Assembly (NCBI RefSeq): GCF_040371545.1
Contig: NZ_AP029048.1
Location: 744,001 to 808,000, forward strand
From: Synechococcus sp. M16CYN
Lineage (GTDB): Bacteria; Cyanobacteriota; Cyanobacteriia; PCC-6307; Cyanobiaceae
Length of the DNA stretch: 64,000 nt
Direction of reading: 5' to 3'
Shown here piece after piece: positions 1-64,000 of this stretch. The stretch's first letter is position 1; each line of letters starts with the position of its first letter. Under the pieces are notes generated by a model. That model saw nothing but the letters and a program-made list of their open reading frames with translations, had not been told where the DNA came from and did not search any database. Made by a program: the position numbers and the translations under genes.

Positions 1-1564
<1,564 letters not shown>

Positions 1565-1604
1565 CAACGACAGCACATCTTTAACCACACTTGTGTGATC
1601 TCCT

Positions 1605-3233
1605 ATGGAATTAACGCTCTGGACTTATGAAGGTCCCCCGCATGTTGGGGCCATGCGAATTGCAGCTTCGATGAAAGGTGTGCATTACGTGTTGCACGCT
1701 CCGCAGGGCGATACCTATGCCGACCTTCTTTTCACCATGATTGAACGACAAAACAATCGACCACCCGTCACCTACACTACATTCCAAGCGCGTGACTTAG
1801 GCGGTGATACCGCAGAGCTCGTCAAGCGTCACGTGCGTGAAGCCGTTGAACGTTTCCGGCCCGATGCCCTTCTCGTTGGGGAAAGCTGCACAGCGGAATT
1901 GATTCAAGATCAACCCGGTGCTCTTGCTGAAGGGATGGGCTTGGACCTTCCGGTTGTGAGCCTTGAGCTTCCCGCCTACAGTAAAAAAGAAAACTGGGGA
2001 GCATCTGAAACCCTGTACCAATTGGTGCGTGGGCTTCTTAAGAATCACTATGTTCAAAGCGAGAGCCGAGATCCAACAGCCTGGATATCAGAAAATCGAA
2101 GGCCCTGCGTAAATCTGATTGGACCTTCACTCCTGGGATTTCGCTGTCGTGATGACGTAATCGAAATCAGTAGGCTTCTAGCGAACCATGGCATCAACAT
2201 CAATGCCGTAGTTCCACTTGAGGCTACGGTGGCTGATATTTTGCGGTTGCCACAGGCAGACTTAAACGTTTGTCTTTATGCGGAAATCGCTGAAACCTGT
2301 TGCAGTTGGATGGAACGCCAATTTGGACTCCCATTTACTCGAACGATACCCATTGGCGTGGGTGCCACAGCTGATTTTTTGGAAGAGATTCACGGACTCC
2401 TCGGGATGAATCCACCTGATGCAAAAGAAGGGCAACGTAGTTCCAGATTGCCCTGGTATTCTGCATCCGTCGACTCGACATATCTCACCGGCAAACGTGT
2501 TTTTATTTTTGGAGATGGAAGCCACGTTTTAGCTGCTGCACGAATTGCCAAGGAAGAACTGGGTTTTCAAGTGGTAGGATTGGGCACTTACAGCCGGGAG
2601 ATGGCTCGTCCGGTGCGAGCTGCAGCAAAAGCTTTAAGGCTGGAAGCCCTGATAAGCGATGACTATTTGGCCGTGGAAGCTGCGATGGCTGAGGCCGTGC
2701 CGGAACTAGTGCTCGGGACGCAAATGGAGCGTCACTGTGCCAAACGTTTAGGAATTCCTTGTGCGGTGATCAGTACGCCTATGCATGTACAAGATGTACC
2801 GGCACGATTTAGCCCTCAAATGGGATGGGAAGGTGCCAATGTGATTTTTGATAACTGGGTTTACCCACTAATGATGGGTTTGGAAGAGCACCTAATCGGG
2901 ATGTTCCGTCATGATTTTGAATTTGTGGACGGACATCAAAGTCATCTAGGCCATCTGGGTGGCCTACAAGCAGCTCAAGCTCAGGTTGACGAAACAGCTG
3001 CCACAGTAAGAGAACACAGTGGGAACAGTACTGACTCCCCAAGCCATTCCAAAGTTGGCGTCGCGACGCCAACTTTGGAATGGACCCTTGATGGCGAAGC
3101 CGAATTGAAAAAAATTCCATTCTTTGTACGCGGCAAGGTGCGGCGGAACACGGAGATCTTTGCTAAAGAACAGGGCATAGCCCGTATTGATAGTGAAATT
3201 CTCTATGACGCCAAAGCTCACTACGGCGCTTGA
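1605..3233 (+). CDS. chlB: Light-independent protochlorophyllide reductase subunit B (ChlB)
   Basis: ChlB is the partner of ChlN; it contributes to the [4Fe-4S] cluster and forms the substrate pocket. The 542-residue product opens with the typical [18 protein letters not shown] and contains the GESCTAEL segment of the family. Its C-terminal domain (about residues 495-542: [14 protein letters not shown] to YDAKAHYGA) is also typical. Between the catalytic core and this domain lies a variable linker, and in it a 40-bp perfect palindrome encodes residues of about 481-493 ([12 protein letters not shown]). The frame runs cleanly through the palindrome, so the protein should be functional. It sits between chlN and chlL. 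Confidence 0.97.
3044..3083. repeat. 40-bp perfect palindrome inside chlB
   Basis: Bases 3044-3063 (ccattccaaagttggcgtcg) are exactly the reverse complement of bases 3064-3083, giving a spacer-free inverted repeat of 2 x 20 bp. It lies in frame in the hypervariable linker of chlB. It could form a cruciform or a long mRNA hairpin. No second complete copy was found in the window; ten bases of it recur by chance in ilvB near 21651. Confidence 0.95.
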
Positions 3234-3384
3234 TTATTTAGGGTCTGTTAACTAATGCATAAGTATTTGTCATTGACGTTTTTGAGAAAAGTGTGAGCAA
3301 ATGAACACTGTTCAACCACTTATGTCGAATTAACCATGGACATAACAAACGGGCCCAGCATTGAACTTCAATGAAGATAGATAG

Positions 3385-4284
<900 letters not shown>

Positions 4285-4446
4285 GTTAGGTCTTTATTAC
4301 TTTTAGAGCTCTTAATATAAAAAGCTTCTTTAAGCATCGTTTGGATTAGAAGTGTTAAGCCTTAGTTGTAACAGTAATACGACAATATAAGATATTGAGG
4401 AAAATCGGGTATCGTTATTGTCAGCTTGTCTAATCAGAATAAGCTG

Positions 4447-5403
4447 TTAGTGAAGTCCGACAAGTTGTTTGGATAAGTTCCACACTTTTGAGGCAGTTTC
4501 TCGATCAGTAGCCTGTTCCGACAGTTGCTGGTTGAATTGCTTGCCATTTTTCTTTTGGCGGTTGCCCCAACTCCAATGCACCCCAGATTCAGCAAAATCT
4601 GAATCTGCCAACACCTTGGCGACTCGGTCACCAGCTAGCGCTTGGGTGACATAACCGCCGGTAATATTTTTTTGGAACCAAGGAAAGATCACTTGAAATG
4701 CTTTCGGGGCATTACGAAACAGTGACGAGTCTGCGACACAACCGGGATAGAGAGAACTAAACGTGATACCTGTTTTTTCATGAAGCCGCTGATGCAGCTC
4801 TTGCATCATGATCATATTGCATAACTTGCTGTCTTTATAAGCCTTCCCTGGCTTAAATTCCCTCCCATTAGCCATAGAAACAGGATCTAGAAAACCCAAC
4901 TCAAAGCCAGAAAGATCTCCTAAGTCAGCTGGTGCAGGAATAGGAATTTTACCGCCTAATTCCTTTGAATTTGCCGTTACCGTGCCGAGAATCACAACAC
5001 GCCTAGATGGGTGATTAGATGCCCTCAAACGATCTAGCAAAAGTTGGATCAGCAGAAAATGGCCTAAGTGATTAGTGGCCATCGATATTTCATAACCTTG
5101 TGGTGAACGCTCGGGTTGCTTCAACTTCGGCTTGTAAACCGCAGCATTACAAACGACAGCATCAAGCTTCTCCGGAAGACTTTGCATAGAGCGACGAATA
5201 CTATCTAAATCACCGAGATCCATTGCAACGTGCTCTATTCGCTCTTTAGGGATCTTCAGTTCTGCTGCCGCTGCTGTTGCCCGTTGTGGACTGCGATTGG
5301 CCGTAATCACCTGCCAGCCGTGCATTGCCAAAGTGTTCGCAGCGTTTAGACCAATACCCGATGTCGTACCAGTAATCAAAACAGTGCCTGGTGTGCCGTA
5401 CAT
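4447..5403 (-). CDS. por: Light-dependent protochlorophyllide oxidoreductase (LPOR)
   Basis: This short-chain dehydrogenase reduces protochlorophyllide with NADPH in a light-driven step, doing the same job as ChlLNB. The 318-residue protein has the Rossmann motif TGTTSGIG (residues 11-18), NAA at 86-88 and the catalytic pair Tyr189/Lys193 in AYKDSK. The LPOR-typical [14 protein letters not shown] follows, with the conserved Cys at 222. The long insert around residues 150-185 separates LPOR from ordinary SDRs. It converges on chlL, so light-dependent and light-independent enzymes sit side by side. Start and length fit the family. Confidence 0.96.
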
Positions 5404-5472
5404 GACAAGAGGTCGAACAGAAACATAGTCTGGGAGTCAACAGCAAAACGCTGCATCATGTGGTCATGAAAT

Positions 5473-5799
5473 TCAGTGCCAAATAATTCGAATTCGATTT
5501 GGGGCAATCCATTGATCCTGCTCATCTATTAAGCGTTTCTCACCACCGATGCTAAACAAATGATCAAATCGCCTTTGTAATGTTCGCAATTTTATTGATT
5601 CTGCTGCAACAACAGCAGCCAACTCTTCGTGACGATCAAATCGCTCTTGATAAGCACCAGAAAGACGTACCAAACTAACTCCACTGAGGATTATCAAACC
5701 TACTTTGACTGTCAAAGCAAGAACACTGCACTGAAGCTCACGACGATCTGCTTGCAGCTGAATGTCAGTAACCACGTGTGCAGTGTCAGGCTGAGACAT
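5473..5799 (-). CDS. Small single-pass membrane protein, unknown function
   Basis: I do not recognise this 108-residue protein. A hydrophobic segment at about residues 28-46 (VLALTVKVGLIILSGVSLV) is followed by a charged, helix-prone region (ERFDRHEELAAVVAAESIKLRTLQ), suggesting one membrane span with a cytoplasmic helical tail. It lies 69 bp upstream of por on the same strand and could be cotranscribed with it, which hints at a pigment- or thylakoid-related role, but that is only inference. Base composition matches neighbouring genes. Confidence 0.6.
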   Translation of the reverse strand: MSQPDTAHVVTDIQLQADRRELQCSVLALTVKVGLIILSGVSLVRLSGAYQERFDRHEELAAVVAAESIKLRTLQRRFDHLFSIGGEKRLIDEQDQWIAPNRIRIIWH

Positions 5800-5935
5800 T
5801 GATCAAATTCAAAGTTAAACGCGGACAACGGTTTAAAACCTGTTACCCGTTTATATAACGCGGCCAGATCTAGTGCCAAACCTGTAATGGTCAATCAAAT
5901 TAGGTATTGCTGATGCGTTTAATGGCTATTACTAC

Positions 5936-6040
5936 TCAGGCACGGTACAAACTCACAGAAAGACGCAAAGCCAATACGGCAGCGTGGGCGGCAACCACGA
6001 GAGCAATAAAGATTTCAGCAGCAGAAAGGGCGGAGGCCAT
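5936..6040 (-). CDS. psaM: Photosystem I reaction centre subunit XII (PsaM), 34 aa
   Basis: PsaM is a tiny single-helix subunit at the photosystem I trimer periphery. The 34-residue product starts at the ATG ending at 6040 and is essentially one transmembrane helix: MASALSAAEIFIALVVAAHA, followed by a tail that ends RLSVSLYRA. The pattern of an aromatic residue then VALV, then AVLA-RLS--LY, matches PsaM from other cyanobacteria as I remember them. The frame continues open upstream to 6130, but those residues are not PsaM-like. The gene is divergent from crr6 (88 bp apart) and lies in the chlorophyll/PSI region. Confidence 0.8.
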   Translation of the reverse strand: MASALSAAEIFIALVVAAHAAVLALRLSVSLYRA

Positions 6041-6128
6041 AGATGAGAGAACATCTAAACAACACTCCCATTCTTCTTCCTTGGGGCCGTTACAGGCCAT
6101 CATTCGCAAAAGCCTGTCACACCAACTC

Positions 6129-6599
6129 ATGGATCCGATTGTAATCGATGCAACATCAATTCGTCATCTTGATCTCAGTCCACTTCGGATTTGTACCGAT
6201 CAGTCACTCAACTCATTGCTAGACCAAGGTCCAATTCTCGAGCTCAATTTCCACTGGCCCAGAGACGCAAGAGACCCACGGGAATTAGCGGAATGCCCAG
6301 AACCTCGTCTCTGGGCGTTGCGTGCTGATGCGCGTTATCCCTGGTTACCTCTTATACTGGAGCGTGACCGAGGTAGCTTGATTCGCCACGTTGCAATGGT
6401 AGTTTCGCATACCTTTAACCGCAGCGAAGGGCTGCGATTTGATCCCCAAGCACTCGATCTTTGGCTTACACATCGTCTGATGCAACTCGACGAGCTTTGC
6501 AACGAGAAGCTTAATCGACCTATGCGAGGTAATCTCTCGCAGATGGCAGTCGCCCTCGGTTACGAGCTCAACGACAGCTTTTGGGCCCTGTTGAACTAA
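6129..6599 (+). CDS. CRR6-like NDH-1 assembly factor (DUF1817)
   Basis: The 156-residue product resembles the CRR6/DUF1817 family, needed in chloroplasts for assembling the hydrophilic arm of the photosynthetic NDH complex (NDH-1 in cyanobacteria). Supporting stretches are FHWPRDARDPRELAECPEPR, LWALRADARYPWLPLIL and the C-terminal MAVALGYELNDSFWALL. The frame is open from 5907, but the upstream part overlaps psaM on the other strand and is not family-like; ATG 6129 (MDPIVIDATSI) gives the family length. It is soluble, with no signal peptide or membrane span. Confidence 0.78.
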   Translation: MDPIVIDATSIRHLDLSPLRICTDQSLNSLLDQGPILELNFHWPRDARDPRELAECPEPRLWALRADARYPWLPLILERDRGSLIRHVAMVVSHTFNRSEGLRFDPQALDLWLTHRLMQLDELCNEKLNRPMRGNLSQMAVALGYELNDSFWALLN

Positions 6600-6679
6600 A
6601 AGCAACCCAGCTCAACCAAAATTGGATAACGCAGTGATAACCATCAACTGCTAGCATGATAGTCAAATATCAAACCTAA

Positions 6680-6838
6680 ATGGTACGAGCATCAAAGCAA
6701 CCGACCATTCACGGCTTTGCCACAGCAGCTACCCAACCCAGTAACAGCCCTAATCGGGAGCTTGTAGCAACCTTTATGCATAAACTATTGATGAGGCAGC
6801 GCTTAGGAGAGCAGAGCACAGCTGAAGTGTTGATCTGA
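6680..6838 (+). CDS. Possible small ORF, 52 aa, unknown
   Basis: An ATG-started frame of 52 codons in the gap after crr6. The product is soluble and basic (MVRASKQPTIHGFATA at the start, then RELVATFMHKLLMRQRLG). I do not recognise it. No strong ribosome-binding site precedes the ATG. It could be a small gene or chance. Confidence 0.25.
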   Translation: MVRASKQPTIHGFATAATQPSNSPNRELVATFMHKLLMRQRLGEQSTAEVLI

Positions 6839-7395
6839 ACAGCTTGGCTAACTCAAGTAGATATCAATCCAATTAACAAATGAGATCCATGACCAATTCT
6901 TTTTCAGAGCCAAGTATTCCGGCAATCCTATTAGCAGTGTAATCAACCCCCGCTAGAAAAGAGTAGAGGTAAATTCAGTCATCGCATGGTTCCTCAGATG
7001 GGAGTTGCTGAAAGGCACAAGGCGTGGAAGCGGTATTGATGGTTTCTTTGGTATAACCAACAGCGTTCAAATTGCAGCAAAGCTTGCTAGTATTGCTGCC
7101 AACAGGGCCAGTTCAGCTGTTAAAGCTGGACGCAGGAAGACAGGTGCGCTGCGTGAGTGAACGATTTTGCTCGCTAAAACCGTCGGTCTGAAACAACAGC
7201 TGGATTGCCTGTAGCTAAAATTTGGTAAAGAGGTAGGTATGATTTGGCCAAAGTAAAAGAAGGATAGGAACCCTGTGGTTATCATTATGATTTAGTAAGT
7301 CCACCATATCGCCGGCCAGAAACCCTGGAGCGGCTGAGGTTGGCGCGTTCGCCAAGACAGCATGACAACCGATTCCCGTACCTCATACCTAGATA
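6839..7395. other. Gap before the ligase-like gene, possible coding remnant
   Basis: No supportable gene. A plus-strand frame ending at the TGA at 7158-7160 is open for over 60 codons and ends with a coding-like tail (SVQIAAKLASIAANRASSAV, then KAGRRKTGALRE), but it has no ATG or GTG start and no recognised family. It may be the 3' end of a lost gene. Confidence 0.3.
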
Positions 7396-8130
7396 GTGTC
7401 TTTTAGCACACTCCCCACAGGGCGGTTCATCCCCACCCTGCGTGCCGATGGTTACACCCAAATGGCATTGGATCGTTTGTTGCTTAATCAAAACCAGACC
7501 CGGCCAGTCCTTCGCTTTTATCAATGGTCTGGCCCATGGTTATCGCTGGGACGACATCAGCGCAGTTGGCCAGAACACTGGAATGAACTTGTCCAGGCCA
7601 AAGAGATCACACTGGTACGTCGTCCAAGTGGCGGTCGGGCTGTCTTACATTCGGGCGGTTTAACCTATGCTCTCTTATGGCCCGACGCTCCGCGACGACG
7701 GCGACAGGCTTACCTAGAGGCATGTCAGTGGCTAATCGACGGATTTAGTACCTTGGGCTTGTCACTCTGCTTTGGCCATGAAATTGCAACGACTGATTGC
7801 ATCAATTGCTTCGCACAGTCTACAGCAGCAGATCTAGTTGACTCCGGAGGAGTTAAACGCATCGGAAGTGCACAGTGCTGGCAACAGGGACGTCTGCTTC
7901 AACACGGAGAAATAGTCCTGGATCCATCGGTTGACCTATGGCGGTCGGTATTCAAAGAAGCGCCACCGGTATCAGCCCCTTCCTCAATTCCTAGAGACAC
8001 GCTAGACAAGCACCTTAGCAATGCCCTGAAGCGTTCGTGGTCTGAAACAGATTGGCATACCGAAGGGCTGAGCATCAGCGAACATCAGGAATTGGCTTCG
8101 CTGGTTTCTTCATCGGTGCTCTGGGCCTGA
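7396..8130 (+). CDS. Lipoate/biotin protein ligase family protein
   Basis: A 244-residue member of the BPL/LplA/LipB fold, which activates or transfers lipoyl, octanoyl or biotinyl groups to carrier proteins. The signature RRPSGGRAVLH lies at about residues 75-85, preceded by SLGRHQ; the later segment KRIGSAQCWQQGRLLQHGEI matches the K-x-x-GSAQ-(x)n-HGS region of lipoate ligases. It starts with GTG at 7396; the second frame-internal ATG (7462) would remove the first strand. Its 3' end overlaps the convergent M50 gene by 46 bp. Which acyl group it handles cannot be told from the sequence. Confidence 0.85.
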   Translation: MSFSTLPTGRFIPTLRADGYTQMALDRLLLNQNQTRPVLRFYQWSGPWLSLGRHQRSWPEHWNELVQAKEITLVRRPSGGRAVLHSGGLTYALLWPDAPRRRRQAYLEACQWLIDGFSTLGLSLCFGHEIATTDCINCFAQSTAADLVDSGGVKRIGSAQCWQQGRLLQHGEIVLDPSVDLWRSVFKEAPPVSAPSSIPRDTLDKHLSNALKRSWSETDWHTEGLSISEHQELASLVSSSVLWA

Positions 8131-9338
8131 ATCGACGCTACCACCTGAGGTAGCACTACCAAACCCATTGGATAGCTGTTTTGCTGTCGCGCCACTGAGA
8201 GAAACGATGCTGGCAATGTGATGCCTAATCGTTTCAACACAGCATCCCCAACATCGCTGCGATCGATTGTGGCGTTTGGCAAACCAGCAGCACTTAGAAC
8301 GAGTAAACGGCCCTCCGTTGACTTCTCCAGGGCTCCAACTGCCTCCCAAAGGGCGGCACTACAAGAAATTGATGGAAGATCATCAAGCGGCTGCATGTGA
8401 TCCTCCACCTTTTGTCGATCCCATTGCTGAATGGGCAAATTAAGCAGCGGTTGATCATCAATCCAACCTACCCAACGACCGCATTTGCACACCAAGACCC
8501 AATCTGCTGCACCGGCGTTTTCTTTTGCGTGCAAACGCATCTGGCTAAGACGACGCAAGGGTTGATCTGCTTCAATGACTCGAAAAGCATGACCCGCAGC
8601 CTGATCTACATTTAAATCTTGGAGAATTTTCTGGAGGAAAAGTATCTGTGATTGACTGCGGTTAGCACTAAGGCCAAACCAACCAATTAAGATTAATAAC
8701 AATCCATTTACGCCAGCGCCTTGCCATAGAAATAGACCACCTATCACGATCATCAGGGTCGAGAGCAAGCGCCCCAAGGCTGAGGCTACCTGGACACCAC
8801 GTTTTTGGCTACCCGTAATTTTCCAAACCAAAGCTTTAAGAATCAAGCCACCATCAAGTGGAAGACCTGGTAGGAGATTGAACAAGGCAAGCATCAGGTT
8901 GAGCAAACCGACTTGCCTAAATAGGATGGTGAATAGGGGTTGCTGTACTGTTAAGGCTTCAGCTACGAGCAACATTCCTAGCGCTAGCAGTAGGCTGACG
9001 ATTGGTCCGGCGGCCGCAATGCGAAGGTTTCCCATAGCCGTGGAGCACTCTTTCTCTACTCGGGCGATACCGCCGAGATGAAATAGAGTGATACTCACCA
9101 CTTTCACGCCTTCTCGGAGCGCCATTAGGGCATGGCCGAGTTCATGCAGAAGGACTGAAGCAAAGAGGAGTAGCGTAGTGAGCAGCGCGAATCCCCAACT
9201 GAGTACAATTGGTTCAACGGCTGCAGTGTAACGAGGCTGGAACAAGGTCGTGAATATCGCAACCGCAAACAGCCACGTCGGCTGAACCTTTATGGGAATT
9301 CCCACAATTTTGAAAAGTTGCCAGCCTTCTCTCACCAC
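8085..9338 (-). CDS. Site-2 protease family (M50) membrane metalloprotease
   Basis: A 417-residue intramembrane zinc protease. The N-terminal half has several membrane spans with HELGH (about residues 65-69) and the second zinc-ligand motif LPGLPLDGG (about 158-166). The hydrophilic C-terminal ~190 residues occupy the place where related proteins carry a CBS pair, with weak resemblance only (VLVCKCGRWVGWI, then RLLVLSAAGLP). Such proteases cut membrane-anchored regulators or signal-peptide remnants. It is convergent with the ligase-like gene and divergent from trpF (69 bp). Confidence 0.9.
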   Translation of the reverse strand: MVREGWQLFKIVGIPIKVQPTWLFAVAIFTTLFQPRYTAAVEPIVLSWGFALLTTLLLFASVLLHELGHALMALREGVKVVSITLFHLGGIARVEKECSTAMGNLRIAAAGPIVSLLLALGMLLVAEALTVQQPLFTILFRQVGLLNLMLALFNLLPGLPLDGGLILKALVWKITGSQKRGVQVASALGRLLSTLMIVIGGLFLWQGAGVNGLLLILIGWFGLSANRSQSQILFLQKILQDLNVDQAAGHAFRVIEADQPLRRLSQMRLHAKENAGAADWVLVCKCGRWVGWIDDQPLLNLPIQQWDRQKVEDHMQPLDDLPSISCSAALWEAVGALEKSTEGRLLVLSAAGLPNATIDRSDVGDAVLKRLGITLPASFLSVARQQNSYPMGLVVLPQVVASIQAQSTDEETSEANS

Positions 9339-9407
9339 TAACCCGGGGATTGTGTCGCTTCGAGGACATGTTATCCCTGATCCTAAAGGAAGAAATGAAT
9401 AGTCCCT

Positions 9408-10073
9408 ATGAGCGACTCTCTCTCTGTGCCAGCTATCAAGATTTGTGGGTTAACGGATATAGAGCAGGCACTAGCTATTGCAGCCATGGATGTTCAAGCC
9501 ATCGGAGCAATCGGTGTGGCCAAGAGTGCACGGTTTGTCGACTCTGCCCGACGCCGGAGCCTTTTTAAGGCCTTGCAAGAGAAAACACCAAATTTAAAAA
9601 GGGTTTGGGTTGTTGCCGATCCGAGTGATGGAGATCTGAGAGAAGCCTTGATTGGAGATGGAACTCCTTCATCAATTCAGCTACACGGTGCTGAATCACC
9701 ATCGAGATGTGCAGCTCTCCAACAACGGTGGCCGGATGTTGAATGGTGGAAAGCTTTACGGCCTCGCAGAGCCGAAGATCTTGAAATAATGAAGCTTTAT
9801 TCCGGAACTGTCGATGCTCTCCTTCTCGATGCTTGGAGCCCTAATCAGCTTGGTGGAACGGGTCACCGGTTGCCCTTGGACTGGATTTCTAGGAGGACTC
9901 AATTTACACCATGGTGGCTAGCGGGAGGGATAAATGCCGAGTGGATTCCAAAACTTTTACGCGAAGTTTCACCTGATGGATTAGACGCGTCTAGCATGCT
10001 TGAAGTTAAACCAGGTTTGAAGGATCTTGGCAAAGTTCAAGACTTAGTTGATGCGGTCCAGTCTCTAGGCTAG
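9408..10073 (+). CDS. trpF: Phosphoribosylanthranilate isomerase (TrpF)
   Basis: TrpF converts N-(5-phosphoribosyl)anthranilate to CdRP in tryptophan synthesis. The 221-residue TIM-barrel protein has the catalytic-Cys motif KICGLTD near the N terminus. It also has IQLHGAES, LLLDAWSPNQLGGTGH (general-acid Asp region) and the phosphate-binding WWLAGGINAEW, followed by the GLDASSMLEVKPGLKD-type C-terminal loop in which SSGVE is replaced by SSMLE. It stands alone, converging on folE with one base between them. An ATG at 9408 is well placed relative to the family start. Confidence 0.95.
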   Translation: MSDSLSVPAIKICGLTDIEQALAIAAMDVQAIGAIGVAKSARFVDSARRRSLFKALQEKTPNLKRVWVVADPSDGDLREALIGDGTPSSIQLHGAESPSRCAALQQRWPDVEWWKALRPRRAEDLEIMKLYSGTVDALLLDAWSPNQLGGTGHRLPLDWISRRTQFTPWWLAGGINAEWIPKLLREVSPDGLDASSMLEVKPGLKDLGKVQDLVDAVQSLG

Positions 10074-10074
10074 T

Positions 10075-10821
10075 TTACGAGTCTAGAAGAGCCTGCTGTT
10101 GACGCACCAACTCAAAAAACTCTTGCTTAAGGCTTGAGTCATGACGAAAGTCACCCCGTACAACCGAATTAACCATGCTGGTTTGCGGCTCTTTTACTCC
10201 ACGCCACTTCATACAATAGTGTTGAGCTCTGATGATGATTCCCAAGCCCTGAGGTTCGCAAAGTTTTTCGATCTCATTTGCCAGAATCATCACGGCTTCC
10301 TCTTGGATGTGAGGTCGGGAAAACACCCAATCAGCTACTCGTGTAAACTTTGATAATCCAATCACACGACTACCTGGTTTAATTCCAATCCAACAGTTGC
10401 CCATAATGGGTACAAGATGATGTGAACAAGCAGAACGAACTGTGATCGGGCCGACTGTATAAATTTCATCGAGTTGCTTCACGTTGGGGAAACTTGCTAC
10501 CTTGGGCTGCGGATGATAGCGGCCCTTGAATACCTCGTGGAGATACATGCGAGCAACGCGTTCAGCTGTCTCATTAGTGTTGTGATCGTTATCGATATCA
10601 ATCACAAGAGTGCGCAATAGATCACGTACTTTGTCGGCTACTTCCACTTCAAGCCTAGCTAACTCACCAGGTTCTAAGTGCTCAGAAATGTTGTCATTAG
10701 CGAGAAATGGCACTCCAGCTTGTTGCAGACGTTCTCGAATTTCACTCGAGAGGTCAGAATGAATAACGCTGTCGGTGCCGATAGCAGTGCCACGGGAAAC
10801 GAAGGGGACGGTAGTAGTCAT
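10075..10821 (-). CDS. folE: GTP cyclohydrolase I (FolE)
   Basis: FolE opens GTP to 7,8-dihydroneopterin triphosphate, the first step of folate and pterin synthesis. The 248-residue protein has the zinc-ligand region RSACSHHLVPIMG, the catalytic segment FTRVADWVFSRPHIQEE and AQHYCMKWRGVKEP carrying the second zinc cysteine. The N-terminal ~50 residues are variable. It is the last gene of the minus-strand series ado-aar-accA-SDR-folE, starting 10 bp after the SDR stop, so it is probably cotranscribed. Confidence 0.96.
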   Translation of the reverse strand: MTTTVPFVSRGTAIGTDSVIHSDLSSEIRERLQQAGVPFLANDNISEHLEPGELARLEVEVADKVRDLLRTLVIDIDNDHNTNETAERVARMYLHEVFKGRYHPQPKVASFPNVKQLDEIYTVGPITVRSACSHHLVPIMGNCWIGIKPGSRVIGLSKFTRVADWVFSRPHIQEEAVMILANEIEKLCEPQGLGIIIRAQHYCMKWRGVKEPQTSMVNSVVRGDFRHDSSLKQEFFELVRQQQALLDS

Positions 10822-10831
10822 AACGATTCGT

Positions 10832-11539
10832 TTAGAAGGCGCCGGCAGCCGGCATAAGTGTGAGGTCTTCGATCACTTGATTGGAGGGTTGCTCAGCCAG
10901 GCTTACCAATGCATCAGCAGCTTGATCGACAGTGAGCATGGCATGACGATTGAAATCGCTGTGTACGGTTTCTGCATCCCATAAAGGGGTGTTTACAGCG
11001 CCAAGTGTGAGCGTACAAGCACGGATACCACGTTGCCGCTCTTCCTCCGCCAAGCAACGCGTGAAGGCAGAAAGAGCAGCTTTAGTCGTGCAATACGCAC
11101 CCCACTGAGGGAATGCATTCCGAGCAGCGTGGCTGCTTACGTTGATCACCAGACCACCCTGTGGTCGCATAACAGGAACAACCGCAGAACACACTTGCAT
11201 AACGCTAGTGAGATTGAGTTGAAACAACCATTGCCAATGCTCAAGCGGCATAGCCAAAAGATCACCGGTATAGGCAGCGCCGGCGTTGTTGATCAGTATG
11301 GAGGGAGTGCCTCCTTTAGACATCAAACTTGCGAATGCAGTGCTGATCGAACCTGAATCGATAAGATCAATTGCTGCTGTCGCAACGAGCGAACCCGAAG
11401 AGCGCAGAGGGATCGCAAGCTCCTCAAGCTGACTTAGGTTACGTGCGGTTAGCAACAGATCCCAACCTCTATAAGCAAGGAGCTCTGCCGTGCGTCGCCC
11501 AATGCCTCGACTGGCGCCTGTGATCAATGCCGTTGGCAA
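10832..11539 (-). CDS. Short-chain dehydrogenase/reductase
   Basis: A 235-residue NAD(P)-dependent SDR with the classical elements in order: TGASRGIG cofactor loop (residues 7-14), NNAG (85-88), the catalytic Ser in NVSSHAARN and the YCTTK pair (Tyr/Lys about 149/153). The substrate is unknown. Its position between accA and folE in the hydrocarbon block suggests an oxidoreductase of lipid or pterin metabolism, but the motifs do not decide. Start and length are normal for classical SDRs. Confidence 0.88.
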   Translation of the reverse strand: MPTALITGASRGIGRRTAELLAYRGWDLLLTARNLSQLEELAIPLRSSGSLVATAAIDLIDSGSISTAFASLMSKGGTPSILINNAGAAYTGDLLAMPLEHWQWLFQLNLTSVMQVCSAVVPVMRPQGGLVINVSSHAARNAFPQWGAYCTTKAALSAFTRCLAEEERQRGIRACTLTLGAVNTPLWDAETVHSDFNRHAMLTVDQAADALVSLAEQPSNQVIEDLTLMPAAGAF

Positions 11540-11563
11540 ACGCTTTTAGCAAACAGAGGCATA

Positions 11564-12553
11564 CTAAGCGACATCATCAAAATCCTGTGAAGTTTTTTCG
11601 ATAAAACGCCCCATCGCACGGAATTTCGAGTAACGTGCGTCTCTAATTTCCTGTTCTGAAAGAGTCAGCAACTGGTCTAGGTGGCGGTCAAGCGCTGCTC
11701 GGAGAATTTTTCCGGCATCCAGGGGAGCCCAATTGTTACCACCGGAGGGTTCCTTAAGAACTTCGTCAGCCACGCCTAACTCGAGCAGGTCGTAGCCTGT
11801 AATCCGTAAGGCAGCAGCAGCATCAGGGGCCTTGGTAGCATCCCGCCAAAGAATTGAAGCACAAGCTTCCGGGCTCGCAACGGTGTATACACTATGCTCG
11901 AACATGAGTAGGCGATCGGCAACGCCAATGCCGAGTGCGCCGCCAGACCCACCCTCACCGATCACAGTAGCAATAATGGGTACCCGCAAGCGGAACATCT
12001 CACGAAGATTCACGGCAATAGCCTCCCCTTGCCCTTGCTCTTCCGCCTGTAAACCTGCATAGGCGCCGGGAGTATCGATAAATGTGAGAATCGGCAAGCG
12101 AAATCGATCGGCATGGTCCATCAATCGCATGGCTTTACGGTAGCCCCCGGGTGTTGCCATCCCAAAATTGCGAGCTACATTCTCCCTGGTGTCACGCCCC
12201 TTCTGATTTCCAATTAGTAACACGGGACGATCGCCTAGACGACCAATACCACCTACCAGGGCTTGGTCATCATTGCCCCGACGATCTCCGTGGAGTTCAA
12301 CCCAATCGTCGCAAAACATCTGTATGAAGTCGAGCGTGCTGGGCCGTTGGGGGTGACGGGCAACTTGAATTTTCTGCGCAGGTGTTAAACTTCGGAAAAT
12401 TTCCTGGCGCCTTTTAGCCGCAAGCGATTCGAGCTGCTGGAGCTGCTGAGTGACGTCGACCTCAGAATCCCGTGCAAGCTGACGGATTTGTTCAATTTGC
12501 TTCTCCAGCTCTACTAGAGGCTTCTCGAACTCGAGTAGGGGACGACGAGTCAT
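11564..12553 (-). CDS. accA: Acetyl-CoA carboxylase carboxyltransferase subunit alpha
   Basis: AccA pairs with AccD to transfer the carboxyl group from carboxybiotin to acetyl-CoA, giving malonyl-CoA for fatty-acid synthesis. The 329-residue protein has the N-terminal [12 protein letters not shown] helix, [39 protein letters not shown] and [12 protein letters not shown], as in bacterial AccA. It lies 15 bp downstream of aar. Placing the fatty-acid supply gene directly after the alkane-forming pair makes metabolic sense and is a known arrangement in cyanobacteria. Confidence 0.97.
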
Positions 12554-12568
12554 GAGATTAAGAAAGAG

Positions 12569-13606
12569 TCAGGCTGCGGCCTGAAGGTTGGTTTTGAGAT
12601 TGAGGGTTGAGAAGCCGTGGCGGACGGAAGCCGCACCAATCAAATCCATTTTCTCTAAGGTGATGTTGTTTCGACCCCAACTGAAGTTGGTGTGATGGTG
12701 CTCAAACTCGAGCAACATCGCCTCGGCAAAACAAGCAAACATCTGGCGTTGAGGTTTTTCCATTTCGGCGATCGCCATCATCGACCAACCTATATCCCGG
12801 CAGAACTCCACGATGCCACCTTTCAGTACATGAATATCGCCACCAGCAACTTTAGAATCAAGATTTTTAGGGTAACCACCGTCAATCATCAAGCAGGGCT
12901 TGCGCAGGCTGTTGTGATCAATTTCCAATGTGCGGGGCATACTAGCTACCCAGATCACAACATCAGCCTCGGCAAGTGCCTTACCGAGAGCGAGAATGCG
13001 CCCACCTTTAAGTTCAGACTGAAGATCTATCAAAGGTTGTTGCTGTCTAGCCACTAAGAGCAGTTCGCCAACACCGGTGCGAGCCTTTAACCAACGACAA
13101 ACGGCACTGCCAATGTCGCCGGTAGCACCCACAACAGCAACCTTGGCAGATCTAAGGTCGATTCCTAATGTCGGAGCGTTGTTTTCAACTTGACGACAAA
13201 TCACCCAAGCGGTGTGAGTATTGCCAGTAGTAAAACGCTGCCACTCAAGTATCGTGTTACGGATAGTCCGGTGTTGAAGCAGGTTAAAATTTTCAAATAT
13301 AATTGAAGTAAAACCGCCAAGGGCTGTGATATTAATGCCTTTCTTCTGGGCGAGTTCCATCGCGTTCAGAACCTTGCGCCGTGCCGTTTTGAACCGGCTA
13401 AGCATTTCGGGTACAAAACAGGAATCGATATAGGCCCCTTGGATCGTAATACCAGCGGGGCTAGTCACTTCAACATGCTCAACGAGCTGGGGGGGAGCAC
13501 TGCACCAAACGTCAAAGTCGCCCCCAGCGATGTGATCGAACCCAAGCTCTAAAGCCTTGAGACGGGCGATCTCAAAACTTGTTGAATGTCCGATCAGACC
13601 AAACAT
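12569..13606 (-). CDS. aar: Long-chain acyl-ACP reductase (AAR)
   Basis: AAR reduces fatty acyl-ACP to the fatty aldehyde with NADPH, the first step of cyanobacterial alkane synthesis. The 345-residue product starts [18 protein letters not shown], with [12 protein letters not shown] in the N-terminal domain and the NADPH-binding [16 protein letters not shown] at about residues 170-185. The C-terminal region is [20 protein letters not shown]. All are typical of AAR. It is 115 bp downstream of ado on the same strand and 15 bp upstream of accA. Confidence 0.96.
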
Positions 13607-13721
13607 GTCCTGTCTTTAAGTTTCTGAAGGGACGACCCCGGAGACCCCATAGTCTCACGGCAACTGGTACTAGCCACAGCTGTAGTGGATGCAGGGAACC
13701 GGCATCAAAGTCGTTAAAACA

Positions 13722-14450
13722 TCAAACTGTGAGAGCTACTGAAACCATTCTGGCAATATCGCGAGAACTGAAACCAATCTCACCCAAGGCCTCTTGGTAG
13801 GCAATCAAGAAATCTTCGATCAGATCCTCTTTTTCCATGTGGAGGATGGCTGCATCAGCGGCAACCTCTTCAAGCATGAAGCGAATCAAAGGCAGATTAG
13901 CCCTGTTGGCTTGAAACAACTCGTCCCTACTAGCTTCAAAATTGGCCCTAAGCCACTTCTGACCATAGTTGAGGTGGGTGTACTCATCTTTCACAACCCC
14001 CTCGGTAATTTTTCTAGCGAAGGGATCAGCGACAGGAATGTAAATGTGGTAGGCAGAAATCGCAAATGCTTCGATTAGCAACGCCTGAATCAAAAGGCAA
14101 GTCACCACCTTTCCGTTACGCAGGGCGTTCTGGAAGTTGCCATGCAGAGGTCCAAAAAAATCTTCAGCGAAAGGCATATTTGCCTCAACGCCAAGATTTC
14201 TTCCACAGGATGTAAACCCTTTCATGTGCTTCATTTCCATTCGCGCAAGGCGCTCCAGCTCCTCAGCCTGGTCAGGGATCAGTGTGCCCAGAGAAATGTA
14301 GTTGTCGTGAGCCTCTTGCTCGCCCTCAATCACGATTGCATTGATGCGACTGTATGCGTCCTTATACTCAGCTGTCGTGAAGTCTGGTAGCGCGTCTTGC
14401 CCCCTCAGCACGGATACTTCAGGTGCATTGAGGGTAGTCATAGGAGGCAA
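13722..14450 (-). CDS. ado: Aldehyde-deformylating oxygenase (ADO)
   Basis: ADO is a ferritin-like di-iron enzyme that turns fatty aldehydes into alkanes plus formate. The 242-residue protein carries the di-iron ligand set in the expected order: Glu44 (EGEQEAH), Glu72/His75 (EMKH), Glu127 (LIEAF) and Glu156/His159 (DEYTH). These sit one position before those of the Prochlorococcus enzyme as I recall it. With aar it forms the complete hydrocarbon pathway. It begins the minus-strand block running to folE. Confidence 0.97.
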
Positions 14451-14517
14451 TCAACCACTATCGATGCGATAGAGAATAACCAGATACCCAAGACTTCGGA
14501 ACAAATGGGTCCAAAGT

Positions 14518-15348
14518 TCAGCGGTCAAGGGGGTTACCCAGGACGCCCTCGGTGGGCGGCCATTCGCTGCATAACAAGCTTTCTAGACGTTGTTTCCAAT
14601 GAAGAACTAGGGCTTGCTCGAGTTGCTCACCAAGTTCTGCAGACGCTTTCGTTGCATTGCCGATAACGCCTGTTTTACTCAAATCACTCGTAAGCCAGGC
14701 ACAGGGAGCCGCCCCCTCTAGGCTCCAACCCTCCGGAGGTTTAAAGGGTGAGTTTTGTCCATGAACCCCATCAAATGGACGGGATACCCCTACTAGCTCC
14801 GAGGCTAAGCGAAGCATCAAACTTGTTTCAGCCTGACCAGCATGAAGACCATTAGAGAGTTCTTCAGGAGGGATTAGCGATGGCAATGCCGTTACTCCAC
14901 TCCAGAGGAAACAGGGTAGAACCCCCATGGATGGACAGCGAACGCGCAATTGACGCGCCGCCACCTGGAGGAGTCCAATCTGCCCTCCATGGGCGTTAAA
15001 CAACACCAAACGTTGCACTCCCATCGCTGCCAGTTGACTACCCACTTGTTCAACGATCTGCAACATCAACTCAGCACGAAAGCTGATGGTCCCTGGAAAT
15101 GCCTGATGCTCAGGTGAAAAACCAACTGATTGCACCGGTAAACGCCAGATAGGACAATCATGATCAAGGCGACTCAGGACAGCATCCAGAATCCGATCGG
15201 CAAATAAAGCATCGGTCGCAAGAGGTAGCTGAGGGCCGTGCTGCTCGCATGCTCCAAATGGCCAAATCACTGTAGAGCCCTCCTGTTTTGCCGCCTTTTG
15301 GGCCTCAGGCCAGGCGAGCTGATCAAAGCATCGTTGCGATTCATCCAT
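14518..15348 (-). CDS. Creatininase-family amidohydrolase
   Basis: A 276-residue member of the creatininase/formamide-amidohydrolase family (metal-dependent amidases). Typical motifs are PFGACEQHGPQLPLATDAL (metal-binding Glu, His and Asp), the SPEHQAFPGTIS loop and NAHGGQ in the centre, plus HAGQAETSLML. Picocyanobacteria use this family in cofactor or deazaflavin-like metabolism, but its substrate here is unknown. It lies upstream of ado on the same strand (67 bp) and is divergent from the S1 gene. Confidence 0.88.
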   Translation of the reverse strand: MDESQRCFDQLAWPEAQKAAKQEGSTVIWPFGACEQHGPQLPLATDALFADRILDAVLSRLDHDCPIWRLPVQSVGFSPEHQAFPGTISFRAELMLQIVEQVGSQLAAMGVQRLVLFNAHGGQIGLLQVAARQLRVRCPSMGVLPCFLWSGVTALPSLIPPEELSNGLHAGQAETSLMLRLASELVGVSRPFDGVHGQNSPFKPPEGWSLEGAAPCAWLTSDLSKTGVIGNATKASAELGEQLEQALVLHWKQRLESLLCSEWPPTEGVLGNPLDR

Positions 15349-15421
15349 CCCGGTTCCCTTGCAGAGGGGCGTTTACCAACCTTGCCTGTCAAACTGGTTA
15401 GTCGATGACCCAAAATGGTCC

Positions 15422-16663
15422 ATGGCCGCAGCCGTCAGTTCGCAGCCCAATCGCCCTAAAACACCTCAGCAGGCTGCCAATAAGCCCCTGCAGGTGGTAA
15501 GTATCAAACGTAAAGAGGAACAAAATCAACTCCGGCGTAAGGTGGATAAAACCCAACTGGCAGCCGAAGCTACTACCAAAGAAGCAAAGCTATCAGAGGA
15601 GAACGTCGTGTTGGCCGGGCCGCCACAGATCTGGCAATCGCACGGTCACTCTGACTTCAGCAATAGAACCTGTGTAGAGGTGGATGCCATAGGAGACATA
15701 TCCATGGCGGACGTCATGGGATCAACCGGCAGTAAGCTCAAACAAAAGCGGGATGACGAGTCTCGCAACGTTGAAGATTGCGATTTCGACGAGGCGGCCT
15801 TTCTAGCTGCCCTTGATGAAAAGGATCCGATTGGGAGTACCGGTGAGATAATTAAAGGTGCCATCATTGCCGTTGAGAGTGATGGCGTTTATGTGGATAT
15901 CGGGGGTAAAGCTCCGGGATTCATGCCAAAAAAAGAGGCGGGACTTGGTGTAGTTACTGATTTTCAAGAGCGTTTCCCCAAGGGACTTGAAGTCGAAGTT
16001 TTAGTTACTCGTGAACAAAATGCCGATGGCATGGTCACTGTCAGCCGTCGCGCGTTGCAACTGCGCAAGAGTTGGGACAAAGTGAAGGTTCTGGAGCAGG
16101 AAGGAAAGGTAGCGCAGGTGATTGTGAGCGGCTTCAACCGCGGTGGCGTCACTTGTGACTTAGAAGGTCTTCGAGGGTTCATCCCCCGCTCTCAGTTGCA
16201 GGACGGTAGCAATTATCAGGAGCTTGTGGGGAAAACCCTTGGAGTCGCCTTTATCGAAGTGAACTCCGAAACCCGAAAGCTGGTGCTTTCCGAAAAACGC
16301 GTAGCTGTCGCTGCTCGTTTTCAAGAGCTTAAAGTGGGGCAACTTGTGGAAGGTTTTGTTGTCTCGGTTAAGCCTTACGGCTTATTCATTGACCTTGGCG
16401 GCATTAGTGGATTGCTGCATCAATCAGCCATTACTAATGGCAATCTTCGATTCATTCATGAGGTCTTCAAACAAGGGGATTGGGTAAATGCCCTCATTAC
16501 TAATTTGGATCCCGGTCGGGGGCGTATTGGCCTCAATACAGCACTCCTTGAAGGGCCTCCCGGCGAATTATTGATTGATAAAACCAAGGTGATGGCCGAA
16601 GCAGCAAGCCGAGCTCATCGCGCCCAAAATATGCTCAAGCAAAAAGAACAGTCGGCTGGATGA
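15422..16663 (+). CDS. S1-domain RNA-binding protein (ribosomal protein S1 paralogue)
   Basis: A 413-residue protein with an unconserved, Lys/Gln-rich leader of ~115 residues followed by an acidic entry helix (DFDEAAFLAALDE). Then come three S1 repeats, starting near GEIIKGAIIAVESDGVYVDIG, GKVAQVIVSGFNRGGVTCDL and GQLVEGFVVSVKPYGLFIDLG. This is the cyanobacterial S1 layout, probably the second S1-type paralogue acting in mRNA binding or translation. The frame is open to TTG 15359, but ATG 15422 is preferred. It overlaps the Tab2-like gene by 4 bases (ATGA), implying translational coupling. Confidence 0.88.
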   Translation: MAAAVSSQPNRPKTPQQAANKPLQVVSIKRKEEQNQLRRKVDKTQLAAEATTKEAKLSEENVVLAGPPQIWQSHGHSDFSNRTCVEVDAIGDISMADVMGSTGSKLKQKRDDESRNVEDCDFDEAAFLAALDEKDPIGSTGEIIKGAIIAVESDGVYVDIGGKAPGFMPKKEAGLGVVTDFQERFPKGLEVEVLVTREQNADGMVTVSRRALQLRKSWDKVKVLEQEGKVAQVIVSGFNRGGVTCDLEGLRGFIPRSQLQDGSNYQELVGKTLGVAFIEVNSETRKLVLSEKRVAVAARFQELKVGQLVEGFVVSVKPYGLFIDLGGISGLLHQSAITNGNLRFIHEVFKQGDWVNALITNLDPGRGRIGLNTALLEGPPGELLIDKTKVMAEAASRAHRAQNMLKQKEQSAG

Positions 16664-17541
16664 AAACGGCCAAAAAAAAAGGAGCTGACTGGGAACTTGA
16701 TTTTTATTCCAGACCAGTCCTTGAGTCAGATGGTCACAAACGCTGGGAGCTGTTGATCACTACAACACCACTAGCTAACGATAATGTAGCCCCCTTCCGT
16801 TTTGCCAAAATCTGTCCCTCGGGAGAGGTGAATTCTCTTTGGCTTAGCAAAGCACTCTCTGAAGCTCGAGGTCAGGCAATTGAAGCCGGTTTTGGCGAAC
16901 CTGCTTGCCTGCGCTGTTGGCGCAGCTCGATGCGAACCATGGTGCAGCGAGCGGCGAAGGAACAAAATTTGGAGGTCATTTCTAGCCGTCGCACCTTCGC
17001 CTTGATTGATTGGCTTGAGCAGCGTGCGAGAGAGGTTTATCCCCAAGAAAAAGGTTTTATGACAGGCCCTCTTGCTCTGCCACCTGCGCTAATCCCTGCC
17101 CCAGCACTTCCTCTTCCAGAAGAGGTTCAAGGTGAAGCCTGGGCATGGGCAACTCTTCCCGCTAGTCTACTCCGTGACGCCAACGACTGGCCCATGAGCT
17201 TTAGCGGGCTGCTTCCATTGCCGAAAGGCATTAAGGACCAGGCCCAAGTCCCAGGGCTTCGACTGTTTAGCCAAACCCGCTCCTTAGCCATGGCTGGATG
17301 GTTTGGAGGTTTAGAGCCAGTGCGCTTGATCGTAGAAGGGCGCCAATTAATTCTGGAAGCGGGACAAGACGACCGTTGGTTAGTGAGTGATCTTGATGGT
17401 TATACAGCTCAGAGGGTCGCTTCAGAACTGGACGCATGCCAGGAGGATGTAGGCGGCCTTCAATTCATTGCGATCCAGTCTAATCCAGATGAGCAAGCCT
17501 TTGCCGGCTTCTGGATGATGCGTGACATCCACATTGCATGA
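16660..17541 (+). CDS. Tab2/Atab2-family RNA-binding protein (DUF1092)
   Basis: The 293-residue product belongs to the Tab2/Atab2 family, whose chloroplast members bind the psaB leader and promote photosystem I (and II) translation. Supporting segments are ADWELDFYSRPVLESDGHKR near the start, ACLRCWRSSMRTM, ALPPALIPAPALPLPE and the GWFGGLEP block followed by WLVSDL. It is soluble. Both ends overlap neighbours by four bases, with the S1 gene upstream and pgeF downstream. The S1/Tab2 pairing suggests a small translation-control operon. Confidence 0.88.
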   Translation: MKTAKKKGADWELDFYSRPVLESDGHKRWELLITTTPLANDNVAPFRFAKICPSGEVNSLWLSKALSEARGQAIEAGFGEPACLRCWRSSMRTMVQRAAKEQNLEVISSRRTFALIDWLEQRAREVYPQEKGFMTGPLALPPALIPAPALPLPEEVQGEAWAWATLPASLLRDANDWPMSFSGLLPLPKGIKDQAQVPGLRLFSQTRSLAMAGWFGGLEPVRLIVEGRQLILEAGQDDRWLVSDLDGYTAQRVASELDACQEDVGGLQFIAIQSNPDEQAFAGFWMMRDIHIA

Positions 17542-18365
17542 CGGGTTCAGCGGTCGATCCCTTTGATCGTCACGACATTAACTTCAACACGCTCCAAGAC
17601 TGGAGCTGGATTGGCTGCTATGGGGGGTATTACCTCCAATCTGACCTTCTCTACAATGCAAGTTTTGAACATGGCTTTTTCACTCGTTTGTGGCAGGGAC
17701 GTGGACCGGATGAACTTGCTGGTTACATCAGTGCAGGAGTAACTGTTCACCGAACTCAACAAGTTCACAGTGGACGTGTGCTCCCCGCCAGCAAAGCCAA
17801 GGGAGATCCATGGCCAGAAGCTGACGGCTTGGTGAGCGATCAGGGAGGACAGAGTCTTTGGGTCTGTGGGGCAGATTGCACCCCAGTGCTAATTGCTGAT
17901 CCCATTACGGGACATGCTGCAGCGTGTCACGTTGGTTGGCGTGGCGTTGCGGCCAGAATTCTTCCGGAGGCAATACGGCAGCTAGAAACGGTTGGTGCTA
18001 AACGATCTGATCTTCTGATCGCTTTGGGCCCAGCTATCAGCGGGGTTTGCTACCAAGTCGGAGGCGAAGTTATCGATGCTGTGACCAACAGTCTGATATC
18101 GCACCACAATCAAAATATCCAGTCCCATCGGATTTCTTTGCAGGCAGAGGTTCTATTGCCCGACGATATGTCAGAATGTCAACGTCTTGATATACGTGGT
18201 GCGGCAACTATTCAGCTCTGCCAAGAAGGCATCAAAACCGACAAAATCAGTCGCTGCCCTTTGTGCACACTAGACAATCCAAATTTGTTTCATTCGTGGC
18301 GGCGTGATCAGGTAGAAGCAGTCCAATGGAGTGGCATTGTCGCTCAGGCATCAGTGACTAGCTGA
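17538..18365 (+). CDS. pgeF: Peptidoglycan editing factor PgeF (laccase-like domain)
   Basis: A 275-residue protein of the YfiH/PgeF copper-amine-like family, thought to remove wrongly incorporated residues from UDP-MurNAc peptides. The metal-binding elements are visible: the QVHSGRVLPA region, CGADCTPVLIAD, HVGWRGVAARIL and GPAISGVCYQVG, with RCPLCTLDN near the end. It is coupled by a 4-base overlap to the Tab2-like gene and overlaps the convergent flavoprotein gene by 22 bp. Purine nucleoside phosphorylase activity reported for relatives is an alternative function. Confidence 0.9.
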   Translation: MTGSAVDPFDRHDINFNTLQDWSWIGCYGGYYLQSDLLYNASFEHGFFTRLWQGRGPDELAGYISAGVTVHRTQQVHSGRVLPASKAKGDPWPEADGLVSDQGGQSLWVCGADCTPVLIADPITGHAAACHVGWRGVAARILPEAIRQLETVGAKRSDLLIALGPAISGVCYQVGGEVIDAVTNSLISHHNQNIQSHRISLQAEVLLPDDMSECQRLDIRGAATIQLCQEGIKTDKISRCPLCTLDNPNLFHSWRRDQVEAVQWSGIVAQASVTS

Positions 18366-19999
18366 AGTGCTAGTGCCTCGGCAGAACGAATTCCATCAAT
18401 CCCAGCCGAGAGAATACCGCCAGCATAGCCAGCCCCCTCACCCGCCGGAATCAATCCACTTACATTAGTCGATTCTAACGCAGTATCACGTGGAATCCGT
18501 ACCGGAGAGGATGTCCGCGTCTCTACACCTGTTAAAACTGCATCAGGATGATCATAACCTGATATGCGGCGGGCAAAAACGGGTAAGGCCTCCCGTAACG
18601 CCATAGTCATAGATTGAGGAAGCAGGTCACTCAGATCGGATGGCCGAATTCCCGGTTGGTAGGACGCTTCAACTGATCCGAGGTGCATAGATGGGCGATT
18701 TGCTAGGAAATCTCCTAACCGCTGGGCAGGTGCAGCGTAGGTGCTACCGCCAAGTCGATAGGCTCGTTGTTCGAGGTCTCGTTGGAGCGCAATTCCTGCT
18801 AGGGGGTCTTCTGGATACCGTGCGTAGGGATACAAGTCCTCTGGTTTAAGCGTCATCACCAGTCCACTGTTAGCATTGCGCTCGTTCCGAGAGTGTTGAC
18901 TCATGCCATTAGTCACCACTCCTCCTTCTTCTGACGTAGCTCCGATAACCAAGCCGCCGGGACACATGCAGAAGCTGTAGACACAGCGACCGTTGCTGGC
19001 ATGATGAACCAGCTTGTACTCTGCGGGGCCAAGCCTAGGGTGGCCGGCAAAAGTGCCCCAGCGAGCCGTATTGATCAGTGATTGAGGATGTTCGATGCGA
19101 ATCCCAATTGAAAATGGTTTTGTCTCTAACTCGACGCCAATTTGTTCAAGCATTGCAAAACAATCTCGGGCAGAGTGACCAGGAGCCAAAACAAGGTGTC
19201 GGCAGGAGATAAACTTGCCGTTAGCCAGTTCAAGGCCGACAAGCTGGTAGGGCTTTTCCCCCAGGCATACTTCAAGACGTAATTTTTCTACACGGCTGGC
19301 AAAACGAATTTCTCCACCCAAAGCCTCAATTCGAGCTCGCAGCCCGCGGACTACCGTGGCTAGCTTGAAAGTGCCGATATGAGGGCGTTGTGAGGTAAGG
19401 ATCTCCTTGTTGGCGCCACTAGCTACTAACTCTTCAAGTACCTTGCGCCCGTAATGCTCAGGATCACTTACTTGACTGTAGAGCTTCCCATCGGAGAAAG
19501 TTCCGGCTCCACCCTCGCCGAATTGCGCGTTGGATTCAGGATTAAATCTTGATTCTCCCCGCCAGAACGCAAAGGTTTGCAAGGTACGCGGTCTAATAGA
19601 CTGGCCTCGTTCTAGTAGGAGTGGCTGAAAGCCCATCTGGGCCAGGAGTAAAGCAGCGAAGTAGCCGCAGGGACCAGCCCCAATCACCACAGGCCGCTGA
19701 TCATTGGTTCTAAAGAATCCTTGTGGAGCAAAGGTTACAGGTTTATAGCGGACGTCTGAAACTCGACAAATCGCCGACTTATGCCTGAGACGTTTTAGTA
19801 GAGTAGCCTCCCCTCGAACGCGCACATCAACGGAGTAGACGAGTTTAATTTGATCGTGATGACGCGCGTCCACGCTGCGTTTGACAAGTCGTTGTTCTAG
19901 TACTTGATCGGCAGGTACATGCAACCGCTTAAGCACGGCCTTGGTAAGCGCCCCCTCGCCATGATCAAGCGGTAACCTCAACTCACTTAGGCGTATCAT
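18344..19999 (-). CDS. FAD-dependent dehydrogenase (COG2509 type)
   Basis: A 551-residue flavoprotein. After an N-terminal ~95-residue domain (LRLPLDHGEGALTKAVLKRL) comes a dinucleotide fold VVIGAGPCGYFAALLLAQMG and the family-typical NAQFGEGGAGTFSDGKLYS. Further on are LAPGHSARDCF, CMCPGG and the C-terminal FAD segment IPAGEGAGYAGGILSAG. It is broadly conserved in cyanobacteria and other bacteria; the substrate is not established. It converges on pgeF with a 22-bp overlap. Confidence 0.9.
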   Translation of the reverse strand: MIRLSELRLPLDHGEGALTKAVLKRLHVPADQVLEQRLVKRSVDARHHDQIKLVYSVDVRVRGEATLLKRLRHKSAICRVSDVRYKPVTFAPQGFFRTNDQRPVVIGAGPCGYFAALLLAQMGFQPLLLERGQSIRPRTLQTFAFWRGESRFNPESNAQFGEGGAGTFSDGKLYSQVSDPEHYGRKVLEELVASGANKEILTSQRPHIGTFKLATVVRGLRARIEALGGEIRFASRVEKLRLEVCLGEKPYQLVGLELANGKFISCRHLVLAPGHSARDCFAMLEQIGVELETKPFSIGIRIEHPQSLINTARWGTFAGHPRLGPAEYKLVHHASNGRCVYSFCMCPGGLVIGATSEEGGVVTNGMSQHSRNERNANSGLVMTLKPEDLYPYARYPEDPLAGIALQRDLEQRAYRLGGSTYAAPAQRLGDFLANRPSMHLGSVEASYQPGIRPSDLSDLLPQSMTMALREALPVFARRISGYDHPDAVLTGVETRTSSPVRIPRDTALESTNVSGLIPAGEGAGYAGGILSAGIDGIRSAEALALQLVTDA

Positions 20000-20082
20000 C
20001 TGACAATCGTTTATTTCGGGCCTATATCATCAACCTCGAAGCGATTGATAATTGGTTCGGAGCATTGTTGAAGCAAAACAAA

Positions 20083-20307
20083 TCATGGAGCATCATTAAA
20101 TTTGTCTGACCTCTTGGGCGCTAGACCCTCCGAGAAAGGCCACTGAGATAGTAGACCAGCAAGTACGAGGACAATACCAATGACAAGCGCCAAGTTCTTG
20201 TTGTCCGCCGCGGCCCCTTTTCCCCAGGCTGCGGTAGCTAAAAAGGTTCCGCCAAGAAGGAGGCAAGGCACCAAGACAATACCCCGGGCAATCCTATTAC
20301 TAGCCAT
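20083..20307 (-). CDS. Small two-span membrane protein, unknown
   Basis: A 74-residue protein with two hydrophobic segments, GIVLVPCLLLGGTFLATAAW and LALVIGIVLVLAGLL, separated by a short polar turn (GKGAAADNKN). No family is recognised. Its start codon directly abuts the stop codon of the SNase-like gene (20308), so translation is probably coupled and the two likely share an mRNA with ilvB. Confidence 0.6.
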   Translation of the reverse strand: MASNRIARGIVLVPCLLLGGTFLATAAWGKGAAADNKNLALVIGIVLVLAGLLSQWPFSEGLAPKRSDKFNDAP

Positions 20308-20676
20308 TTATCCAGGCTCCGCTAAACAGCTGTCCGTTGCCAAACCTGCATCTATCAGGCCTGTGCTTAGACTTTTTTCCTCACCGATTGGAGTCACACG
20401 GGCTAAAAGCTGGCCATTACTAGATCCGATAGGTTGAAGATTTACGCGACGACGGCGAGGCAACCGTTGACGTAACCATTCGAGAGCTTCTGATTCCTGT
20501 TCCGGCACAATTTCAACACAGGCTAACTCAATTGTGTAGGTGCGATTGCGATCTCCTACTTGGAGAAGCGGTCCACCTTGTACATGTAGTACCTCTGCAG
20601 CGAACGCTGGTACGACATTGCAAGAAAGTACCAAGCCAAGTAGTAGAAAGATTCGAATCAAAGGGACATGCCACAC
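20308..20676 (-). CDS. Secreted SNase-like (OB-fold) small protein
   Basis: A 122-residue protein with a signal peptide (IRIFLLLGLVLSC followed by an AFA-type cleavage site near residue 26). The mature part resembles a staphylococcal-nuclease-type OB fold (YTIELACVEIVPEQESEALE, then LLARVTPIGEEKSLS). I do not see the full Arg-Glu-Arg nuclease set, so it may be non-catalytic. It overlaps the end of ilvB by 19 bp and is followed without a gap by the small membrane protein, suggesting an operon. Confidence 0.6.
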   Translation of the reverse strand: MWHVPLIRIFLLLGLVLSCNVVPAFAAEVLHVQGGPLLQVGDRNRTYTIELACVEIVPEQESEALEWLRQRLPRRRRVNLQPIGSSNGQLLARVTPIGEEKSLSTGLIDAGLATDSCLAEPG

Positions 20677-22520
20677 TGGGGACAGAACCGGTGTTCACGA
20701 AATGTAACGGTACCGCAGGATGAACATCTCTGCACTGTTGTATCCATTGATGGCTTCGGATGGGATGGTAAGCCAACCATTTGAGCGTTGCTTTTGCCTG
20801 GCGGGACCATTGGGTAGCAGTTCTCACCTCGGCGGACAGAGATATCAATTAGTGCTGGCTCAGTAGAGTTGAGCGCCGCTTCGAGATCACGATGTAATGA
20901 TTCCCGTTCAGTAATTTTTATGCCGTTAACACCAAAGGAACGCGCCAACGCAGCAAAGTCAGGCATGCCTTTAAGCATGTCTGAAGAGGAGTATCGCTCA
21001 TCGTAAAAGCTTTCCTGCCACTGACGCACCATGCCCTGCCAGCGGTTGTTCACTATTACCACCTTTACGGGTAGTCCATAGGATGCGATAGTTCCTAGCT
21101 CTTGAATGTTCATTAGGATGCTGGCATCACCGGCAATGCATATCACTTGAGCGTTAGGGCAGGCCACCTGAGCCCCTATTGCAGCAGGCATACCGAAACC
21201 CATAGTCCCAAGGCCAGCACTGCTTATCCAGTTCCGTGGACCATTGCGAAGGTACTGGGCTGCCCACATCTGATGTTGACCAACATCAGTTGTCACTATT
21301 GCGTTTGGAGCCAGATCTCGTATCGCTATTAGCACTTCCTGTGGATAAAGGTCCCCCGCTTTCGGAGGAACTGTAAGAGGATAACGGTGCTTCCAGCCTT
21401 CGATTTGCTCTAACCAAGCGGAGGTGCGAGATTTTTTTTGACGCTGCAGGCTCAATTCCACTAGCCTTACCATACTCAAGCTCAAATCCCCAAGGACCGC
21501 TACATCAGCGAGACGGTTTTTACTAATCTCCGTTGGATCAATCTCGAAGTGAATTACCCGTGCTTTCGGGGCGAAGGTGTCCAGTTTACCTGTAACACGA
21601 TCATCAAATCGCGCTCCAACGGCAATCAATAAGTCACATTCCGTGACAGCAAAGTTGGCGTAAGCAGTACCGTGCATACCGAGCATGCCAACCGCAAGCG
21701 AATCGTTTTCATCAAAGGCACCTTTACCCATCAAAGTGGTAGTGACGGGGATCTGAAAACGCTCGGCAATCACCCGCAGGCTATCGTGAGATCCAGCAGA
21801 GATTGCGCCACCCCCAACGTATAGCAACGGACGATGAGAGGCCTCGATCAGATCGAGTGCTGCATTGAGCGCAGTGTCGATTGGAGGTTCAGGCTGATGA
21901 AAACCGTGGGGAACGATGGAACCAGGCTCCACCGGCACGTAATCAAATATTTCTTGACCAACGTCTTTAGGTACATCAATTAGCACCGGCCCTGGCCGTC
22001 CACTGGCTGCAATCAGAAACGCCTGTGCCACAACCGAGCCCAAATCTGCAGGATCGCGCACCACCCATGAATGCTTTACAATGGGAAGGGTGATGCCAAA
22101 GATATCGGTTTCCTGGAAGGCGTCTGTACCGATGGCCGGACGTGCTACCTGGCCAGTGATTATCACCATGGGAACCGAGTCCATTTGGGCCGTAGCGATA
22201 CCGGTGACAAGGTTGGTGGCTCCAGGTCCTGAAGTCCCGAAGCAAACACCTACCCTGCCGGTCACTCGGGCGTAGGCATCAGCTGCATGAGCTCCAGCTT
22301 GTTCGTGGCGCACGAGAAAGTGTTTAACCCACCCCTCGTTTTCGGCAATATGGAGTGCATCATAAATCGGCAGGATCGCGCCGCCGGGGTATCCGAAGAT
22401 CGTGTTAACTCCATGGCGCCGTAAAGCGTCCATGAGAGCAGCTGCCCCCGACATGGGATGAACGATATTCTCAATGACCTGCTGTCGGTTGATAACCGTT
22501 GGAGCAGAGGTGATAGTCAC
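20658..22520 (-). CDS. ilvB: Acetolactate synthase large subunit (IlvB) with zinc-ribbon tail
   Basis: IlvB condenses pyruvate (or pyruvate with 2-oxobutyrate) in branched-chain amino-acid synthesis using thiamine diphosphate. The 620-residue product shows the N-terminal FGYPGGAILPIYDAL, the catalytic Glu in HEQAGAHAADA, GVCFGTSGPGATNL, and the ThDP motif GDASILMN (later IVNN). It then extends ~25 residues past the usual end, with four cysteines spaced as a zinc ribbon (Cys599, 602, 613, 616: CSSCG then CPQCG). The tail function is unknown. The regulatory subunit is not in this window. Confidence 0.96.
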   Translation of the reverse strand: MTITSAPTVINRQQVIENIVHPMSGAAALMDALRRHGVNTIFGYPGGAILPIYDALHIAENEGWVKHFLVRHEQAGAHAADAYARVTGRVGVCFGTSGPGATNLVTGIATAQMDSVPMVIITGQVARPAIGTDAFQETDIFGITLPIVKHSWVVRDPADLGSVVAQAFLIAASGRPGPVLIDVPKDVGQEIFDYVPVEPGSIVPHGFHQPEPPIDTALNAALDLIEASHRPLLYVGGGAISAGSHDSLRVIAERFQIPVTTTLMGKGAFDENDSLAVGMLGMHGTAYANFAVTECDLLIAVGARFDDRVTGKLDTFAPKARVIHFEIDPTEISKNRLADVAVLGDLSLSMVRLVELSLQRQKKSRTSAWLEQIEGWKHRYPLTVPPKAGDLYPQEVLIAIRDLAPNAIVTTDVGQHQMWAAQYLRNGPRNWISSAGLGTMGFGMPAAIGAQVACPNAQVICIAGDASILMNIQELGTIASYGLPVKVVIVNNRWQGMVRQWQESFYDERYSSSDMLKGMPDFAALARSFGVNGIKITERESLHRDLEAALNSTEPALIDISVRRGENCYPMVPPGKSNAQMVGLPSHPKPSMDTTVQRCSSCGTVTFREHRFCPQCGMSL

Positions 22521-22678
22521 GGCAACAGGAATGGATTGACCCTAAAGATTAAGCACCGCATGTTTATCGGCATCTCTAAACCAGCCGTAACCAAACAAAT
22601 GCTTCCTTGTGAATTAGGGTAGACCACACGCTTTCAGATTGGGTTCAGCGTTATTTTTGTCGGAGTGGTTTAAAATTT

Positions 22679-23854
22679 CTAGAATAGCCCCAAAGCGTGG
22701 AGTGGCCCTTTTCCACTAATAAGCTCAAGAAGAAAGGCGAAAAAACCAATCATCGCCAATCTACCATTCCAAACTTCCGAGCTATTACTCCACCCCCATT
22801 CCCACTTTTCTTGGGGATAAAGCTTCACCTTACTAGGTAACTCAGCCGCCACATCAAGGCTGACCTCAGGACCATCAAGACTAGTTGAGACCAGGTCGGC
22901 TAAACCCTCAATGAATGGTCTGTATGTACCAAGAGCACGAACGCGGCGGAAGTTTACGACGCCGGCTTTAGCAGCTAGGTCTCGATATTCGATATCAATT
23001 TCTTCAAGGGTCTCGATGTGTTCGCTCACAAAGCTTATCGGAACAACAACCAAATCCCGAGTTTTTGCTTGACCCAATGCCTCAAGGGCCTCCTCTGTAT
23101 AAGGCTGGAGCCACTCAACAGGACCAACACGACTTTGATAAGCGAGGGTATGGGGATTGGCATGGCCAACCAGCTCAGTTAGCTTGTCCATTATGAGGCA
23201 CGTGCAGTTTTCGATTTCATCTTGGTAAGGATCACCGGCTTCTTCCACATAGCTCTTGGGTACTCCATGCGCGCTAAAAAAGACGTGAGCTTCTTCGGGA
23301 ACGTCACTGTTATAGATCTCAGCAGCGATCAGCTCCGCCATCGCTCGCACATAACCGGGGTGATCAAACCAGCTGCGAATGCAACGAATTGGCAACTTTT
23401 CAAAGCTCGGATCCCCCCGTCTCAAACGTTGCAGCTCGCGGAAACTCGATCCGCTCGTACTGATCGAGAAATGGGGATATAGCGGTAAGACAACCACCTG
23501 ATCCATCCCATCGGCTTTAAGATCAGCCACCGCCGACTCCGTGAAGGGGTGCCAGTAACGCATGGCCACGTAACTTGTGGCATTAATGCCCCGCTGTCGC
23601 AGCAGGCTCTGAAGCTCTCGCGCCTGTTGTTCAGTGATGCGCCGCAAAGGAGAGCCTCCGCCGATGGACCGGTAGGCTGCTTGGGACTTACCACTGCGGA
23701 GGGTGCTGATTAACCAAGCCAATGGTTTTTGCAGGGAAGGACTAGGTAGACGAATAATTTCTGGATCTGCGAACAGATTGTACAGAAATGGTCCGACATC
23801 CTGGATCCGTTCTGGTCCACCCAAATTCAGCAGGACGACGCCGACACGGGGCAT
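22679..23854 (-). CDS. hemH: Ferrochelatase with C-terminal chlorophyll-binding (CAB) helix
   Basis: HemH inserts Fe2+ into protoporphyrin IX, the last step of haem synthesis. The 391-residue protein has the N-terminal [12 protein letters not shown], the catalytic-His motif [13 protein letters not shown], and [16 protein letters not shown]. The C-terminal ~45 residues form a membrane helix with the light-harvesting-like motif [17 protein letters not shown], a hallmark of cyanobacterial and plastid ferrochelatase. The tail may bind chlorophyll or carotenoid and regulate pigment balance. It is downstream of ilvB's divergent promoter region, 158 bp away, on the same strand. Confidence 0.97.
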
Positions 23855-23925
23855 GTGGACATAAGTAATCTCGGGGGTTGAGGGTAGCCGCCTTAAAACC
23901 TCATTGAGAGAGCTGATGACTAAAC

Positions 23926-24175
23926 ATGGAGCTACGAAGGGAGCTGGTCGCCGTTGAGAACGAATTGACCACTCAAAGATCGTGCTTTTGCATTGAACGA
24001 CCGGAATAAAAGCTTTGCCTGCCTTTGGCAGAGCTTAGCCCTCCTGCTACCACTAGAGGTGACTGCGGTATTAGGTACAAAGCACCGCCTTTGGCCTGAA
24101 AGCAGACACGTGGTAGCTATAAAGTGAAAGAGGTGTATCTAGCCACGAGCCTAGCTCAACGGTGGCCTGAGTAAA
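23926..24175 (+). pseudogene. Possible frameshifted relic, unidentified
   Basis: Three successive plus-strand pieces read like coding sequence in shifting frames. The ATG at 23926 opens [20 protein letters not shown] and stops at 24007. A second frame to 24127 contains [20 protein letters not shown] and RLWPESRHVVAIK, and a third gives VYLATSLAQRWPE to 24175. I cannot name a parent. It occupies a gap where related genomes might carry a gene beside hemH, but I cannot confirm that. It could be coincidence. Confidence 0.3.
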
Positions 24176-24288
24176 ATAATGCCGACCGGGATCATTAGCA
24201 TCTCTGCACCGTCTCGCCCATGATGTGACTTAAAAAATCATCAGATTTCAATCGGCAATCAAAAAAATTTCAAGATGGAGTATTTTTA

Positions 24289-24420
24289 ATGTATAGACGA
24301 TGTTGCTTCTCAACTGAAAGCAAGAATATGAACAGGCGCACATCTCCTACGATTTTAGGATGGTTTAAAAGCTTTAGCGCAACGCGAGAAGCTCGGGTCG
24401 AGCGTGCCGTTTCAGAATGA
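24289..24420 (+). CDS. Possible small gene, 43 aa, unknown
   Basis: An ATG-started frame of 43 codons with a GGAG ribosome-binding site about 8 bases upstream (caagatggag). The product is small and basic: it contains MNRRTSPTILGWFKSFSATR and ends REARVERAVSE. No membrane span or family is recognised. The good ribosome-binding site and the charged, helix-like tail favour a real small protein over chance, but only weakly. Confidence 0.38.
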   Translation: MYRRCCFSTESKNMNRRTSPTILGWFKSFSATREARVERAVSE

Positions 24421-24793
24421 TCAAGGTAATGACGATGGCGGCGTGGATTGCCAAATGACTCACTGCTGTGTCAAAGTCGCATCACAAAATTTGCCTAAGG
24501 AATAGAGCCACGGAGAAGGCGGATGAGTATGGCTTGCATCAAACGCGGTTTTTTTCAATTTTTAAACGAAGGCGATCATCAGATTCTTAAGGTCACGCTC
24601 CTGACCCCAAGTCTCTACGTTATAAGTTAGCCTGTGAGTTGATAGTCATCAACAGCATTCGCAGTGTAGTAATTGAGGATTGGTTTGCAATAATTACTTG
24701 TCTATTGTCTCGTGGATAACGATTGCGAAACATTAGAGATGGGAGCCAAAGGTCAAAAATGCTACCGTCGGTTTTTGCCGGCTTTAGATTCCA

Positions 24794-24812
24794 CCGCCTT
24801 AGTCTAAGGCGG
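24794..24812. other. GC-rich hairpin (ccgcctta/taaggcgg)
   Basis: An 8-bp perfect stem with a 3-base loop, in a region without genes. It is not followed by a T run on either strand, so it is not a standard intrinsic terminator; it could be part of a small RNA or a protein-binding site. Confidence 0.4.
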
Positions 24813-25041
24813 AATAATTAAGTGAATAACCAGCCCTGCTGATATAAATATAGATCACCCCTTATAACCTACGGCGTGACTAGGTTATAGCAGTTGTTCA
24901 CACTAGGACTGCCTAGCATCGTGGTTGCCAAAATAGTGGGCATCTCCCTGACCATTTAGACTCGGCGTACACTGTCACTAAGACTACCTGTCGCTATCAG
25001 CAATGGGTAGCGGATGCGGTCTGAGTCCGTCAACGTACCTG

Positions 25042-25671
25042 ATGACCTCCTTTTTGCGCCTACTGGCTTACCGTAATCGTTGGATTTACGATAGCGTTAC
25101 TGCTGTGTCATCCCTCGCTGTCGGAGGAGTTCAGCGGTTGCGAGGGCTGGGACTTGAAGCGCTGAAAGAACGCTTAGAGCCCGGTGCTGCGGTGCTTGAT
25201 CTGTGTTGCGGCAGTGGTGAAGCTGCAGCTCCCTGGATCGATGCTGGATATGCCATAACCGGACTGGATCTATCACCGCGAGCTCTAGACTTAGCAGTAC
25301 AGCGATACCCTCTGATGCAGCGGGTGGAGGGTTTGGCAGAGGATCCGCCTTTCGCTGATCAGAGTTTCGCCGCCATTCAACTCAGCGTTGCCCTTCACGA
25401 ATTCCCTCGAACTGAACGAGAACAGGTCTTGAAGGGGACCCTGCGCCTCCTGAAACCTGGAGGATGGCTTGTCTTGATAGATCTTCACATGGCTAACCCA
25501 CTGATGCGGTTTCCCCAGCGTTTATTCTGCGCCTTGTTCGAGACCGAGACCGCCACCGCCATGCTAGAGGACAACCTACCGGCTCAGCTATCGGCCCTCG
25601 GTTTTACCGACGTAGAGCAACAGTTGCTGGCAGGTAAGGCCTTGCAACGGATCATCGCTCGGCGCCCATGA
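25042..25671 (+). CDS. Class I SAM-dependent methyltransferase
   Basis: A 209-residue protein with motif I VLDLCCGSGEAAAPWIDAGY, an acidic strand-2 end (GLDLSPRALDLA), and LKPGGWLVLIDLH. This is the UbiE/MenG-like methyltransferase fold. The substrate is not evident. The frame is open to 25003, but ATG 25042 (MTSFLRLLAYRNRWIYDSVT) gives the more family-like start. It overlaps cobO by four bases (ATGA), suggesting coupling, although the two have no obvious metabolic link. Confidence 0.85.
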   Translation: MTSFLRLLAYRNRWIYDSVTAVSSLAVGGVQRLRGLGLEALKERLEPGAAVLDLCCGSGEAAAPWIDAGYAITGLDLSPRALDLAVQRYPLMQRVEGLAEDPPFADQSFAAIQLSVALHEFPRTEREQVLKGTLRLLKPGGWLVLIDLHMANPLMRFPQRLFCALFETETATAMLEDNLPAQLSALGFTDVEQQLLAGKALQRIIARRP

Positions 25672-26348
25672 TCAACAACGCTTCTAAAACTAACGACCTA
25701 GACCGATCTGCTGCCGGTCTTGGCATGGGTGGGTACCTGGCCCCTGAGCGAGATGATACTAGCTATCGCAAACGCATGGAACGGCGCCAGCAGGTGCAGC
25801 GCCAACGCGTCGAAGAACGCAACAAAGAGAGTGGATTGGTGATGGTTTTCACCGGCCAGGGTAAGGGTAAAACCACGGCCTCCCTTGGGCTCGTCTTACG
25901 CACCCTTGGCCATGGAAAACGCGTGGCTGTGATTCAATTCATCAAGGGAAGCTGGGAACCTGGTGAAGCCCGAGCACTGCAGGTCTTCGGCGATCGAGTA
26001 GTTTGGCGTGCCCTTGGAGAGGGATTCACCTGGGAAACACAAGACCGCGCGCGCGACCAGCATCTTGTGAGGGAAGCTTGGCGGATTGCCCTAAATTATC
26101 TCCGCGACGCGAAGATACAGCTTGTGGTACTTGATGAGATAAATGTAGCAATTAAGCTCGGTTACATCACGGTCGAAACTGTTTTAGCGGGGGTCCGAGA
26201 GCGGCCCAGACTTACCCATGTCGTCCTTACCGGCAGAGGCGCACCGAGTCAGCTGATAGAAAACGCTGATCTCGTGACAGAAATGACCCTGATTCACCAT
26301 CCGTTTCGTGAACAAGGCGTGAAAGCCCAGGTCGGAGTCGAATTTTAA
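25668..26348 (+). CDS. cobO: Cob(I)yrinic acid a,c-diamide adenosyltransferase
   Basis: CobO/BtuR transfers the 5'-deoxyadenosyl group from ATP to the cobalt of corrinoids, an essential step toward coenzyme B12 (pseudocobalamin in this group). The 226-residue protein has the P-loop VFTGQGKGKTTASLGLVLR, AVIQFIKGSWEPGE, and LVVLDEINVAIKLGYI with VVLTGRGAPSQLI, all typical of the family. It is translationally coupled to the methyltransferase upstream. Together with cobK at 46.3 kb it shows that the organism makes its corrinoid. Confidence 0.95.
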   Translation: MINNASKTNDLDRSAAGLGMGGYLAPERDDTSYRKRMERRQQVQRQRVEERNKESGLVMVFTGQGKGKTTASLGLVLRTLGHGKRVAVIQFIKGSWEPGEARALQVFGDRVVWRALGEGFTWETQDRARDQHLVREAWRIALNYLRDAKIQLVVLDEINVAIKLGYITVETVLAGVRERPRLTHVVLTGRGAPSQLIENADLVTEMTLIHHPFREQGVKAQVGVEF

Positions 26349-26626
26349 ATCCGGTCTTAATCGAAATCACCCTGAGACGGTTAGGCAGACGGACGCCATA
26401 GACCTACTCGCGTGCAAGACGTGACAAGCCTTGGATTACGTTGCACAAGACATTTCGTAGCTCATCTGTTCAGCAACGAACCAAGCGAGCCGCGGCTACT
26501 GCCGTGCTCCTGATGACATGACAAGTTAACCTGTATCAGGCGTAGCATATCAGTATCTGCTTAATCCAAGCTGCGATCAGAATGCCTGGTTAGCGCTTGC
26601 TACTGTCGTGCAGATCTGGACCGTTG

Positions 26627-27340
26627 ATGAGCTACACACGCGTCCTACTGAAACTCAGCGGCGAAGCCCTGATGGGTTCTCAGGGGTATGGCATTGACCC
26701 CGCTATAGTCCATTCTATTGCAAAAGACGTTGCCAAAGTGGTGGCGTCCGGCACCCAATTGGCTATCGTCGTCGGTGGAGGCAACATTTTTCGTGGCCTC
26801 AAAGGCTCAGCTGCGGGGATGGAGAGAGCCACCGCTGATTACGTTGGGATGCTGGCTACGGTGATGAATGCAATTGCATTGCAAGACGGCTTAGAGCGGG
26901 CCGGAGTCCCTACGCGTGTGCAAACTGCCATTGCAATGCAAGAGGTGGCTGAGCCCTATATCCGACGAAAGGCCATGCGTCACCTAGAGAAAGGACGTGT
27001 TGTGGTGTTCGGAGCCGGCTGCGGCAATCCTTTCTTTACTACAGATACTACCGCTGCTCTGCGCGCAGCTGAAATTAACGCTGATGTAGTATTCAAAGCC
27101 ACCAAGGTGGATGGCGTATACGACAAGGACCCAGCTAAATACGCTGACGCTGTAAAACATGATTATTTAAGTTACCAAGATGTTCTGAGCGGAGAGCTTG
27201 GTGTTATGGATGCCACCGCAATCTCTCTATGCAAAGACAATAACATTCCGATTGTCGTGTTCGACCTATTGGAACATGGCAACATCGATAAAGCGGTTGC
27301 AGGACAACCAATCGGTTCACGAATCGGCAATTACGCTTAA
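26627..27340 (+). CDS. pyrH: Uridylate kinase (PyrH)
   Basis: PyrH phosphorylates UMP to UDP. The 237-residue protein is of the amino-acid-kinase fold: [37 protein letters not shown], and the ATP-site segment [17 protein letters not shown]. The frame is open to 26597, but ATG 26627 gives the standard [15 protein letters not shown] start. It is followed by frr 28 bp downstream, the widespread pyrH-frr pair. Confidence 0.97.
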
Positions 27341-27368
27341 ATCACCACCACCAATGCCCTGAAAAATC

Positions 27369-27917
27369 ATGTCAATTAAAGACCTTGAAGCCAGTATGCG
27401 TAAGTCAGTGGAAGCAACCCGGTGCAATTTGAATGCTATTCGTACTAGTCGAGCAAGTTCTTCCCTGCTTGATCGCGTTAACGTTGAATACTACGGTATT
27501 GACACACCGCTAAAAGCGTTGGCGACGCTTTCAACTCCTGATTCTCAAACGATTCAAATCCAACCGTTTGATACTAGCAAATTAGGAGTCATTGAAAAAG
27601 CAATTACCAAGAGTGAATTAGGTTTTACACCTAATAATGATGGTAAGGTTATTCGTATCAATGTGCCGCCGCTTACGGAAGAACGCCGCAAAGAATTCTG
27701 TAAGCTGGCAGCCAAATACTCAGAAGAGGGAAAGGTGGCTTTGCGCAATCTGCGCCGAGATGCGATTGATAAAATTAAAAAGCAAGAAAAAAATGGTGAT
27801 TTTTCTGAAGACCAAAGTCGCGACGAACAAGATACTATTCAGAAGGTTCTTGATAAATTTATCGCTGAACTTGAAAAGCATTTAGCAGAAAAAGAAGTCG
27901 ACATTTTAAAGGTATAA
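27369..27917 (+). CDS. frr: Ribosome recycling factor
   Basis: RRF splits post-termination ribosomes together with EF-G. The 182-residue product has the typical N-terminal helix followed by [17 protein letters not shown], the domain-II region, and the RRKEFCKLA / [13 protein letters not shown] helices. It is the second gene of the pyrH-frr pair. Base composition falls toward its 3' end, which borders a 2-kb AT-rich tract, and codons become visibly A/T-rich compared with pyrH. Confidence 0.96.
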
Positions 27918-29871
27918 CATATAAAATTTTAATCCTAAAGCTTATGAACTTTACTATTATTCTTACTAATAGATAGTGAATATCATAGTTAAAAATTGGT
28001 TTTAATGTATGGTTAGCAATAGTTCAGCTAAAGTTTGTACTAACTCAATTTGTTATGTCTAGATATATTTTGTTTTTAACTGCGTAAAAATAACTAAAAA
28101 TCTCTCATTACTAAGATTACTTCAAAAATATTAAAGTCATTAATGCTACTTTGGCTAATCAACGAATCAATCATTTGCCTGATAAGATATGAATTCAACA
28201 GCTCGAGTAATTATACTAAAATGTTAAAGTATTAAATACTAAATTAATATGCTTTTGACTAATTTGATGTTAGTAAAAGCTAAAATAAACCAAACGGTTT
28301 TTAAAAAATACTAAGTTTATCAAACCAGCGAAGAATTAGATAAGGCACTTTTTTAGTATATTAATTGAGTAATTTAATGTCATTAAGCTCTTAATCTGTT
28401 ACCAGATTGCCAATAACATTTTGATTAGTGTAACTTTAATAATAACTAAAAATAAGGTGCAGAAGATTTTTATGTTATTTATTTAAGTATGTAAAAATAC
28501 AAACCTATCGATTAATAATGATTACCAATTAGAATGAATTTTTCCTGCTACTAGATTTCTTTTTATGCAGCTAATTTTTGATAATTTATATGAGCATGTA
28601 TTTAAGTTAAGATATTAAACTAGTATTTTAATTACGGTTATAAGTCATTTACTTAAACTCTGTCGCTAAAATAAAAAGCACTATTATTTTTTAAACATAC
28701 TGAACTAAACTCTCTAAGGTTTGCTGACGCTGTTCTGTAATAACAGAAACTGCAACAAATTCTTTTGCTAGTTCAGTCTAATTAAGCTAAGCTTTAATCT
28801 ATTAAGATACTTAATTCTTATCAAGATGTTTAATTCATAAAATTAAGAACGGTTGACACGTACAACATAAGTTCTGATTAAGTTTTAATTAATAGAGGAG
28901 CTGCTAGCTTGGTGAATAAATAAGTTTGTTATCTTCCTTAGATCATTAATTTTAGCGGACTAGGTGACTCTTTATTTGATGTAGCTTCGCTTATATTGCC
29001 ATTATATGATTACTAGTCAGTCAAAATATATAGCTTGCTCTAGGTTGATAGGTTGTTTTTCTGTAAAGTGTAAGAGTATTTACTATTATTTTAGGTACTA
29101 TCTCGATCTAATTTCTAGGCCAGTCGCAAGCATATTCCACTGAGGAAATATATAAAAAATCAGAAGGGGAATGTAAAATAACAAAAAATCATAACTAGCT
29201 TAGCTAAAAAGCATTTAATGATTCCTTATAACTTGTAATAAAGCGACTGCCCTTGCAACAACCCTGGCAAACAACTCTGGCCTACAATTAGCTACGATTA
29301 GGTAGGCTGTTAACGTTACCGCTAAAGCAGTATCAGGTTAATATTTCATACTAAATTATTTAGAGGATTCTGAGTTACAACCAGATTCAAAAATACTTAA
29401 TAGTAATATCTACAGTGCTTAAATCTTAGGTGTTTAGTTAGCTTTTACAGGCACAAATATCTTAATAGAGGGCTATTGCTAATCATATTTTTTTACACTG
29501 AAAATATTAAGGCTTAGATAGAGTACGGTAAGCTAAATATTTAGATGAGCAACCTTTGCTTTAAAAGATAATCTAAAAGAGTGGTAAAGTTATAAGTGGG
29601 CATTGTGGATTTTAGCCATTTTGATGTTCGCAATTGTCAGGCGACTAGCTATAATAATTCCATTATAGATGTCGAGATTGATTTAAGTGTAAAAACTTTT
29701 TGAAAGCTATTGCAATCAACTAATAACAGACAAGTATCTCTGTCTTGTCTAAGTGTTTATAATCACCTGTAAAATTTCCAAGCCAAAATATAGCTTATAA
29801 AAAGTTCTTCATGATCCTGTTTAATCTGACTTGCTTTATTACTGAGTAATACCTGAGTTGAGATAGATTTC
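27918..29871. other. AT-rich tract 1, no intact gene
   Basis: Almost 2 kb without a gene I can support. It is strongly A+T rich with stops in every frame, but contains GC-richer islets that read like eroded coding sequence on the minus strand. One ends at 28691 (TELAKEFVAVSVITEQRQQT, then LESLVQYV). Another spans 29215-29337 (ALAVTLTAYLIVANCR, then FARVVARAVALLQVIRNH). Neither has a start or a recognised family. No tRNA or rRNA was seen. Confidence 0.6.
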
Positions 29872-31044
29872 TCAGTTAGTAGTCAATGCTAAGGCAGCGC
29901 CAAAGCCCTTACGGATATCGTCTGGGGTAAGACGACCATCGTGATCCTGATCGAGAACATCAAAGATGGCGTCACTCCCTAGCCATTCGTCACGAGTAAT
30001 GCATCCATCTCCATTAAAATCATTGAGTAAGAAAATTTCTTGAACAGCATGGCCAAAGGCCGATCCACCCTCCACTTCAGCAAGACGATGAGCTAACTGT
30101 TGCTCAAGGATTTCAATTGCTTTACTAAAGCCTTTAATGCCTTCATCGAGCTTGTCAGCTGCCATGCGATCTTCTGACATCAACGCATCAAAATGCTCTC
30201 GATCTACTTGAATTTGTTCAACTCTACTAGTTGAGGTTGAAGCATTTAGCTTGCGAGCTAGAGGTTTATGTGTCTCTTGCAACTGATTAAGAAACTTGGG
30301 AGAAATAGTGAGAAGGTCACAACCAGCCAATTCGATAATTTCGTCTATGTTGCGGAAGCTAGCCCCCATTACTTCAGTTTTGTAACCAAAGCTCTTGTAG
30401 TAATTAAAAATTTTAGTCACAGAAAGAACACCGGGATCCTCAGTACCTGGATAAGAATCACGACCTGTCTCGGCTTTATACCAATCCAAAATTCGTCCCA
30501 CGAATGGAGAAATCAAAGTCACACCTGCTTCGGCGCAGGCAATAGCCTGTCCAAAGCCAAAAAGAAGCGTGAGATTGCAATGAATACCTTCTTTCTCAAG
30601 TACTTCTGCCGCCTTAATCCCTTCCCAGGTGGACGCAATTTTGATCAACACGCGATCACTGCTGATCCCAGCATCGTTATAAAGTCGAATAATTTTCCTT
30701 CCCTTTTCGATCGTAGCATCGGTGTCGTAACTTAAACGTGCATCGACCTCAGTTGATACGCGGTGGGGAACGATTTTTAAAATCTCTTTACCAAAAATCA
30801 CACTTATCTCATCTAATGCTTCGCGCACTACCTCTTCTACCGGAGCATCCTCTCCAATAAGCTTGCGTGAAGACCGTAACGCTTCATCAATCAAATTTTG
30901 ATAAGCCGGAATCTGCGCAGCAGTCAAGATTAGTGAAGGGTTGGTAGTTGCGTCCCGAGGTGTGAATTTTTTAATTGCTTCAAGATCGCCGGTATCTGCC
31001 ACAACAACGGTCATCTCAGAGAGCTGTTCAAGCAAGCTAGTCAT
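29872..31044 (-). CDS. tal: Transaldolase with C-terminal EF-hand pair
   Basis: Transaldolase moves a dihydroxyacetone unit in the pentose phosphate pathway. The 390-residue protein has the Tal signature [10 protein letters not shown] near the N terminus and the Schiff-base lysine segment [15 protein letters not shown]. Further on come [20 protein letters not shown] and FVGRILDWY. The last ~50 residues carry two EF-hand loops, [13 protein letters not shown] and [13 protein letters not shown], predicting calcium binding. This fusion is known in cyanobacteria. The frame is open to 31092; ATG 31044 ([11 protein letters not shown]) is preferred. It lies downstream of ftsI. Confidence 0.96.
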
Positions 31045-31096
31045 AGCGGCTAAGGTTTTATAATGTTGTCGTAAAATAGCTATGATTTTCAAGCCG

Positions 31097-32923
31097 TCAG
31101 CTCTTGGTCGGGCTATTCAAATTGGCAGGCTTGGAAGGCGCAATACCCTCAACAACGAGCAAGGCGTCAATGATTTGTTTGGCGACGGGGACAGCGACAG
31201 TTGAACCATAAGCATGGGTTCCCTGGGGTTCATCCACGACAACAAAAATTACATAGCGTGGGTTGTCTATTGGTAACGTAGCAACGAAGCTGCAAATTTT
31301 TGCTCCAGGTATATAAGTTCCGTTTACGGCTTTCTGAGCCGTCCCAGTTTTTCCTCCGATGCGATAGCCTGGTGTTTTGGCTCCCCTACCGCTACCCTCG
31401 TCTACAACGGATTCCATCCATTCCAGTACAGTTTGAGTCACCTCCGGACGAAGTAGCTGCCGACTCGAAGAAAAATTAGCTGGGGTCAGAGACTCACCAG
31501 AACGAAAGCCTTGCGTAATATGAGGATCAACTATTTTTCCTTTATTTGCTAACATGGCGTGAAGTTGTACTAGTTTTAACGGAGTCAGGGAAAAACCCTG
31601 ACCAAACGCTGTTGTAGCTGGTTCGATTGGCTGTGTTGTAAACTGTTTCCGGCTCTTCAATTGGCCTGCGACAGCCCCTGGCAAATCAGTATTTGGACGT
31701 TGATCAATACCAAGACGATGCATCCAAGTCCAATAAAGATGATCGTCAAGTCGTCGCATTGCCTGCACCATGCCAACGTTGCTTGACACTTGGAGGACCT
31801 TAGCCAAACCAATCAAGCCATTGGCTTTTTTGTCGTGGTTGTTGATAGGCCATCCGCCAATTGTCAGTCTTCCAACATCATGCACACGATCATTGGGCTG
31901 AATTGCCCTTTCCTGTAGAGCTAAAGCTAGATTAATGGGCTTAAACGCGGAGCCTGGCTCGTAAAGGTCTTGGACAGACCACTCGCGGAAACGTCCGGTT
32001 GGAAAACTCCAATAACGATTGGGGTCGTAGGTAGGTGTCGAGACCAAAACCAGCAGTTCTCCATTGGTGGCATCCATCACGATCGCAGCGCCTTTCTTGG
32101 CCTTCCATTCGGCCACTTGTTTAGTCAAAGCATTCAGGGCAAGTTGTTGAAGTCGTGAATCGAGGGTAAGCTGAAGCTGTAGGTCATCGCCGTAGAAGGC
32201 TCCCTTAGCTACGCGGTCTGGTAGTGGTGTGCCATCAGCACCGCGGCGGAGACTAAGGACTTGTTCTTGTCTGGCCAGGTCACTGTGACGGCTGCGCTCT
32301 AGCCCTGCCTGAGGAACACGCTCCGTATTAAGGAACCCCACAACATTGGCAAATAGCGAGGCCTGTGGATAAATCCTCTGAGAGTAGGCTTCGAGATCTA
32401 AGCCGCTAATACCAAGAGACTGAATGCGTTTTGCGGTTTCAAGATCGATTTGTTCCTCCAGCTTGATCCCGGAGGTACGCCGCCCCATCATCTTCAGTAA
32501 GTCAGAGGCTTGTATCGCTAAATGTTCGGCCAAAACTTCCGCTACATCTGCCGGTGGACGCACCAGGCCGGAATCATCTCCAGGAAAATTGAAGTAACGA
32601 GGATGGGCCCAAAGGCGAAAACGCTTCTCATCAATGGCCACTAAACGACCGGTTCGATCGATAATGGGTCGACGTTGACCTAGGGGTTGGGTAAGTTGAG
32701 TTTGAAGCTGCCGAGCTTGCTTTTTTAATGTCGGAGCCTGTACTAACTGCAACCAACCTGTGCGTCCGATTAGACCAACTAAACCGCTACAAAGAAGCAA
32801 AAAAATGATCCATAACCGCCTAGATGGAACCTGAACCAAAGAAACAACTTTCTTATGCGTTTTGCCTGACGTATTGCGTAACGAATGTCGAGATTGTTGT
32901 CCAGGTAAATAATATCGCACCAT
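31097..32923 (-). CDS. ftsI: Penicillin-binding protein 2/FtsI, septal transpeptidase
   Basis: A 608-residue class B PBP that crosslinks septal peptidoglycan. After a basic cytoplasmic tail comes one membrane span (about residues 34-53, [17 protein letters not shown]). The dimerisation domain follows, then the catalytic motifs in order: SxxK in [12 protein letters not shown] in VSSNVG and KTG in GGKTGTAQK. Its ATG overlaps the stop of the upstream FtsL-like gene by one base (TAATG), indicating coupled translation. Confidence 0.95.
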
Positions 32924-33360
32924 TAATAACCAGACCTTAGGCGCTGAGAAACTAAATGACTTAGAAAAAGGGAAATAGAGACCTTGGGGGAAGGCTGCTC
33001 TGCAGAAGCAGGGTGTCTGATATGGACTAGGTTGATAGCTCGTGTCGGAACGAGGTTTACAGGTTGAGTGGTATTGCGTAGCCAGTGCTGTTCCATTACA
33101 GCCGTTGACTCGGTTAATCGATAAGCCTGAATTCGCGTGGATTCCAGCCGGTCAAAAGCCACGGTCCAACGATGCTGCCAATGCAACGTCAAACCGGCTA
33201 ATACTGCCACAAGGCTAGCAGCTACCAACAAGGTGATATCCATGAAACAGTGAATGCTTACTAACTGAGTTGACCGCCTGGTAACGCGTCCGGCCAACAG
33301 AGAACCTTGGATGAGCTTGAAGGTCCTCATCGATGGACGCTTTTCCGGAGCAGCAATCAC
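32923..33360 (-). CDS. FtsL-like single-pass division protein (candidate)
   Basis: A 145-residue protein of the bitopic FtsL type. An N-terminal basic stretch is followed by one membrane span (DITLLVAASLVAVLAGLTL). A ~35-residue helix comes next (HWQHRWTVAFDRLESTRIQA), and then a proline-bearing tail around PVNLVPTRAINLVH. The call rests on topology and context: it ends at the start codon of ftsI (TAATG), where many bacteria place ftsL. A GTG at 33360 or ATG at 33330 could be the start; sequence conservation in this family is low. Confidence 0.6.
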   Translation of the reverse strand: MIAAPEKRPSMRTFKLIQGSLLAGRVTRRSTQLVSIHCFMDITLLVAASLVAVLAGLTLHWQHRWTVAFDRLESTRIQAYRLTESTAVMEQHWLRNTTQPVNLVPTRAINLVHIRHPASAEQPSPKVSISLFLSHLVSQRLRSGY

Positions 33361-33413
33361 CCTTGGAAATGTGAATAGGCTAGTGAATCACCTGCTTTAG
33401 AGAGTGGCAAGGC

Positions 33414-34676
33414 TTAGAGCACAAGCAGATTAAGAAAGGTAACCGCATTCCACAACGCATGCATTAAGACCGCGGGTAATAGGCGTCCGGTACTGATCCG
33501 CACTACTGCCAAGCCGATCCCAAGCACGGTCAATGGCGCCAGCTCGCCAATACTGATATGTGCTGTAGCGAACAACAGAGCACTGAGTAAGACACCCGCA
33601 AACATTCCTAAGCGTTGCGCCAGTATGGGAAGAAGCGCACCACGAAAGATCGTCTCTTCAAATAACGGCGCCAAAACGACAGCGGTGATTCCAAGCAGCA
33701 ACAGGGACAGCTGATCACTGCTCTCCAAAACGAGCTCCAGCAAAGGATTGCTGCCGCTAGTGTCTCCAACTAATCTAACTAAAAGCCAGCTGATCGCTAC
33801 AACCACGGGCGTCACCATCAGCCAGCCACTCAAGGCTGATGTAATCGCTTCAGGTAACGGCCTCCACCGCCACTGTAGCCAACCACCTATTGGAGCTTGC
33901 GCCCTAGGTAAAGATTTAAGCTGACGCCAGAGGATCAACAAACTGGGCAGGGCCATCATGCTGTAATTGATCAGTACCGATACGGCCTCACGTCTCGGAC
34001 TTTTCATTTCCGTTGTAAGGCTTGAAATCAGTGGAAGGGCAATTAAAGGTACTCCTACGGCGCCGATAACCACAAAGCCGCCCGCTACCAACAAGGCCAA
34101 ATCGATCAGGGTTAGTGCTGGCCCCTGAACAATAGGCCACACCTCGCTGCGGCCTCGTAAAGCACGCCAAGTTTGAACTACCAATAAAAGGCTGCCCAAT
34201 AAAACGGTGAGCACAGGCAGTAAACTGCTTATGGCGAGGCGCCAAGCCGCTGCCAAGGCTGACTCTACATTGATGCAATCCGCGACCTGGCCTTTACGCC
34301 CTTCGCATATAAAACGCATCAGTAATGGATCATCTGACCAACGGTTGTCGACTATTGGGGGCGTTTTATCGAACCGGAGTAGACTCAGGAGAAGTTGCTG
34401 TCGGTCGCTAAGCTCCTTTAGAGAACTAGCCTCTAAGGCTCTGAGCAAGGCGCTGCGCGGGTCCTTGCCTAACAACAACTCTCGCAATGATGGAGGAATA
34501 GCGGGTTCAGCCAATAACGAAAGTTCTTGCTGTTGAATGGTGAGAGAGGGAGAAACCGATGGCCGAGAGAGACTGTCAATAAGTCCCGATAGCCAGATAA
34601 AACCCGCCAGTACAAGAGACAAGGCCGCCAGAAGTACTTTCCAGCGGGGAGAAGTCTGTCGTGAAGAACTGGACAC
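33414..34676 (-). CDS. CPBP-family intramembrane glutamic protease
   Basis: A 420-residue, multi-span membrane protein. The C-terminal half carries the three CPBP motifs: EExxxR in FEETIFRGALLP, FxxxH in LLFATAHISIGE, and HxxxN in LMHALWNAV. The N-terminal ~135 residues, with one span and a soluble part, are not conserved in the family as far as I can tell. Relatives include Rce1-type CAAX proteases and bacteriocin-immunity proteins. It precedes the FtsL-like gene on the same strand by 53 bp. Confidence 0.88.
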   Translation of the reverse strand: MSSSSRQTSPRWKVLLAALSLVLAGFIWLSGLIDSLSRPSVSPSLTIQQQELSLLAEPAIPPSLRELLLGKDPRSALLRALEASSLKELSDRQQLLLSLLRFDKTPPIVDNRWSDDPLLMRFICEGRKGQVADCINVESALAAAWRLAISSLLPVLTVLLGSLLLVVQTWRALRGRSEVWPIVQGPALTLIDLALLVAGGFVVIGAVGVPLIALPLISSLTTEMKSPRREAVSVLINYSMMALPSLLILWRQLKSLPRAQAPIGGWLQWRWRPLPEAITSALSGWLMVTPVVVAISWLLVRLVGDTSGSNPLLELVLESSDQLSLLLLGITAVVLAPLFEETIFRGALLPILAQRLGMFAGVLLSALLFATAHISIGELAPLTVLGIGLAVVRISTGRLLPAVLMHALWNAVTFLNLLVL

Positions 34677-34755
34677 CTAAGAGCCGGCGCGATGACTTTT
34701 GATTGTCCCTCTGCAACCTTTGCCCCATACGATGACCGCGCCTTGCAACTAAATC

Positions 34756-36084
34756 GTGTCCCTTTGCCTTCTCTTGGTCCGCCACGGTCTGAGTAGCTTC
34801 AACCAGGCGCGCCGGATCCAGGGGCGCGATGACTCATCCAACCTCACGGATGAAGGACATGAACAAGCTCAAGGTATTGGACGATCCTTAAAGGAGATGA
34901 CTATCGATGCGGTTTATAGTTCTCCTCTCAAGAGGGCTGTTGCCACAACTGCCTCACTCTTGAAGGCAAGAGGGGGACCTGCACCCGCAACGGAATTTGA
35001 AGACGGTCTGCTGGAGGTTGACCTCGAACCTTGGTCTGGTCGGAGCGTCGAAGAATTAATCGAATGTCATCCGGAGGAATATAGCCTCTGGAAACGGCAG
35101 CCTCTTGAGCTTGAACTCAAGCGTCGCGACGGTTCTACATACAATCCCCTTGCGGAACTTACAAAGCAAGCAACTCGGTTTATTGACCATCTGCTCCAGC
35201 GTCACCCCGTAGAAGCCGACGCCACTATTCTAATTGTGGGCCACAATGCCATTCTGCGTTGCTTAATGCTCACATTGTTAGGTGAACCAAAACAAGGTTT
35301 TCAGCGTTTGCAAATAGATAATACATCTCTTTCTATAATCAACCTCTACCCCGGTCCTGAGGCTCCTCAAGTTCAGATAGAATGTCTAAATAACACTACT
35401 CATCTGCAGCCTTTTCCGACCAAGGGAGATGGAGCTCGTTTAATTTTAGTACGTCACGGAGAAACCGATTGGAACAAAGCTGGTCGTTTCCAGGGTCGGC
35501 TCGATATCCCTCTTAATAAGAACGGTCGCAGTCAAGCCTCTGCTACGCGGAACTTTCTCAAGAATGTCTCTATCGATCAGGCTTGGAGCAGCACTCTTTC
35601 GCGCTCAATCGAAACCGCAGAAATCATTCTTCAAGCACATCCCAATGTCACACTAACTCAGACCAACGGACTAATAGAGATTGGACATGGTCTTTGGGAA
35701 GGGAAGCTTGAGTCTGAAATACGCAACGAGTGGCCTAATCTTCTCGAGGCCTGGAGGCATAGTCCAGCAACTGCTCAAATGCCTGAAGGCGAAGCGATTC
35801 AAGACGTCTGGGCTCGTTCGGTTCAAAGCTGGGCTGAAATCGCTGAAGGCCTCAAACCCGCAGAAACTGCTTTAGTTGTAGCCCATGATGCAGTGAACAA
35901 AACAATCCTGTGTGATCTGCTGGGACTCACTCCGGCTGACATTTGGTCTGTAAAGCAAGGGAATGGTGGAGTTACCGTCGTCGACATTCCTCTGGATTCA
36001 AGCCGATCTGTAGTGGTGACCTGCCTTAATCTCACCTCCCACTTCGGCAGCATGGTTGATTGTACCGCTGTAGGTGCCCTTTAA
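34756..36084 (+). CDS. Tandem histidine phosphatase (phosphoglycerate mutase family)
   Basis: A 442-residue protein with two complete histidine-phosphatase domains. The first starts LLVRHGLSSFNQARRIQGRD, the second LILVRHGETDWNKAGRFQGR near residue 225. Each has a later His (VGHNAILRC and VAHDAVNKT). The RHG histidine of both is present, so both halves may be active. Two-domain members are known in marine picocyanobacteria; the substrate may be alpha-ribazole phosphate or a sugar phosphate. It starts with GTG and is followed 5 bp later by the dihydroorotase-like gene. Confidence 0.85.
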   Translation: MSLCLLLVRHGLSSFNQARRIQGRDDSSNLTDEGHEQAQGIGRSLKEMTIDAVYSSPLKRAVATTASLLKARGGPAPATEFEDGLLEVDLEPWSGRSVEELIECHPEEYSLWKRQPLELELKRRDGSTYNPLAELTKQATRFIDHLLQRHPVEADATILIVGHNAILRCLMLTLLGEPKQGFQRLQIDNTSLSIINLYPGPEAPQVQIECLNNTTHLQPFPTKGDGARLILVRHGETDWNKAGRFQGRLDIPLNKNGRSQASATRNFLKNVSIDQAWSSTLSRSIETAEIILQAHPNVTLTQTNGLIEIGHGLWEGKLESEIRNEWPNLLEAWRHSPATAQMPEGEAIQDVWARSVQSWAEIAEGLKPAETALVVAHDAVNKTILCDLLGLTPADIWSVKQGNGGVTVVDIPLDSSRSVVVTCLNLTSHFGSMVDCTAVGAL

Positions 36085-36089
36085 GGACT

Positions 36090-37352
36090 ATGAACAACAC
36101 TCTGTTGTTGGATCCGGTTCGCGTGCTACGCGGTATCGAATATTCAGTCGAGCTGAGCGCAGTATTGATCGAAGCCGGCGTATTGACTGCCTTTGGTGAA
36201 GAATCTCGCCAGAAAGCTATTGGTTTAGGCGTTGCCTCCACTGCGGCTCCTACACAGATTGTAGCTCCATGTTTAGTGGATCCACACTCAATACTCGAGA
36301 CACCCTGTAATGGCACCCATGAAACGATCGAAAGCTTACGACGTTGCGCAGCCTCTGCCGGATATGGCCAAATAGCTCTACTGCCCCGAGGGAGAGTATG
36401 GCGTGACCGACCCGATTGCCTGCAAGATTTTTCTCGAGGCTCTACTTCTGACGTACACCTGCACCTTTGGGGGGGATTTAGCCAAAACGGAAGGTCGAAA
36501 GGCCTAACACCTCATAGAGACTTGATAGAGCATGGAGCAATTGGACTTGCAGATGATGACGCATTCATTTCTCCTCAGTTGCTAGAGCAGGGGCTCTTGC
36601 TTGGTGAGATGGGTAGCTTTCCTGTACTCGTCGCCCCGAGGGACCCCGTATTACAAGGTGATGGCATGGTGCGTGAAGGAGTTGAGGCTTTACGAGCGGG
36701 ATGGCCTCAAGACCCCCTAACCAGCGAAATCCTGCCTTTGATTCAGCTGCTAGCCTTGCAAAAACGACATCACGATCGTCACCTGCGTCTAATGAACCTC
36801 TCTACCGCCGCAGCGGTAGAGCATCTCGTGGCTTATGGACGAGACGCACCGTTGAGTTCTGTCAACTGGTGGCATCTGCTGGCTGATCGCAACGGGCTAG
36901 TGGCTGAGGCTCTTGGCTGGCGTGTGCACCCATCTCTAGGAGGTCCAAAGGATCGCGAACAGTTGATCGATGCTGTGTTGAACCGGACCATCACCGCCAT
37001 TTCAGTCCACGCCATATCGCTTGATGATGAGGACATGCTGTTACCCTCTGATCAGCGGAGGCCAGGGTTATGCGGCCATCATCTCGTTTTACCCGCCCTT
37101 TGGGAGGCGCTGGTAAATCAACATAAGGGGTCCATTGAGAGTCTATGGCACGCTTTGAGTTTTGGCCCTTCTGCCTTGATTGATCAACCCCCGGAACAAC
37201 TTAGCCAAGGAAGTCGCCGTTGGCTTCTATTCGATCCTAATCACCTGTGGACCGTGAGACGAGATGATCCCCAAGCTCCACGGGGAGCAAATGTGCCCTT
37301 CCTGGGTCAACAACTTACAGGTCGCGTGATCGCCAGCGGGCTTAGTTATTAA
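36090..37352 (+). CDS. Dihydroorotase-like protein lacking the HxH metal motif
   Basis: A 420-residue amidohydrolase-superfamily protein most like PyrC-type dihydroorotase. It contains VAPCLVDPHSILETPCNGTH and SLRRCAASAGYGQIALLPRG where active enzymes have DxHVHxR; here the second His of HxH is replaced (DPHSIL). The C-terminal region ends in an ANVPFLGQQLTGRV motif, as in dihydroorotase. It may be an inactive paralogue with a structural or regulatory role. The frame is open to 36060; ATG 36090 is used. It sits five bases after the phosphatase gene and overlaps lepB (convergent) by 11 bp. Confidence 0.75.
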   Translation: MNNTLLLDPVRVLRGIEYSVELSAVLIEAGVLTAFGEESRQKAIGLGVASTAAPTQIVAPCLVDPHSILETPCNGTHETIESLRRCAASAGYGQIALLPRGRVWRDRPDCLQDFSRGSTSDVHLHLWGGFSQNGRSKGLTPHRDLIEHGAIGLADDDAFISPQLLEQGLLLGEMGSFPVLVAPRDPVLQGDGMVREGVEALRAGWPQDPLTSEILPLIQLLALQKRHHDRHLRLMNLSTAAAVEHLVAYGRDAPLSSVNWWHLLADRNGLVAEALGWRVHPSLGGPKDREQLIDAVLNRTITAISVHAISLDDEDMLLPSDQRRPGLCGHHLVLPALWEALVNQHKGSIESLWHALSFGPSALIDQPPEQLSQGSRRWLLFDPNHLWTVRRDDPQAPRGANVPFLGQQLTGRVIASGLSY

Positions 37353-38037
37353 GAAGACCAGTCCTTGAGGGAGGCCAGAAGCGGAATACGGCACGACCAA
37401 TGATTTGGTTATTTGGTAAAAATGGCCCCCCAGGCCAGCGACGGGCATCCTGACTATTTTGACGATTATCGCCAAGTACCACTACATTGCCCTCGGGAAC
37501 AGAAGCGTACAGTCCCCGGCAGCCGGTCATTTTTAAGCTATCCGCAATACAGAAATTAGAGACATATGGCTCATAGAATTGCTTGCCATTAATGGAAACC
37601 TGACCTTTAGTATTTACCTCTATTACATCTCCAGGTACACCGACAACTCGTTTAATCCATGCATCACACTCAGGGTAACGCTGCACAAGAATTTGATCTA
37701 TAAACCAGCTTACCCCGGGAAAGGTGACTAAGCCGCACTTTAGGAAACCCGGACGACCAGCACCAAGACTCCAGATTGGATCAAATACGCTGGGTGAGTT
37801 GAAAACGACGATGTCACCACGACTTGGAGGCCTTTCCTGGTAGGAGAGCTTTTCAATAATTAGTTTATCGCCAATTTGAAGGCCTGGCAACATGGATCCT
37901 GATGGGATGTAACGCGCTTCAAAAGCGAACTGACGAATTAGCAAATAAACGGAGACAGTGAACAAAAAAGGGGCCCAAAAATCCCAGATGAGATTGATTT
38001 TGCCTATTACACCTGAAGGCCGTTTCTCCACGTTCAA
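37342..38037 (-). CDS. lepB: Signal peptidase I (LepB)
   Basis: LepB removes signal peptides at the outer face of the membrane. The 231-residue protein has one N-terminal membrane span (FLFTVSVYLLIRQFAF). The catalytic Ser sits in PSGSMLPGLQ and the catalytic Lys in WIKRVVGVPGD. Box E is GDNRQNSQDARRWPG and the C-terminal segment is IIGRAVFRFWP. The insert around residues 80-120 is typical of cyanobacterial LepB. It is divergent from the 505-residue gene and overlaps the convergent dihydroorotase-like gene. Confidence 0.95.
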   Translation of the reverse strand: MNVEKRPSGVIGKINLIWDFWAPFLFTVSVYLLIRQFAFEARYIPSGSMLPGLQIGDKLIIEKLSYQERPPSRGDIVVFNSPSVFDPIWSLGAGRPGFLKCGLVTFPGVSWFIDQILVQRYPECDAWIKRVVGVPGDVIEVNTKGQVSINGKQFYEPYVSNFCIADSLKMTGCRGLYASVPEGNVVVLGDNRQNSQDARRWPGGPFLPNNQIIGRAVFRFWPPSRTGLLNN

Positions 38038-38089
38038 TGTAGGCAGGCTTGTTCTTCATACCCCACGATAGGAGCAGTACGCAGTCGCC

Positions 38090-39607
38090 ATGACCCGACC
38101 ACGTTGGCAAAGATTACAACCGCAGCAAAAGGCTAGGTCTTGGCGTCGATGGGATCAGATCATTGCCTTCATGGCCACCTTGAATCTGGCGTGGGTGACC
38201 GTTGATTTGAGCTACATCCCCCTGCGTAATTTCTGGCTTCAGCGCAACCTCCATCCAGAGTCATCGATTTCATTCATGGTGCCCCTTCCTTGGCTCTCTG
38301 ACATCACTCTCGTACTAGATTCACTGAAAGGGATCGAACCACACCGCGAAACTCAGACTTATCTCGATGGGTTTGAACGACTCGATAAGGCACTGCAAAC
38401 AGACAGCACATTCAGCTCAGCGATTACTATCGCATTGCTGAGGCAGCAGCAAGACCTCACCGGAGACCTCGTCAGCCCCCGACCATTCGCCAGCTTTAGT
38501 AATACAAGAGCCTTAGATGAACTTAGAAACCGTCTGCGGATTCGTACTGGCCTGGATTCAGCTAAAGATGCAGCCGAAGCTCTGCTTAGCACAAGGCATC
38601 TGAAACAGAACAACTGGATGCAAGAACGTCAGTTTTGGAATCAACAAATACTGCCTCTGGTTGAAATCAATTATTGGCGAAGCATTGATGAGAAGGGTCA
38701 GCCAACAGATTTGAGTTGGCGCGTTGATACACCTTTCCAATTGCTTTTTCTATTAGATATAGTGATCCGCTGTCTTCGATGGAAGCGGCGCCATCCTACA
38801 CTTCACTGGAGGGATGCATTATTGCGGCGTTGGATCGACCTCCCAATGTTGCTTCCATTTGCCCGTTGGTTACGAGTTATTCCGGTAACAGAGCGACTAT
38901 CTAATGCGGGTCTAATCCAACTCGAGCCTATACGAGCGGTGATTAGTCGCGGCGTGGTAACGCTCTTAGCAGTGGAGTTATTTGAGGTGATCACACTTTA
39001 TGTAGTGGATGCCTTGCAACAGCTCATACGATCTCCCCAACTTTCGGAACAGGTTCGAAGGATACGCGTTCATCAAAACAACGATCGAAATGGTAACCAC
39101 AAACTAGTAGAATTGATGCGGCTTTGGCTACCTCTGTTACTAACCAAGGTCGGGCCAGCACTGCGGCCTCAACTTGTAGCTTTGATTAGCCATATGCTTC
39201 ATCGCAGTCTAGGTAGAGGCGTGATGCCAAAGCCGCTGCGCCGCGTTGGAGAACCTCAGACAGCCGAAGCCCAACTAAGTCGACAACTGGCTATTAGTGT
39301 GGTCGACTCCGTTCTCGATCTATCACGAGGAGCAGGCAACCGAATTGGTCAACGTGATCAAGTGCTCGAGGATTTAGGTACAGATGTTCTCGATCGGTTA
39401 TGGGAAGAACTAGCAACCATCTTGGACCAAGGTACTGTCCTGGAACGTAGCCAGGATTTGCTCATATCCTTCCTAGAGGATTTTAAGCACTATGGCTTCC
39501 ACCGGTTGAGAAATCAAGATGATATAAATACACTTATCGATGAAGTGAACGGCTCGAACCTCGGTTTTTACAGCCGGAAAACTTCTAAACCTTCACTCAA
39601 GAATTAA
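38090..39607 (+). CDS. Large membrane-associated protein, unknown function
   Basis: I do not recognise this 505-residue protein. A basic N terminus (MTRPRWQRLQPQQKARSWRR) precedes hydrophobic stretches: IIAFMATLNLAWVTVDLSYI near the start and a central region (FQLLFLLDIVIRCLRW, LPMLLPFARWLRVI, GVVTLLAVELFEVITLYVVD) with the look of voltage-sensor-like helices. The C-terminal ~200 residues are soluble and charged. The central arrangement of Arg-rich helices suggests a membrane protein of transport or sensing type; that is only a guess. It stands alone, divergent from lepB. Confidence 0.6.
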   Translation: MTRPRWQRLQPQQKARSWRRWDQIIAFMATLNLAWVTVDLSYIPLRNFWLQRNLHPESSISFMVPLPWLSDITLVLDSLKGIEPHRETQTYLDGFERLDKALQTDSTFSSAITIALLRQQQDLTGDLVSPRPFASFSNTRALDELRNRLRIRTGLDSAKDAAEALLSTRHLKQNNWMQERQFWNQQILPLVEINYWRSIDEKGQPTDLSWRVDTPFQLLFLLDIVIRCLRWKRRHPTLHWRDALLRRWIDLPMLLPFARWLRVIPVTERLSNAGLIQLEPIRAVISRGVVTLLAVELFEVITLYVVDALQQLIRSPQLSEQVRRIRVHQNNDRNGNHKLVELMRLWLPLLLTKVGPALRPQLVALISHMLHRSLGRGVMPKPLRRVGEPQTAEAQLSRQLAISVVDSVLDLSRGAGNRIGQRDQVLEDLGTDVLDRLWEELATILDQGTVLERSQDLLISFLEDFKHYGFHRLRNQDDINTLIDEVNGSNLGFYSRKTSKPSLKN

Positions 39608-39893
39608 GCAATCCAAAGCTTCAACATTAGTTGCGATTTTAATGATTTAAAGATCGCAGAATATAATAACTTCGCTCGCTGATGCCGAGCAACAACTCTT
39701 GGCCTTTAAGAAAATTGTTCGCGATACCCCAAATGATCACATTTCCAGGTGTAACAATTCCTTAGGAAATGCATAGGGATATAAACAATCTTCTGATTCA
39801 AAAAGTGACCGAGAGAAAGATTTTCAACACGTGCTGCTGCGGTTGTAGTTGTAACGTGACCTTAGCTGCAATTATGAAGCCGTTCAACCAAGA

Positions 39894-40253
39894 TCAGCGA
39901 CCAAACAGCGACTTAATGGCACCAACGAGGCTGTTTGAACCTCGACCAACACCTTCGGCTGGCCTGGTCCGTACGGTGACATCGCCGTTTACTGTCGTAC
40001 GGCAGCTGAGGCGGAAGTTTGCAGGGCGATCAGCGAGATAAATCTCCTCAACATCACTGCGGGGAGATAAGTTCTCCTGTCCTTCTAGAATTTCCATCAC
40101 GCAGGTGCCACATTGACCAACCCCACTGCAATTATTAAGGTTATTCAGGCTCTTGTAAGGGTTGATCCCAGCATCTAAGGAAGCCCGACGCAGATTTGCA
40201 CCTTCAATGCACCCAACCTGTTGTCCTTCTTGCTCGTATTGAATAGTGGGCAC
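39894..40253 (-). CDS. 2Fe-2S ferredoxin-like protein
   Basis: A 119-residue ferredoxin of the plant/adrenodoxin type, an electron carrier in the cytosol. The four cluster cysteines are Cys42, 48, 51 and 84 (NCSGVGQCGTC, then SCRTT), in the spacing C-x5-C-x2-C seen in adrenodoxin-like and Isc ferredoxins rather than the C-x4-C-x2-C of photosynthetic ferredoxin. A C-terminal basic tail ends AIKSLFGR. Partner enzymes cannot be inferred here; no iron-sulfur assembly genes are nearby. Confidence 0.85.
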   Translation of the reverse strand: MPTIQYEQEGQQVGCIEGANLRRASLDAGINPYKSLNNLNNCSGVGQCGTCVMEILEGQENLSPRSDVEEIYLADRPANFRLSCRTTVNGDVTVRTRPAEGVGRGSNSLVGAIKSLFGR

Positions 40254-40719
40254 GGGTTTGACTAAAGTCTCTAGATACGTACCAACCTACAAGAATCTGG
40301 TGGGTAGAGGCGGCTCAAATTCAGATCAATTAGGGTTTTTAATGAGGAAGCTGAGCAAAAGCAGCGTTGTACAGGCGTTTCGCTGGCCACTGATGACGCC
40401 TAAATCTAACCTCCAGAAAAACAAATTTAGGAAAAAGCTCGATAGCATTCTCAAATCGCGACACGCCGATTTGGGTAAATGTTGTTAGTGGAAATCTAAA
40501 CTATTAATGGATATGAAATGTTCTAAAAACAACCCTTGATCACAAATAATCTGATCTACAGGGGGTGTGAGTGGTAAAAATTCCCGACTTCATCGAGACC
40601 TGAAATGTATGAAAATTGATACTATAGCTTAACAATTTTGCTGTTAACTGGGGACCGAGAAATAGGAGATAGTGTGCCAAACTCAGGGACGCTGGAAATA
40701 CCAGTCGTTTTTAGGCAGA
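40254..40719. other. Gap between ferredoxin and HTH-like gene
   Basis: No supportable gene. A plus-strand frame (40342-40488) reads as a basic 48-residue peptide but lacks a recognised family. A GC-rich run at 40559-40577 (acagggggtgtgagtgg) stands out but has no matched stem. No tRNA was seen. Confidence 0.4.
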
Positions 40720-41160
40720 TCAAGACGGTTGTGCTGGACCTGACGGAGCTTGTTTAACTGATCTCTCCAGATGAGCCCGAATTCCTCGAAGCTCTTCAAG
40801 GATGGAGCTAAGCATTTGCTGTGTAGCTGTCGAAGGGGAATTAAGCACCTCAACGGTGACCTCCTTAATCCGCAAAACGTCTTTTGCGAACCGAGCAACT
40901 TCGTTAGGGTGAAAATGAAGTGGATCTTTTTGATCACACCGATGCTCTGGATTGAGCTTGCGAGGGTTAAAAGGTGGATTCAAGTCTCGTGGATCAGTAT
41001 TAGTGTAGCGGTACACTGATGCCCGGGAACGATTCAGAGATTTCTGAACGTCATCAATGCCAACAAGAGCATCGGACTGTGAAAGGACAATTGATGGATC
41101 AATTGACATATCCACCGACTGCTGAACTTGTGAACCCACAGATTCAACGGATCGAGGAAA
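40720..41160 (-). CDS. Small DNA-binding-like protein (resolvase-type HTH)
   Basis: A 146-residue protein. A central segment, VGIDDVQKSLNRSRASVYRY, looks like a helix-turn-helix of the resolvase/Hin type. The next stretch (TNTDPRDLNPPFNPRKLNPE) is unusual, and the tail (VARFAKDVLRIKEVTVEVLN, then SILEELRGIRAHLE) is helical. As I recall, marine picocyanobacteria carry similar proteins annotated as resolvase; there is no catalytic recombinase domain. ATG 41160 is used; ATG 41109 is an alternative. It is divergent from proS. Confidence 0.6.
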   Translation of the reverse strand, partial: FPRSVESVGSQVQQSVDMSIDPSIVLSQSDALVGIDDVQKSLNRSRASVYRYTNTDPRDLNPPFNPRKLNPEHRCDQKDPLHFHPNEVARFAKDVLRIKEVTVEVLNSPSTATQQMLSSILEELRGIRAHLERSVKQAPSGPAQPS

Positions 41161-41318
41161 CATGAGACTCGTGCTCAACAACCTAATGTAGACGAAACGG
41201 TAGCAGTTGAGACTCAGGTCGTACAGGGACGTTTGAGACAGCCCATAGACCACATCAACTCTACGGATGATACCAAACCCAGTCGGTGATAACTTCCAAA
41301 ATTCTGTGTACTGTTCTC

Positions 41319-43100
41319 ATGCGCGTCTCCCATCTTTTGCTGGTGACGCTTCGAGAAGTTCCTGCCGAGGCGGAAATTGCTTCTCATCAATTGCTGCTGC
41401 GCGGGGGATACATCCGCAGGGTGGGATTGGGAATATATGCTTATCTTCCCCTAATGTGGAAGGTGATTCAACGGATTACAGCCATTGTTCGCGAAGAACT
41501 TAACGCAACCGGGGCTCAAGAAACCCTATTGCCCCAGCTTCACCCTGCTGAATTATGGCAACGCAGTGGCCGCTGGCAAAGCTATACGGCAGGAGAAGGA
41601 ATCATGTTTCACCTCGAAGACCGTCAAGGACGGAAATTAGGGCTGGGACCTACACATGAAGAAATAATCACGAACCTTGCTAAAGAGCTTTTGCAGTCTT
41701 ACCGGCAACTCCCAATCAATTTGTACCAGGTTCAGACCAAATTTCGCGATGAAGTTCGCCCACGTTTTGGACTCATGCGCGGACGTGAATTCATCATGAA
41801 AGACGCTTACTCCTTTCATTCCACAGAAGCCGATTTACAAAGTACATATTTGGAAATGGATCGTGCCTATCGACGCATATTCGAGCGCTGTGGCCTCGCT
41901 ACTGTCCCCGTGGATGCCGATAACGGCACCATCGGTGGCGCGGCTTCACAGGAGTTCATGGTCACAGCTGAAGCCGGAGAAGATCTCATTTTACTCAGCG
42001 ACGACGGTAGCTATGCCGCTAACCAGGAAAAGGCCATGTCCATTGCAGCTGATGCAATACCGCTAGAAGGGAGTGCATTACAGCTCATCAGCACACCAGG
42101 CGAGACTAGCATCGAAGCCCTCTGCCACTCCCACAACTGGCATCCCAGCCAGTTAGTCAAAGTCTTGCTGCTCATCGCCCACCTGGGGAACAAGGTCGAA
42201 CAGCCTTTACTGGTGAGTCTGAGAGGAGATCAAGAGCTTAACAATGTGAAGTTAATGAACAGTGTGAGTTACCTAACAGAACAGGAAGTGCTCGACTGCC
42301 ATCCAATTGGTCCAGAAGACCTTGATCGACAAGGCGTAAGCACCATTCCGTTCGGTTTTGTGGGGCCAGATTTGGATGATGCCTTGCTGAGTTCAGCACG
42401 AAGCTGGACAAAGCGATTTCTCCGCCTGATCGACTGTACCGCAGCAACAATGGATCGAATGATTTGTGGTGCTAACCAGCTTAATTATCACCGATTCTGT
42501 GTTAGTTGGAATGATTTAGGAGGAATTCCAAATAGTTTGGATTTACGCAAAGCCAGGGCAGGCGAAGCATGTGTTCATAACCCTAAGGCTTGCCTCATAC
42601 AAAAACGTGGCATCGAGGTAGGACACATTTTTCAGCTTGGTCAAAAGTATTCGGGAGCGATGGAAAGTCGTTTTACTAATGAAGCTGGTAAAACAGAGCA
42701 CTTCTGGATGGGTTGCTACGGGATTGGCATTTCACGTCTAGCCCAAGCTGCCGTTGAACAGAATCACGACGATGCCGGTATCTGTTGGCCAGAGGCGATC
42801 GCACCATATGAAGCTATAGTAGTTATTGCCAATATGCGGGACCGAATACAGGTAGATCTGGGTGAACTCATTTATGGGCAACTGCTCAATGCGGGCGTGG
42901 ACGCGCTGTTGGACGACCGTAAAGAACGGGCTGGTGTAAAATTCAAGGATGCTGATCTCATTGGCATTCCCTGGCGAATCGTTGTAGGCCGTGGCGCCGG
43001 CGACAGTATGGTCGAATTGGTTCGACGTGCTGATCGTGACGTGCAGAACCTACCTCATGCTGATGCACTCGCTGAACTACTGAGCGAACTACGCCCCTAA
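41319..43100 (+). CDS. proS: Prolyl-tRNA synthetase (ProS)
   Basis: ProS charges tRNA-Pro. The 593-residue protein is a bacterial class II enzyme. Its start, MRVSHLLLVTLREVPAEAEI, precedes motif 1 (LLRGGYIRRVGLGIYAYLP). Motif 2 includes GPTHEEIITNLAK and FRDEVRPRFGLMRGREFIMK. An inserted editing domain runs from about residue 225. Motif 3 is MGCYGIGISRLAQAAVEQ, and the anticodon domain ends the protein. The frame is open to 41286; ATG 41319 matches the family. It is followed closely by psb27 (25 bp). Confidence 0.96.
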   Translation: MRVSHLLLVTLREVPAEAEIASHQLLLRGGYIRRVGLGIYAYLPLMWKVIQRITAIVREELNATGAQETLLPQLHPAELWQRSGRWQSYTAGEGIMFHLEDRQGRKLGLGPTHEEIITNLAKELLQSYRQLPINLYQVQTKFRDEVRPRFGLMRGREFIMKDAYSFHSTEADLQSTYLEMDRAYRRIFERCGLATVPVDADNGTIGGAASQEFMVTAEAGEDLILLSDDGSYAANQEKAMSIAADAIPLEGSALQLISTPGETSIEALCHSHNWHPSQLVKVLLLIAHLGNKVEQPLLVSLRGDQELNNVKLMNSVSYLTEQEVLDCHPIGPEDLDRQGVSTIPFGFVGPDLDDALLSSARSWTKRFLRLIDCTAATMDRMICGANQLNYHRFCVSWNDLGGIPNSLDLRKARAGEACVHNPKACLIQKRGIEVGHIFQLGQKYSGAMESRFTNEAGKTEHFWMGCYGIGISRLAQAAVEQNHDDAGICWPEAIAPYEAIVVIANMRDRIQVDLGELIYGQLLNAGVDALLDDRKERAGVKFKDADLIGIPWRIVVGRGAGDSMVELVRRADRDVQNLPHADALAELLSELRP

Positions 43101-43124
43101 AGTTCCTCAACTTTCGGCAGTATC

Positions 43125-43550
43125 ATGCTTTTTGCCTTGGATTGTCTATTCAAACCACTAACCAGGGCAGCTGTTGCCCTTGGATTTAGCCTCTGCTTGT
43201 TGTTAACTGCTTGTGGCAGCGATGCCAATGCTCAACTGACTGGGAATTACGTTGAGGACACAGTATTCGTATCACATACCCTGCTGGAAATAATTGATAT
43301 TCCTCAAGACGACCCCAGCCATGCGAAGGCAGAGAGCGATGCGCGGTCACTGATTACTGATTACGTGTCGCGCTATCGGTCTCAGCCTCGAGTAAACAGT
43401 TTGAGTTCTTTCACCACGATGCAAACAGCTCTCAACTCTTTAGCTGGTTATTACACCAACTATGCCAATCGACCTTTGTCAGAGGCTTTGCATGATCGTC
43501 TCGCCAAAGAATTGGCTAAGGCTGAAAAATCTGTAGTTCGCGGAAGCTGA
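43125..43550 (+). CDS. psb27: Photosystem II assembly lipoprotein Psb27
   Basis: Psb27 binds the lumenal face of CP43 during photosystem II assembly and repair, before the manganese cluster forms. The 141-residue precursor has a lipoprotein signal peptide (GFSLCLLLTAC, lipobox Cys around residue 30). The mature four-helix-bundle part contains GNYVEDTVFVSHTL, SLITDYVSRYRSQPRVNSL and the C-terminal LAGYYTNYANRPL, all typical of Psb27. It lies 25 bp after proS, perhaps in the same transcript. Confidence 0.92.
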   Translation: MLFALDCLFKPLTRAAVALGFSLCLLLTACGSDANAQLTGNYVEDTVFVSHTLLEIIDIPQDDPSHAKAESDARSLITDYVSRYRSQPRVNSLSSFTTMQTALNSLAGYYTNYANRPLSEALHDRLAKELAKAEKSVVRGS

Positions 43551-43573
43551 ACCCATAAAAACCCGGTTTTTGA

Positions 43574-44953
<1,380 letters not shown>

Positions 44954-44997
44954 AAGTAAATCGCTATCCATATCTTTGAAATTGTTACGCCTTAGCC

Positions 44998-46011
44998 ATG
45001 GCTGTTAGTATCAGACCTTTCAACACCTGCAGTCTTGATGTAGTCGGCATTGGCAATGCCATTGTTGACGTTCTTGTACAGACTGAGGACGAGTTTCTAA
45101 AGCAGCACGGCTTAAAAAAGGGCGGAATGACCCTGATCGACGAACAACGAGCAGAAGCTCTTTACAAAGTTAGTAGGCCTGGTTTGGAAACCTCGGGTGG
45201 TTCTGTAGCCAACACCATGGTAGGGATTGCCAAGCTGGGGGGGAGAGCCGGTTTCATTGGTCGGGTCAAAGATGACCAGCTTGGGAAGATTTTTAGTCGT
45301 GACATTCGCGCCGTTGGCACTCAGTTTGAAACACCAGCTGCTACGACAGGAACCCCTACAGCCCGTTGCCTCATTTACGTCACACCTGACGCAGAGCGTA
45401 CTATGTGTACCTTCCTTGGGGCTTCCACCCAACTCGAACCGGGGGACCTTGATCTCTCCATGGTACGTAATACCAAAGTGCTCTACCTCGAGGGATATCT
45501 CTGGGATAGTCCTGCGGCTAAAAGCGCCTTCATCGCGGCAGCCGAAATCTGCCGTGCCGCTAACGGACAAGTTGCTTTATCACTCTCTGATAGCTTTTGC
45601 GTAGATCGCCATCGAGATAGCTTCTTAGACCTCGTGAACGGTCACGTGGATGTCCTGTTTGCGAACGAAATAGAAATCAAGTCGCTATATCAAACCAATG
45701 ATTTCGATGTAGCCCTAAATCGGGTTGGCAACTGTTGCGCAATCACTGCGGTCACTTGCGGTCACCGAGGTTCTGTTGTCTTATGCGGTGACCAACGCTG
45801 GGATGTCGGTATTGTTGGCGTAGGGACTCTTATCGATACTACCGGCGCTGGTGATCTTTACGCCGGGGGGTTTCTTTATGGCTATACCCAGGGAGAGTCG
45901 CTAGAGCGCTGCGGCAAGCTGGGCGCTATCTGTGCTGGGCAAATCGTGACTCAACTGGGCGCACGTCCCCAAGTATCCCTTCAAGATCTTGCTAGAGCGC
46001 ATCTCCACTAA
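44998..46011 (+). CDS. PfkB-family sugar/nucleoside kinase
   Basis: A 337-residue ribokinase-fold kinase, probably adenosine kinase-like or another sugar kinase. The N-terminal VVGIGNAIVDVLVQTEDEFL, GGSVANTMVGIAKLGG in the sugar-binding part and the catalytic anion-hole motif DTTGAGDLYAGGFLYG near the C terminus are all present. Purine metabolism is suggested by its neighbour purA, but the substrate is not decided by sequence. It converges on the broken cutA, four bases away. Confidence 0.87.
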   Translation: MAVSIRPFNTCSLDVVGIGNAIVDVLVQTEDEFLKQHGLKKGGMTLIDEQRAEALYKVSRPGLETSGGSVANTMVGIAKLGGRAGFIGRVKDDQLGKIFSRDIRAVGTQFETPAATTGTPTARCLIYVTPDAERTMCTFLGASTQLEPGDLDLSMVRNTKVLYLEGYLWDSPAAKSAFIAAAEICRAANGQVALSLSDSFCVDRHRDSFLDLVNGHVDVLFANEIEIKSLYQTNDFDVALNRVGNCCAITAVTCGHRGSVVLCGDQRWDVGIVGVGTLIDTTGAGDLYAGGFLYGYTQGESLERCGKLGAICAGQIVTQLGARPQVSLQDLARAHLH

Positions 46012-46015
46012 TCAC

Positions 46016-46327
46016 CTAACTAACCCAACGTTCATAAGCAGGCGGCGAGGCCTTCACCGGCCAACACAACCACTCAGGGATGTCAAAGCTGTGGAATTTT
46101 GTCAGCATTTGCTGAAGTGTTTTTAGACAATCAGCGGTGGTTTTTAAAAGAAGCTGCACCTCACAGCTGCTCTGCACTTCCTCTTGCTAGTGGTACAGAG
46201 CTTGACTTAACTGGATACTCACGTATGCTAGGAGACGACATTTTAAGAAAATGTTAACTAGAGCTTTTGCATGATTGATGTCGGCTTCGGTTGTAAAAAC
46301 CAACATCAAGGAATTTGAATCAGCCAT
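46016..46327 (-). pseudogene. cutA: cutA with an in-frame amber codon
   Basis: CutA is a trimeric protein linked to metal tolerance. On the minus strand from ATG 46327 there is a 103-codon frame. It reads MADSNSLMLVFTTEADINHA, then CRLLAYVSIQLSQALYH, a TAG at codon 47, then QEEVQSSCEVQLLLKTT and IPEWLCWPVKASPPAYERWV, ending TAG. This aligns end to end with CutA as I know it: in [20 protein letters not shown]-type sequences the stop replaces the conserved Trp (TGG to TAG, one transition). There is no frameshift. The ATG overlaps the end of cobK by eight bases, so it was probably its operon partner. Confidence 0.85.
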
Positions 46328-47129
46328 GGTCTATTCGATTAAAGAATGCTGCTTCCCCAACAACAGTTTCCACGCCTTGAAGCGATGCTGGACGCCTCAA
46401 AAGAATTAGTTGCAAAACTTGCTCTTCAGAAATCCGACGCCATAAACGTTCTGTGACGCCACCGGATTGACGGCAGACGACAGCTGTGATCCCCCAGCGT
46501 CGACACAATGCACGTTCAATAGAGCCAGGTGTCTGTCCTTGCAGCGGACGGACCACAGCCAAATGGTCGGGCAGCAAACCAGCAGCCAAAGCGGAGCGTA
46601 ATCCCAACTTTGTTGGCATAGAGCGAGCAAATAAATTCGCCCCAGCAGAGCGAGCAGCCGTGGCAATCGCTGCAAGGTGACGGCCGCCGACAGCTAGAAG
46701 CAGACGCTGGCCTTTTAAGGGAGCTGTTGATAGAGCACCACTGTTCGGCAGAAGACATATGGAAGCACTACCTTGCTCTTGAGGACGTTCGAATCGCAAA
46801 AACGGCTGTTTCGCTGATAAACAAACCTCTGCTAGATCCGAGCTAATCCTTGTTGCGAATGGATGCGTGGCATCCACCACCCAACGAAATTTAGACCGGT
46901 GCTTTAGTCCCTTAGTCATCTTCGCTGCCCGACTTAGAGTACCAACAGTGATGCTGTCCACCGCAAGTTCGCTATAAGCGGCTGCAGCGGCTTGGCTTGC
47001 AACACTCACCCGCACCTGCCAACCCCTCTGAAGCAAGGCACGGGTCAAATGGGGACCATCTCCAGTTCCTGCAAATAACCAAATACGGCGCTGGTCATTC
47101 GCGGAGTTGTGCATCAAGATGTGCGTCAT
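46320..47129 (-). CDS. cobK: Precorrin-6x/cobalt-precorrin-6 reductase (CobK/CbiJ)
   Basis: CobK reduces precorrin-6 in corrin ring formation. The 269-residue protein has the two-domain Rossmann-like layout of the family: LFAGTGDGPHLTRALLQRGW near the N terminus, VDATHPFATRISSDLAEVC and, toward the end, VCRQSGGVTERLW (the K-x-SG-G-type C-terminal motif). The upstream ATG at 47129 or the internal ATG at 47114 could be the start. It is divergent from ssb, with only 16 bp between starts. Confidence 0.9.
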   Translation of the reverse strand: MTHILMHNSANDQRRIWLFAGTGDGPHLTRALLQRGWQVRVSVASQAAAAAYSELAVDSITVGTLSRAAKMTKGLKHRSKFRWVVDATHPFATRISSDLAEVCLSAKQPFLRFERPQEQGSASICLLPNSGALSTAPLKGQRLLLAVGGRHLAAIATAARSAGANLFARSMPTKLGLRSALAAGLLPDHLAVVRPLQGQTPGSIERALCRRWGITAVVCRQSGGVTERLWRRISEEQVLQLILLRRPASLQGVETVVGEAAFFNRIDHG

Positions 47130-47145
47130 AGATAGAGGAGAAGCT

Positions 47146-47589
47146 ATGAATCATTGCGTGCTCGAAGTAGAGGTGATTGATACGCCAACGGTTAGATACA
47201 CCCAGGATAATCAGACTCCTATTGCTGATATGTCGGTACGTTTTGATCCACTGCGCGATGGTGATCCGCCGAGTGAGTTGAAGGTAGTTGGCTGGGGTAA
47301 CTTGGCTCAGGATTTGCAAAATCGCGTTCGGATCGGTCAACGTCTTTTGATCGAAGGGCGCTTGCGCATGAACACTGTGCTTCGTCGGGATGGCATGAAA
47401 GAAAAACGTGCCGAATTCACCCTGGCTCGTCTACATCTAGTCGATGGTGCAACGGCTGGTACTGCGGACACTAGACGATTAAACGTAGTGCCTGCAGTAC
47501 CAGCCACAGACCTAAATAAGAATGAATCGCAATATTCCGGCTGGAACGCAGCTCCATTGGTGCCCGATACAGATGACATTCCTTTTTAA
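47146..47589 (+). CDS. ssb: Single-stranded DNA-binding protein
   Basis: A 147-residue SSB with one OB fold: VLEVEVIDTPTVRYTQDN, ELKVVGWGNLAQDLQNRVRI, and RLLIEGRLRMNTVLRRDG. A disordered acidic-tipped tail ends LVPDTDDIPF, matching the SSB C-terminal peptide that docks DNA-repair partners. A strong ribosome-binding site (agaggag) lies seven bases before ATG 47146; the frame is open to 47107 but the shorter form is better supported. The gene converges on a small unknown gene six bases away. Confidence 0.92.
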   Translation: MNHCVLEVEVIDTPTVRYTQDNQTPIADMSVRFDPLRDGDPPSELKVVGWGNLAQDLQNRVRIGQRLLIEGRLRMNTVLRRDGMKEKRAEFTLARLHLVDGATAGTADTRRLNVVPAVPATDLNKNESQYSGWNAAPLVPDTDDIPF

Positions 47590-47595
47590 GGACTG

Positions 47596-47832
47596 TCAGC
47601 TATTTACCTCATCCTCAAGCTCAGATGCGCGGATAATCAACTGTCCCAACTCGCGCTCCAGAGCAGCCAAATCGAGGCGTAATTCCGGCCAGCGACCACT
47701 ATCTATCTGTTGCAACAACCAGCTGCGATCTGTATCTAGCTTTTGAAGGAGCTCCTGCACTTCAGGGGAGGGGATCTGGGACACAGATTCAAGGAGACTT
47801 AACAGCACCAATCCTGGTCGTCTGCCAGTCAA
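47596..47832 (-). CDS. Small unknown protein, 78 aa
   Basis: A 78-residue protein with a helical, Leu/Glu-rich sequence (SPEVQELLQKLDTDRSWLL, then LAALERELGQLIIRA), possibly a coiled coil. It is not recognised. It converges on ssb (six-base gap) and is divergent from the DUF2854 gene. Composition resembles flanking genes, and similar small proteins appear in marine cyanobacteria as far as I recall. Confidence 0.55.
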   Translation of the reverse strand: MTGRRPGLVLLSLLESVSQIPSPEVQELLQKLDTDRSWLLQQIDSGRWPELRLDLAALERELGQLIIRASELEDEVNS

Positions 47833-47856
47833 AATGATTATTATGCGACAACACTC

Positions 47857-48411
47857 ATGAAGGATTTCTTTTCCCCAGGCAGCTTAGTCACAGTCGCCGG
47901 CGGTATCCTAACTGTGGTTGGCGCCATCGCATACAGCACTGGCAGTGCCAATCTCAGCTTACCCACTATCTTTTACGGTATTCCGATTCTACTTGGTGGT
48001 CTCGCACTGAAATCTTCCGAACTACCTCCAGCAATTCGTATTACGTCAGCAAATCTCCTGCGTAGACAACGTGAGGCGGCAGCGCCGGAACTCAGCACAC
48101 TTATCGGTGACGTGACTCGGTGGCGCTACGGCCAAAAAGCGCATCTCGAATCTTCACTGGAAGCCCTCAAACTTTGGGATGATGACAATCCACCTCGACT
48201 TGAGGAGATTGAAGAGTTAGACACAAAGGATGGTTATGGTCTGCGTTTACGTTTCCAATTAGGATCAGTTTCGCTCGAGCGTTGGGTGGAACGTAAAGTT
48301 CGACTGGGCCGTTTTTTTGCCAAAGGTCTAAGGGCTGAGATCAAGGATCTCGGTGGCGATCAACTTGACCTTTTGTTATTGCCTGGACAAACAAACCAAG
48401 TCCATGAGTAA
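47857..48411 (+). CDS. DUF2854 membrane protein
   Basis: A 184-residue protein of the DUF2854 family, conserved in cyanobacteria and plastids without a settled function. Two N-terminal membrane spans ([20 protein letters not shown] and [20 protein letters not shown]) are followed by a soluble part with the family-typical [20 protein letters not shown]. Its end overlaps argB by eight bases, indicating coupling. It is divergent from the small gene at 47596. Confidence 0.85.
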
Positions 48412-49345
48412 CTATACTCACGCTGGCGATGATGCATTGCGGGTATCCGTACTGAGCGAGGCGCTGCTTTATATCCAGCGCTTCACTGGACGCCGCATCG
48501 TGATTAAGTACGGCGGAGCCGCAATGGCTCATACCGAACTGCGGGCTGCGGTGTTCCGCGATCTAGCTTTACTCGCTTGTGTAGGAGTACAACCAGTGGT
48601 AGTTCATGGGGGTGGACTGGAAATTAATCAGTGGCTTAAACGACTTGCAATTCCGGCCGAATTCCGCGATGGGCTGCGTGTGACGGGTCCCGCAACAATG
48701 GATGTGGTGGAAATGGTGTTGGTAGGTCGCGTGAACAAACAAATTGTGAATGGTCTGAATCAACTCGGAGCTCGGGCGGTGGGCCTTAGCGGCAGCGACG
48801 GCAGGTTAGTGGAAGCCCGTCTTTGGGGTAATGGCAGCCACGGCCTGGTAGGAGATGTAGCTCGCATCAATCCAGAAGTTCTGGAGCCATTGTTAGAGAA
48901 AGGCTACGTACCAGTGATTTCAAGTGTGGCCGCCACACCAGATGACGGTCGTACTCATAACATTAATGCCGATACGGTAGCCGGCGAACTAGCGGCAGCT
49001 TTAGAGGCTGAAAAGCTCATCCTACTCACAGATACCCCCGGTATTTTACGAGATCGTTCCGACCCTGGCTCCTTGATCCGCGAGCTCCGCTTATCGGAGG
49101 CCAGGCAACTCATCGCCGATGGTGTGGTTACTGGCGGAATGACGCCAAAAACAGAATGCTGCATTCGAGCCCTAGCTCAAGGTGTGACCGCTGCTCATAT
49201 CATCGATGGACGCGTTCCCCATGCGCTTTTACTAGAGATTTTTACGAATGTAGGCATCGGCACTATGGTGGAGGGACGCAGTGCAAGCTGCGATAAACCA
49301 ACCGGCTACCCAGATGCAGTAGCGTCAAAAGGGGTTGTTAACTAG
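48404..49345 (+). CDS. argB: Acetylglutamate kinase (ArgB)
   Basis: ArgB phosphorylates N-acetylglutamate in arginine synthesis and, in cyanobacteria, is the PII-controlled step. The 313-residue protein has [10 protein letters not shown] near the N terminus, [17 protein letters not shown], the [12 protein letters not shown] motif, and [11 protein letters not shown]. The N-terminal helix ([20 protein letters not shown]) is the long one used by PII-sensitive hexameric enzymes. ATG 48404 overlaps the DUF2854 gene. The C-terminal [20 protein letters not shown] is typical. Confidence 0.96.
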
Positions 49346-49358
49346 CTGATAGGGTTCC

Positions 49359-49511
49359 ATGAATTGGTTCGATCTGCTTGGTCACTCATTCCGCCTTAGT
49401 TTCTTTAATTGTATTTTGGCTTCGTTTATACACTATAGACATCGCAACGACAGTCTCGTTAAATGGGGCAAATATTTGGATGATGATCCACTAACACTTA
49501 AGGCGACATAG
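49359..49511 (+). CDS. Possible small gene, 50 aa, unknown
   Basis: Thirteen bases after argB an ATG opens a 50-codon frame preceded by AGGG at suitable spacing. The product has a hydrophobic first half (SFRLSFFNCILASFIHY) and a charged tail (RHRNDSLVKWGKYLDDDP). It looks like a coding product and would be cotranscribed with argB. I do not recognise it. Confidence 0.42.
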   Translation: MNWFDLLGHSFRLSFFNCILASFIHYRHRNDSLVKWGKYLDDDPLTLKAT

Positions 49512-49820
49512 ATAACTACCGACATTGGGCTTGTAATCGTGAGTCGTTTCCCGGTAAGCTTTAACGCAAACATGCTCTTCTTATCAACTGTTCACCCAGA
49601 AGTCTCACCGTTTCGTGAGCTGGTTATATCAACCTGGATGTCGATGCACACGGTACCCCGCAAGCACACCCGCATCACAACAGGGACTTTTTAGTCTAGT
49701 TTAGAACTCACCAATCCAACGGTTCTATAAGCTGAAATGAAGGAAGCAAACTGGGAGCTATGCTCGTCAGGAGCTGAGACATGCATTCAAGGTTTACCTA
49801 AGTCAATTTAAAAACCCTTA
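49512..49820. other. 309-bp gap before the DUF3153 gene
   Basis: No gene, tRNA or clear repeat was seen. It should contain the promoter of the DUF3153 gene. No clear -10/-35 pair was assigned. Confidence 0.4.
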
Positions 49821-50909
49821 TTGGCACAGGCTTTATTCAATACAGCTGATGGAGTGAACGAGGAACGACCAACGCTCGACCTGAATTCGTTAAATGTTTA
49901 TTTGGAGCGCGGAGATTACGGCCAAGCTCTGGAGAGACTAACCCCGCTAGCTGATGCCTATCCCGCTTCGACATCAGAAGGGTCTCAAGTACGATTGTTA
50001 ATGATCACTTCTTGGATGGGGCAAGGCCAGGAGGATCAGGCCGTCGCCATGTCTCACATCTTGAGTCGAACCGGTGAGACGAATATCCGCCAGCATGCTA
50101 AACAGCTCGTGGCGATCCTTGAAGCCCCCAGACTTGGACGACCCAAGAACTGGAGAATACAATTGCCCTTACTAGAGATAACAACTACAGGCGGCCCCCC
50201 TTCTGTTATTAGTGCATGCCGTCGTTTCCGAAAACCAAAATCACCGCCACCGCCAACCGGGCCAACTCGCGCGTTGGGCTTTGGTTTTGCTGCCGTTGTG
50301 ATGGCCACGCTCATCGGTCTCACACTATTGCTGAGTGGCTGTGTACGTGTTGATGTCGATTTAGAGCTCCCCGGCCCAGATCGAGTTGAATTGATTTGGC
50401 AGGTTCAAAGTCCTAACGACCAACCTCTGCCATGGCAACAGAAATTTGAACAGTATCTGAAACTAAGACTACCCAACCTATTCATCGAGCACCCGGCTCC
50501 AGGACGTCAGCGTATATCCACTGGAACCGTATCCTCTCGAAACCTGAGCCTTCAAGTGAAGGAGATGGTGGCCTTGGTTAAACAGAGTACTGGGCTTGAA
50601 CTGCTTATTCCTAAGCTCACTCTGGTGGAACGTAACTGGATTTTAGGGGTGCAACAATGCCTTTATCTTGAAGTTGATCTCAGTCATCTTCCTGATATTC
50701 CAGGATTTGAACTAAATGTGAGCGTAGACCACGGTCAAGTGCAACGAAAAATGCATAGCGGTGAACGGATGCGGCTTGAGCAATTAAGCTGGCGTTGGAA
50801 CCCACTAGGGCTAGGCAGTCTTGGCGTGCTGCTATTACTCAGCTGCAGCTTGCTATTGCAGCATGTTCGACGTGGTTTGGGTTTTGGTTTTCCCGAACTA
50901 CCCTTATAA
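49821..50909 (+). CDS. DUF3153 lipoprotein-like membrane protein
   Basis: A 362-residue protein. The N-terminal ~120 residues form a helical-repeat-like domain (LDLNSLNVYLERGDYGQALE). A proline-rich linker follows (KPKSPPPPTGPTRA), then a membrane span and lipobox-like end (IGLTLLLSGCVRVDVDLELP). The extracytoplasmic DUF3153-like part runs to a final C-terminal span (LGVLLLLSCSLLLQHV). The function is unknown. It starts at TTG 49821. It converges on priA, three bases apart. Confidence 0.75.
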   Translation: MAQALFNTADGVNEERPTLDLNSLNVYLERGDYGQALERLTPLADAYPASTSEGSQVRLLMITSWMGQGQEDQAVAMSHILSRTGETNIRQHAKQLVAILEAPRLGRPKNWRIQLPLLEITTTGGPPSVISACRRFRKPKSPPPPTGPTRALGFGFAAVVMATLIGLTLLLSGCVRVDVDLELPGPDRVELIWQVQSPNDQPLPWQQKFEQYLKLRLPNLFIEHPAPGRQRISTGTVSSRNLSLQVKEMVALVKQSTGLELLIPKLTLVERNWILGVQQCLYLEVDLSHLPDIPGFELNVSVDHGQVQRKMHSGERMRLEQLSWRWNPLGLGSLGVLLLLSCSLLLQHVRRGLGFGFPELPL

Positions 50910-50911
50910 AT

Positions 50912-53179
50912 TTAAAGCTGCTGAGGATCAGGGTCTACGGATAAAGTGATTCCACACGGCAGGATGTCCCAAAGCTCCTGACCAGGAGGCAGAGGAAGCC
51001 CTGAGCCTACCGGACCATGCAAAAGAAGTTGCCAACGACTTTTTCCAGCTACCCGAGCTACAGGAGCTGGGGCCGGCCCCAATATCCACCATTCCTGATC
51101 TCGGCACAAGGGTTTGAGATGTTCGGCTATTACTGATGCAGCATTCGCTGTGGCACTGGCAGACTCGCCGGACAAACGCAATAGACAAGCCCGACTGAAT
51201 GGAACAAGGCCAGCATCTCGACGCAACTGAATTTCTTGTTCCAAAAACAACTCATATCTGCCATCAACTAGGTGTTGAATAACTGGATGCTCCGGTGAAT
51301 AGGTTTGAACCAGTACTTGGCCTGGTCGTTCGCCACGACCAGCGCGACCTGCTAGCTGAAATAACAGCTGTAAGGCCTGTTCACCAGCTCGCAGGTCTGG
51401 ACAGTGAAGTAGTCCATCAGCAGCCAGTACAGCTGCCAGGGTGACACGAGGCAGATCCATTCCCTTGGCTAGCATCTGCGTCCCGATCATTACATCAGCC
51501 TTACCGGCTGCAAAACGCTCTAGCAAGTGTCGGTGTCCATCACGACCACTGGTGGAATCCCGGTCGAACCTTAGTAAACGCAGCCCTTGCAATTCCTTGG
51601 CCAAAAGCTCTAACACACGCTGTGTCCCTGCACCGAATGGTTTGAAAGCTGTTGATCCGCAATGATCACAATTGGCCTCAATCAATTCACGGTGACCACA
51701 CCAGTGACAGCGTAGCCACTGCTTTTCCTCCATCCCCTTGTGCACCGTGAGAGCAACATCACAGTGCGGACATTGCACTACTTCTCCACAACTGCGACAA
51801 CTAAGAAACGGGCTGTAGCCCCGACGGGGAATTAGTATCACCGCCTGTTCTCCCCGTTCAGGTAGGGCAGCAAGACGCTCCATTAATGGTCGGCTGATCA
51901 GTTGCTTGTGACCATTGGCAAGTTGGCGGCGCATGTCGACCACGTACACCGAAGGCAGCATTTGCTTCGAAATCCTCTCCTGGAGGCGTGCAAGACGTAA
52001 CAATCCACCCGGTTCGCAATGCAGCCAACTCTCTATTGAAGGAGTGGCACTGCCTAGGATCAATCGGCCGCCGTGCATTGCCACACGATCTATGGCAAGA
52101 TCGCGGGCGTGATAGCAGGGCATCGGCGATTCCTGCTTATAGGAGCTATCATGCTCCTCGTCAAGGATCACTAGACCGAGGGGCATTAGCGGAATAAATA
52201 TAGCCGACCGAGTACCCACCACTACGAGGGGTTGATTAGACTCCAGACAGCGCCTCCACCCACGTACCCGCTCGCTGCCGCTACAACCACTATGGTACTC
52301 CAGTACTCTGGAACCGAAACGACGGCGGCAACGGTCTACCAGCTGGGGGACAAGACCAATTTCGGGAGTGAGAAGCAAGACATGTTTGCCCTTTGACAAC
52401 TCATCGGCAACTAGTTGCAAGTAAACCTCTGTTTTTCCAGATCCGGTTACCCCCCAGAGCAGCAATCCCTTTCCGCTTGGAAGAGCGTGGTAGATTTTGA
52501 CTGCCGCCGCCTGCTCTTCCGTAAGAATTTGAGGTGATTCGAGTGGTGTTGAACGAACTATCGTTTTTTGTTTCCAATACCGTCTCTTCCGCATAATGTA
52601 GCCGCTCGACTCTAATGAGCGGATTAGGGCAGTACGGAAACCAACTGACTCAAGGTCTCGCTGCCAAGCACCACCGCCAGCCTTGTGCAACCAATCCAGT
52701 AGCTGCTGCTGCTGCGGCGTGGGGTCGGGTGCTGTATCCATTGCATTCGCTCGTTGTACCCACCACAGCTGACGACCACCGGATCCGGATTGACGCGCTT
52801 GTCCTAACCAACCCGGCGGAAGCGCCGCCTTGACCATCCGAAAGGAGCTGAGATGACACCGCAATGCCACTTGTTCTAACCAAAGACTCCAAGCTGGATC
52901 AACAGCTGCTTTCTGGAGCAGTATTTCTACTTGCCGAAAGCCGTCTGAGCTATCGGAACGGTGCTCTCGGTTGGCCACTACAAGTCCATTCATAAAGCGG
53001 CCGCGCAGTTGAACTCGAACAAGGTCGCCGAACTGAAGTCCCATAGTTGAGTCGGCGAGATAACTAAATGTTCGTCCTTCTCGCCCGACCCCTAGCCAGA
53101 CATCCACCAGCCGTTGGCGTTGTGACTGCGGCTTGCAATTTTCGGAAGATTTCATTAATCCCCATAATGCTGGTTTCAC
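50912..53179 (-). CDS. priA: Primosomal replication helicase PriA
   Basis: PriA restarts stalled replication forks. The 755-residue protein has an N-terminal 3'-binding domain (about 1-110). The SF2 helicase core carries Walker A GVTGSGKTEVYL, the DEEH box, and GSATPS. The zinc-binding insert has paired cysteines (CRSCGEVVQCPHC, CHWCG, CDHCG). A C-terminal motif-V/VI region (GRAGRGERPGQVLVQT) follows. The frame starts at 53179, with an internal Met at 53155 as an alternative. The length is normal. Confidence 0.95.
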   Translation of the reverse strand: MKPALWGLMKSSENCKPQSQRQRLVDVWLGVGREGRTFSYLADSTMGLQFGDLVRVQLRGRFMNGLVVANREHRSDSSDGFRQVEILLQKAAVDPAWSLWLEQVALRCHLSSFRMVKAALPPGWLGQARQSGSGGRQLWWVQRANAMDTAPDPTPQQQQLLDWLHKAGGGAWQRDLESVGFRTALIRSLESSGYIMRKRRYWKQKTIVRSTPLESPQILTEEQAAAVKIYHALPSGKGLLLWGVTGSGKTEVYLQLVADELSKGKHVLLLTPEIGLVPQLVDRCRRRFGSRVLEYHSGCSGSERVRGWRRCLESNQPLVVVGTRSAIFIPLMPLGLVILDEEHDSSYKQESPMPCYHARDLAIDRVAMHGGRLILGSATPSIESWLHCEPGGLLRLARLQERISKQMLPSVYVVDMRRQLANGHKQLISRPLMERLAALPERGEQAVILIPRRGYSPFLSCRSCGEVVQCPHCDVALTVHKGMEEKQWLRCHWCGHRELIEANCDHCGSTAFKPFGAGTQRVLELLAKELQGLRLLRFDRDSTSGRDGHRHLLERFAAGKADVMIGTQMLAKGMDLPRVTLAAVLAADGLLHCPDLRAGEQALQLLFQLAGRAGRGERPGQVLVQTYSPEHPVIQHLVDGRYELFLEQEIQLRRDAGLVPFSRACLLRLSGESASATANAASVIAEHLKPLCRDQEWWILGPAPAPVARVAGKSRWQLLLHGPVGSGLPLPPGQELWDILPCGITLSVDPDPQQL

Positions 53180-53468
53180 GGAATTAACGCTGAGTTCGAT
53201 CTAGTAGCGAGACCCATCACCATGAACCTGATCTTTAGCCTGGATCGTTGAGATTCTGTCGTCAGGACAGCTCAGCGAGAATGTGTGCGCCGAGCCACGT
53301 CGACAACCGCGCCAAGCTGCGCCTCATTTATTTCTATCAGCAATCCAGATGAATGACTGGTTGACAGTCTGTCGATTGGCTGTGACCATTTTTTTATAGG
53401 GGGACGGCTACCAAAGCGGTATCCAGAGACATTTTTGTCACCTCCTTCTACCCGTTCTCATAACACCC

Positions 53469-54857
53469 ATGACCCTTGCTGCCATCAAATCCGCGACGCC
53501 GGACATCGCTCTGTTGGCAGGTACCGGAGGACAGGTAGAAAACATGGTGTCTACCACTGCTGAGAGTGAAGCAAAAAAAGTCTCTACACATCCAAACAAT
53601 GCGCGTGTCGCGAACAAAGATTTGGGTGCGGCCACAGAAGAATTCATCGCTAATTTCGATGAAGCCTCAGAGACGTTGAGCGAATTGACAAGGGAGACAC
53701 GCGCAAAGGCGAAGACCGTGAAAATCATGGCTAAAAAGGCAATGGCCAGAAAAGCAACAGCAACAAAATCAAAAGCCGCCCAGTTGAAGGCGGCTACAGC
53801 GAAAGTGTCAGTGACCGAATCCACAGCCGAAGAGAAGGCAAAAAAGGCAGCGGCTGAAAAGGAAGCCAAGGCCAAAGCCCTGGCCAGCATCAAGATTGGT
53901 CCGAAAGGGGTATACACGGAGGATTCCATCCGTGTATACCTGCAGGAAATCGGGCGAATCCGCTTACTTCGTCCGGACGAAGAGATTGAGCTGGCCCGCA
54001 AAATCGCTGATCTTCTTCATCTCGAGGAGCTCTTTGCTCACTTTGAAAGCGATAACGGTCGCGAGCCCGACAAGAAGGAGTGGGCAGCGTTAGTGGGGAT
54101 GCCGCTGATCCGTTTTCGTAGGCGTCTCATGCTTGGTAGGCGCGCTAAGGAAAAAATGGTCCAGTCGAACCTGCGTCTTGTCGTTTCAATTGCTAAAAAA
54201 TATATGAACCGAGGATTGAGCTTCCAGGATCTAATCCAGGAAGGAAGTCTCGGCTTAATTCGCGCAGCAGAAAAGTTTGATCATGAGAAGGGCTATAAGT
54301 TTTCTACCTATGCTACCTGGTGGATTCGTCAAGCTATTACTCGTGCTATCGCCGACCAAAGCCGCACGATTCGCCTGCCGGTCCATCTTTACGAGACAAT
54401 CTCACGAATTAAAAAGACCACCAAGGTGCTCAGCCAAGAGTTTGGCCGGAAACCAACTGAGGAAGAGATTGCTGAGTCAATGGAGATGACCATTGAAAAG
54501 CTTCGCTTTATAGCCAAGAGTGCTCAGTTGCCCATCTCTCTTGAAACACCCATTGGCAAAGAGGAAGATTCTCGCTTAGGTGACTTCATTGAGGCCGATA
54601 TTGAAAACCCTGAACAGGATGTAGCCAAGAATTTGCTTCGAGAAGACCTTGAAGGCGTTCTTGCAACCCTTAGCCCTCGTGAAAGAGATGTTCTTCGACT
54701 GCGTTATGGCCTGGACGATGGACGTATGAAAACACTTGAGGAAATCGGTCAAATCTTTGATGTAACCCGCGAGCGTATTCGCCAAATCGAAGCCAAGGCG
54801 TTGCGCAAGCTACGTCATCCCAATCGAAATGGTGTACTCAAGGAGTACGTCAAGTAA
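53469..54857 (+). CDS. rpoD: Principal RNA polymerase sigma factor (RpoD/SigA)
   Basis: The housekeeping group-1 sigma factor. The 462-residue product opens with an Ala/Lys-rich region of ~140 residues (many AKA, AAEKEA and KAATA repeats) of the kind found in marine picocyanobacteria. Then come region 1.2 ([16 protein letters not shown]), region 2 ([20 protein letters not shown], then [11 protein letters not shown]), region 3 and region 4.2 ([16 protein letters not shown]). ATG 53469 is preceded by a purine-poor leader with no strong ribosome-binding site. It stands alone between divergent priA and hemC. Confidence 0.97.
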
Positions 54858-55326
54858 ATATTGATTTAACTATCAAGGGAATCCTCTTTGTGACTTCGGT
54901 ATAAGCCTGAATAAGCTGCAAATCGAGTTCGAATATCCGAGCCAAGCCAATCACTGAAGAGATGAGGGTGCCTTTCAGAGCTACATTAGATCAGACATAG
55001 CTAAATAGAATGATTGATGTTCCGATTCGTGGTTTTTTACGGGGACAAGCAACAAGCAAACTTCCACCTGACCGTAAGAGCAAATGAAATTATAATTTCA
55101 AACATTAATGACAGGAAAGTTTCCTAAAAGAGATCATCGTTTGGATACCAAGCAACAATGCTGACTTGACGCATGTCTTCTATCATTGAACTCGATATCA
55201 GGCTAACCTAGGAACGGAAAAATGTTAAGTGTTATTCACATTATCGAATTCTTTACTCACTTCAGAATTTCGAATTCCCAATTAATTGCTCGACTGCGTA
55301 ACCTCAACGGCTGATTCACATAACTC
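54858..55326. other. Gap between rpoD and hemC
   Basis: No supportable gene. On the minus strand a frame stays open from 54850 to 54990 and reads like protein (GLARIFELDLQLIQAYTEV, then [12 protein letters not shown]), but it has no start codon. A short palindrome gaaattataatttc lies at 55085-55098. The region should contain the hemC promoter. Confidence 0.4.
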
Positions 55327-56280
55327 ATGGTTCTCAATGAACTGCGCATTGCATCACGACGCAGCCAACTGGCCATACTCCAGACTAATTGGGTGAAAGC
55401 GAAATTAGAGGAAGCCCATCCAAATTTAAAAGTCACCGTAGAGGCTATGGCCACCAAAGGGGACAAAATTCTTGATGTTGCTCTTGCTAAAATCGGCGAT
55501 AGAGGCTTGTTCACAAAGGAACTAGAAACCCAGATGTTGCTTGAGCAAGCGGACATTGCTGTTCACTCTCTTAAGGATTTGCCAACTAATCTTCCCGAAG
55601 GACTGATGCTTGGTTGTGTCACTAAACGAGAAGATCCCGCGGATGCCCTTGCGGTGAATACTAAAAACCAAAAATACAGGCTTGAAACACTACCAGAAGG
55701 TGCCGTAGTAGGCACCAGCTCCCTGCGCCGTCTTGCTCAACTTCGCCATCATTACTCCCACCTGATCTTTAAAGACGTGCGCGGCAACGTGATTACTCGT
55801 CTAGAGAAACTAGATAACGGTGAGTACGATTGCCTGATTCTGGCTGTCGCAGGACTAAAGAGGCTCGGTTTCCCGAATCGAATCCATCAGGTGATTTCTG
55901 GTGATATCTCTCTGCACGCTGTGGGTCAGGGCGCGTTGGGTATCGAATGCTTAGAGAACAAGCCCGCAGTTAGAGAGATCATCAAGGTGCTTGAGCATGT
56001 GCCCACTTCTCAGCGCTGTTTTGCGGAACGTAGCTTTCTGCGTGAACTAGAAGGCGGTTGCCAAGTACCTATCGGAGTCAACACTCGCTTCGAAGCCGAC
56101 CAACTTATCCTCACAGGCATGGTTGCTAGTCTCGACGGTAAACGACTGCTCCGGGAGGAAGTCAGTGGTGCGGCGACTGATCCAGAGCCCATTGGTGTCG
56201 CTTTGGCAAACATACTTAAAGACCGAGGCGCCGACAAAATCCTTAGAGCAATCTTCGACTCCGCTCGTCCAAAAACCTGA
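55327..56280 (+). CDS. hemC: Porphobilinogen deaminase (HemC)
   Basis: HemC polymerises four porphobilinogen units into hydroxymethylbilane in haem and chlorophyll synthesis. The 317-residue protein has the N-terminal [40 protein letters not shown] and FTKEL, then [19 protein letters not shown]. The cofactor cysteine is in [10 protein letters not shown]. It stands 469 bp after rpoD, and an intrinsic terminator follows about 113 bp downstream. Confidence 0.97.
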
Positions 56281-56392
56281 GCATACTTCTTATCTACTCC
56301 ATAAATAGGACCAAATACTGCTAAAATTCTCGAATCTAGAAGGTTTTAAGCACGTACTGAAAACTATATCTTTTACTGTCTAACCTTAAGGC

Positions 56393-56425
56393 AGGGCAAA
56401 CAAGTAATCTTATTTGCCCTTTTTA
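56393..56425 (+). terminator. Intrinsic terminator downstream of hemC
   Basis: The stem gggcaaa/tttgccc, extended through one mismatch by aag/ctt around a four-base loop (taat), is followed directly by five T residues. This is a standard rho-independent terminator on the hemC strand. The opposite strand lacks the matching T run. Confidence 0.75.
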
Positions 56426-56870
56426 TAGTTTAACCCTATTGCTATCACGGAACCATTAGCTTGATCAACATAATCATAAAGGCTATGTATCGTCAGTGAG
56501 CAATTAAAACACCATATTTTATGTGGTAGAAATTCATTAAACTAGCAATAGATTTTATATGCAAGACTTCTATTTCTCTTAATCTCAACCAAAGCAAATA
56601 AATCCCTATAAGCATAGATAATTTTTATAGACAAAATACGTTTAGTCATACAAAGTACTAATCAGAACTGATTGCCATGCCCTTGACTTTTACCTCTGTA
56701 GCCCTAAGCTAGGGAGATTATTATGCCTAGTATAAGAACCTATTAGTTTAACAAAGATTAACTTTTTAACTTTCAATTTTATTTATGAAGTTTTATTTTA
56801 ATTAGCTTCTTAAGCTTAATTATTAACCTTAAGATAGTTGGAGTTTTAAACTTTAACTTAATCTCAATTC

Positions 56871-56920
56871 TTGAGTAGTTTTTAATATTTTTTATCCAAA
56901 AAATATTAAAAACTACTCAA
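56871..56920. repeat. 23-bp perfect inverted repeat, 4-base loop
   Basis: The left arm 56871-56893 (ttgagtagtttttaatattt then ttt) pairs perfectly with 56898-56920 around atcc. The hairpin is very AT-rich and ends with T runs on both strands, so it could be a bidirectional terminator or a remnant of a small mobile element. It overlaps the stop of a possible minus-strand relic. Confidence 0.9.
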
Positions 56921-57050
56921 ATAGCTGTTGCAGATCACGGCTTCTAACCTTTCATGGCACCACAAAGCCACGAGTTAGCAGCGCAGTAATAATCTTCGCT
57001 CAACCTAATGTAAGCCACATTAGAAGTGGCCGTTTATTTAGTCCTACCAT
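56913..57050 (-). pseudogene. Possible relic gene with two TGA codons
   Basis: From the ATG at 57050 the minus strand reads MVGLNKRPLLMWLTLG, TGA, AKIITALLTRGFVVP, TGA, KVRSRDLQQLFE, TAG. All pieces share one frame, and the GC content is higher than the surroundings, as in eroded coding sequence. No family is recognised, and chance cannot be excluded because the total is only 45 codons. Confidence 0.35.
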
Positions 57051-58750
57051 TGAAGTTATGTCTTTAATACATCAAAGAGGTCTATAACACTAATGTAGCC
57101 GGAATCTGCTCGCCGTTAATTATTTCGCAACAATCAAACAGCCCCCTCGTTTAACTAATCAAAAACTTAGAATTTTACTGTTAGATTTTTGAAGAATCTT
57201 TTCAGGAAACTGCAGACTTGATTAACCGTGTATGTTTGATGTAATTTTAACGTCAGTAGGATTAATTAGCCAGTGTACATAGCAGTGTAAATATTTATAT
57301 ACGACCAAGGCCAACAGCAGTTCGAACTTCTAATCAATAGATATGTAGAGCATCATGAGTTTCATCCTTGTTGTAGCTGTCATATTGAAAAAGTAGCCAG
57401 GCTACTTATGTTAATCGGACTAATTTTTCTAGATTTAACCACAAATTGTTCACCAATAATGACGAATTTATATCTCTAATAGCCAAGGATTGTAATTTAA
57501 ATGCTAGACATATATCACGCGATATTAATCGACTAGGTTAAATTCAGTAAGACTCAAAAAGATTTAAATATCTCAAAGAATTGTCTTATTAGTTATACTT
57601 AATTGCGCAACCAGTATCAGAGTAGTAAAAACTGCAAAATATGTGCAATACAATCTACAAAGATATATAAAATTTGTTAATTTCGAATTATACATCACTC
57701 AGTGAAAAAATTGTAAATTTTGTCGATGTACATTAGGTTTTTAAAATCTCCTCTCTCGTCTTACATGTAAAATGGGCTAGTTAAGCTCATGATTCTTGAA
57801 GTAGCATAATTGTTACGACATTTTGTTGAACTGTCTTTAGCCTCGACCGTGAGCATCGTATCAATGCCACTGTATCACTACGTGCTAGCTCGCACCATTG
57901 AAGATGTTAAGCCTAATATTCTCAAAATTTTCTCGAAGCTACTATATTTTCATTGTCGCTGTTTTAATATTTTGATTTTGGGAAACTGTTTACCTTCGTG
58001 ATGCTACATTAAATTCAGTACTTAGCAGTGATTTAAGACAACATAAATTACTTGATGAAGGAAATAAAAATCAGCAACCACTTTTAGCTCAAAAATATTG
58101 CTTATTAGAATTTGCTAAATCAGCTAATTTCAAAAACTATAAGAACTTTCACGACAAAAATTATTCTCTCATAAGTTGTTAATTAAAAAGTATCTACTAA
58201 ACACACCAACAAAAATGTCAAGATAACCAACATTTTCAATATCTATTAATATTTTTAGAACAAAACATTTTAAATTGACTGCACAAGATGATGATCAAGT
58301 AACTGCTGTTCATTAATATCTCAATTACCTGAAAATTAAATACCAAGATTTATATCTGCGCCGAGGAGTGTGTAATGCTCAAGGATTGCCATTATGATGA
58401 TTAATAATAGAAACTAAAAACCTTCATTTATTCTAGCAATATAAATTGACTGGAAAACAATAGCTATTATTATACTGCAAAGGTTATATAAATAGCACTG
58501 TCTGAAGTAAATAGTACTAGTTTCAATAGAAAATAAATTCAGAAATTTCTAACTCAACTGATTTTAAAGGTTTAAACAATTTTGCTATTTATATAAATTG
58601 ACTATGCTATAGTTGCACTCTCACAAAATATATATCGCAGCAATCCTTAATATACAGTAAAAGCAAATATGCTATTTCAGTGAATATTGACCAGCAATAA
58701 GCTATAAAAAATACGGTTACTTTATTTGATTGCCTAATAGATGTATAGAA

Positions 58751-59338
58751 TTAATCAATGAGCTTCGAGTCAATTTCTTCCATGTAGCGAGCCTCACAGT
58801 TCTTAATTATTTCTACAGCCTTATCAATTCCAAAGAAACCATTCACTGTACAAGTGCCAGGTTTTTTCATATCTTTATAGTGTTCCCAGTAATAAGTCGT
58901 TTCTTTTTTCCAGTGACTGCCAAGATCCTCAAAACTCTTGATATGGTCCATGCGCTTATCATCAGCCAACACAGCAATCACCTTATCGTCAACTTCTCCC
59001 CCATCATTAAATGTCATTACGCCGATAATACGAGCTTCTACGATCGATCCCGGAACTAGAGGTTCTGTGACATTAGCAATCTCAATATCAAGGGGGTCGC
59101 CATCTTCATCCCATGTTCGAGGGATGCATCCGTAGGCAAAGGGATAGGATAGAGACGAATAGCCAACACGATCCAGTTTTAGATGGCCAGTTTCATTAAT
59201 TAGCTCATATTTATTGATTGTATTGGAGTTGAGCTCTACAATCGCGTTAAGACAAAGCTTGGCTTCATCAACAAAAGCTGATAACACGTGTAAAAGATTG
59301 GGCATGCTGCGACTCGGAGCCTGATTAAGATTGGCCAT
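58751..59338 (-). CDS. ppa: Inorganic pyrophosphatase (Ppa)
   Basis: Ppa hydrolyses pyrophosphate and drives biosynthesis. The 195-residue family I protein has an N-terminal ~20-residue leader (MANLNQAPSRSMPNLLHV). The active-site segments are YPFAYGCIPRTWDEDGDPLD and a lysine-rich loop, followed by VDDKVIAVLADDKRM and KDMKKPGTCTVNGFFG. The Asp-rich metal sites appear intact. ATG 59338 is preferred over TTG 59347. The gene sits alone between two AT-rich tracts and is itself A/T-shifted in codon use. Confidence 0.95.
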   Translation of the reverse strand: MANLNQAPSRSMPNLLHVLSAFVDEAKLCLNAIVELNSNTINKYELINETGHLKLDRVGYSSLSYPFAYGCIPRTWDEDGDPLDIEIANVTEPLVPGSIVEARIIGVMTFNDGGEVDDKVIAVLADDKRMDHIKSFEDLGSHWKKETTYYWEHYKDMKKPGTCTVNGFFGIDKAVEIIKNCEARYMEEIDSKLID

Positions 59339-59347
59339 GAATGGCAA

Positions 59348-62300
59348 TTAATGGCGTCAAGATCCTACGAGGGGAGTTTATCCCTTCAGCTGCCAAATCG
59401 AAGAAACATGAAGTCGTGTAGGTATTGAAAATATATTCACACATAAATGGTTAAACTCGACTACTATGGCTGTCGTTGGTATTGGCTAGCTTTTAAAAAG
59501 CTGAAGCGATATCTTAGCACTTAAACTGCTACCATATGCTATTAGGCTTTCGTGACTATAGCGAATCATAAATGATTTACTTTTAAGGGGCTTACATGAC
59601 AGAATTATTAGAGTGAAGACATCTAATCATTTCTTTGACATCACAGCTTGCTGATTGTCTAACACAGGTAGATAGCAAAATTCTGAACTTGTCTATCAAA
59701 CACAAGTTCAAAAACGAAGATAAATCTCATAAGCTTTGTAATAAAAAGTATTAATACTTATGCACTATTAAAAATATGTGCGATTATATGTCACTAAATA
59801 AAAATAATTCTTCTTAATAAGGTTCCGTTATTTAAAAACTATCTAAAAAATTTTTAGATGTTATTTAATAAGTAGATTAAAGGATAAACCCTAAATTTAA
59901 TCTCTTACCTAATTTTATCCTTTCACTAGTTAACCATTAAATGATTGAGTTTAAGATTAAATACTTGATTTTTCGTAGTAAAATTAATCGTTCGCAAAGC
60001 AAAATTTCTAATACAAAGTAACCATATAAATATTAATAAATTACTAATAAATCATTCTACATAATTATGTTAAAAAGTAAATTTTTGCTAATAAAATAAT
60101 AAAAACGATGTAAAATTGAAACTGATTTTCAAATTTAGCTAGCGTTTTATTAATTATGGTGAAAAATATTTATGTTATCAATTAATATTATATTTAGTAA
60201 TTTACAAAAATTGAGAATATATTGACTAATTTAAATATTTTATTATTAAAATAATTAAGAGGAAGTTATTGATGTGGTGAGTTGTAAAAGGATTCTAAAT
60301 AATCAGTATATATAAAATTTATCTTAATGCAAAGTATTTGTATCTAGAGTGACAAACTTTAAATTGCGGATAATTTGCACTTCTTTAAAATTTTTGTGAT
60401 CAAAAGGCGTGTCTGTAGAGTCGTATCAGTCCTAATCCTTCACGTATGCGCTGCGCTTGTACCGCTATGCTTACTTTACTTTAGGGTCAATTAATGAAGA
60501 CTATAACAAATAATCTTGACTAGTCTACATAAAGTTTATTATTTATGAGCTTAGTTTGACTGAAACTTCAGTTATGATAAAAGATATTAAATAACAATTA
60601 ATAAAAATAATTATCAATGACTAATTAAATAGCCTTATAATTTAAGATCGAATTGATAATATTTCTGTATTATTAATATCTAATTGATTAAAGATAAGTA
60701 GCAGCTACAAATACAAACATATAATAAATTACTAGCAATATAATTGTAAAAATTAGAAGTTCTGACAAAGTAATCACTAATAAAAATGACATTAGCAATT
60801 TAATAAATACGCTTGATTATGTAATTAATCATGATATATACGTCTATTATGCAGCTTAATAGCTGAAGAAAATAGAATCTAAATTCGCTAGTCTTAAAAT
60901 CTAATACTAGTATTAAACTATCTAAACAAACATAATAATTACTTTTAGTATTAAGAAACGAATATTAAACACAGTAGTTACTGATTATTTTAATTTTTTA
61001 GCAAAATGTAAAAGAGAATGCTTCAAATTTTTTAGCCTCTATTACATCATGTAGATAACTCATAGAATTCCTAACATATATACCGCATTTAATTATGTTT
61101 TAAGTTATTAACTTTATTCTGAAAATTATACGTTAGTATCCAACTAATTAAAAATCTATCTAGGGATATTTTTATAACTATTGTATTAACAATATTGTAT
61201 CGGTTGACTTTTACTTTACTCAAAAAACATATAACTTTCTTATAAGTATATTTTTAATTACTTTTTTATTAGAACTATCTTTAATTATTCAATAAATAAC
61301 TATTCTAAAGTAATAAATTGTATGGACAAAAGTTAGAATTTAACCATAACTAAAAATTTTATATAGAGCTTTAAATTTATGATTAGATGTAAAATTCGAT
61401 ACACTATTTTTAACAGAACTGAGTTAGGTTATATGAAAAGCAATAATCAACTTTTATATATAAAAAATTAAATTTAATCGAATTAATGTGTATGAAAATC
61501 CACCATTTATTGAAAGTACATATCTACTATTTTATTAGCAAAATAAATATTGATATAATCAAAAATTATATTTTAATAGATAGTATAAAAACTATAGCAA
61601 CTTATACAGCTAATCTAGGAGTTTTTAGCAAAAAAGTGGCCTAAAAAATTAGGATACACGATTAAAACTTATAGATATATGTATTATTAATACTGATAAG
61701 CTATGATAATGTATGGTAAATATTTTAGTCAAATTATCGGCAAATGATAATCTTACTAAGAAATTCATGGTTCTTATGAGATGAATAGCTTAAAAGTTTA
61801 TTCGAAAACTAATGGTTAATGTCAAAATACGGTCAACTCAAAAAATTACTATATTAGATATGTCAATTAATTTAGTGATAACTAGTATTATTTAGAGAAA
61901 ACTTTTTATTATTGGTAATACTATTTTGATAGAGTTGAAGAATCAAATAAATATTTGTAAGATTTTAATCCTAAAAAATAATCATAATCATTGTATGTGA
62001 ATCTAGTTTAGTGCTGTGACTTATAATTTTATATCCTGTTTTTGTGATAATAATGTTCAAATTTATACATTTTTCTATTAACCTGTTAGCTTGATAAAAA
62101 CTATTGTTAAAAATAACACTAACTAAAGTAATAATAGTTTAGTAGCTAACTATTTGGATCTGTAACGATTGCTGCTAATAATTAAATTATAATTCTTATT
62201 TACTGGTGCTTTAACTATGTAAATAATAACTTTTAAAGATGAATATAGGTTTTATTTTTATAATTACTATTTATATTGATTCTACTAAATTTATTAGTAA

Positions 62301-63035
62301 ACTACTTATTTATATACTATTTATTTAACTTAAAAAATCATCTATGTAATATTAGCGATAGACATTTATACTACTGTGTTCTCTATTATTACTGATTTTA
62401 GTTATTTTTGTTATTTGAATGCAATTCTTAGGACTAACAAGTTTAATAAATTAAGTGAGTATTATCATGAATACGATGTTAACGTAATGCGTAGTTTTAT
62501 ATATATCTAGCTACTATAATTTTGTGTCTTGAAGTTATTAACTTTAGCACTAAATAGAAATAATTAAATTATCTAAAGTGACCTAAATGTTAATGCAATT
62601 GGCATTAAATTTGCTTGTGTTACAGGCACATATATTGTTGTTAACGTAGCATTTTATCCCATAAAATGGGTGAAAAAATACTTTTTGCTATTTGATAGTA
62701 AATATATTATTCTTATCAGATATTAATAGAAATAGCATGTTTCCATTAATTGTATTAAATTATTGCTATAAAATCGACTTATTTCCAAATACTTGCATAG
62801 TTTCTATGAATTAATGCTAGTAATAAGTAGATATAAATAATAACATAACTAATACTGAGTTAAAACCGGTACTAATTTAGTAATTGATATCTGCATGACA
62901 AAACACAGTTGAAATCCTTGTCAATATCTAGTTTTATTAGTTTGGTTTAACTTGGTTATTAGGAATAAAATAATCTGCATCAAATAGTTGTTTTTTAATT
63001 GTTTAGATCAACTCAAGTTGACCGTATACGATCTA
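59348..63035. other. AT-rich tract 3, no intact gene
   Basis: Nearly 3.7 kb with stops in all frames and no supportable gene; one sampled line (60001-60060) is 15% GC. A GC islet at about 60400-60480 reads IAVQAQRIREGLGLIRLYRH on the minus strand and ends at a stop near 60404, but has no start. Two near-palindromes occur: atctaaaaa/tttttagat at 59841-59859 and the 10-bp pair aaaggataaa/tttatccttt (59879-59888 and 59914-59923). No tRNA, rRNA or CRISPR was seen. Confidence 0.6.
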
Positions 63036-63203
63036 ATGACGAATCTCGTTAAGCTATACATCGAATTTTGTACCGAAGCACCTGATAACCATTTGTTTTA
63101 AGACGGTAAATCCATGATCCACGTAGTATTTGAAATAGCCGGTCAGCTGCAAAATGTCTTGAAGCTGCAAGGCTACAAAGTTGTTGCGGTTTTTCTCTCA
63201 TGA
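63036..63203 (+). pseudogene. Possible interrupted gene upstream of the phage-like gene
   Basis: From ATG 63036 a frame runs MTNLVKLYIEFCTEAPDNHL, F, then TAA (63099), then DGKSMIHVVFEIAGQLQNVL, KLQGYKVVAVFLS and stops at TGA 63201-63203. Its stop overlaps the start of the next gene (ATGA), the usual layout of coupled genes. The single TAA could be a CAA-to-TAA change. An intact alternative is translation from the internal ATG at 63114. No family is recognised. Confidence 0.4.
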
Positions 63204-63751
63204 CTAATCTTGACTCCTCCCTCTCTAAGGAATCCAGCAATAGTTATGTTGATCAGGTTTTTGCTGATGAGTATGCAGCGAACCAGCCTTGGGCTGATAA
63301 GTGGGCGGCATTAACTGACGATCAAAAAGCGATGTCTTTAATTAGAGCAACATCATGGATGGAGACACTCAATTATTCAGGCAGCCGTTGCACTACGACC
63401 CAGCGTTTATCATGGCCCCGAACAAATGCAAGTTGTGACGGTGTTCCGGCTACTTGTGATGTTATACCTTATTCTATTCGCCGGGCAGAGGTTGAGCTTG
63501 CTTGGCAGGCTCATCAGAACCCCAACGCGATCATGAGTAGCGATGATAGTGCATCTGTCGGTACCTACGCGAAGCATCAGGATTCAGATTCGTCTATCGT
63601 CGAGCATGATCAATGCCAAGGCATATCAGTCACAGACTGTAAGGATTTGTCGGTGATTACAGCTTTCCCTTGGATTAAATGGTTAATTGGTTCCTGGATT
63701 GGTAACGAAATCAACGATAATGTCAGTTTCGTATTAAGATTGCGATCATAA
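63200..63751 (+). CDS. Phage-type DnaT-like ssDNA-binding/connector protein
   Basis: The 183-residue product resembles a virion-associated protein family in cyanophages and cyanobacteria, annotated as putative DnaT-like ssDNA-binding protein. The signature order is visible: SSNSYVDQVFADEYA (residues ~12-26), WAALTDDQKAMSLIRATSWM, then ETLNYSGSRCTTTQRLSWPR, DVIPYSIRRAEVELAWQAH. The C-terminal ~75 residues are unrelated and possibly unfolded. No other phage gene lies nearby, so it is a stand-alone, possibly domesticated gene. ATG 63200 fits. Confidence 0.72.
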   Translation: MTNLDSSLSKESSNSYVDQVFADEYAANQPWADKWAALTDDQKAMSLIRATSWMETLNYSGSRCTTTQRLSWPRTNASCDGVPATCDVIPYSIRRAEVELAWQAHQNPNAIMSSDDSASVGTYAKHQDSDSSIVEHDQCQGISVTDCKDLSVITAFPWIKWLIGSWIGNEINDNVSFVLRLRS

Positions 63752-64000
63752 TCCTAAAATTAATATCATTTTATTATCTATCAGTCACCAGAATAAGTAC
63801 TATTTGTTGGGTAGCTAGACTGACAATTTAGCTATTAGTGATTCAACTATCTGCAAACAATTAATATAAAATTAAAGTAATATTAGCGTTGAAACTTAAA
63901 ATCTTAGGAGCATCGTAGTGCGTTGTATGATGGAATAACTTTAAGCAAAAAGTAGTTATTTATTTTATGAAACATTTTTGGAATCATTTGAAGAAATTTA

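Follow-up and report, generated by a model that had tools for sequence, protein, structure and literature searches.

In Synechococcus sp. M16CYN, a small-genome cyanobacterium whose genes and relatives suggest a marine-type picocyanobacterium, the chlB gene, which codes for subunit B of the light-independent protochlorophyllide reductase, contains a perfect, spacer-free palindrome of 40 bp (positions 3044-3083, forward strand). Judging from the comparison with related genes, this palindrome very probably arose by quasi-palindrome correction, through template switching in replication, and was fixed in a dispensable linker of the ChlB protein. In this type of mutation the nascent strand takes the opposite arm of an inverted repeat as its template, and the repeat grows more perfect (PMC7202029). 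The palindrome is most likely a naturally occurring case of a mutation type that is already known, rather than an element that was inserted. The positions are those of the window, the whole stretch of 64,000 nucleotides that was analysed.

In the assembled sequence the palindrome is placed in frame within chlB. The left arm (3044-3063) and the right arm (3064-3083), both given on the forward strand, have 20 nt each, are 100% complementary and lie 0 nt apart. The chlB open reading frame (ORF; 1605-3233, forward strand) is intact and encodes 542 aa, which match the NCBIfam ChlB equivalog with 1023.5 bits. The Pfam matches of the protein are Oxidored_nitro (aa 12-422) and PCP_red (aa 493-537). 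The stretch between them (2871-3080, forward strand) holds the variable linker, and the palindrome is found at its end, coding for the end of S480 through residue 493. The last codon of the palindrome (TGG) encodes the residue at which the PCP_red match begins. The description given by the initial annotation, an in-frame palindrome of 2 x 20 bp in a variable linker, is borne out on both counts: the linker varies in sequence and in length among 29 aligned chlB loci. An intrinsic terminator was also considered as a candidate and ruled out, since the palindrome is followed by ACCCTTGATGG, with 147 coding bases left before the stop codon.

With uniform bases, a spacer-free 2 x 20 palindrome is expected by chance about 6e-8 times per 64 kb and 2e-6 times per genome. 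Hairpins were surveyed in 864 kb of the source genome, composed of the window and forty 20-kb stretches and corresponding to about 44% of the genome. In these 864 kb the chlB palindrome is the longest with a spacer of at most 1 (the next one has arms of 16 bp) and also the longest with a spacer of at most 8 within an ORF of at least 120 aa. Long hairpins as such are not unique to chlB, since the surveyed sequence also contains four whose arms are longer still (21-23 bp, with spacers of 2-7); none of these lies in an ORF of at least 120 aa. The suggestion that a perfect palindrome of this length should be unstable in replication carries little weight at 40 bp, since the strong instability known in E. 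coli concerns palindromes that are much longer.

The origin of the palindrome can be traced in the relatives. ChlB was found in 57 of the 59 genomes searched, source genome included. The closest comparison is provided by a clade within the same genus, made up of the four genomes G004, G027, G006 and G014. Together these carry five chlB loci, two of them in G004; four of the copies are full length, and a contig end truncates the fifth. The clade mates and the window share a longer type of linker, ending in V-A-V-A-T-x-x-L-E-W. The core pattern is present in 5 of 400 genomes of the family, source included, all of them in the genus. The linker comparison took in 31 loci, 29 of which were readable (the exceptions being L010 and L022), and 6 of the 34 genus genomes had no readable linker in it. 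Outside the six-locus clade 23 linkers of the genus were readable, and none of them has an arm above 7 bp, with spacers up to 8. For the linkers of other genera, 28 loci were put in (26 plus L010 and L022, L010 being of the same genus), and the motif was read in 19 and missed in 9. Arms of 8-9 bp occur in two of these 19 (L132, 9 bp with a spacer of 2; L156, 8 bp with a spacer of 3), and arms of at least 8 bp are absent from the remaining 17. As a separate observation, the draft genome G004 holds two different chlB loci, on contigs C89 and C25, with a p-distance of 0.025 to G027 for one and of 0.056 to G006 for the other; G004 is perhaps a mixed bin.

The five clade-mate loci have an inverted repeat on the same axis. 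Of its inner 10 pairs (3054-3073, forward strand), 8 form in three loci, 9 in one and all 10 in another, so that this core ranges from imperfect to perfect; of the outer 10 pairs only 2-3 form, which is the level of chance. In the window, pairing is complete at all twenty positions. The perfect palindrome on this axis reaches 20 bp in G027 and 18 bp in the C89 locus of G004. The notion that the palindrome is ancestral to the related chlB genes therefore divides into two parts: the core is ancestral in the clade and the full 40 bp is not.

The change in the outer part is one-sided. The outer 10 bases of the right arm, which code for the conserved Leu-Glu-Trp, have 8-9 of 10 bases in common with the five clade-mate loci and are the likely template (donor), whereas the outer 10 bases of the left arm share only 2-3 of 10 and would be the rewritten (recipient) part. 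In the same way, in all four full-length relatives the left arm is closer to the reverse complement of their right arm (14-16 of 20 bases) than to their left arm (8-11 of 20). A sliding test that subtracts the direct match from the reverse-complement match places the left arm first against G006 only, because direct identity is low in other segments of this rapidly evolving linker. Under a stricter sliding score, which requires at least 15 of 20 and more than the direct match, the left arm succeeds in three of the four comparisons, the exception being G014; a few segments elsewhere (gene positions 76 and 583-586) narrowly exceed the threshold as well.

The inner part changed on both sides. Three inner pairs differ in both bases among the six sequences. 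The covariation score of 0.140 exceeds the mean of 0.067 obtained by shuffling (0 of 500 shuffles reach it) and the maximum of 0.056 in slid registers; these values come from just six related sequences. The further pair types, another measure of covariation, are not exceptional, being reached by 63 of 500 shuffles. The inner change can also be read, from the alignment, as the loss of one base and the gain of another, mirrored in both arms.

Template switching would account for these features in the following manner. The starting state would be a clade chlB gene with an inverted repeat around the V-A-V-A-T-A coding sequence, with arms of roughly 7-10 bp, such as that seen in the relatives. After copying the right arm, with its conserved L-E-W, the nascent strand would pair through the self-complementary core. 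The right arm would then replace the proper template for the next bases, and the left arm would take on its reverse-complement sequence. The footprint of this process is visible in the alignment, and from it we infer the act itself, as well as that it was mostly the work of one event. If the switch took place within one strand, the growing strand would have run from right to left, i.e., as the complement of the coding strand. The frame probably survived because the net length change was small (1-2 codons relative to the nearest relatives) and because the rewritten residues lie in the unconserved linker. No function need be assumed, and the predicted mRNA hairpin would be a by-product. The nearest relatives are about 24% diverged from the source in chlB; consequently no intermediate is visible, and several steps are possible.

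A wider form of this explanation would make the lineage, which is without exonuclease VII (ExoVII) in a genus with no SbcD over the cut-off in the 15 genomes searched, a natural template-switch mutator. Imperfect in-gene repeats would be driven to perfect palindromes, and protein segments such as the guanylate kinase P-loop region and the linker of ChlB would have been rewritten in single steps. This extension is considered unlikely. The large ExoVII subunit XseA (TIGR00237) exceeds the cut-off in 14 of the 15 genus genomes searched, and the source genome, with no candidate, is the sole one lacking it; the control search gave matches in 12 of 14 named genomes, 9 of them over the cut-off. SbcD (TIGR00619) is over the cut-off in none of the 15, with one weak match in G007, and its control search gave matches in 13 of 14 named genomes, 8 of them over the cut-off. 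The old place of xseA corresponds to L221 9072-11600 (G000 C1:1931072-1933600). The neighbours are still in place there, with orf116 flanking one side and orf115 plus the rRNA operon the opposite one. Between these conserved neighbours G006 carries hrpB, xseA and xseB. In the source genome this interval has no match to hrpB or xseA and retains two weak traces: one of xseB, spanning 19 aa (E 0.004), and one of the next ORF, spanning 39 aa (E 0.0003).

ExoVII, like ExoI, limits quasi-palindrome mutation and template switches in E. coli. It may be speculated that its loss favours template switching; a literature search for work joining ExoVII with quasipalindromes or template switching returned none. 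Prochlorococcus MED4 is likewise listed as having lost xseA and xseB (PMC551534). The numbers of in-gene palindromes were compared with those of G006 and G014 together, both of which keep xseA, using stop-free frames of at least 120 aa as ORFs. The 864 kb of the source genome contain seven in-gene palindromes with arms of at least 12, including that of chlB. With arms of at least 10 there are 24 in 641 kb of ORF in the source genome and 29 in 722 kb in the two relatives (3.7 vs 4.0 per 100 kb, p 0.89), with arms of at least 12 there are 7 and 4 (1.1 vs 0.55 per 100 kb, p 0.37) and with arms of at least 15 there are 3 and 1 (p 0.35). None of these comparisons gives a significant excess over G006 and G014, and the link to ExoVII therefore stays speculative. 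As a hypothesis, the loss of ExoVII in this genome offers a possible mutator for free-living cyanobacteria.

Three further in-gene palindromes of the source genome were compared with up to four relatives: one with 16-bp arms (L088 2998-3033; relative available: G027), one with 13-bp arms in murE (L092 2042-2067; G004, G006 and G014) and a hairpin with 15-bp arms in a guanylate kinase, a family assigned by profile match (L093 19843-19876; all four). L095, L178 and window positions 53909-53940 were left out of this comparison. The last of these, within an open frame of 485 codons, is an inverted repeat whose perfect 12-bp arms are separated by 8 nt. The relatives form 9 of 18 pairs at L088, 7-8 of 13 in murE and 9-11 of 17 in guanylate kinase, so that all three are less perfect than in the source genome. 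These loci were chosen for their perfection here, and lower perfection in the relatives is thus partly expected and shows no excess.

The guanylate kinase palindrome is the clearest of the three and, on the evidence of the aligned arms, displays the same one-sided pattern as that of chlB. Its right arm has 12-14 of 15 bases in common with all four relatives and its left arm 9 of 15, and the left arm is identical among the four relatives. The arm change turns G-K-G-T-L-V-K into G-K-G-I-L-I-Q, i.e., it alters three residues in a segment that presumably adjoins the P-loop.

Selection for a structure is the next explanation, in which an mRNA hairpin or the DNA palindrome would tune the translation of ChlB or the expression of the downstream chlL. 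The initial annotation had raised mRNA folding at this site, and a strong hairpin is indeed predicted: the 40-mer folds with -30.2 kcal/mol (z -9.5), and in a context of 120 nt the z value is -5.4. The pairs that change on both sides would also suit a selected stem. Against it stand the 40-mers of the five clade-mate loci, with z values from +0.2 to -1.6, which are no better to slightly better than shuffles, and the absence of arms above 7 bp from the 23 other linkers of the genus that were read. The predicted stem is strong here and weak in the clade mates, which makes a selected hairpin very unlikely, and a conserved functional mRNA hairpin is not supported, since stem stability is not kept across the five clade-mate loci.

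Gradual point mutation, with steps taken by chance or under weak selection and with no template switching, is very improbable. The divergence of chlB leaves time for many changes, and the linker evolves fast. Nevertheless, under independent change the probability that all 20 of 20 pairs form at this axis is 5e-12 to 6e-11, a post hoc value that is uncorrected for the genome search and for which the divergence was drawn from the same bases.

A newly inserted palindromic element, as the initial annotation had proposed, is scarcely credible, and in its simple form is refuted. A mobile or selfish element of the Rickettsia palindromic element type could have entered the ChlB linker in frame: the palindrome is indeed in frame within a variable linker, and palindromic elements exist in Rickettsia genes (PMC6649704). 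Such an element has many copies per genome and forms a block that is absent from orthologs, whereas the chlB palindrome is single copy and all of its 40 columns align gaplessly with the five clade-mate loci. The search for further copies, which that annotation had named as a check, found no second copy of the arm in the whole source genome with up to 3 mismatches allowed. In 257 Gb of other genomes the 20-mer arm has one exact match, which is chance (0.47 expected), and the palindrome does not continue there. Nineteen viral contigs contain 17 bases of the arm, and the palindrome continues in none of the 19. The gene has 542 codons compared with 540-541 in the four full-length clade mates, only 1-2 codons more. 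Finally, the core is homologous to coding sequence of the relatives, and a shorter inverted repeat is found on the same axis in all five clade-mate loci. An artefact of assembly or amplification, such as the inverted chimeras that arise in some amplification methods, is very improbable, given that the frame is intact, that both arms align with orthologs and that shorter palindromes lie on the same axis in other genomes.

Quasi-palindrome correction, the preferred explanation, has counterparts in other organisms. In the thyA and lacZ quasipalindrome reporters of E. coli, as proposed for chlB, one arm templates the other and an imperfect repeat becomes more perfect; there the mutations are fresh and directly observed, whereas the chlB event is deduced from species comparison, with the arms approximately doubled in length and the frame kept (PMC7202029). 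Homogenisation of arms in coding DNA also alters neighbouring amino acids in protein genes of Saccharomyces cerevisiae (PMC8604942), a case that concerns yeast strains, while chlB is a bacterial gene with a spacer-free pair of 20-bp arms. The mitochondrial genes of nematomorphs (hairworms) likewise carry long, perfect, in-frame inverted repeats in functional genes, for which template switching was proposed (PMC6649704). Those palindromes are numerous, measure up to 284 bp and have both arms in conserved protein regions, in contrast to the one 40-bp case of chlB, which lies mostly in an unconserved linker. Hairpins produced by template switching in RNA genes are similar in that one event gives a perfect stem and apparent compensatory changes (PMC8794818); they differ in that chlB is a protein gene without evidence of a selected stem. 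In the open-licence literature, judged by titles and the openings of abstracts, no template-switch coding palindrome was found for Synechococcus or other cyanobacteria.

The chlB gene would thus offer an evolutionary snapshot, in which the relatives hold the imperfect repeat and the source genome the enlarged perfect one, with identifiable donor and recipient arms. Several adjacent residues can change together without selection in this way, which may mislead tests for positive selection.

Elsewhere in the window, an intergenic hairpin with perfect, AT-rich arms of 23 bp and a 4-nt loop is found at 56871-56920, approximately 590 bp after a hemC-like ORF. Its centre is shared with a hairpin of G006, and the flanks are unrelated.
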